Below, in pieces: positions 1 to 32,463 of a DNA stretch of 32,463 nt. How positions within the stretch are numbered: the stretch's first letter is position 1; every line of letters begins with the position of its first letter. Under the pieces are notes generated by a model, which ran no database searches, was not told the origin of the DNA, and saw only the letters and a list, made by a program, of their open reading frames with translations. Origin of the DNA: Synergistaceae bacterium (GTDB lineage Bacteria; Synergistota; Synergistia; Synergistales; Synergistaceae); NCBI GenBank assembly GCA_030523725.1, contig JAUNHV010000013.1, positions 1-32,463 of the forward strand, read 5' to 3'. The position numbers and the translations under genes are program-made.

Positions 1-200
1 CCCCCCCCCCCGAACCCTTGCGCCGCAAGGGTTTACAACGTTTCGTGCGTGGGGGCTTTAGTTGTAAAGCCCGCCCTTGGCACGAAGCACGGTCTTTTAT
101 GTAAGAAATGGCTTTGCCATTCCCTTTATGTTAGCGTGGCAAAGCCACGCGCTTATGGCTAAAAAAACTTTATATAAGCCGCGTTAGCAGCGCTTTATGA
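1..200. repeat. Gene-free run of GC-rich hairpins after a poly-C tract
   Basis: The window opens with 11 C in a row and then a chain of perfect inverted repeats. Arms lie at 13-21/25-33, at 42-48/80-86 with a nested stem at 53-60/65-72, at 107-112/116-121, and at 134-140/144-150. The third and fourth hairpins share the core TGGCTTTGCCA in opposite orientation. The stretches between them repeat a TTTATG or TTATGGCT-like spacer. The region is far more GC-rich in its stems than the AT-rich genes around it and has no convincing reading frame. It may be a palindromic intergenic repeat cluster or structured transcript; the function is unknown. Confidence 0.6.
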
Positions 201-208
201 CTAAAAAA

Positions 209-236
209 GACGGTAACACGAAATCGTGTTACCGTC
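209..236 (-). terminator. Strong bidirectional terminator after the secretin gene
   Basis: A 13-bp perfect stem (209-221 with 224-236) has a minimal A-rich loop and is flanked by a T run on the plus side and an A run on the other, so it should work in both directions. It sits six bases beyond the secretin stop codon and closes that minus-strand operon. Confidence 0.9.
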
Positions 237-241
237 TTTTT

Positions 242-2044
242 TTATTCCATCAAAATATGCGGAATAGCTATAAAAGCAAGTTGTGATTTGTTATCCTTTT
301 CGCTTCTATTTTTGAAAAGTTCACCCAACAAGGGAATCTTTGAAATTATGGGGATACCTGTTGTTACCTTTGTCTTTGTATGTTCATATAATCCACCGAG
401 AACAAAAAGTTCACCATCACGCACTCGAATTTGCGTTGTTGCTTCGCGATTAGCCGTCTCTGGAACCTCAGATATACCTGATGTCCTGAATTTTACAATA
501 TCGCCAGCTTTTATTGTTATGGTAATTGTGATATAACCATCATTTCCAACAACTGGAGTAAATTCAAGTGTTGGGCCAGTTTCTTGTTCTCTAAACTGCG
601 GATTGCTACTTCTATCCACACCAGTCTGGTAAAGATAATTGTGCGTCAATTTTACAACTGCCTTTTGCCCATTAAGCGTAGCGATAGAAGGAGCAGCCAA
701 AACTTTCCCCTTTTCCTTCGTCTCTATTGCACGAAGACCAGCATCAATCATATGCATGGCATGATCAACTACTGCCGTTGGTGTATTAAGTGCTGTTTCC
801 GTTGCCACAATAGGAAGTTGACCTTGCTTTGTTTCACCGGTTGGGTTCACGTTGGGGACAACTCCCCCACCATAGTCCGTGTATCTTGCAGAAATTCCCT
901 TATTGCTGAAAGAAGCTATAAGACCATTATTCACTATATTGATCAGTTTTTCCACTTCCATATCAGCATCGTCTTTTACCTCGATAAGTCGAGCTTCCAA
1001 CATAACTTGTTTAGATGGCTTGTCAAGGCGAGTTATCATATCAGAAATTTGGACATGATCATCATGCGTAGCACGGATGTAAAGAGTTCTTAATCTTTCA
1101 TTTATGGTTATACCATTTTTAAGATCAAACATCTCCTTCAAATTTGCAACAATATCCTTAACACTTGCATAATAAATTGGATATTCCCGTACAATAAAGC
1201 GTCCCGTAGCACGAGCAATATTTTCCTTTGTACCAACAATTAACGTATTGCCAATGACACTATAGGAAATCTTATAAGTGTTAATTAAGTACGAAAACAC
1301 ATCGCAAAAACGGGACGATTCAAATTTTAATGATAACTCAGGATTTGGGAGCTCAAAGTCTGCCATAAAGTTCATCTTTAATTTTTCAGCCATAAAGCGA
1401 AGTAGATCATGCAAATAAATTCGTCTAAAATCCATAGCAATTTTAGTTTTGTTATTTATTGGGTCATCACTACTTCTTTGATTTGGTTTAATTTTACGAA
1501 GATCTTCTTCTGGAAACTTGTCTGCAGTTTCAACATAAAATTGAAATAATGTGCTACCTTCCGCACCATTGCAGCGTTTAACTACAAGTTTCTTGTTAGA
1601 AACAAATTTAAAAAATAGTTGATTATCCTTCATAGAAATATCTACACGCTGACACAGAGGGATCTGTGAAAAAAAGGTAAAGGTTTTATTGACTGAAACA
1701 TCAATTTGCGAGAAGCCTAAAAGCGATGAATCATTATGCTTAGGTTTTTTCGCTATGATATTACAATCACGAGGAGTTAACAAAATTTCCAAAAAATTTT
1801 CTGCATCATTTATGCTATAGCTCGGTAAATTTTCACCGGCAATCTCAAATAACATTTGAGAAGCTCCAAGTTGCCCCGCCTTTATACCATATATAACAGA
1901 TGGCTGGTTAGTCTTTGTAATTTGTGTCGCCTCATCTGCGTTTGTAGGAGTGGTATAAAAAACGGATAAGGCAATCAACAACAGGAAAACTTTATTCAGG
2001 ATTAATTTTAACCTATTTTTGTAACATAAATATTTCCTTGCCAT
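242..2044 (-). CDS. Secretin (PilQ/GspD family outer-membrane channel)
   Basis: Predicted outer-membrane secretin of a type IV pilus or type II-like secretion machine. A basic, hydrophobic signal peptide (about residues 1-38, ending near TNA) is followed by an AMIN-like beta-rich region (about 50-170), a short STN/N0-like domain (about 205-275), one N1 repeat (about 285-345) and the C-terminal secretin barrel (about 350-600). The C-terminus shows the family signature VRDGELFVLGGL, then GIPIISKIPLLGELF, then an AFIAIPHIL ending. A single N1 domain and the AMIN-like start resemble PilQ more than GspD. An ATG at 2044 is taken as start; a TTG at 2050 is closer to the AGAGGA ribosome site and is equally possible. 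The start overlaps the upstream gene by about 37 bases, suggesting translational coupling. A secretin implies an outer membrane. Confidence 0.9.
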   Translation of the reverse strand: MARKYLCYKNRLKLILNKVFLLLIALSVFYTTPTNADEATQITKTNQPSVIYGIKAGQLGASQMLFEIAGENLPSYSINDAENFLEILLTPRDCNIIAKKPKHNDSSLLGFSQIDVSVNKTFTFFSQIPLCQRVDISMKDNQLFFKFVSNKKLVVKRCNGAEGSTLFQFYVETADKFPEEDLRKIKPNQRSSDDPINNKTKIAMDFRRIYLHDLLRFMAEKLKMNFMADFELPNPELSLKFESSRFCDVFSYLINTYKISYSVIGNTLIVGTKENIARATGRFIVREYPIYYASVKDIVANLKEMFDLKNGITINERLRTLYIRATHDDHVQISDMITRLDKPSKQVMLEARLIEVKDDADMEVEKLINIVNNGLIASFSNKGISARYTDYGGGVVPNVNPTGETKQGQLPIVATETALNTPTAVVDHAMHMIDAGLRAIETKEKGKVLAAPSIATLNGQKAVVKLTHNYLYQTGVDRSSNPQFREQETGPTLEFTPVVGNDGYITITITIKAGDIVKFRTSGISEVPETANREATTQIRVRDGELFVLGGLYEHTKTKVTTGIPIISKIPLLGELFKNRSEKDNKSQLAFIAIPHILME

Positions 2045-2595
2045 TTCCAAACGATTTCCTCTTTTTTTATTTTTAGTAATAATGCTGTGCCGGAATAAAA
2101 TTTTTGTTTTTCCCTAATAAAAAGTTGCGTATTGCTATCTTCCACTTCAATTATTGCAGTTTTTGTCGATGAATCAAAGTAATATCCTTTGTAGATTACA
2201 TGGGGTGGCGAAACTAAAAGCACCTTGCCATTAGAAAAGAGCCTTTCTTGTGAATTATATGGATCTTCTAATAAGCAATATTCGTTCTCCTCAATTTCAA
2301 AAGCCAAATTTTGTAAATCGCTATCACGATACAAGGACTGATCAGCCATTGTATTTTTCAACCTAGTCCGATGACTAAAAAAGTTTTGATGCACACCAAT
2401 GTTTGCTTGGATCATTTTTGGAGCACGCACATAGCACAAAAGATATACCACAAGCAAGATATTTACCACGATTGCAATATAGAAAATCAATGAAATAGAT
2501 TTGAATATAGAAATTTGTTCGTCTATTGCGATTTTTTTCTCTTGAACTTCGGTTTGGGTACTACGATACTCGGTTAAATGCAACAACGATGCCAT
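2008..2595 (-). CDS. One-TM protein with GspC/PilP-like HR domain, secretin partner
   Basis: 195 residues. A short cytoplasmic N-terminus is followed by one membrane helix (about 36-57), a linker, and a small C-terminal beta domain (about 131-193). That domain begins PPHVIYKGYYFDSSTKTAII, continues with a charged turn and LFIREKQKFYSGTALL, and ends with KIKKEEIVWKWQGNIYVTKIG-type strands. This order (strand, 'kG-y', 'tAiIev', 'f-r', 'l-i', 'v-w-ng-i') matches the homology region of GspC and the globular domain of PilP, which dock onto the N0 domain of secretins. The gene lies directly upstream of the secretin and overlaps it. A GAGGCGG ribosome site precedes the ATG. The family call rests on fold-like pattern and position, not on strong sequence identity. 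Confidence 0.6.
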   Translation of the reverse strand: MASLLHLTEYRSTQTEVQEKKIAIDEQISIFKSISLIFYIAIVVNILLVVYLLCYVRAPKMIQANIGVHQNFFSHRTRLKNTMADQSLYRDSDLQNLAFEIEENEYCLLEDPYNSQERLFSNGKVLLVSPPHVIYKGYYFDSSTKTAIIEVEDSNTQLFIREKQKFYSGTALLLKIKKEEIVWKWQGNIYVTKIG

Positions 2596-2623
2596 TTGTC
2601 TACCGCCTCATAATTTTATTTTA

Positions 2624-4018
2624 CTAAGGCTTTTGTCTTTTCCCAATTAATGTCAGGTGCCTTGTCTGCCTGTAAAATATCAAAACAAATATAAAAATCT
2701 GTATTAATGAGGTAAGCGGAAGGGCAAAGCCAAGAGTTGTCATATTCGCATTTTTAATACCACTAAGTAGATAACTTGCAAAAATTCTAATACCAGCAGT
2801 TATAATACCAACAACCATTGGAATCTCCGTTCGCCCTATCCCCATAAAAAATCCCCCAAAGGAAAATACAAAACAAACCAGTAAAACATCAAAAGCAAAT
2901 GATCTTAGATATTGCGTAGCCTTTAGAACAACTTCTTTTTCATTAGTAAAGATGTGAATAAAAACTTCTGGAAATAGCTCCAGTGCTACAAGAATAAATA
3001 TACCTAAAGATGCACAGACTAATATTGACTGCTTTAGCACATTTCGTGCTCTGATGTATTTTTTTGCACCTACACATTGGGCAACCATAGCCCCAGTTGC
3101 AATATTAAAACTCATCGGTAGCAACATTGCAAAACCATCTAATTTGGTTACGACACCACAAGCAGCCGCGCCCGTAACCCCCTCCAACTTGCAAACTTGT
3201 CGAACTATAAAGATAAAGGAAAGACCTACTATACTAAACTGAATAGCACTGGGGAAACCGAGTCGTAAAATCCTAAGAAACTTATCTTTATATATTTTGA
3301 ACAGTTTTCTCCCGTGGCTGATCTGATAGTCACGAGCTGTTGCATAGTGATAAGCTAAAAATGCAGAGACACCCTGTGAAGCAACAGTAGCATAGGCAGC
3401 TCCAGCAGCACCTAATTTAAAACCACCTACTAGTAGAAGATCTCCCAAAACATTTAACATGCAGGAAATACCAACAAATATGAGTGGAGATACAGAATCA
3501 CCAAATCCGCGAAAGATAGCAGAAATTCCATTATAAAATAAAACCGTAATTAATCCCATTGAGCAAATAAAAACATAGTCTTTTGTTACAGAAAAACTTT
3601 CTGCTGGTGTTCCAAGAAACTGCACAAATTTATTTATATTGAAACACACAAAACACGAAACTAGAAGTGCGCACAATAGGCAGATTGAAAACTGCGTAGA
3701 TATTGTTTCTTTTATGTCTTTTTTCTGGCCAGCACCATAGTAATTACCTATCATTGTAGTTGTTGCAAAACAAAAACCAATAATAAAAGAGGAGATTGTG
3801 TGCATAAATTCAGCTCCTAATGCTACAGCAGACAATCCAACAGAATCTGTAAAATGTCCTACAATAATCATATCAACTGCACCATAGAGCGCTTGTAGTA
3901 AGTTCGCTAGCACAAGAGGAACAGCAAAGCGAATTAGCTCCGGTCTGATACTGCCCCGCGTTAAATTTTGTGCACCAGGAGAGATGAAATTCCTGATTTG
4001 TCTCACTATTTTATTCAT
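2624..4018 (-). CDS. MATE family multidrug/Na+ antiporter
   Basis: 464-residue integral membrane protein with about 12 hydrophobic helices, the usual length for MATE exporters, which drive drug or metabolite efflux with Na+ or H+. The N-terminal half carries the typical start (IRFAVPLVLANLLQALYGAVDMIIVGHF). A GDSVSPL/GD loop near mid-protein and the internal repeat (LRLGFPSAIQFSIVGLSFIFI) mark the second half. The substrate cannot be read from sequence. The stop lies 28 bases before the GspC/PilP-like gene with no terminator between, so all three minus-strand genes may share a transcript. The ribosome site is weak (GGGAAAGAAG). Confidence 0.92.
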   Translation of the reverse strand: MNKIVRQIRNFISPGAQNLTRGSIRPELIRFAVPLVLANLLQALYGAVDMIIVGHFTDSVGLSAVALGAEFMHTISSFIIGFCFATTTMIGNYYGAGQKKDIKETISTQFSICLLCALLVSCFVCFNINKFVQFLGTPAESFSVTKDYVFICSMGLITVLFYNGISAIFRGFGDSVSPLIFVGISCMLNVLGDLLLVGGFKLGAAGAAYATVASQGVSAFLAYHYATARDYQISHGRKLFKIYKDKFLRILRLGFPSAIQFSIVGLSFIFIVRQVCKLEGVTGAAACGVVTKLDGFAMLLPMSFNIATGAMVAQCVGAKKYIRARNVLKQSILVCASLGIFILVALELFPEVFIHIFTNEKEVVLKATQYLRSFAFDVLLVCFVFSFGGFFMGIGRTEIPMVVGIITAGIRIFASYLLSGIKNANMTTLGFALPLTSLIQIFIFVLIFYRQTRHLTLIGKRQKP

Positions 4019-4055
4019 ATTGTCACTTCTTTCCCGAAATTTCCATGGGTAAACT

Positions 4056-4085
4056 ATAATAGCACATCTTTTTGAAAAAATGCAA
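4056..4085 (-). promoter_or_regulatory. Candidate sigma-A promoter for the MATE-secretin operon
   Basis: On the minus strand TTGCAT (4080-4085) and TATTAT (4056-4061) are 18 bp apart, with a TG one base before the -10 (extended -10). The inferred transcript start is about 30 bases before the MATE ATG. The match is moderate. Confidence 0.5.
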
Positions 4086-4149
4086 AAAATATCTGGGGTA
4101 TAGTCTCGGGAAATCCTTTTCCAAGCTTAATAACTGGATACAGTCTTAT

Positions 4150-4177
4150 TTGACAATTTTTCAATTTTAGATATACT
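4150..4177 (+). promoter_or_regulatory. Candidate sigma-A promoter for the DEAD-box helicase
   Basis: A perfect TTGACA (4150-4155) is 16 bp from TATACT (4172-4177). Transcription would begin near 4184, leaving about 29 leader bases that include the AAAGGAG ribosome site at 4201-4207. The leader is too short to be the long cold-shock type. Confidence 0.7.
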
Positions 4178-4212
4178 ATTCAGGCATTTTTAGTAGTACC
4201 AAAGGAGTTATT

Positions 4213-6057
4213 ATGTTTAGTATATTTGAAAATAACGAAGGAGAAAATAAAGAACAAGCAACAGGTCAAGAACCAATCACTTTTGATATGTACGATCTTG
4301 TAGCACCATTACGACGTGCATTAGCAAGAAAAGGCTTTACAGAACCTATGCCTGTTCAACGTGCCGTATTAGAACAGGAAAATTTGTTAGAAACAGATAT
4401 AATTGTTCAAGCACGTACAGGGAGTGGGAAAACTCTAGCATTCGCTTTACCACTTCTTAATACATTAAATTGTGATGAGATGACGCCTCAAATTTTGGTT
4501 TTGTCCCCCACTCGTGAACTTGCGCAGCAAACTGCACATGAATTTGCATGGCTCAGTTCAGAAATGAAGGGGAAACACTTTCCATGGCATGCAAGAATCG
4601 CAACTCTTGTTGGTGGTATGGATATAGAAAGGCAGATTCGTTCCTTAAGAGATGGCACCTGTATTGTTGTCGGGACACCGGGACGTGTCTTAGATCATAT
4701 TCGTCGCGGCTCATTAAATTTGGAAGATGTACAAACAGTTGTGCTTGACGAAGGAGACAATATGCTAGATATGGGATTCCGTGATGAACTTGAAGGAATC
4801 CTAACAAAAGCTACAAACGCTAAAAGAACATGGCTTTTCTCTGCTACAATGCCAGAGGAAGTTTACAGACTCTCCAAGCAATATTTAGATGCCCCAAAAA
4901 GAATTTCGCTTGTATCTGACGTGACTACCCACACGGATATTACACAAAAGGCATATATTATTCCATCACACAAACGTTTTGAAGGGCTAACAAATGTGCT
5001 TATCTGGGAAGCTCCAAGCAAAGCGTTGGTTTTCTGTGGTACAAAGGTTGAAACTCAGGGTATAGCTGAAAAATTGTGTGACATGGGGTTCAAAGCCACA
5101 GCAATACATGGTGATATGAGCCAAAGAGAAAGAAGTGCCTCACTTTCTGCACTAAAGGCAGGAAGAGTGCAAATTCTCGTTGCCACGGATGTTGCAGCAC
5201 GTGGGCTTGACATAGATGCAGTTAGCCATGTTTTACAATTTGGCTTACCCCAGAGTCTTGAGTCTTTTGTTCATAGAAGTGGCAGAACTGGACGAGCCGG
5301 ACATGAGGGGAGTAACTTAATTCTTTTGACGAGCCGTGAAGCTCGACAATTCAAAATTATGCTCGCACAAGCCCATTCAAAATTACGTATTGACTGGCAA
5401 CCAGCTCCAGACGCCACAGAGATTGATAGTCAAGCTAGAATCCGTTTTGAACAAAATATTATTGAAAATGCCTTGTCAACAGATGATTTCCAAGACTGGG
5501 CTAGTGAATTATTAAAACGTGAAGAACTTCCTATGATTGTTTCAGGACTCCTTGCAAAAGCATATGGTGCTGAACCTTCTGGATTTTCCATTCGGTCAGA
5601 TGTCCAAGCGGAAATGGATAGAGCAAAGCGTCATCAACAAAACGATATGAGAGATACACGAAAAGGCTCTAGCTCATATATTCGTTCCAACATGTTAAAC
5701 GGAATCCGAGTACAATTTGCAGTTGGCAAGGAAGATGGTTGGGATGTAGGACGTTTACTTGGTGCCATTTGTCGTTCTCTTGGTATCGGTAGAGATGATG
5801 TTGGTAATATCAGACTACGCGACACAAGCTCCACCGTTGAGCTTTCACATGAGTGTACTGAACTTATGAAACGCCGTCGCCAACGTATGATACGAGAGGG
5901 ACTCGATGTCGCTGATATTACCCCAATAACTGAACATCAAGCATATTCAAGAAATAGAGACAACAGCTACAGGTCAGACCGTTCTTATGGCAAAAATTAT
6001 GCAGAGAACAGGTCAAGGACTTTTACTAGCCAAAGAATTGTCTTTAAGCGTAAGTAA
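4213..6057 (+). CDS. DEAD-box ATP-dependent RNA helicase (DeaD/CshA-like)
   Basis: 614-residue RNA helicase that unwinds or remodels RNA, likely in ribosome assembly or mRNA decay. All superfamily 2 motifs are present in order: Q motif Gln49, ARTGSGKT 67-74, PTREL 99-103, GG 134-135, TPGR 155-158, motif II at 179-182, SAT 210-212, VFCGTK 273-278, ATDVAARGLD 324-333, HRSGRTGR 354-361. Motif II reads DEGD rather than DEAD; the Asp-Glu pair needed for catalysis is kept. After a linker, a DbpA-type RNA-binding domain appears around 495-560 (GIRVQFAVGKEDGWDVGRLL), then a basic Arg/Ser/Tyr/Asn-rich tail ending VFKRK. This build matches DeaD/CshA/DbpA proteins. Transcribed from its own promoter and followed one base later by a small membrane protein gene. 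Confidence 0.95.
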   Translation: MFSIFENNEGENKEQATGQEPITFDMYDLVAPLRRALARKGFTEPMPVQRAVLEQENLLETDIIVQARTGSGKTLAFALPLLNTLNCDEMTPQILVLSPTRELAQQTAHEFAWLSSEMKGKHFPWHARIATLVGGMDIERQIRSLRDGTCIVVGTPGRVLDHIRRGSLNLEDVQTVVLDEGDNMLDMGFRDELEGILTKATNAKRTWLFSATMPEEVYRLSKQYLDAPKRISLVSDVTTHTDITQKAYIIPSHKRFEGLTNVLIWEAPSKALVFCGTKVETQGIAEKLCDMGFKATAIHGDMSQRERSASLSALKAGRVQILVATDVAARGLDIDAVSHVLQFGLPQSLESFVHRSGRTGRAGHEGSNLILLTSREARQFKIMLAQAHSKLRIDWQPAPDATEIDSQARIRFEQNIIENALSTDDFQDWASELLKREELPMIVSGLLAKAYGAEPSGFSIRSDVQAEMDRAKRHQQNDMRDTRKGSSSYIRSNMLNGIRVQFAVGKEDGWDVGRLLGAICRSLGIGRDDVGNIRLRDTSSTVELSHECTELMKRRRQRMIREGLDVADITPITEHQAYSRNRDNSYRSDRSYGKNYAENRSRTFTSQRIVFKRK

Positions 6058-6058
6058 A

Positions 6059-6313
6059 ATGAAAAAAATATTAAGGTTACTCAGCATATTTTTTTTGATT
6101 TTGTTTTTGCTATCTATGCTTTCATATCTCACACCAAGCGGAAGGCACGGATTGCTTGTGGCAAATGCACGCCTTGCTAAAACAGGTTTTTCCCTTTGGC
6201 AGTATTTTTGGCTTGGAATGGTGTTTAGTTGTGTCGCACTATTTTCATATATCAGTTTAACAAGGCACTATAGAAAAAAATATAACATCGATGACACGGA
6301 AGACAAGAATTAA
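6059..6313 (+). CDS. Small two-TM membrane protein coupled to the helicase gene
   Basis: 84 residues, not recognised. Two hydrophobic helices (about 5-24 and 46-66) flank a loop containing SGRHGLLVANARLAKTGFS; the C-terminus is basic then acidic (RHYRKKYNIDDTEDKN). The ATG at 6059 begins one base after the helicase stop with almost no independent ribosome site, so translation is probably coupled to the helicase. An upstream in-frame ATG at 5987 would add 24 residues inside the helicase gene, but those residues have no membrane-protein character and the later start gives a normal positively charged N-terminus. A terminator follows. The function is unknown. Confidence 0.7.
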   Translation: MKKILRLLSIFFLILFLLSMLSYLTPSGRHGLLVANARLAKTGFSLWQYFWLGMVFSCVALFSYISLTRHYRKKYNIDDTEDKN

Positions 6314-6341
6314 TTCCTTCACAACATACCACTAAAAAGAC

Positions 6342-6388
6342 AAAAAAGATAACAGCTTGAAGCACAGACGTCAAGCTGTTATCTTTTT
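6342..6388. terminator. Bidirectional terminator between convergent genes
   Basis: An 18-19-bp near-perfect stem (6342-6360 with 6371-6388) with a 10-base loop has A-runs on the left and T-runs on the right. It should end both the helicase/membrane-protein transcript and the long minus-strand operon that finishes with nadE. Confidence 0.9.
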
Positions 6389-6393
6389 CTATA

Positions 6394-7143
6394 TCAAAAA
6401 TCTAATTTTGCCATTTTTGCAAATGCTCTTTTGTGTGCAGAACGTTTAAATGCAGCTTCCGCCTTTTGCTTGACAAAATCACTACCTTCACCAGTTGCGA
6501 TAAAGCGATCAAGCTCATCATAGGTCACACCCATTTCTGCCTCATCTGTTTGCCCATCCCAAAGCGAAGCAGTTGGTGGACGATCAATTATCTCTTGTGG
6601 CACTTCAAGATAACGCGCAAGCCGGAAAACCTCGCCCTTTAACAGATCTGAAATTGGCATAAGATCAACACCACTGTCACCAAATTTTGTAAAGTAACCG
6701 AAGTATATTTCATCCTTATTAGAGCCACCACAAACTAAAGCGCCCTGGCTCTGAGCTATTGCAAATAGTGTTGTCATACGCAGACGCGGTTTTATGTTTG
6801 CAACAGCAAGATCACTTACCTTGCCTCCACACGCATTCATTACCTCAGATTTTAGTGTATCAAAAGTACTTGTTAGATCCACTTTAGCAACATTAAAATC
6901 AAATTTGTTTACAAGAAGCATTGCATAATCTTCATCAACCTGCATACTATGACATGGCATAATAACCCCTGTAACATTATTTTTACCAAGAGCACGACAC
7001 AGAAGCACAGCCAAAACTGCAGAATCAATTCCACCACTAATGCCAAGAACAGCTTTGCTTAAATTCGCTTCCCTAAAGGCATTTTGTAACCAATCTACCA
7101 AATTTACCGTTAGCTTTTCTGCATCACGATAAATAGACATCAT
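6394..7143 (-). CDS. nadE: NH3-dependent NAD+ synthetase
   Basis: 249-residue enzyme for the last step of NAD+ synthesis: ATP-dependent amidation of nicotinate adenine dinucleotide using ammonia. The PP-loop SGGIDS is at 36-41. The substrate-binding stretch PRLRMTTLFAIAQ is followed by GGSNKDEIYFGYFTKFGDSGVDLMPI and then LLKGEVFRLARYL, as in the family. There is no nitrilase-type glutaminase domain, so it is the short ammonia-using form. The ATG overlaps the ompH-like stop by four bases (ATGA), so it is the last gene of the operon; a second Met follows directly. A terminator lies just downstream. Confidence 0.95.
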   Translation of the reverse strand: MMSIYRDAEKLTVNLVDWLQNAFREANLSKAVLGISGGIDSAVLAVLLCRALGKNNVTGVIMPCHSMQVDEDYAMLLVNKFDFNVAKVDLTSTFDTLKSEVMNACGGKVSDLAVANIKPRLRMTTLFAIAQSQGALVCGGSNKDEIYFGYFTKFGDSGVDLMPISDLLKGEVFRLARYLEVPQEIIDRPPTASLWDGQTDEAEMGVTYDELDRFIATGEGSDFVKQKAEAAFKRSAHKRAFAKMAKLDF

Positions 7144-7568
7144 TTAGACTCATCTTTCAAAGCTTTTACGACGTCAGCTGTTATATCAACTCCACCATAA
7201 CAGATCTTTTGGCTATCTACCAAGACCGTAACTCCCTTGGATATAGCTACTTTACGTGCGACAAGATTTATCTCCTTTATCGCAGGCTCGATAGCCGCCT
7301 CTTCCTCAATGCGAAGGTCCAACTCAAATTGCTGCAACATTTGGTTTCTAGCCTTTTGGTCCTTTACGTTTGCTGCTCGTTGTTGCAAAGCAGCAAGCTT
7401 TTGTTTCGCTTTTTCCCTAAACTCATCACGAATCTCAGGAATCTTTTTTGAGGCAGCAAAAACCATGTTCTCATTAAAGTAACCTATTTTGCCAGCTGCA
7501 AACGAGATTGCCGCAACACTAGTTAAAATCAATGTAGCTAAAATACTAACTGTGAAAAATTTTTTCAT
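7140..7568 (-). CDS. OmpH/Skp-family periplasmic chaperone-like protein
   Basis: About 142 residues. The signal peptide MKKFFTVSILATLILTSVAAISFAA is followed by a strand (GKIGYFNENMVF), a long Lys/Gln/Ala-rich helical hairpin (about 35-95) and a C-terminal VLVDSQKICYGGVDITADVVKAL, the hallmark of OmpH/Skp proteins that escort outer-membrane proteins through the periplasm. The reading frame stays open to a TTG at 7586, but those six codons are the GAGGAGG ribosome site itself, so the ATG at 7568 is the real start. It follows ctpA by 18 bases and overlaps nadE. In many diderms this gene sits next to bamA/lpxD; here it is with ctpA and nadE. Confidence 0.88.
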   Translation of the reverse strand: MKKFFTVSILATLILTSVAAISFAAGKIGYFNENMVFAASKKIPEIRDEFREKAKQKLAALQQRAANVKDQKARNQMLQQFELDLRIEEEAAIEPAIKEINLVARKVAISKGVTVLVDSQKICYGGVDITADVVKALKDESK

Positions 7569-7586
7569 GACTATAATCCTCCTCAA

Positions 7587-8858
7587 TTATTTTTTCTTTT
7601 TAATTATTGTCTTCTTGTTCGTTTGTTTTGTAGTTTTTTGGACTGGTGCCTTACCACCAATCTTTTGTGTCAAAACTGCAATTGCTTTCTGTAACTGTTT
7701 GTCTTTCTTCTTATCTCTATTTATTTCCCCCTCAACCACAATATCTGGCTTCAGACCTTTTTTATCCATCATATACCCACTTGGAGTAAAGTATCTTGCA
7801 ATTGTAATGTATATCCCAGATTTGTCTGGTAAGTTAAATAATGTCTGGACTGAGCCCTTACCAAAACTTTTCTTACCAATTATTACTCCACGCTTGTGGT
7901 CTTTTATCGCACCTGAGAAAATTTCGCTTGCACTGGCAGAACCTTCATTTATCAACACGACAAGTGGTAGATTATTAGCTTTTCCAGGAATTGCGTAAAG
8001 TTCCTCATTTGCCCCTGGGAACCGTCCCTTCATGCTAACAACAAGTCCAGTATCAACGAATTGACTTGTAATCCTAACACATGCGTCTAACAGTCCACCT
8101 GGATTATTGCGAAGATCCACAATAAAACCCTGTGCTTTTTTTGTCATCAACTGTTTTACTGCTGCTTCAACATCTTCGTTTGTTTTTTGGTTAAACTGAT
8201 TAATTTTGATGTAGCCAAGCTTTCCAATCATCTCAAAACGGACTGTCTTTATCTTTATCATTTCACGGACAAGGTGAACATCTATCAATTGCGACGTTTT
8301 CTTATTCAAGCGGCGTATTGTTATGTCTACAGCCTCACCAGCCTTGCCACGCAAAAGCTTTACGACCTGATCAAGTTTCATACCATGGGTACTTTTCTTC
8401 CCAACCTTCACAATTTCATCCAATGGCTTTAGTCCTGCTCTTTCTGCAGGTGTCCCCTCCATTGGTGCTATAACTAATATTTTTTCATCACGCTGACCAA
8501 TGTAAATACCAAGTCCACCATACTCTCCCTGCATCTCCATATTTTCTTCTTCTAAATCTTTTGGCTCAACAAAGCGTGTATAAGGATCTTTTAGGGAAGA
8601 GACTAGCCCTTTCATTGCTCCATAATAAAGCTTTTCATCATCAAAGGTCTCTTTCTTATTAGCATCTACCTGATATGCGCCAAGTGTACGCTTGACCTGT
8701 AGGAGAATTTCCATCTGTTTTGGGGTAAAGGGAAGTCCTCCTGTACCGGGATCATCTTCCGCAATTACTGACCAACAAAAAACACTACCAAGCACCAAAA
8801 GGCACAAGGTAAATAGAACTAAAAATTTCTTTTTACTAAAAAAATCAAATTGCTTCAT
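7587..8858 (-). CDS. Carboxy-terminal processing protease, S41 family (CtpA/CtpB-like)
   Basis: 423-residue exported serine protease. An N-terminal signal/anchor helix (about 12-33) is followed by an N-terminal helical region, a PDZ domain (about 110-185: GLGIYIG, GTPAERAGLKPLDEIVKV) and the S41 catalytic core. The Ser/Lys dyad is visible in INEGSASASE (Ser309) and SFGKGSVQ (Lys334), with Gln338. A Lys-rich tail ends the protein. A GTG three codons upstream lies inside the AGAGGTG ribosome site, so the ATG at 8858 is preferred. It comes after the M23 peptidase and ftsEX, an arrangement common in Firmicutes, where such proteases trim or control cell-wall enzymes. The substrate is inferred, not known. 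Confidence 0.93.
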   Translation of the reverse strand: MKQFDFFSKKKFLVLFTLCLLVLGSVFCWSVIAEDDPGTGGLPFTPKQMEILLQVKRTLGAYQVDANKKETFDDEKLYYGAMKGLVSSLKDPYTRFVEPKDLEEENMEMQGEYGGLGIYIGQRDEKILVIAPMEGTPAERAGLKPLDEIVKVGKKSTHGMKLDQVVKLLRGKAGEAVDITIRRLNKKTSQLIDVHLVREMIKIKTVRFEMIGKLGYIKINQFNQKTNEDVEAAVKQLMTKKAQGFIVDLRNNPGGLLDACVRITSQFVDTGLVVSMKGRFPGANEELYAIPGKANNLPLVVLINEGSASASEIFSGAIKDHKRGVIIGKKSFGKGSVQTLFNLPDKSGIYITIARYFTPSGYMMDKKGLKPDIVVEGEINRDKKKDKQLQKAIAVLTQKIGGKAPVQKTTKQTNKKTIIKKKK

Positions 8859-8907
8859 GTGCAACACCTCTAAATATTAATTTTGCTTTTGGGCAATTTT
8901 TGCAATG

Positions 8908-10119
8908 TCATCTAAGGTAACTTAATGGATCTTTGGCTTTTCCGTTTATACGGACTTCAAAATGCAAATGGTTTCCTGTAGACATTCCAGTAGAACCAAC
9001 TAAGCCAATCGTGGTAGAAGCAGTTACCTTTTGTCCCTCACTCACTAAAATTCTTGAAAGGTGACCATAGACAGTTATCATGTCTCCCCCATGGTCTACC
9101 ATTATAACATTTCCATATCCCCTTTGCCAACCGGTAAAAAGAACCTCTCCAGCAAGAGCCGCCTTTACAGGAGTACCTTTTGGAGCAGCGATATCTAGCC
9201 CTGTGTGCTGACGCTTTACCTTCAAAACAGGATGCGTCCTCGTACCATATTGACTACTTATGCGTCCCTGGCACGGCCAATTCAATCTGCCACCTGTATA
9301 GTACCTGGTCTCAGGCTGCGCTACGCCACCACTTTTCTTAGCTCTTGCAGCGATCAAAGCTTTCTTTTGCCTTATAAGCCTTTGCACAGTGTTATCCAAT
9401 TCACGCTGTGCTTTTTTTATTTCGTCTAACTCGGCAAGGTATAGCTTCTTATCGTGCTGTACCTGAGCAAGTACTCTGTTCTTTTCTTTTGTATCTGCTT
9501 GAAGCTGAATATTTTGCTGACGTAAATCCTCATGCTGAACCTTGAGGTTGGAATTTTCTTGCTCTAATCTATGCTTAGACACTCCGAGCCGCCTTGTTTT
9601 TTCACCTAACGTGGTAATAAGCTCCTGGTCTTGTCTTGCTATTTTTTCTAACAAATGAACATTTTCCATAGCATCATGTGTACCTTTTGTTGATAACAGT
9701 AAATCTATGTCAGCTAATTGAGCATGCTTATATATGTTTATAAGCCTTGCTCTCAACAATTTTTTGTCTCTAATTATTTGACGCTCAAGTTCAGCAATAT
9801 TACTTTTAGTAACAACAATATTATTTTCTGTTTTTTGAATTTTTGCAGTAACTATATTTGTTTTTTGCTGGGTTAAAACAACTTTCTTGGCTAAATACGT
9901 TAGTTGTTGCGTAACATTTTTTTCTTTTTTGCGACTCGCACGAATCTTTGAATTAACATTTTTCATTTGGCTTTCAAGCTTCTTATAATTATGTTCCTGA
10001 AGCCTGATTTGCTCATCTAGTTCCTTTTCTTTCTGCTGCTGATCTGCATGACTGGGCACAGGAAACAACAACAAACAGAACACTGTGAGCAAATAAAAAA
10101 CACATAAACCTTTCTTCAT
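8908..10119 (-). CDS. M23 (LytM) peptidase with coiled coil, EnvC/CwlO-like FtsEX partner
   Basis: 403 residues. A signal peptide (about 1-25, ending SHA) precedes a long coiled coil (about 26-270, rich in Lys, Gln, Glu and Leu) and a C-terminal LytM domain (about 277-403). Zinc ligands are present: His305 and Asp309 in HTGLDI, and His386 in HLHFE; His353 (YGHLS) and His384 complete the site. Unlike E. coli EnvC, whose LytM domain is inactive, this one should cut peptidoglycan cross-links itself. The gene begins one base after the ftsX stop, so it is likely the hydrolase gated by FtsEX during division or elongation. The ATG at 10119, with an AAAGGCAG site, is preferred over an in-frame upstream start inside ftsX. 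Confidence 0.93.
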   Translation of the reverse strand: MKKGLCVFYLLTVFCLLLFPVPSHADQQQKEKELDEQIRLQEHNYKKLESQMKNVNSKIRASRKKEKNVTQQLTYLAKKVVLTQQKTNIVTAKIQKTENNIVVTKSNIAELERQIIRDKKLLRARLINIYKHAQLADIDLLLSTKGTHDAMENVHLLEKIARQDQELITTLGEKTRRLGVSKHRLEQENSNLKVQHEDLRQQNIQLQADTKEKNRVLAQVQHDKKLYLAELDEIKKAQRELDNTVQRLIRQKKALIAARAKKSGGVAQPETRYYTGGRLNWPCQGRISSQYGTRTHPVLKVKRQHTGLDIAAPKGTPVKAALAGEVLFTGWQRGYGNVIMVDHGGDMITVYGHLSRILVSEGQKVTASTTIGLVGSTGMSTGNHLHFEVRINGKAKDPLSYLR

Positions 10120-10120
10120 A

Positions 10121-11005
10121 CTACTGCCTTTTGTTAGCTTTGTAAACGAAATCACACACAGCAATAAGGCTTGCAAAGAAGCTAACAAGAGTTCCCCCTA
10201 ATATCAATTTCCAAGATAATTCTACAACAAATTGTGACGAATCTATAAAAGCAAAAAAAGGCATAAAGGCTTTCAAAATATTAATCAAATTTAAATATGA
10301 AAGTGAAAGAGCAACAGATGCGATTATAGCAGAAAGTCCACCTAGTATTGCCCCAGAAATTACAAAAGGAGCTATCACATAGCCACTTGTTGCTCCTACC
10401 CGAACCATCATATTTATCTCATTAGTATGAGAATAAGCAGTAAGACGTATGGTGTTAAAAAGGATTAGTGAACAGGCCACTAGTGCCATAACAATCATAG
10501 ATAACGACAAAGTATCCAAAAACTTAGATACTCTCGCTAATCTTTTTACCAAATCACCAGCATATATAACATCATCAACTTCATTCATAGACCTTAATTT
10601 CTCAACAATAGAAGGAACTAACTCAGAATCTGTAGCATATACTTCGATGCTTTCAGGTAGCGGATTATCTCCAACCAACGTAATTGCCTCAGATTGATCT
10701 CCAAGACGGGAACGCAACCTCTCCAGTGCATCAGCCTTGGAAACCAAATTAACATGAGAAACACCAGGCAAATTTTCCACCCTTGTTCTTGCCACAGCAA
10801 GGTTAACACCATTCTTAAGATAAGCTTGTACAGAAACTCCCTCTTCCATTGAATCAAATATATTTTTTACATTACTAGCGAAGAGCCAAGTAGCTCCAAC
10901 TATCGCAAACACACAAAATGACGTAAGTAGTGTAAAAATTGTCATCCCCCATTGACGTGTCAACAACCTTGTTGCATCACGAAATGCATATCTTAATTTT
11001 TGCAT
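10121..11005 (-). CDS. ftsX: Cell-division ABC transporter membrane subunit FtsX
   Basis: 294 residues with the FtsX layout: one helix near the N-terminus (about 20-42), a large extracytoplasmic loop (about 45-150) and three further helices toward the C-terminus (about 165-190, 210-240, 265-290). The loop holds the typical LPGVSHVNLVSKADALERL segment. FtsX does not transport; it passes the ATPase signal of FtsE through the membrane to a peptidoglycan hydrolase. Its start overlaps the end of ftsE by 13 bases, and its GGAGGA ribosome site lies inside ftsE, indicating coupled translation. The M23 peptidase follows after one base. Confidence 0.95.
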   Translation of the reverse strand: MQKLRYAFRDATRLLTRQWGMTIFTLLTSFCVFAIVGATWLFASNVKNIFDSMEEGVSVQAYLKNGVNLAVARTRVENLPGVSHVNLVSKADALERLRSRLGDQSEAITLVGDNPLPESIEVYATDSELVPSIVEKLRSMNEVDDVIYAGDLVKRLARVSKFLDTLSLSMIVMALVACSLILFNTIRLTAYSHTNEINMMVRVGATSGYVIAPFVISGAILGGLSAIIASVALSLSYLNLINILKAFMPFFAFIDSSQFVVELSWKLILGGTLVSFFASLIAVCDFVYKANKRQ

Positions 11006-11685
11006 AAGCTATATCCTCCATTTGGATCATCTCTTTGTATACGACCATGTGACAATTCTATGACCCTATGACGAAACTCGTTGACAATCTGCATATTGTG
11101 GGTTGAAACAATGATGGTAGTTCCAGCTGCATTTATATCAAATAATAAATCCATAATTGCGCCAGCTGTTCTAGGATCAAGGCTTGCAGTTGGTTCGTCC
11201 GCTAAAATTACATCCGGCTCAGTGACAATTGCTCTCGCAATCGCCAAACGCTGCTGCTCACCACCAGAAAGGAAGCTCGGCAACAAATCTTTTTTGCTCC
11301 AGAGTCCAACTTCATGCAAAACCTCCCCTGCATGATATCTCACGTCATGAGGGCTCAAACCAAGTATCTCCAGAATAAAGGCAATGTTCTCAAAAGCGGT
11401 TAACTGTGGTAATAATGCAAAATCTTGAAATATTATCCCCAAGCTACGCTTATACATTGCAGTTTCGTTACTAGACATACGTGCCAAGTCATAATTTCCG
11501 ACCATAACTCTTCCACTTGTAGGCAAAACTTCACAAGAAATAGTCTTCATGAACGTACTTTTCCCTGACCCAGTCGCACCAATAAGATACACGAACTCAC
11601 CAGTTTTAATTGTCGTTGTAACGTCTTCCAAAGCAATGGTATCCTTACCAAAAACCTTTGAAACATGTGTAAATTTAATATCCAT
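10993..11685 (-). CDS. ftsE: Cell-division ATP-binding protein FtsE
   Basis: 230-residue ABC ATPase. Walker A GATGSGKST is at 36-44, the Q-loop IIFQDF around 84-89, the signature LSGGEQQR at 139-146, Walker B VILADEP at 159-165 and the switch His in STHN at about 196. The N-terminus (MDIKFTHVSKVFGKDTIALEDV) is typical of FtsE rather than LolD. With FtsX it forms the cytoplasmic motor that activates cell-wall hydrolases at division. It starts 21 bases after csaB with a GTTGGAGAT ribosome site. Confidence 0.95.
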   Translation of the reverse strand: MDIKFTHVSKVFGKDTIALEDVTTTIKTGEFVYLIGATGSGKSTFMKTISCEVLPTSGRVMVGNYDLARMSSNETAMYKRSLGIIFQDFALLPQLTAFENIAFILEILGLSPHDVRYHAGEVLHEVGLWSKKDLLPSFLSGGEQQRLAIARAIVTEPDVILADEPTASLDPRTAGAIMDLLFDINAAGTTIIVSTHNMQIVNEFRHRVIELSHGRIQRDDPNGGYSLCKN

Positions 11686-11706
11686 ATTTCTATCTCCAAC
11701 TAAAAT

Positions 11707-12723
11707 TTATATATTTGATAAAATCTGCTCCAATAGAATTTTTTCCGCAACAAGTCGATTAAAATCTCCCTGTTCAATTTTCCTAAACATAACAGCAGGA
11801 GTATTGTCTTCCAAAAGAGGTAAATTATACTCTTCTGCAAAGCTACGAACCTTTGGATTGTATGGGCAAAGAGAAATTGGTAAGCGAAATGCAGCAGACA
11901 ATATACAAAAATGCAACCTCATACCAAGAGCAAATCTTGCACAAGCAGCTTCTGCTTCAAACTGATCAAGATTTTTTACAAGTATTACCGGTAGCTTAGG
12001 TAAAAAACCAACTTTGATCAATCGTTCAAACTCAGACTTATCACCTAAAGAAAAGGCAATATACTTCAATTGTAAATTGCTATTTGCTACAAAATTTACA
12101 GCTTTTTTCACTACAAGCTCTGCAAAATTTGCATAACCATCTCGCACATTTAATAATACATAGCTATTTTGCGACATATCAATACTAGTTGATCTATCAA
12201 AATTGTTCAATAATAAAACTAAATCACTATGTAAGTGACTTCCAATGGAGTGAAAATCCAAATACTCTTTGCTCTGTTCATCACGAACAGTTACTTTCGA
12301 AGCCAATTTGAAGGCAATGCAGGTAATAAGGCTTCCCAGCTTCGTGTTTAAAGGACCAATTGATTGTCCTATCATATATATTTTACATCCGCAAATTTTT
12401 GCAATAAATTCATAAAACAAATAATACAGACAACTCAGGATATTTTTTTCATCTTGAAAAATTCCTCCACCACCAAAAAGAAAGACCTTAGTTTTGAGAA
12501 AAGTCTTAATATTAGCAAATATATTCTTTCTAAATAACGATGTTATGCCTAGAGTCTTTGCAGTAGAATCATCAGTTCCAACAAGTATTCGTAGTGTCTC
12601 AGCATCATAACCAAGGTGAAGCAGTTCATTAACAAGTGAAGAGCAGAGCAACTCGTCCCCCAAATTACCAAAACCGTAATATCCAAATAGCACAAAATTT
12701 ATTGAACGCTTATCATAATTCAT
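11707..12723 (-). CDS. csaB: Polysaccharide pyruvyl transferase CsaB
   Basis: 338 residues of the polysaccharide pyruvyl transferase family, which moves pyruvate from PEP onto ManNAc-type sugars of cell-wall polymers to form ketals that SLH domains bind. Family motifs: GYYGFGNLGDE at 14-24, FGGGGIFQDE at 83-92, GQSIGPL at 119-125, and ALGMRLHFCILS near residue 270. The start overlaps the DUF5693 gene by 11 bases; ftsE follows. In Negativicutes SLH proteins tether the outer membrane to the wall, so this enzyme could serve that attachment, although some members use polyamine-modified peptidoglycan instead. The acceptor cannot be read from sequence. Confidence 0.88.
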   Translation of the reverse strand: MNYDKRSINFVLFGYYGFGNLGDELLCSSLVNELLHLGYDAETLRILVGTDDSTAKTLGITSLFRKNIFANIKTFLKTKVFLFGGGGIFQDEKNILSCLYYLFYEFIAKICGCKIYMIGQSIGPLNTKLGSLITCIAFKLASKVTVRDEQSKEYLDFHSIGSHLHSDLVLLLNNFDRSTSIDMSQNSYVLLNVRDGYANFAELVVKKAVNFVANSNLQLKYIAFSLGDKSEFERLIKVGFLPKLPVILVKNLDQFEAEAACARFALGMRLHFCILSAAFRLPISLCPYNPKVRSFAEEYNLPLLEDNTPAVMFRKIEQGDFNRLVAEKILLEQILSNI

Positions 12724-14593
12724 AATTGTATCTTTTTCTTATGCACTTCAATACAATTTTCAATAAAATTACAATAAAAATTCCCAAAATTGTTCCTAAA
12801 ATCATGCCGTTAGCCACACGAATTAACGTCATATAATACGCTGTGTGAAAATGACAGAAAGTGTTAAAAGATGAACCAAAGGCAACACAGGCAGCTAAAC
12901 GAAAGACCTCTCTATAATGCGGTATAAAATTATTTCTTGCAATGTAGCAATAAAGAATTACTGCAGGATAACCTAGTAAAAATTCTTTAGTTCTTGGTCG
13001 GACAATAAAAATACGCTCAAGTAAATTTCGAAAAGCCATTTCCGACGAAGAAACTTCCTCAACATTTCCACTGCGGATGGTCATAACTAGAAGTGCCAGA
13101 AGTACACATCCTAACAATGCAAGCTCTCCCCAGAGAGCAGGACGTAAAACAATCTCTCTTGGCGACTCAGGATGTACCCTCTTTAGCATATCATACACCA
13201 ACACTAGCAATATCGGTAACAACAGCGTTAATTTCACACCACTAAAGGGCGCGACACGAACGATAGCCTCAGTTGTTCCATAAAATGCCGCTATTGATGT
13301 CCCCCCCGCAAATACAAACAATATTGCTAATAAATAATTTACCAACTTTTTGGGGGACTTCACGTCTAATGCAACAAGCGTCGCTACAGTTGCACCTAAT
13401 CCCGCACAAAACCCACCGAAAAGTCTACTAACAAATTCATACCTATAAAGTACAAAAGCTAATGCAAGCGTAAAAAGTCCACCTAGAAGCATTGTGGTAA
13501 TATCAAACTTTGGTTTTTCAGTAAAAAGTGAAGAAAAATAAAACAAAGAAACAATAAAAAATAGTGAAATTGCAAGAGATGCAAAAGGTGAAGCTTTAAC
13601 ATTAGGAAAATACTGCGGCAAGCCCATTGTAAATCCGTGGTTAACAAGGGCATCTCGTGTAAAAGAAATATCTGCCATATAGTCCTCAAGTTTATCAGCC
13701 ATTTGCAAATCGTAAGGATGTAGCAGAAGAATTCTTATCGACCTCTCATGGATAGCACGAACATATCTGTCAAGGACGGTCTTTTTCGTTAGATTTCTAT
13801 TAATAATCTCATCTTTTGTTAAACTGTGAAGTTGCAAAACAAATGGTGACATCTCCTTTGCAAAATTTGCTGTTCCAATTTGCTTTACAAACTCAATAAG
13901 GCTTAGAGAAATATTGTGCTTTTTTAATTGTTCAGCAAGTGGTTTTACATCGGGATAAGCTGGAACAATGACACCAGCAACACATAGGCTAAAAATGCTA
14001 GGACAAAACTTAACCATCTCATCCATGTAAGATGCAACCATCGCTCCATCAACACCAACAGAAGCGCCTAAACGGAAAACTACTGGAATATTATTTTTCC
14101 TTGCAAAATCCAATCCTTGAAAATCAGGAAGATAAAAGACTGTGGCGATTTCTTCCACAGAAACAGGCAAACCGATGTAAATACCGTTAGCTGAATTTAG
14201 CCTCTGTGAAAGGGGATATTTCTTGGCAATATAGTTAAGCAAGTAATTTTTATAGCCATAATTATTGGCAATAAACAACACAGCTTGACCAAGCTTAAGC
14301 CCAGCTACAGAGCCACCGTCTAGCAACTTAAGCCCATCAGTCACGACTCCACTACTTGTCACGATATTATACTCACCACTAACAATGGCACGAACACCAC
14401 AATTGTATAGCTCGTCGTAAATTTCATTTTGCGTTCTCTGAGTTAGAAGAGCTAGATTGCCTATATCTTTAAAATCTGTTGCAAGACAAACCTGCTTATT
14501 CTTTTTTTCAAACTCCAGACGTTGTGACAATGAAAAAAACGAAAGGATAAAAACAAAACATAATATAACGACAGAAATAATTTTCTTATTCAT
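12713..14593 (-). CDS. DUF5693 family multi-pass membrane protein
   Basis: About 626 residues. An N-terminal signal/anchor helix (MNKKIISVVILCFVFILSFFSLS) is followed by an extracytoplasmic domain of about 300 residues and then a C-terminal membrane block of about 8 helices (roughly 340-620). The extracytoplasmic part has DFKDIGNLALLTQRTQNEIYDELYNCGVRAI near its start and repeated alpha/beta units with PVVFRLGAS and LFSLCVAGVIVPAYPDV. It is a Firmicute family of unknown function, usually found beside csaB, as here (11-base overlap). The ATG at 14593 overlaps the maf stop by eight bases; an upstream in-frame GTG is less likely because it falls in the ribosome site. A role in making or exporting the pyruvylated wall polymer is inference from context. 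Confidence 0.75.
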   Translation of the reverse strand: MNKKIISVVILCFVFILSFFSLSQRLEFEKKNKQVCLATDFKDIGNLALLTQRTQNEIYDELYNCGVRAIVSGEYNIVTSSGVVTDGLKLLDGGSVAGLKLGQAVLFIANNYGYKNYLLNYIAKKYPLSQRLNSANGIYIGLPVSVEEIATVFYLPDFQGLDFARKNNIPVVFRLGASVGVDGAMVASYMDEMVKFCPSIFSLCVAGVIVPAYPDVKPLAEQLKKHNISLSLIEFVKQIGTANFAKEMSPFVLQLHSLTKDEIINRNLTKKTVLDRYVRAIHERSIRILLLHPYDLQMADKLEDYMADISFTRDALVNHGFTMGLPQYFPNVKASPFASLAISLFFIVSLFYFSSLFTEKPKFDITTMLLGGLFTLALAFVLYRYEFVSRLFGGFCAGLGATVATLVALDVKSPKKLVNYLLAILFVFAGGTSIAAFYGTTEAIVRVAPFSGVKLTLLLPILLVLVYDMLKRVHPESPREIVLRPALWGELALLGCVLLALLVMTIRSGNVEEVSSSEMAFRNLLERIFIVRPRTKEFLLGYPAVILYCYIARNNFIPHYREVFRLAACVAFGSSFNTFCHFHTAYYMTLIRVANGMILGTILGIFIVILLKIVLKCIRKRYNYEL

Positions 14594-15185
14594 ACTTATC
14601 CGCTCCACAAAGCTGTTGTGTCAAAGGAAAACCTAGTCTCTCAAGCATAGAAGATAATAACATTAACGGCAATCCAACGACATTAAAGTAATCTCCTTCA
14701 ATATTAGAAATAAGTAATGCTCCACTTCCTTGAATGGCATAAGCACCAGCTTTATCCATGCTTTCTCCACAAGATATATAAGACAAGATCTCGGATTTGG
14801 TTAAGTGCTTCATCGTTACAAGACTTCTTGTATACGTTGTTAACACCTCACCACAAGGATTAATAACAGTAACTCCAGTGAACACTTCATGCGTTCGCCC
14901 TTCAAGACTCAACAGCATCGAGCACGCATCATCTTCATCCTCAGGTTTACCTAATATTTTGCCATCTGTTGCAACAATAGTATCTGCTCCTATAACCCAA
15001 GCAGATGAAACACAAGAAGCAACGTCTTGAGCCTTTTGCAATGAGAGTGCCTTTACAACTTCCTGCGGGGCAAGACTTAAATCTACGTTTTCAGGCTTAC
15101 TTGATGGTATCACGTCAAAAGTCCACCCCAGGCCTTTAAGCAATTCTATACGCCTAGGACTTTTTGAGGCTAAAACAATTTTCAT
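14586..15185 (-). CDS. maf: Maf-family nucleotide pyrophosphatase
   Basis: 199 residues, the normal Maf length. It starts with the ASKSPRR loop (6-12), followed by GADTIV near 67, GKP near 79, and DKAGAYAIQGSG with the closing IEGDYFNVVGLPL. Maf proteins hydrolyse dTTP/UTP or modified nucleotides to the monophosphates, and have been linked to division control. The gene lies six bases after uppP and overlaps the DUF5693 start. Substrate subtype (YhdE-like or YceF-like) was not resolved. Confidence 0.93.
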   Translation of the reverse strand: MKIVLASKSPRRIELLKGLGWTFDVIPSSKPENVDLSLAPQEVVKALSLQKAQDVASCVSSAWVIGADTIVATDGKILGKPEDEDDACSMLLSLEGRTHEVFTGVTVINPCGEVLTTYTRSLVTMKHLTKSEILSYISCGESMDKAGAYAIQGSGALLISNIEGDYFNVVGLPLMLLSSMLERLGFPLTQQLCGADKYE

Positions 15186-15191
15186 TAAGCA

Positions 15192-15980
15192 TTAGTAGCA
15201 AATTGCTACAACTCCGACTATAAAGCAGTAAATACCAAAATAATGCCACTTAGCTTCAATTACAAGTTTTTTCAAGAGTACCAAAGATAAATACCCCACA
15301 ACAAATGCCACGATGGCTCCTACAAACCATCCATCAGGAAGAGAATTAAAAAATTCTTCTGTCCCCAGGTCAAGATATTCCAAAAGGCAAGCACCACAAA
15401 TAGCCGGGATTGACAATAGAAAAGAAAACCTAAAGGCCTCTTCTTTGTTAACTCCCAAGAAAAGAGCAGTTGCAATGGTTGAACCGGAACGGGAAATTCC
15501 AGGAAGCGTAGCCAAACCTTGAACAAGCCCTATACACGTACTACTCGTGTAACCAATTTTATTCCCTTTATCTTGTGCAAATTTTGTTGCTAAAAGAATA
15601 GCACCGGTAATACAAAGAAATACACCTACCAATGCAACATCCCTTGAAAATTCCTCTACAAGTGGCTTAGTGGAAAGCCCAATAACACCAGTTAACACAG
15701 TTCCAATTAGAACACCAGAACCTAATCTCCAAGATGTTTCACTACGTAGTTTCTTAATCTTCAAAGCACGACACCACCCCGAAACAACCTCGGTAATATC
15801 ATTGCTAAAAAAGAAAAGTGTAGCAAGTGCAGTGGCTATATGCAAAACTAACTCATAGGGTAATGAAGATTCTAACTCAAGTCCCAATATTTCCTGAAAA
15901 ATTGTAAGATGTCCAGAACTGCTTACCGGCAAAAACTCCGTTAGTCCTTGCACAACACCGAGAAACAATGACTTCCACAT
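15192..15980 (-). CDS. uppP: Undecaprenyl-diphosphatase UppP (BacA)
   Basis: 262-residue membrane enzyme that recycles undecaprenyl diphosphate to the monophosphate carrier used for peptidoglycan and other wall polymers. The two conserved motifs are present: QGLTEFLPVSSSGHL near 10-25 and LPGISRSGSTI near 157-167. About eight hydrophobic helices are visible. An AGGAGG ribosome site precedes the ATG. Placement between RNase J and maf in this wall-synthesis operon fits its job; loss or change of this gene commonly alters bacitracin sensitivity. Confidence 0.96.
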   Translation of the reverse strand: MWKSLFLGVVQGLTEFLPVSSSGHLTIFQEILGLELESSLPYELVLHIATALATLFFFSNDITEVVSGWCRALKIKKLRSETSWRLGSGVLIGTVLTGVIGLSTKPLVEEFSRDVALVGVFLCITGAILLATKFAQDKGNKIGYTSSTCIGLVQGLATLPGISRSGSTIATALFLGVNKEEAFRFSFLLSIPAICGACLLEYLDLGTEEFFNSLPDGWFVGAIVAFVVGYLSLVLLKKLVIEAKWHYFGIYCFIVGVVAICY

Positions 15981-15996
15981 ATTAAATTGCCTCCTA

Positions 15997-16024
15997 AAAG
16001 TAAAATTTCTAAAGTAAAATTTCT
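15997..16024. repeat. 14-bp perfect tandem duplication at the RNase J/uppP junction
   Basis: AAAGTAAAATTTCT occurs at 15997-16010 and again at 16011-16024 without interruption. The second copy enters the RNase J stop codon and the first ends three bases from the uppP ribosome site. It lengthens an otherwise tight gap, probably by replication slippage. Confidence 0.85.
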
Positions 16025-17711
16025 ATCGTTTTAGCACTGTAACAAGTGGCACTATTGTGGGAAAATCTCTAGTTGTTTTTGAATAGATACGCCTTATTCT
16101 TTTCCTAATTTCCGTTGGCAGACCTTCCACATCTGCACCTGGCACCCGTTCCAACTGTACTACAGCATCTTTTACGGCATGAATAAATTCATTTCTATAG
16201 TGACGATTTTCTGAATTTATTACTGTTCCACGGGTCTCCACCTGAGGTTCAGCAATAAGCGAATGGTGGGAATTTAGTACAACTGAAATAGTGACTATTC
16301 CTTTTTCACCTAGATCACGCCTTTCTCTCACAATGCTCTTTTCAAACTCACCAAGAGCAACACCATCAACGAGAATCGCCCCCGTTTGAACAGGTTTCCC
16401 TATGACTGCTTTTGTATTGGTCTCCATACGCAAGACATCTCCATTTTGTAATATAAAGACATGCCGTGGTCCAAGCCCCATTTCGTGAGCTAATGCGGCA
16501 TGATGAACAAGATGCCTATATTCACCATGACACGGAACAAAAAATCTAGGTCTGACTAGTGAAAAGAGAAGTTTCAATTCCTCTCGAGATGCGTGACCAG
16601 ACACATGAATTATGTCTTGACCACCACCATGGGAAGAATAGACAACTTCAACTCCAAGCTCAAAAAGCCTGTTAATGGTATCAGAAACAAGTTTTTCGTT
16701 CCCCGGAATTGGAGTTGCAGAGATGATAACAACATCTTTATTACCAAGCGTAACTTGTTTATGTGAATTTCTGCTCATTATGACAAGACCAGAAAAAGGT
16801 TCCCCTTGGCTTCCAGTTGTAATAACAGTTAAGCGATTTGGTGCAATATTTTTAGCTTCTTCCGCTGTAATCAACATACCAGCTGGAATCTTCATATATC
16901 CCAAGCGACAAGCTAATTCGACATTTGCCACCATACTTCGTCCCAATATAAGGATTTTTCTATTAAAACGTTGGCTAATAGCAATTATGCTCGCAATTCT
17001 GTTCAAATTACTTGCAAAGGTAGCAACTAGGATACGCCTATCTTTATACTTACGGAAAAGTTTATCAAAAGTTTCTCTAGTACATTTTTCAGATGGTGTG
17101 AAACCAGGTCTTTCTACATTAGTGGAATCAACCATTGCAAGCAAAACACCTTTATCACCAATTCGCGCTAGGGCACTAAAATCTGGACTTACACCGTCAG
17201 TAGGTGTTGTATCAAACTTAAAATCACCACTGTGAAATATAATTCCAAGTGGAGTTGTAATAGCCAATGCGCAGGAATCAGGAATAGAATGACATAACTC
17301 TATAAATTCAACCTCAAAATCGCCTATTCTCGCGTGATCACACTGTTCTACAATATTAAAACAAGGCTTAAAATGAGGACACGCCTCTGTCAATTTATTC
17401 TCTATAAGACCAGCAGTAAGTTGCGTACAATAGACCGGTACATTCAACTTAGGCAATACAAATGGCAGAGCACCTATATGGTCTTCATGTCCATGAGTAA
17501 TAATAAATGCTAAAATATTCTCTCTGTTTTCCATCAAAAATGACACATCTGGAATGACAAAGTCTATTCCCAACATATCTTCTTCAGGAAATTTCAAGCC
17601 ACAGTCAATGACTATGTATTTTCCTCCATAGCCAATTACTGTCATATTTTTTCCTATTTCGCCCATTCCACCGAGTGGACAAATTACAAGCTCTTTTCTT
17701 TTTCTAATCAT
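16023..17711 (-). CDS. rnj: Ribonuclease J
   Basis: 562-residue metallo-beta-lactamase/beta-CASP nuclease, an endo- and 5'-3' exonuclease for mRNA decay and rRNA maturation in Firmicutes. The zinc motif HGHEDH is at 73-78, followed by HSGDFKFD, a beta-CASP domain with ILVATFASN, and the C-terminal SGHASREELKLL and FVPCHGEYRHL motifs. Length equals that of typical RNase J. The ATG overlaps the glmM stop by four bases (ATGA). Whether it is the J1 or J2 type was not determined; many relatives have only one or two copies. Confidence 0.96.
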   Translation of the reverse strand: MIRKRKELVICPLGGMGEIGKNMTVIGYGGKYIVIDCGLKFPEEDMLGIDFVIPDVSFLMENRENILAFIITHGHEDHIGALPFVLPKLNVPVYCTQLTAGLIENKLTEACPHFKPCFNIVEQCDHARIGDFEVEFIELCHSIPDSCALAITTPLGIIFHSGDFKFDTTPTDGVSPDFSALARIGDKGVLLAMVDSTNVERPGFTPSEKCTRETFDKLFRKYKDRRILVATFASNLNRIASIIAISQRFNRKILILGRSMVANVELACRLGYMKIPAGMLITAEEAKNIAPNRLTVITTGSQGEPFSGLVIMSRNSHKQVTLGNKDVVIISATPIPGNEKLVSDTINRLFELGVEVVYSSHGGGQDIIHVSGHASREELKLLFSLVRPRFFVPCHGEYRHLVHHAALAHEMGLGPRHVFILQNGDVLRMETNTKAVIGKPVQTGAILVDGVALGEFEKSIVRERRDLGEKGIVTISVVLNSHHSLIAEPQVETRGTVINSENRHYRNEFIHAVKDAVVQLERVPGADVEGLPTEIRKRIRRIYSKTTRDFPTIVPLVTVLKR

Positions 17712-19066
17712 GATACTATCGAATCAATCGCTCCTTCCATTATAGACGCAACGCGTCTCATTAGCTCTGCATCACGAGATTCTACAAAAATTCTAACTAA
17801 AGGTTCTGTCCCTGAAGGACGCAAAGACATACGACCATTTTTCCCAAGCAAATTCGCTGCATCTTGCTCTGCCTGTTTCAATACAGGTGAAGCCATTACT
17901 GCATTTTTATCCTTTACTTTTTTGTTTATTAAAAGCTGAGGATAAGGATCAAATCTGTCAACAAGCGTATTTAAATCTTCATTCAAGTAGGATAAAGCCG
18001 TCAAGAAAAGTATAGCACTAGCCATACCATCACCGGTGTTAGCAACATCAAAAGCAATAATATGTCCTGATTGTTCGCCACCAAGACGAGAACCGGTTTC
18101 TTTCATTTTTTCTAACACATATCGATCTCCAACATTAGCTCGATAGGTAACTATTCCATCACTTGCCAACTGATCAACAAGTGTCATATTTGACATAATC
18201 GTAGCAACAAGCCCCGCACCTAACTTGTTTGTAGCAGCAAGATAACGCGCTACAACAAGCATCATAATATCGCCATCAATTGTTCTGCCCTTAGCGTCGC
18301 ACATCAGAACCCTATCAGTATCACCATCAAAAGCAATACCAAGGTCTGCATGCTCCCTCAAAACGACAGCCTTTAGATTATCCAAATGCATTACACCGAC
18401 ATTTTCATTAATATTTTTACCATCTGGTGAATTAGCAAGAAAAATAACCTCACCGTTCCAGTGAGAAAACAAAGGTTTAACAAAGGCACTTGCTGCACCA
18501 TTTGAAGCATCAACAACAAGCTTTTTGTTATACCCCTTTACTGCATCAAAGGTTGAAATCAGTTTATCAAGATAAAGTTGCCCCAAACCCGTTCCATCTT
18601 GCCATGTTACTTTATCAGGATTTATGACACGATTGGCATCATAAACACTGTCAAAAATTTCCTCTATCTCAAATTCGTCTTTATCGCTAAGTTTAAAGCC
18701 ATCACCGTGAAAAAACTTAATGCCATTATACTGCCAAGGGTTATGGGAAGCAGAAACCATGGCTCCTCCGGCAAATTTTCCATTTTTCAACAAAAAACTT
18801 ACCCCAGGTGTCGGCAATACGCCCAAAAACACAGCCTTACCACCAGCTGCAACAATCCCCTGCGCAAGTGATTGAGCAAGAATCTTTCCGCTTATCCTAG
18901 TATCCATTCCAATTGCAATTGGCAAAGAATCTTTATCTGTTGACTTATTCCATTTTGCATAAGACATTCCAAGTGCATAAGCAAAAGAAGTTGTCATATT
19001 ACCTTGAAAAGCTATATCGCGAACTCCATCTGTACCAAAATATTTTCTTTTGAATGACGTCAACAC
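17708..19066 (-). CDS. glmM: Phosphoglucosamine mutase GlmM
   Basis: About 452 residues. It converts glucosamine-6-phosphate to glucosamine-1-phosphate for UDP-GlcNAc. All four signatures are visible: the substrate start KYFGTDGVR, the active-site serine loop VSASHNP (phospho-Ser about residue 107), the metal site FDGDTDR, and the C-terminal RPSGTEPLVR phosphate loop. No ATG exists near the expected start. GTG at 19072, GTG at 19066 and TTG at 19063 are candidates after the TAGGTAGG ribosome site; 19066 has the best spacing. It lies directly after ybbR, as in the conserved cdaA-ybbR-glmM cluster, where CdaA can bind and be inhibited by GlmM in other Firmicutes. Confidence 0.95.
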   Translation of the reverse strand: MLTSFKRKYFGTDGVRDIAFQGNMTTSFAYALGMSYAKWNKSTDKDSLPIAIGMDTRISGKILAQSLAQGIVAAGGKAVFLGVLPTPGVSFLLKNGKFAGGAMVSASHNPWQYNGIKFFHGDGFKLSDKDEFEIEEIFDSVYDANRVINPDKVTWQDGTGLGQLYLDKLISTFDAVKGYNKKLVVDASNGAASAFVKPLFSHWNGEVIFLANSPDGKNINENVGVMHLDNLKAVVLREHADLGIAFDGDTDRVLMCDAKGRTIDGDIMMLVVARYLAATNKLGAGLVATIMSNMTLVDQLASDGIVTYRANVGDRYVLEKMKETGSRLGGEQSGHIIAFDVANTGDGMASAILFLTALSYLNEDLNTLVDRFDPYPQLLINKKVKDKNAVMASPVLKQAEQDAANLLGKNGRMSLRPSGTEPLVRIFVESRDAELMRRVASIMEGAIDSIVS

Positions 19067-19101
19067 AAACACCTACCTAATTCTCATTTTACATAAGTAT
19101 A

Positions 19102-20388
19102 TTATTCTTGAGTTATCGTTACTATACTTGGTTCTATACTTATTAACTTAACCCCACTTTTTTTGCTTTTAAAAGACACAGGCAAAGTTATTTTTTTATT
19201 TACAACATCCGTCGCATCAACAAAAACTTCAAACGGTAATTCCCCATTCAAATTACTGAATGTAGAAGCAACTGCTTCAACACTAACAACAGCCGATTGA
19301 CTAGACAGCGTCCATTCAGAAGCATCAAGCCCAATTAATTTTATAGGAACATTTTCATAGAATTTCTTGACAACAATCTCGTCACAAATAAGATTTAATT
19401 TAACCTCGCTTGGAGCATAAATTTCAGCTTTATAAGATGGATTTTTTAATTTTTGGGGCACCGTAAAAGGGATTGCAATACTAGTAGTTTCACGAACATT
19501 TGAAACATCTATTTTTCCCAAGTTAAATTCTTTTACATCCTTAAAAAATAATGCTTTTGCTTTTACTTTAACCGATGCAGGTAAAAGAACAGCTCCAGTA
19601 ATAACTACCTGATTTTGTGGGTGACCTGCAAGTGCAAATTTTAGAGGCACATCTTTTGTAATAATTTCATCTTCAAAAACAACGTGTGCCACAACACTCT
19701 TTTGAGATAAAACAAGATCAGTATTATTAACAAGGGCTCCAGCTGTCCCTTTAATAATTATTGGTACGGTAATATTTCCTTTATCGTCCAATTTTTCTGT
19801 GTCCAACAAGACATTCAGCTCTGAAATTGCTTTAACATCCTCTTCCTTACCAGAAACTACTATTTGCGAGGGAGTAATAATAACATCACTAATATTTTTG
19901 TTTTCGACATTCTCAGCAAGATTGACATTCACTGGCATGACACGTTTTAACAACTTATAAAGTGTTACTTCACTTTGAGAAGGATAAACACGCGAAACCT
20001 TAATATTCTCAATAGAAGATGTCACATTTATGTCTTTGGTGTAAGTTCCTACGGTCTTTCCGCGTAGATTAACAACGGCATGCAAGGTACTATCAGAAAC
20101 GCTAAGTAGGGATTTTTGTCTTCCAGAAACCCATACTCGTACGGTATCAACAGACGCTTTTTTCTCTAATTCAGGAGGAAGTCCAACGTATCGAACAGGT
20201 ACAGACAAAGTCTTAATTGCCCTTACCTCACCGTTATACGAAACAAAGCACCAGAAAGCTATTGAAAACAAGAGAGAAAATAAAAACAGCATAACGTGCG
20301 TTAACTTTTGTATTCTTACCGGCGGATGAAAACTAAGAGTTAGTGTATCCAACCATTTGGAAACAAATCTTTTTAATTTTGCAAACAT
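19102..20388 (-). CDS. cdaR: YbbR-domain protein CdaR, regulator of diadenylate cyclase
   Basis: 428 residues. A short cytoplasmic N-terminus and one membrane helix (about 30-50) are followed by an extracytoplasmic region made of about four YbbR repeats, each with a 'VRYVGLP'- or 'VNVNLAENV'-like strand and 'I-VSGKEEDVKAISEL'-like turn. CdaR binds CdaA and tunes c-di-AMP output in other Firmicutes. The start codon shares one base with the cdaA stop (TAATG), a strong coupling signal. Confidence 0.92.
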   Translation of the reverse strand: MFAKLKRFVSKWLDTLTLSFHPPVRIQKLTHVMLFLFSLLFSIAFWCFVSYNGEVRAIKTLSVPVRYVGLPPELEKKASVDTVRVWVSGRQKSLLSVSDSTLHAVVNLRGKTVGTYTKDINVTSSIENIKVSRVYPSQSEVTLYKLLKRVMPVNVNLAENVENKNISDVIITPSQIVVSGKEEDVKAISELNVLLDTEKLDDKGNITVPIIIKGTAGALVNNTDLVLSQKSVVAHVVFEDEIITKDVPLKFALAGHPQNQVVITGAVLLPASVKVKAKALFFKDVKEFNLGKIDVSNVRETTSIAIPFTVPQKLKNPSYKAEIYAPSEVKLNLICDEIVVKKFYENVPIKLIGLDASEWTLSSQSAVVSVEAVASTFSNLNGELPFEVFVDATDVVNKKITLPVSFKSKKSGVKLISIEPSIVTITQE

Positions 20389-21206
20389 TACTTGTTTCCT
20401 CCCAGATTCTCTCTAAGCTCTTCTGCAAACTTTTCCAAAAAGCCACCAGCAATATCGTCATTTGAAAAATAATGCAATAATATTCTGGAGAGTTGCTCTT
20501 TATTCAATGCTTTAGAAAAGTTTCCAGATACCGCAGCACGTATCTCGCCCCTTTCCTCTGAAACAACAAGCGCAATTGCATCGGTCAACTCCGTAAGCCC
20601 CAATGCAGCTCTATGGCGAGTTCCATACCAACTAGATATGTCTAAGCGCTCCGTCAATGGAAGATAACAAGCACCAGCAATAATACTATGCCGATTACAA
20701 ATTAAAGCACCGTCATGAAGGGGTGTACCCTCCCAAAATATTGTTACAATCAGCTCAGATGTAATATCAGCATTTAGAATTTTAGATGTCATCCAATATT
20801 CTTTCAGGCTTGTATTTCTTTCCAGGACATAAATAGCACCAATCCGGTGTTCTACACAATAGACAAGAGCCTTTGCAACAGCATCTGCCTTTTTCTTTTG
20901 TAACTCAGCCTCACCACGAGACCTCCAGCCGCCACCTTTGCCTAATTCTTCAAGTGCTCTCCGTAATTCCGGTTGAAATAAAATCGGAATTGCAACAAGG
21001 AAAGCACCAAAAAATTTACTAATTATCCATGTAAGACTTCTGAGGTTAAAAGCATTCGCTAAAGCACCTAATAAGGCAACAATAAGTAGTCCTTTTACAA
21101 GTTGCATGGCACGTGTGCCAACAAAAAGCAAGAGCAATTTGTATGTGATGTAAGCAACAATTAGTATATCAACTATATCATGAAAACGAACCTCATAAAA
21201 CAGCAT
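20388..21206 (-). CDS. cdaA: Diadenylate cyclase CdaA (c-di-AMP synthase)
   Basis: 272 residues. Three N-terminal membrane helices (about 12-30, 36-53, 60-77) precede a DisA_N (DAC) domain. Both catalytic motifs are present: DGA at 165-167 and RHR at 197-199. The enzyme joins two ATP into c-di-AMP, a second messenger controlling osmolyte/potassium uptake and wall homeostasis. Gene order with cdaR and glmM is the canonical one. It starts 16 bases after the prepilin gene. Confidence 0.96.
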   Translation of the reverse strand: MLFYEVRFHDIVDILIVAYITYKLLLLFVGTRAMQLVKGLLIVALLGALANAFNLRSLTWIISKFFGAFLVAIPILFQPELRRALEELGKGGGWRSRGEAELQKKKADAVAKALVYCVEHRIGAIYVLERNTSLKEYWMTSKILNADITSELIVTIFWEGTPLHDGALICNRHSIIAGACYLPLTERLDISSWYGTRHRAALGLTELTDAIALVVSEERGEIRAAVSGNFSKALNKEQLSRILLHYFSNDDIAGGFLEKFAEELRENLGGNK

Positions 21207-21222
21207 AGCTTACATGCCTCTT

Positions 21223-21693
21223 TTATTTTTTTACTAAAATATATACTACATTTCCCTTGTCATATGTACCAGAATTATCTTGGCTTAATGTAGTATCTTT
21301 ATACAAGGGTATATCATCCTTCATTTTGAAAAGCCTAGTGGCAACACCACTATTGGCTTCCAAATTCCCTTTGCTAGCAGAGCCATCATATTTGACAAAC
21401 AGTGCTCCAGTATCACCTTCACCAGCTGATTCTAATGAAAAAGGAGTTCCCTCATATGAAACTGACGTATCCAAATACTCATTCAGATCACTAACTTTGC
21501 TAGGATATTTACCATTTTCAGAATAATACAGGACACATGCAGTCTTCACATTTTGCATATCTGAAACAATTTTCAAAGCCCGCGCCTTATCTGTGGCATT
21601 GCTGGATGATATAGCCAAAAGCCCTGACATAATTCCGATAATCGTTACAGCAATAAGAACTTCCAAAATCGTAAATGCTGAATGCGTTTTCAT
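21223..21693 (-). CDS. Type IV prepilin-like protein (class III signal)
   Basis: About 156 residues. A six-residue leader MKTHSA is followed by FTILEVLIAVTIIGIMSGLL, the classic prepilin start: cleavage before Phe1 and Glu at +5, then one hydrophobic helix. The remainder is a small globular pseudopilin-type domain with KTACVLYYSENGKYPSKVSDLNEYL, the GspG-like 'gkYP' region. A GTG three codons upstream is possible but too close to the AAAGGA site, so ATG 21693 is preferred. It heads the minus-strand envelope operon, far from any assembly ATPase or prepilin peptidase, but shares the window with the secretin at 242-2044. Confidence 0.85.
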   Translation of the reverse strand: MKTHSAFTILEVLIAVTIIGIMSGLLAISSSNATDKARALKIVSDMQNVKTACVLYYSENGKYPSKVSDLNEYLDTSVSYEGTPFSLESAGEGDTGALFVKYDGSASKGNLEANSGVATRLFKMKDDIPLYKDTTLSQDNSGTYDKGNVVYILVKK

Positions 21694-21732
21694 AGCGCAC
21701 ACGTCCTTTCTATTTTCTTACAATAACGGGTG

Positions 21733-21741
21733 ATTTTAGCA
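21733..21741 (-). promoter_or_regulatory. Candidate extended -10 promoter for the envelope operon
   Basis: TGCTAAAAT on the minus strand gives an extended -10 element about 30-40 bases before the prepilin start, with no clear -35. Together with the uvrA terminator upstream it marks the likely beginning of the 14-gene operon. Confidence 0.4.
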
Positions 21742-21791
21742 CAATTCCTTAGTTTTTACTAGTGTAATTTTTGCCTAGCCTATTTAAAAAA

Positions 21792-21828
21792 TAAAAAACA
21801 CCCCGCCCCAATATTTAGGACGAGATGT
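21792..21828 (-). terminator. Terminator after uvrA
   Basis: On the minus strand ACATCTCGTCC pairs with GGGCGGGGTGT (11 bp with G-T pairs) around an AT-rich loop and is followed by a T run (21792-21797). It lies right after the uvrA stop. Confidence 0.85.
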
Positions 21829-21833
21829 TCCGT

Positions 21834-24683
21834 TTAACACTTATTCTTTGCAAGATAGTCTTTCAAAAACATAGCTGTAAAGCCATGTTGTTTTGCAACT
21901 TCCTCTGGAGTACCTTTTGCAACAAGATTCCCTCCTGCTTTACCACCATCAGGACCAAGGTCTATTATGTAGTCACTTGAGGCTAAAACATCAAGGTTAT
22001 GCTCTATTGCAAGCACTGAATGTCCACTCTCCACAAGCTTATGTAAAAGCTTTAACAATTTTTTAACGTCTGTGTAATGAAGCCCTGTTGTTGGTTCGTC
22101 CAATAGATAAAGTGTCGGCCCTTGAAATTTTTTTGCAAGTTCCGTAGCAAGTTTTACCCTCTGGGCTTCACCACCAGAGAGTGTTGTAGAACTTTGTCCA
22201 AGTTTTATATAACCAAGCCCTGCTTCAGAAATTGTTGCAAGACGATTGGCAATTTTTGGAATATTTGCAAAAACACGTTGAGCCTCATCAACTGTCATAT
22301 CAAGTACGTCAGCAATGGTATGTCCATTAAACTTAACTTCAAGCGTCTCTCTGTTATATCTCTTACCATCACAAACATCACACTTTACATAAACATCTGG
22401 TAAAAAAAGCATAGAAACCTTTGTAACACCATCACCATTACAAGCTTCACAGCGCCCTCCCTTTACATTAAAGCTAAAACGCCCTGGCGTATAGCCACGC
22501 ATTTTGGCTTCTGTCATTTCTGCAAACAATTCGCGAATTGCGCTAAAAACTCCGGTATATGTCGCAGGATTTGAACGTGGTGTTCTGCCAATAGGGCTTT
22601 GGTCAATAAGAACAATATTTTTTAATTTTTCTGCACCAATTATTTTTTTGAACTTGCCAGGGACAGCACGAAAATCGCTATCAAAGTAATGACGTAAGCC
22701 CTTGTAAAGTATTTCATACAAAAAAGTACTCTTGCCACTCCCCGACACCCCAGTAAGACAAGTAAATGTGCCAAGTGGAATTGAGATATCCACATCTTTC
22801 AGATTATTTTCTGCACAGCCCGTTACCGTTAAAAAATGATTTGATTTTCTACGATTTTTGGGTTTTTCTATGCCATTTTCTTCTCCACGCAGATACTTTC
22901 CGGTATCACTCGTCTTTGCAGTACCGTGGATAAATTCATCAAATTCACCTTCTGCAGTTATCTTTCCACCATTTTCACCAGCTCCGGGACCAATTTCTAC
23001 AATGTAGTCTGCTTCTTCCATTGTTTCCTTGTCATGCTCCACAACAAGCACAGTATTTCCCAAATCTCTAATAGTCTTCAATGTTCCAAGCAATTTACTC
23101 GTATCTCTAGCATGCAGCCCAATAGTCGGTTCGTCAAGCACATACATAACACCAGTTAGCCCTGAACCAAGCTGAGACGCAAGACGGATACGTTGACTTT
23201 CGCCACCAGAGAGAGTATCTGCCCTTCTATCAAGAGACAGGTAGCCTGCCCCAATGTTTACTAAAAACTGTAGGCGTTTTCTTATCTCGTCCAAAGCTAC
23301 ACCAACAATTTTTTGCTCTCTCTTGCCAAGTTTCAAATTGTTCAACACTGCGAGGTGCTCCTCTACGGACATTGATGTGAGATCTGCAATGTTATAATCA
23401 CCAAGGCGAACAGAAAGCGCCTCTTTTTTTAGTCTATGTCCACCACATGTTGCACATGTATCTTCAACTCGATACCTCTCTAATTCCTCCTTAAACTGCT
23501 CAGATTCTGTTTCACCATATCTTTTCTCCAGCCATGGAATGAGCCCAATATATTTTCCCGTATAATTTCTTTCAAATGTATTTGCTATAAAAACGAGATC
23601 CAATGGTGTATCATCACCATAGAGCAAGGCGTCCTGCACTCCTTTTGACAATTCTCCAAAAGGCATATCAAGATTCCACCCTTTTTTCTCCGCCAACATG
23701 TTTGCGCGTTCAAGCATATATTTTGTATTTTTCCACGGCACAAAAGCACCTTCCGCCAAGGTCTTTTCTGGTGCAACCGCAATTTGAGGAGAGAAATGTG
23801 AATGAAAACCAAGCCCTGCACAATCAGGGCAAGCTCCGATCGGAGCATTAAAGGAAAAAAGTCTAGGTTCTATTTCTGGAAGGCTGATCTCACAATGTGG
23901 ACAAACATAATTTTCCGTAAATTCTTGCTCGTCTTCCCCATTTGTAATAACAACAAAACCGGAAGAAAGTTTCAAGGCCATTTCAACTGCTTCAGTAAGT
24001 CTTGCTCTATTTTCCTCCCGCAATCTCATTCGGTCAATCACGCAATCAATCGTGTGTTTTTCATTTTTCTCAAGTTCTATATCTTCATCAAGACGATATA
24101 TTGCACCGTCAACGCGGACTCGAGTATAGCCTTTCGAAGCAAGTGCAGCAAATAAATTTTTATGCTGTCCTTTTTTGGCTTTAACCATTGGACTCAAAAT
24201 ATGAACAGCATTTTCTTCCTTTCCCTTAAAAATTTTATCAACAATTTCGTCAACACTGTATTTTGTTACAGCTCTCCCACAAGACGGACAATAAGGCTTT
24301 CCTGCTCTTCCAAAAAGTAATCGAAGATAATCATAAATCTCCGTTACAGTTCCAACCGTAGAACGAGGGTTATGGCTTTTCCCTTTTTGCTCGATAGAAA
24401 TTGCTGGAGAAAGCCCTTCTATTTCATCTACTAAAGGTTTTTCTGCCATTCCCAAAAATTGCCTTGCATAGCTAGAAAGTGACTCCATGTAACGTCTCTG
24501 TCCCTCTGCGTAAATTGTATCAAATGCAAGTGAGGATTTTCCAGACCCCGATGGTCCTGTCATAACGACCATGCTATTTTTAGGCAATTTACAGCTGACA
24601 TTTTTCAAATTGTTTTGTCTTGCACCAATTATCTTTATGTATTTCTGTTCTGTTTGCCTTTGCTCGTTTAATTTTTTTTTCAT
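21834..24683 (-). CDS. uvrA: Excinuclease ABC subunit A
   Basis: 949 residues, the full UvrA length. The damage-recognition ATPase of nucleotide excision repair. Two ABC modules are present: Walker A GPSGSGKSS at 43-51 and GVSGSGKST near 642-650, with signatures LSGGESQRI and LSGGEAQRV. Zinc modules are intact: CPSC near 120, CPHC with CPDC near 260-285, and CEAC with CDVC near 740-765. The UvrB-binding region follows the first Walker A. No uvrB lies in the window. It has its own promoter and terminator, so it is a single-gene transcript. No Gram-positive LexA box was seen upstream. Confidence 0.98.
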   Translation of the reverse strand: MKKKLNEQRQTEQKYIKIIGARQNNLKNVSCKLPKNSMVVMTGPSGSGKSSLAFDTIYAEGQRRYMESLSSYARQFLGMAEKPLVDEIEGLSPAISIEQKGKSHNPRSTVGTVTEIYDYLRLLFGRAGKPYCPSCGRAVTKYSVDEIVDKIFKGKEENAVHILSPMVKAKKGQHKNLFAALASKGYTRVRVDGAIYRLDEDIELEKNEKHTIDCVIDRMRLREENRARLTEAVEMALKLSSGFVVITNGEDEQEFTENYVCPHCEISLPEIEPRLFSFNAPIGACPDCAGLGFHSHFSPQIAVAPEKTLAEGAFVPWKNTKYMLERANMLAEKKGWNLDMPFGELSKGVQDALLYGDDTPLDLVFIANTFERNYTGKYIGLIPWLEKRYGETESEQFKEELERYRVEDTCATCGGHRLKKEALSVRLGDYNIADLTSMSVEEHLAVLNNLKLGKREQKIVGVALDEIRKRLQFLVNIGAGYLSLDRRADTLSGGESQRIRLASQLGSGLTGVMYVLDEPTIGLHARDTSKLLGTLKTIRDLGNTVLVVEHDKETMEEADYIVEIGPGAGENGGKITAEGEFDEFIHGTAKTSDTGKYLRGEENGIEKPKNRRKSNHFLTVTGCAENNLKDVDISIPLGTFTCLTGVSGSGKSTFLYEILYKGLRHYFDSDFRAVPGKFKKIIGAEKLKNIVLIDQSPIGRTPRSNPATYTGVFSAIRELFAEMTEAKMRGYTPGRFSFNVKGGRCEACNGDGVTKVSMLFLPDVYVKCDVCDGKRYNRETLEVKFNGHTIADVLDMTVDEAQRVFANIPKIANRLATISEAGLGYIKLGQSSTTLSGGEAQRVKLATELAKKFQGPTLYLLDEPTTGLHYTDVKKLLKLLHKLVESGHSVLAIEHNLDVLASSDYIIDLGPDGGKAGGNLVAKGTPEEVAKQHGFTAMFLKDYLAKNKC

Positions 24684-24734
24684 ACTTTTCTTGTGCTCCG
24701 CATACTCGTTAATAAATTTTTCTAAATTTCCGCA

Positions 24735-24763
24735 ATTTTATTCTCGTTTTTATATAAAATCAA
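24735..24763 (-). promoter_or_regulatory. Sigma-A promoter for uvrA
   Basis: On the minus strand TTGATT (24758-24763) and TAAAAT (24735-24740) are exactly 17 bp apart. The leader to the uvrA ATG is about 45 bases. Confidence 0.7.
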
Positions 24764-24878
24764 GTTTTTGTTTATTTTGTCCATTGGCTAACGACACCTA
24801 CTTCCAACGTAAATGACTAGACTAAATGCAGAAAATATGGTATTCTTACGCCCGTTTTGCACAATACAAATCAATCAT

Positions 24879-24893
24879 TTGGAAACGGTAACG
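24879..24893 (+). promoter_or_regulatory. Candidate cre-like (CcpA) site upstream of putP
   Basis: TTGGAAACGGTAACG matches 14 of 15 positions of the Bacillus catabolite-response element WTGNAANCGNWNNCW. It lies about 45 bases before the putP ATG and overlaps a weak possible -35 (TTGGAA, with TATTGT 16 bp on). Whether this organism has CcpA cannot be seen here. Confidence 0.3.
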
Positions 24894-24935
24894 ACACACA
24901 TATTGTATCCGTGACAAGAAAGAGAGGAACATAAT

Positions 24936-26471
24936 ATGACAAGTAGTGCAGGGTGGATTTTGGCAGCATTTGTTTTGTATCTTGGACTTATGATAATCAT
25001 CGGATTATTGTACGCCAAGCAAAATACGAATGCAGAGGATTACTTTTTGGGTGGTCGTGGTTTAACAGGACCTGTTGCAGCATTATCTGCTCAGGCTTCT
25101 GATATGAGTGGTTGGCTACTTATGGGACTTCCAGGTGCCGTTTATGCTTTCGGCACAGGGCAATCTTGGATAGCAATAGGACTTTTTATTGGCACAGTTG
25201 CAAACTGGTTGTTTATTGCAACACCTTTGAGGCTTTACACTATTAGAGCAAATAATTCCTTAACGTTACCAACATATTTCGAAAATCGTTTTCATGACAA
25301 AAGAAGAATTTTACTCGGCATTTCTTCCATAACAATAGTAATTTTCTTTCTTGTTTATACAGCTTCTGCATTAGCTGCCGGAGGAAAACTTTTCACGTCT
25401 ATATTTGGCATCAATTATCATGTAGCACTCACCATAGGTGCGGTTGTAATTTTAGCATATACATTCATGGGTGGCTTTTTAGCAGTTTGTGCAACAGATT
25501 TCATTCAGGGAATGTTGATGCTGGTAGGACTTTTAGTCGTTCCTATTGTCGCTTATGCTGCACTAAATGGCAATATAATTGCACTGCTAAACGCCTCAAA
25601 GGTCGCAGGAGGCGCAAAAGGATATCTAGATTTATTCGCCAATGGAGAGCGCCCATATACACTGGTAGAAATAATATCACAACTCGCTTGGGGGCTTGGA
25701 TATTGTGGCATGCCACACGTAATTGTCCGTTTTATGGCTGTTAAGAATGAAACCGAGCTAAAAAAATCTAAATATATAGGAATTTTTTGGGTCGCATTAT
25801 CACTTTTTGCCGCCTGTGCAATCGGTGTAATTGGTCGTGCTTTCTTGGCTCCAACAGTATTAGAAGGCGGAGATTCAGAACGTGTATTCATAGAAATGAT
25901 ATTAAAATTGTTTGTTCAGGTTAACAACGCACCTATCATCGGTGGATTATTCCTTTGCGGAATCTTGGCTGCTATTATGTCAACAGCAGATTCACAGCTT
26001 TTAGTTTCTGCTTCTTCCGTCGCGGAAGATATCTACAAAGGAATTATCAAAAAAGATGCAGATGACAAAACAGTGTTAAAAATCAGTCGCATAACTGTCA
26101 TGGCAGTTGCAATATTAGCATACATTATTGCACTTGACCCAAATTCTTCCATTATGAAATTAGTTTCTGATGCTTGGGCAGGACTCGGTGCTTCATTTGG
26201 CCCAACAGTTTTGATGTCTCTATTCTGGAGAAGGTGCAATTTTTACGGTGCTGTTTCTGGCATAATTTCCGGTGCAGTGACAGTCATTGTTTGGGACTAT
26301 ATTCCAATCTGCAACGGTGTCACTCCCTCAACCGCAACTGGACTTTATTCACTGGCAATTGGCTTTGCAATATCCCTCCTATTTGTCGTTATAGGAAGCC
26401 TCCTTACCCCTGCTCCATCTGAAGAAATTCTAAAAGAATTCGACGATGTTAAAAACAGAAGAGTAAATTAG
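24936..26471 (+). CDS. putP: Sodium/proline symporter PutP
   Basis: 511 residues of the sodium:solute symporter family, with about 13 hydrophobic helices. The PutP-specific Na+/proline motif SAQASDMSGWLLMGLPGAVY spans 51-70 (Asp56 and Ser58 correspond to E. coli Asp55 and Ser57), and ILAAIMSTADSQLLVSASSV carries the second Na+ site Ser/Thr pair. Imports L-proline as nutrient or osmolyte. An AGAGAGGAA site precedes the ATG. A GNAT-like gene follows after 35 bases. Confidence 0.94.
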   Translation: MTSSAGWILAAFVLYLGLMIIIGLLYAKQNTNAEDYFLGGRGLTGPVAALSAQASDMSGWLLMGLPGAVYAFGTGQSWIAIGLFIGTVANWLFIATPLRLYTIRANNSLTLPTYFENRFHDKRRILLGISSITIVIFFLVYTASALAAGGKLFTSIFGINYHVALTIGAVVILAYTFMGGFLAVCATDFIQGMLMLVGLLVVPIVAYAALNGNIIALLNASKVAGGAKGYLDLFANGERPYTLVEIISQLAWGLGYCGMPHVIVRFMAVKNETELKKSKYIGIFWVALSLFAACAIGVIGRAFLAPTVLEGGDSERVFIEMILKLFVQVNNAPIIGGLFLCGILAAIMSTADSQLLVSASSVAEDIYKGIIKKDADDKTVLKISRITVMAVAILAYIIALDPNSSIMKLVSDAWAGLGASFGPTVLMSLFWRRCNFYGAVSGIISGAVTVIVWDYIPICNGVTPSTATGLYSLAIGFAISLLFVVIGSLLTPAPSEEILKEFDDVKNRRVN

Positions 26472-26506
26472 CAATAATCAAACTATAAACATGGGAGCAA
26501 GATTTC

Positions 26507-27085
26507 ATGCAAAACATAAAAGAACAAAACACGTGTAATGATGAAATTCGCCTTGTGCCTGTAACTCCTGAATATCCGCATATTGAACGTTTGCTTGACA
26601 TTCGTGACGAAGCCTTTCCGCCGAACGAACGGATTGATTCACGCGATATATCCAACTACACTGAGGAAAACGGTTGGTTTTTTCTTGCGATCGAAAACCA
26701 GAATGAGCCCGTCGGCTTTACCTTATGGTATGATTGTGGTGACAATATGCTTTTCGGTCTTTATATTGCCATAGCACATGAATTTCAAAATAAACATTAT
26801 GGTGCACGCACATTTAACTTGTTAATGGACAAATATTTCAAGGGAAAAATCCTTTTCGGTTGCACAGAAGCACTGTTGCCGGAGACAGACAACTATCAGC
26901 AACGACTCAACCGCATCCGATTTCACAAACGTAATAGATTGTTCTTGCATGATGAAATTATAGACGGAGGTCCCTTCGGAAAGTATCAGTTTGTTTGTTC
27001 AGACCCGTCTGTGTCGCATGAACAATTGCTCGAAAAATTTTGTGAGTTCATGCCACCTTCATTACTAGCTAATCTGAAAAAATAA
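26507..27085 (+). CDS. GNAT-family N-acetyltransferase-like protein
   Basis: 192 residues. The order of elements fits the GNAT fold: an N-terminal strand-helix (LVPVTPEYPHIERLLDIRDEAFPPNER), strands with WFFLAIENQNEPVGFTLWYD, then LFGLYIAIAHEFQNKHYGARTFNLLMD in place of the usual acetyl-CoA loop (Q/R-x-x-G-x-G/A is seen as NKHYGA). A late NRIRFHKRNRLFLHDE segment resembles the family's 'FYek.GF' region. Substrate unknown. GGGAG precedes the ATG. Codons such as CCG and CGC appear more often than in putP, hinting at separate acquisition. It may be cotranscribed with putP. Confidence 0.7.
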   Translation: MQNIKEQNTCNDEIRLVPVTPEYPHIERLLDIRDEAFPPNERIDSRDISNYTEENGWFFLAIENQNEPVGFTLWYDCGDNMLFGLYIAIAHEFQNKHYGARTFNLLMDKYFKGKILFGCTEALLPETDNYQQRLNRIRFHKRNRLFLHDEIIDGGPFGKYQFVCSDPSVSHEQLLEKFCEFMPPSLLANLKK

Positions 27086-27098
27086 AATGCAAATATAA

Positions 27099-27129
27099 AA
27101 ATGCGATGAGAATTTACCTCATCGCATTT
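27099..27129. terminator. Bidirectional terminator between GNAT and NCS2 genes
   Basis: A 12-bp perfect stem AAATGCGATGAG / CTCATCGCATTT with a seven-base loop. The T tract is better on the minus strand (CATTTTTATATTT), serving the purine permease; on the plus strand the tail is TTTAATATT. Confidence 0.75.
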
Positions 27130-27220
27130 AATATTAATGGCTTTAGCCTGTTTCGCATCTTAAGCAAAACAAAAATTACCCACAAAGCGAAAAGCATATC
27201 AAAATAAGTATTTATTCGTT

Positions 27221-27244
27221 TATGTGGTATATGGTATGTGGTAT
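27221..27244. repeat. Two 10-bp direct repeats
   Basis: TATGTGGTAT occurs at 27221-27230 and 27235-27244, with a partial copy (ATATGGTATG) across the four-base gap. It lies in the 150-base gene-free stretch downstream of the purine permease. No function is evident. Confidence 0.5.
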
Positions 27245-27280
27245 TTGAAGGGTGGTCCTGATTTGTGTAAATTCGAGGAT

Positions 27281-28591
27281 TTATATCAGCGACACAAACA
27301 CATTTATTGCAAATAATATTGTAACAACCCAAAGAGATAGAGAAATAATTCTAATACTCCCCGTAAAAGTTTTTAGCAAGACATAGGAAAATATACCAAA
27401 CATAATTCCGTTAGGAATGTTTGAAGTACAAACCATAATGATAATGGTCAAAAATGCCGGAATTCCTTCCGTCAAGTCCTCAGAAAAATCTATTTTCCTT
27501 ATTGGAGCAATCATGAGTGCGCCAACGATAATAAGTGCTGAAGCAGTAGCCGCTGACGGAATTGAAGCAAAAATCGGTGCAAAGAACAGTGAAATGAGAA
27601 ACATTCCAGCTGTTACAAGCGAGGTGAGCCCTGTTCTCCCACCTGCCATAATACCTGCAGAGGATTCCACAAAGGTTGTTATCGTAGGACATCCTAATAT
27701 AGCACCAGCCGTTGTCCCAATTGCATCGCTGAGCAGAGCTTTACCACAATTCGGTATAGTACCATCCTCTCTAATGAATCCAGATGACTCTGCACAACCG
27801 ATTAATGTTCCTACCGTGTTGAACATATCATCAAAAAGGAATGTAAAGACAATCACAAAAAAATCTAAAACTGATGAAGTTGAAGCAAAAATTTCATCAA
27901 ATGCAAATTCAAAAAAATAGGGCTTGGCTAGAAAAAAATCAAAACCGGAAAATTTAGTAACCCCGAGTGGTATGCCAATTATCGTCACTGTTAGCATCCC
28001 TATCAGAAGTGCTCCCTTTACATTTTTTCTCAATAAAATTCCAATAACGAGCACTCCTATCAAGGCAACAAGAGCTCCTCCTGTCAACCATTCTTTTGCA
28101 AGAGCGACATAATTAATTTCCTCTTTGACAACAATTCCAGCGCTTTTTAGACCAATAAAAGCTACAAACATACCAATTCCTACGCCAATTGCCTTTTTCA
28201 ACGAATCTGGAATGCTATCCACAATTGCTTCCCTAACTTTCAGAATGGACAAAGTAATAAAAATAATTCCTTCTACAAAAATAGCGGTAAGTGCAAATTG
28301 CCAAGAATACCCCATACCAAGACAAACCGTATAAGTAAAAAATGCTCCAAGTCCCACACCTGGCGCAAGACAAAAAGGTAGCTTTGCGTAGAGTCCCATT
28401 ACGGCGCAAGCAAGTGCGGAAGAAATAGCAACAGCAGCAAAGACACGATACCAAGCCATTCCTGTTCCAGCAAGAAGTGAAGGGGTAAGTGATAAAATAT
28501 ATGCCATTGTCATAAAAGTCGTAAGACCAGCAACAATCTCCGTCTTAACCGTGGTACCATTTTCCTTCAATTTAAATAGCTTTTCGAGCAT
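27281..28591 (-). CDS. NCS2 purine permease, AzgA-like (adenine/guanine/hypoxanthine)
   Basis: 436 residues with about 13-14 helices. The AzgA/PbuG/AdeP branch is indicated by the start (LEKLFKLKENGTTVKTEIVAGLTTFMTMAYILSLTP), APGVGLGAFFTYTVC, DMFNTVGTLIG and GTTAGAILGCPTITTFVESSAGI. It imports purine bases with protons. Divergent from a xanthine dehydrogenase-type gene, which suggests a purine-scavenging theme. A GAGGAGGAG ribosome site precedes the ATG. Its leader is only about 30 bases, so no purine riboswitch fits. Confidence 0.93.
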   Translation of the reverse strand: MLEKLFKLKENGTTVKTEIVAGLTTFMTMAYILSLTPSLLAGTGMAWYRVFAAVAISSALACAVMGLYAKLPFCLAPGVGLGAFFTYTVCLGMGYSWQFALTAIFVEGIIFITLSILKVREAIVDSIPDSLKKAIGVGIGMFVAFIGLKSAGIVVKEEINYVALAKEWLTGGALVALIGVLVIGILLRKNVKGALLIGMLTVTIIGIPLGVTKFSGFDFFLAKPYFFEFAFDEIFASTSSVLDFFVIVFTFLFDDMFNTVGTLIGCAESSGFIREDGTIPNCGKALLSDAIGTTAGAILGCPTITTFVESSAGIMAGGRTGLTSLVTAGMFLISLFFAPIFASIPSAATASALIIVGALMIAPIRKIDFSEDLTEGIPAFLTIIIMVCTSNIPNGIMFGIFSYVLLKTFTGSIRIISLSLWVVTILFAINVFVSLI

Positions 28592-28627
28592 AGAGCAAGC
28601 TCCTCCTCATTTTAAAACTACAGGGAA

Positions 28628-28656
28628 ATTATACCCCTTATATGTCATGCGAACAA
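28628..28656 (-). promoter_or_regulatory. Sigma-A promoter for the purine permease
   Basis: On the minus strand TTGTTC (28651-28656) and a perfect TATAAT (28628-28633) are 17 bp apart, with GGG before the -10. Inferred transcript start near 28621. Confidence 0.75.
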
Positions 28657-28703
28657 GTGTATAAAAAAGTTAATAGTCATATTTTGTCAAATTTATTTTT
28701 CAA

Positions 28704-28724
28704 TTACGCTAATTATTAGTGTAA
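28704..28724. promoter_or_regulatory. Imperfect 21-bp palindrome, candidate operator
   Basis: TTACGCTAA and TTAGTGTAA flank a central TTA; eight of nine pairs match. It lies upstream of both the permease promoter and the hydroxylase operon, so it could bind a dimeric regulator acting on either side. Evidence is symmetry and position only. Confidence 0.35.
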
Positions 28725-28776
28725 GTAATTTTACAGTAAATTTTAGAATAAGTTGTAGCTGTACTTTCAAAAAAAG

Positions 28777-28785
28777 TGCTAAAAT
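28777..28785 (+). promoter_or_regulatory. Possible extended -10 promoter before the hydroxylase region
   Basis: TGCTAAAAT on the plus strand, without a clear -35. It would transcribe the gene remnant and the molybdenum hydroxylase subunit. Confidence 0.3.
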
Positions 28786-28793
28786 CAACATAA

Positions 28794-28946
28794 TCTGATT
28801 ATAAGGAAGATTTATATAAAAGTCTCCTAAAGAAACATAGAAAATTAAAACCTTTTAGACAAATCTATGAGGGCTTAAAGGTATCTACTATTGGAAGACG
28901 TGAAGACATCAAAACATTCTTAGCATACAAAGAAGGAAAGGGATAA
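28794..28946 (+). pseudogene. 3' remnant of a gene upstream of the hydroxylase subunit
   Basis: Fifty codons stay open from the in-frame stop at 28791 to the TAA at 28944-28946 with no ATG, GTG or TTG start. The peptide is protein-like: it begins SDYKEDLYKSLLKKHRKLK, continues PFRQIYEGLKVSTIGRRED and ends IKTFLAYKEGKG. Three bases separate its stop from the next ATG, and the GGAAAGGG ribosome site of the next gene overlaps its last codons, as in an intact operon. It is best read as the surviving C-terminus of a deleted upstream operon gene; which family it belonged to was not recognised. Confidence 0.5.
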
Positions 28947-28949
28947 TTC

Positions 28950-31238
28950 ATGACATATAAACAAATCGATAAAAAAGTCGTCAAGAAAGATGCAATGGCA
29001 TTGTTATTGGGTAGACCTGCCTATGTTGCAGATATTACGCCTAATGAAGTTTTGGTCGTAAAGATTTTGCGCTCACCTTATGCTCATGCATTAGTCAAAA
29101 AAATTGATACCACTATTGCTATGAAATTCCCAGGAATTGAAGCGATCTACACCTATAAAGATGTTCCTCATGCAAGGCGTTTTTCTATGGCCGGTCAGAC
29201 TTATCCTGAACCTAGCCCATATGATCATTTGCTACTAGATCAGCGTCTTCGCTATATCGGTGATGCAGTAGCAATCATTGCAGGTAAAAATGAAAAGATT
29301 GTTGAACAGGCAATGAAACTGATCAAGGTCGAATATGAGGTGTTAGAACCTGTTTTAGATTTTAGAAAAGCATTAGATAATCCAATCTTAGTCCATCCAG
29401 AAGACAACTGGGAATCGTTATGTCCTGTCGGTGCCAACAATAAACGTAACCTGTGTGCCAGTAAAAAATTGCAGGATGGTGAAGTGGATGCAGTCATGAA
29501 TGACTGTGATATCGTCTTAGAGCGTACTTACCACACAAAATCAAATCATCAAGGTTTTATGGAAACATTCCAAGCAAATTGTGAAATAGACTGTTTTGAT
29601 CGTCTCCATGTTATCTCCTCAACACAGATTGTGTTCCATGCAAGACGTATCATCGCCAATGCCCTGAATATTCCAAAGAGCAAGGTACATGTTGAAAAAC
29701 CCCGTATCGGCGGTGGCTTTGGTGCAAAACAGACAGTAGTTGCAGAAATTTACCCAGCATTCGTTACATGGATGACAAAGAAGCCTTCGCGTATCATCTA
29801 TAGCCGTAAAGAATGTATAACCTGTGGATCACCACGACATGAAATGGAAATCACTGTAAAGATTGGTGCCATGAAAGATGGCACAATCCGTGCAATAGAT
29901 ATGTATGCTCTTTCAAATACGGGCGCCTATGGTGAACATGGTCCTACAACAGTTGAACTCTCTGGACACAAATCATTACCACTTTACACAAATCATTTAG
30001 AAGCCTTCAGGTTCAACTATGACGTCGTCTATACAAATACCCAGAATGCAGGTGCCTATCGTGGTTACGGTGCGCCTCAAGGTATTTTTGCAATGGAATC
30101 TATCGTCAATGAATTAGCAGAAGATCTGCATATTGATCCAGTTACATTACGTGAACGCAACATGGTCAAGGAAGGGCAGATCATGCGTGCCTATTACAAT
30201 GAAGTTGCAAGCGCCTGTGCCTTAGACAGGTGTATGCAACGCGCAAAAAAAATGTTTGACTGGGATACAAAATCACCTGTAAGACTTCAACCTAATGGCA
30301 AGATCCGTGCCGGCGGTATAGCAATGGCAATGCAGGGATCGTGCATCTCTGCCATAGACGTCGGCAGTGCAACACTCAAACTGCAAGATTCAGGCTATTA
30401 CACATTGCTCCTGGGCTCAGCGGATATGGGGACAGGCTCTGATACAATCTTAGCACAGATTGCTGCAGAAACGTTAAATTGTGATTTGGATATGATCAAC
30501 GTCTTCTCTGCAGACACTGACATCTCTCCATATGATTCCGGTTCTTATGCGTCAAGCACAACCTATATCACCGGTAAAGCGGTAGAGATGGCTTCACAGA
30601 AATTAATTGTTCAGTTATGCAAACTAGGTGCTGCAATACAAAACTGTGAAGAAAAAGACGTGGAATTCATAGGCACAGGGGTAAGAAATAAAATCACAGG
30701 TGCATTTCTCTCCTTAGAAGACCTTGGCACAAAATCCATGTGTTTTAACGATATCGAAATGCAGGTCACTTGCACGAATACATCACCAATCTCACCTCCA
30801 CCTTATATGGTCGGAATGGTCGAAATCGAATTGGATCCAGGCACAGGTGTTGTTGAGATTTTAGACTATGTTGCTGTTGTGGACTGTGGCACCGTCATAA
30901 ATCAAAGCTTAGCTACTGTCCAAACGGAGGGTGGCATCACCCAGGGCATTGGTATGGCACTCTGCGAAAATGTGACCTACAGTCAAACAGGGAAAATCAA
31001 CGAAAATTCGCTTATGAATTACAAAATGCCTACACGTTTAGATATAAAAAATATCCGTGTTGCATTTGAAAGCAGTTATGAGCCCTCAGGTCCATACGGA
31101 GCTAAATCAATCGGCGAGGTCGTCATCAACACCCCTTCGCCTGCTTTAGCACATGCAATCTATAAGATAACACATACATGGTTTAGAGAACTTCCAATCA
31201 CTCCAGAAAAAATTTCAATGAGCATGAAAGAAAAATAA
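28950..31238 (+). CDS. Molybdenum-cofactor subunit of a xanthine dehydrogenase-type hydroxylase
   Basis: 762 residues, the catalytic Mo-MPT subunit of the xanthine oxidase family, which hydroxylates purines or related heterocycles. An aldehyde oxidase/xanthine dehydrogenase a/b hammerhead domain (about 15-135) precedes two Mo-binding domains. Active-site elements are in place: Gln226, HQGFMETF with Glu205 (equivalent of bovine Glu802), GGGFGAKQ 254-261, AYRGYGAPQG with Arg371 (bovine Arg880), and the base Glu723 in GPYGAKSIGE (bovine Glu1261). The Glu/Arg pair favours a purine-type substrate over aldehydes. The 2Fe-2S and FAD partner subunits are absent from the window, and no maturation genes are seen. 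ATC, GTC and CGT codons are visibly commoner than in neighbouring genes, suggesting transfer. Confidence 0.88.
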   Translation: MTYKQIDKKVVKKDAMALLLGRPAYVADITPNEVLVVKILRSPYAHALVKKIDTTIAMKFPGIEAIYTYKDVPHARRFSMAGQTYPEPSPYDHLLLDQRLRYIGDAVAIIAGKNEKIVEQAMKLIKVEYEVLEPVLDFRKALDNPILVHPEDNWESLCPVGANNKRNLCASKKLQDGEVDAVMNDCDIVLERTYHTKSNHQGFMETFQANCEIDCFDRLHVISSTQIVFHARRIIANALNIPKSKVHVEKPRIGGGFGAKQTVVAEIYPAFVTWMTKKPSRIIYSRKECITCGSPRHEMEITVKIGAMKDGTIRAIDMYALSNTGAYGEHGPTTVELSGHKSLPLYTNHLEAFRFNYDVVYTNTQNAGAYRGYGAPQGIFAMESIVNELAEDLHIDPVTLRERNMVKEGQIMRAYYNEVASACALDRCMQRAKKMFDWDTKSPVRLQPNGKIRAGGIAMAMQGSCISAIDVGSATLKLQDSGYYTLLLGSADMGTGSDTILAQIAAETLNCDLDMINVFSADTDISPYDSGSYASSTTYITGKAVEMASQKLIVQLCKLGAAIQNCEEKDVEFIGTGVRNKITGAFLSLEDLGTKSMCFNDIEMQVTCTNTSPISPPPYMVGMVEIELDPGTGVVEILDYVAVVDCGTVINQSLATVQTEGGITQGIGMALCENVTYSQTGKINENSLMNYKMPTRLDIKNIRVAFESSYEPSGPYGAKSIGEVVINTPSPALAHAIYKITHTWFRELPITPEKISMSMKEK

Positions 31239-31356
31239 AGTTTACCTATACGCATTATCTACCTAACTGGCAGACTACCATCACTTTTGCTGCTAAATCA
31301 CATAACCAACCTTCAAACTAAAGTTAGGGGTAGAACTAGTATTAAACGAATCAAGT

Positions 31357-31400
31357 ATAAAAAAATGAACGAGGAACTACTTTTTGTAATTCCTCGTTCT
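31357..31400 (-). terminator. Terminator downstream of the zinc-ribbon membrane gene
   Basis: On the minus strand a 10-bp stem GAACGAGGAA / TTCCTCGTTC (31368-31377 with 31391-31400), extended by an inner TAC/GTA pair, is followed by ATTTTTTTATA. It is about 100 bases beyond the stop of the minus-strand gene at 31501. Confidence 0.75.
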
Positions 31401-31500
31401 AAAATAATCCTAGCAATTTGCTACATTTTTCACGATAAGCTAACAATATCGCCAGCATCATTCTATTTTGATTATATTTCCTATCAGAATAACTACACAA

Positions 31501-31936
31501 TTATTTAATAAAACGACTACCGCACTTTAGGCATACCCAGCTATTAGACCAATCTTCATATAACTTTGGCCATACTTTCTTATTCCACTTAAAGGCTCTA
31601 TATGCCATAAATGGACCAAGAACAAGTATGACATCAGCTACTTGTTTAATCGTTTTAGGAAGATAACTTTGAATAATACTTCCCAAAATAACAGACAACA
31701 AGCCAAAAATAAGGAAAGCTTTTATCATAGATTTTTTCTGCGGTGGTGCAGTTGATGCTGCCATCGCACTAACAGAGACAGAATTTGTCTTTGCACCTCC
31801 TATCTCCTAACTTTCCATTAAATGTAAGTCCTCTAGTATGTGATGTGACATCAGATACACCAGATTGAAATGCAACAGAAAAACGTTGTACATTATCAGA
31901 GCCAAAATTCGGACAAGTAACACTTTCCATAGCCAT
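31501..31936 (-). pseudogene. Frameshifted zinc-ribbon two-TM membrane protein gene
   Basis: A good start (ATG 31936, GGAGGG site seven bases before) opens MAMESVTCPNFGSDNVQRFS and stays open for about 44 sensible codons to GKLG. The frame then leads to an early stop. One base further along, the next frame continues IGGAKTNSVSVSAMAASTA, then two hydrophobic helices and a WVCLKCGSRFIK ending at 31501. An extra G at about 31804 (GGA-G-ATA) explains the break; removing it gives one protein of about 145 residues. The N-terminal half-ribbon reads CPNFGS where CxxC is expected, so a cysteine is also lost, while the C-terminal CLKC is intact. A shorter product could start at ATG 31764 (87 residues). 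Decay or a sequencing error are both possible. Confidence 0.75.
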
Positions 31937-31985
31937 ACACTATCCCTCCATTTTAAAAATTTGGTACCACGAACTTAATAAACAA

Positions 31986-32014
31986 ATTATAGCCCTTTTA
32001 CGGGCTATTGTCAA
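31986..32014 (-). promoter_or_regulatory. Perfect consensus promoter with palindromic spacer
   Basis: On the minus strand TTGACA (32009-32014) and TATAAT (31986-31991) are exactly 17 bp apart. The spacer and -10 edge contain ATAGCCC-N6-GGGCTAT (31989-32008), a 7-bp-arm inverted repeat positioned as a repressor operator. It drives the frameshifted membrane-protein gene; the leader is about 43 bases. Confidence 0.85.
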
Positions 32015-32028
32015 TAAAAGAATCTTAT

Positions 32029-32064
32029 CTTAGTCTTGCCTAAGTAAAAACTTAGGAGGACAAG
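32029..32064 (+). promoter_or_regulatory. Inverted-repeat cluster around the regulator's ribosome site
   Basis: CTTAG (32029), CTAAG (32040) and CTTAG (32051) occur at exact 11-base steps in alternating orientation. CCTAAG-TAAAAA-CTTAGG (32039-32056) is a perfect 6-bp hairpin whose right arm contains the first bases of the AGGAGGA ribosome site; outer CTTG/CAAG can extend it. This could be an autoregulatory operator or an RNA hairpin masking translation. A weak promoter (TTGTCA 32008, TAGTCT 32031, 17 bp) overlaps it. Confidence 0.5.
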
Positions 32065-32066
32065 CT

Positions 32067-32309
32067 ATGATTGTTTTTGACAGGTTGTGGCAGACAATGA
32101 AACAACGAAAGATTTCTCAATATAAATTGATAAAGGAATATCATATAAGCACGGGGCAAATTGACAGATTGCGGAAAAACAGCTTTGTCAGCACCTACAC
32201 AATAAACGAGCTCTGCAAAATCCTAGATTGTAACGTAGAAGATATTATCCAATACATCAAAGATACTAATTCAAATTCCACTCAACAAGAATCAATAGAA
32301 GACAAATAG
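32067..32309 (+). CDS. Small Cro/CI-type helix-turn-helix regulator
   Basis: 80 residues, almost entirely one XRE/Cro-CI DNA-binding domain: LWQTMKQRKISQYKLIKEYHISTGQIDRLRKNSFVSTYTINELCKILDCNVEDIIQYI. Helices 2 and 3 (SQYKLIKEY and STGQIDRLRKN) form the helix-turn-helix, and DCNVEDII is the usual closing helix. No sensor domain is present; a short polar tail ends it. AGGAGGA lies six bases before the ATG. It is divergent from the broken zinc-ribbon membrane gene, with symmetric sites in between, so it probably represses its own gene and that neighbour. It has its own terminator. Confidence 0.88.
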   Translation: MIVFDRLWQTMKQRKISQYKLIKEYHISTGQIDRLRKNSFVSTYTINELCKILDCNVEDIIQYIKDTNSNSTQQESIEDK

Positions 32310-32345
32310 CGCCCGAGGTTGAAAAAGTAGAATTCACCTTGGGCG
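32310..32345 (+). terminator. Terminator of the regulator gene
   Basis: CGCCCGAGGT pairs with ACCTTGGGCG (10 bp, one G-T) around a 16-base loop, followed by TTTTATTTTA. It starts right after the stop codon. Confidence 0.88.
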
Positions 32346-32372
32346 TTTTATTTTATCCCTCATTGCTAATCT

Positions 32373-32409
32373 AAAAAAACAAACGAGCCACAGTTCCCCG
32401 TGACTCGTT
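32373..32409 (-). terminator. Terminator of the rRNA operon
   Basis: On the minus strand AACGAGTCAC pairs with GTGGCTCGTT (32400-32409 with 32382-32391) and is followed by TGTTTTTTT. It lies about 12 bases beyond the 5S 3' end. Confidence 0.88.
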
Positions 32410-32420
32410 CTTAAAAAATT

Positions 32421-32463
32421 CCGGCGTCGACCTACTCTCCCACGAATACCCTCCGTAGTACCA
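32421..32463 (-). rRNA. rrf: 5S ribosomal RNA, 3' end only
   Basis: The minus strand reads TGGTACTACGGAGGGTATTC, then GTGGGAGAGTAGGTCGACGC and CGG, the conserved 3' portion of bacterial 5S rRNA. About 43 bases are in the window; the 5' part lies beyond the right edge. It indicates an rRNA operon on the minus strand whose last gene is 5S. Confidence 0.9.

Follow-up and report, generated by a model that had tools for sequence, protein, structure and literature searches.

HR domains, the docking of PilP onto the N0 domain of the secretin PilQ and the PilMNOPQ chain are established features of the T4aP (PMC4471445), and a review describes PilP and its T2SS counterpart GspC as lipoprotein or bitopic proteins (PMC4471445). 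PilMNO scored as essential for pilus assembly in Neisseria, and in Pseudomonas they may act mainly as a connector to the secretin (PMC4471445, PMC10191384, PMC6668835). Systems that do without MNOP are known as separate clades, namely T4bP, Tad and Com (PMC6668835, PMC10191384); the Com pili lack all four proteins (PMC10191384), and T4bP and Tad have no MNO homologues but use other inner-membrane proteins (PMC10191384, PMC6668835). Within a limited literature search, we found no T4aP that had lost MNO yet kept PilP-PilQ, which is a weak statement, and nothing specific on the pili of Synergistota.

Here we describe a pilP-pilQ pair that probably belongs to a T4aP from which PilM, PilN and PilO have been lost, in a genome-reduced Synergistaceae bacterium. 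The window, the whole stretch of DNA that was analysed (32,463 nucleotides), is an entire contig (C15) from its first base, with pilP-pilQ at the contig end (Table 1). The host genome measures 1.55 Mb in 15 contigs, with completeness rated 100%. A PilQ alignment scan of 84,980 species genomes returned almost only Synergistota, mainly Synergistaceae, and judged by these relatives the host is a member of that family rather than the diderm Firmicute suggested by the sequence-only reading. The contig start itself (window positions 1-200) opens with a C homopolymer, after which short words recur (ccgcaagggttt, ggcaaagcca), and is repeat-like at the assembly break.

Table 1. Coordinates of the pilus and DNA-uptake features in the window and elsewhere in the same genome
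Feature	Location	Strand	Remarks
Terminator after pilQ stop	window 203..242	minus	perfect 19-nt inverted repeat and T tail
PilQ-type secretin gene	window 242..2050	minus	likely start ATG 2044; TTG 2050 alternative
PilQ secretin domain, residues 348-600	window 1009..251	minus	from model
PilQ N1, residues 286-343	window 1195..1022	minus	from model; one N1 only
PilQ N0, residues 203-273	window 1444..1232	minus	from model
PilQ AMIN-like beta region, residues 51-175	window 1900..1526	minus	from model
pilP/pilQ overlap	window 2008..2050	minus	37 nt from ATG 2044, 43 nt from TTG 2050
pilP (HR-domain protein)	window 2008..2595	minus	195 aa, ATG start
PilP HR domain, residues 130-195	window 2208..2011	minus	linker between TM helix and HR domain
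PilP TM helix, about residues 33-57	window 2499..2425	minus	hydrophobic segment
MATE family transporter gene	window 2624..4018	minus	28 nt upstream of pilP, in the pilO slot of relatives
Solitary T4P-lineage prepilin	window 21223..21702	minus	major-pilin-like by profile scores
pilC	contig C2, 40.9-42.1 kb		two T2SSF domains
pilB	contig C10, 35.7 kb (L025:7726-8787)		353 aa, behind serA
Prepilin peptidase candidate	contig C10, about 44.4-45.1 kb		weakly A24-like
pilT and two prepilin-like genes	contig C5, about 172-174 kb
comEA-comEC	contig C3, 5.2-7.5 kb

The small protein encoded upstream of the secretin lacks a lipobox; its one stretch of strong hydrophobicity runs from residue 36 (KD 2.9). 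In its AlphaFold2 model, for which 50 homologues were supplied, a long helix (residues 12-104) contains the TM segment and is followed by a linker and a six-stranded domain of 62 residues (133-194; pLDDT 92-97). Curated PilP models of Pfam and NCBIfam gave no direct match to this protein or to 11 relatives; since they miss the whole lineage, we did not take them as a defining feature of PilP. Sequence-based profile searches of the PDB placed Myxococcus PilP at E 0.51 and 0.014 amid chance matches such as an ATP synthase b helix, and a fold search was therefore used instead. The top Foldseek match was the HR domain of GspC from the GspC-GspD crystal (3oss_C; E 1.9e-3, prob 1.00, TMt 0.80, 1.9 A), followed at ranks 2-9 by the PilP structures 3jc8, 2lc4, 2y4x, 2y4y and 2ivw together with PulC-HR and a further GspC-HR, the proteins behind these ranks being PilP of Myxococcus, Pseudomonas and Neisseria, PulC and LspC.

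Sequence searches within the lineage connected the protein to pil loci. With the window protein left out of its construction, a PilP profile searched against fragments of the host genome matched the window ORF over its last ~80 residues (E 1.8e-10), and a second leave-out profile recovered the ORF at E 2.7e-5 (Z = 60,000). Used as a single query against 60 related genomes, the window protein gave 12 weak matches (E 2.5e-4 to 0.008), nearly all covering the last 60-80 residues; all 12 lie in pil loci after PilO, and nearly all are immediately 5′ of PilQ. Taken together, the HR fold, the operon position and the leave-out matches identify the window ORF as the PilP of the Synergistota lineage.

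The adjoining secretin is of the PilQ type. TIGR02515 (PilQ) outscored the GspD model, profile scores were 438 bits for T4P PilQ against 44 bits for GspD, and PilQ structures headed the PDB profile search. The protein is complete across its conserved positions, shares 29-39% identity with the PilQ of relatives and is the only secretin of the genome. The window pair is thus almost certainly PilP-PilQ. Several elements of the sequence-only reading were borne out by these analyses: a C-terminal HR domain on a one-TM anchor, overlap of its gene with that of the secretin (37-43 nt; about 34-42 nt are kept in many relatives), and a PilQ-like secretin with one N1 and an AMIN-like start.

Comparison with relatives revealed how ordinary this PilP is. 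Their pil genes run PilC-pilin-PilM-PilN-PilO-PilP-PilQ-PilB(-PilT), with local variations, and most of the 80 named loci, if complete, read M-N-O-P-Q; PilP is flanked by PilO and PilQ in nearly all relatives with a complete locus, and overlap with pilQ is usual. A hydrophobic stretch lies around residue 30 in nearly all of the 62 PilP homologues, and even a loose lipobox motif is lacking in 57 of them, so the TM helix of the window PilP, which has no proteobacterial-type lipobox, is the usual anchor of its lineage. That anchor had looked GspC-like, and the sequence-only reading accordingly saw a mixed GspC/PilQ pair; as almost all PilP homologues of this lineage have a TM anchor and are encoded in pilMNOPQ operons, the protein is not part of a GspC/PilQ hybrid. 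The interest of the locus lies in the reduced machine surrounding pilP.

With the pilMNOPQ systems of Neisseria, Pseudomonas, Myxococcus and Synergistota the window shares the HR fold and the overlapping P-then-Q order, and its PilQ has the AMIN-like region, N0, N1 and secretin domain of T4aP PilQ. It differs in that PilM, PilN and PilO were not found and PilB has no N-terminal region; its PilP is held by a TM helix, as is normal for Synergistota, whereas PilP of Proteobacteria is a lipoprotein. Because none of PilM, PilN and PilO was detected, the machine is classed as a T4aP variant and not a standard T4aP. With GspC and GspD (PDB 3oss, 6hcg) it shares an HR fold borne on a single TM helix, but PilP stops at the HR domain without the GspC extensions, the secretin has no N2 or N3, and there is no T2SS neighbourhood.

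The absence of pilM, pilN and pilO next to pilP-pilQ, already remarked in the sequence-only reading, extended to the whole genome in our profile searches. The first lineage profiles gave strong PilN and PilO matches in 52-53 of 61 genomes and none in the host genome; they also missed the real, divergent PilN, PilO and PilP of one relative (G039), and the PilM, PilN and PilO profiles were therefore rebuilt with that genome included. This relative carries a very divergent pilMNOPQ operon (L082:5050-10127), which counsels caution over claims of absence. In the host genome, the enlarged profiles found no PilM at E<=10 (the G039 copy scored 6e-51), a best PilN match of E 7.3 and a best PilO match of E 0.16, which is ComEC. 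Two candidates were set aside: a Pfam PilM match proved to be EutJ within a eut operon, and weak PilP/PilO matches at 6.2 kb on contig C3 fall in the ORF of ComEC. On these searches, PilMNO are probably truly absent from the genome, a conclusion that is well supported but not proven.

The remaining pilus genes are retained but dispersed: PilP, PilQ, PilC, PilB, PilT and pilins are scattered over five loci, and no fewer than eight of the pil genes have intact ORFs. The prepilin in the window is flanked by uvrA and a CdaA-like gene, distant from other pil genes. Profile scores favour the T4P over the T2SS lineage for this prepilin (78 bits as T4P major pilin versus 25 as GspG), PilC (114 versus 77) and PilB (266 versus 238), and by this measure every pil component comparable by score is of the T4P lineage. 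Of the four core parts of such a machine, the pilin, the platform protein and the extension ATPase are present; for the prepilin peptidase the genome offers a weak candidate (Table 1), a point against the reduced-T4aP reading. The sequence-only reading had proposed a reduced trans-envelope connector; the reduction holds, and on the scale of the genome, but the pair is not stand-alone, given PilB, PilC, PilT and T4P-lineage pilins elsewhere. Immediately after pilC, a pair of genes (L080:9361-18001) encodes large exported proteins, one of 2302 aa and one of at least 511 aa, that resemble each other at their starts.

Two of the retained proteins have changed markedly. At 353 aa, PilB is shorter than its counterparts in complete relatives (556-584 aa), and it lacks both the ~180-residue N-terminal region (MshEN/N1D) and the CxxC motifs of full-length relatives; with serA 7 bp upstream, there is no space for the lost region. 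Contact between the PilB N1D and PilM has been inferred from T2SS homologues (PMC11656802), and loss of this region therefore fits loss of PilM. In the PilC tree the branch leading to the host protein is very long, and its identity to relatives is only 23-26%, a divergence that fits either re-adaptation after partner loss or relaxed constraint and decay. Both PilB and PilT possess Walker A motifs.

We propose that the HR domain, borne by PilP's own stalk and TM helix, would dock onto PilQ N0, as suggested by its fold, which is that seen in the GspC-GspD pair, and by the contact already known between PilP and N0. The TM helix would then tether PilQ directly to the inner membrane, and docked PilP could centre the outer-membrane pore above a minimal PilC-PilB motor without a PilMNO ring, a two-component motor as in the Com pilus. 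The resulting pilus is, on balance, likely to be a working machine. The filament may mainly take up DNA, feeding ComEA and ComEC; the presence of the ComEA-ComEC set makes this a plausible main job, which we put forward tentatively. Like the monoderm Com pilus (ComGA-GG, ComC), the genome combines pilins, a short ATPase and a platform protein with ComEA and ComEC and no MNO, a likeness of component list alone; it differs in having PilT, PilP and a secretin of the PilQ type, and its genes score well with T4aP genes from within the family.

An ordinary T4aP with scattered genes, in which PilN and PilO (and PilM) are too diverged to detect or fall in an assembly gap, would account for the same searches. 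The pil genes of this genome do diverge fast, as the PilC branch illustrates, lineage profiles did overlook real PilN and PilO in G039, and the assembly is in 15 contigs with pilP-pilQ at a contig end. Nonetheless we regard such hidden partners as improbable: PilM is well conserved even in G039 and still went unmatched, the enlarged profiles found nothing, the genome is rated 100% complete, the place upstream of pilP where partner genes normally lie has been sequenced and is taken by the MATE gene, and PilB no longer has the domain that would contact PilM. The genes might instead be remnants nearing loss, with little or no function. Genome reduction, loss of operon order and of partners, the long PilC branch and partial loss in a relative (G005) would suit decay, which is nevertheless unlikely in view of the eight or more intact pil ORFs, the Walker A motifs of PilB and PilT, the two T2SSF domains of PilC, the complete conserved positions of PilQ, and the retained pilP-pilQ overlap and terminator.

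A change of function, with PilP-PilQ now serving as a T2SS-like secretion or export channel, appears very unlikely. The HR fold is closest to GspC-HR and no T2SS was found in this genome, whereas other family members possess one; yet all components score with T4P, PilT and T4P minor pilins are retained, and the GspC extensions and the secretin N2/N3 domains are missing. The TM anchor and the best fold match to GspC-HR are also what a newly assembled, mixed connector of a GspC-like protein and a PilQ-like secretin in a diderm Firmicute would show, but PilP orthologues anchored in the same way are encoded in pilMNOPQ operons across Synergistota, and this evidence together with the taxonomy makes such a connector exceedingly improbable.

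The reduced T4aP that we favour could, tentatively, represent a diderm pilus that assembles and crosses the outer membrane with only PilP, PilQ, PilC, PilB, PilT, pilins and a peptidase, after joint loss of PilMNO, the stator and alignment ring, and of the corresponding domain of PilB, a possible convergence on the minimal motor of the Com pilus combined with an outer-membrane exit. If true, a diderm without M, N, O and the PilB N-terminal domain but still with PilP, PilQ and the core of the motor would be a natural experiment separating the assembly role of PilMNO from their connector role. The reduced set also suggests which parts to take out of a laboratory strain and could test the need of a pilus for PilMNO.

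Other reduced arrangements occur in the family. Relative G005 has a PilC-pilin-PilM-PilP locus without PilN, PilO or PilQ (L068, G005:C52:506-3742), and its sole secretin is a T2SS GspD on a different contig; as this set is reduced as well, partial pil loss may recur in the family. Relative G002 retains a PilC-pilin-PilM-N-O-P-PilB-PilT locus without PilQ (L083, G002:C134), and because its sole secretin is a T2SS GspD (L084), its PilP might share the T2SS pore.
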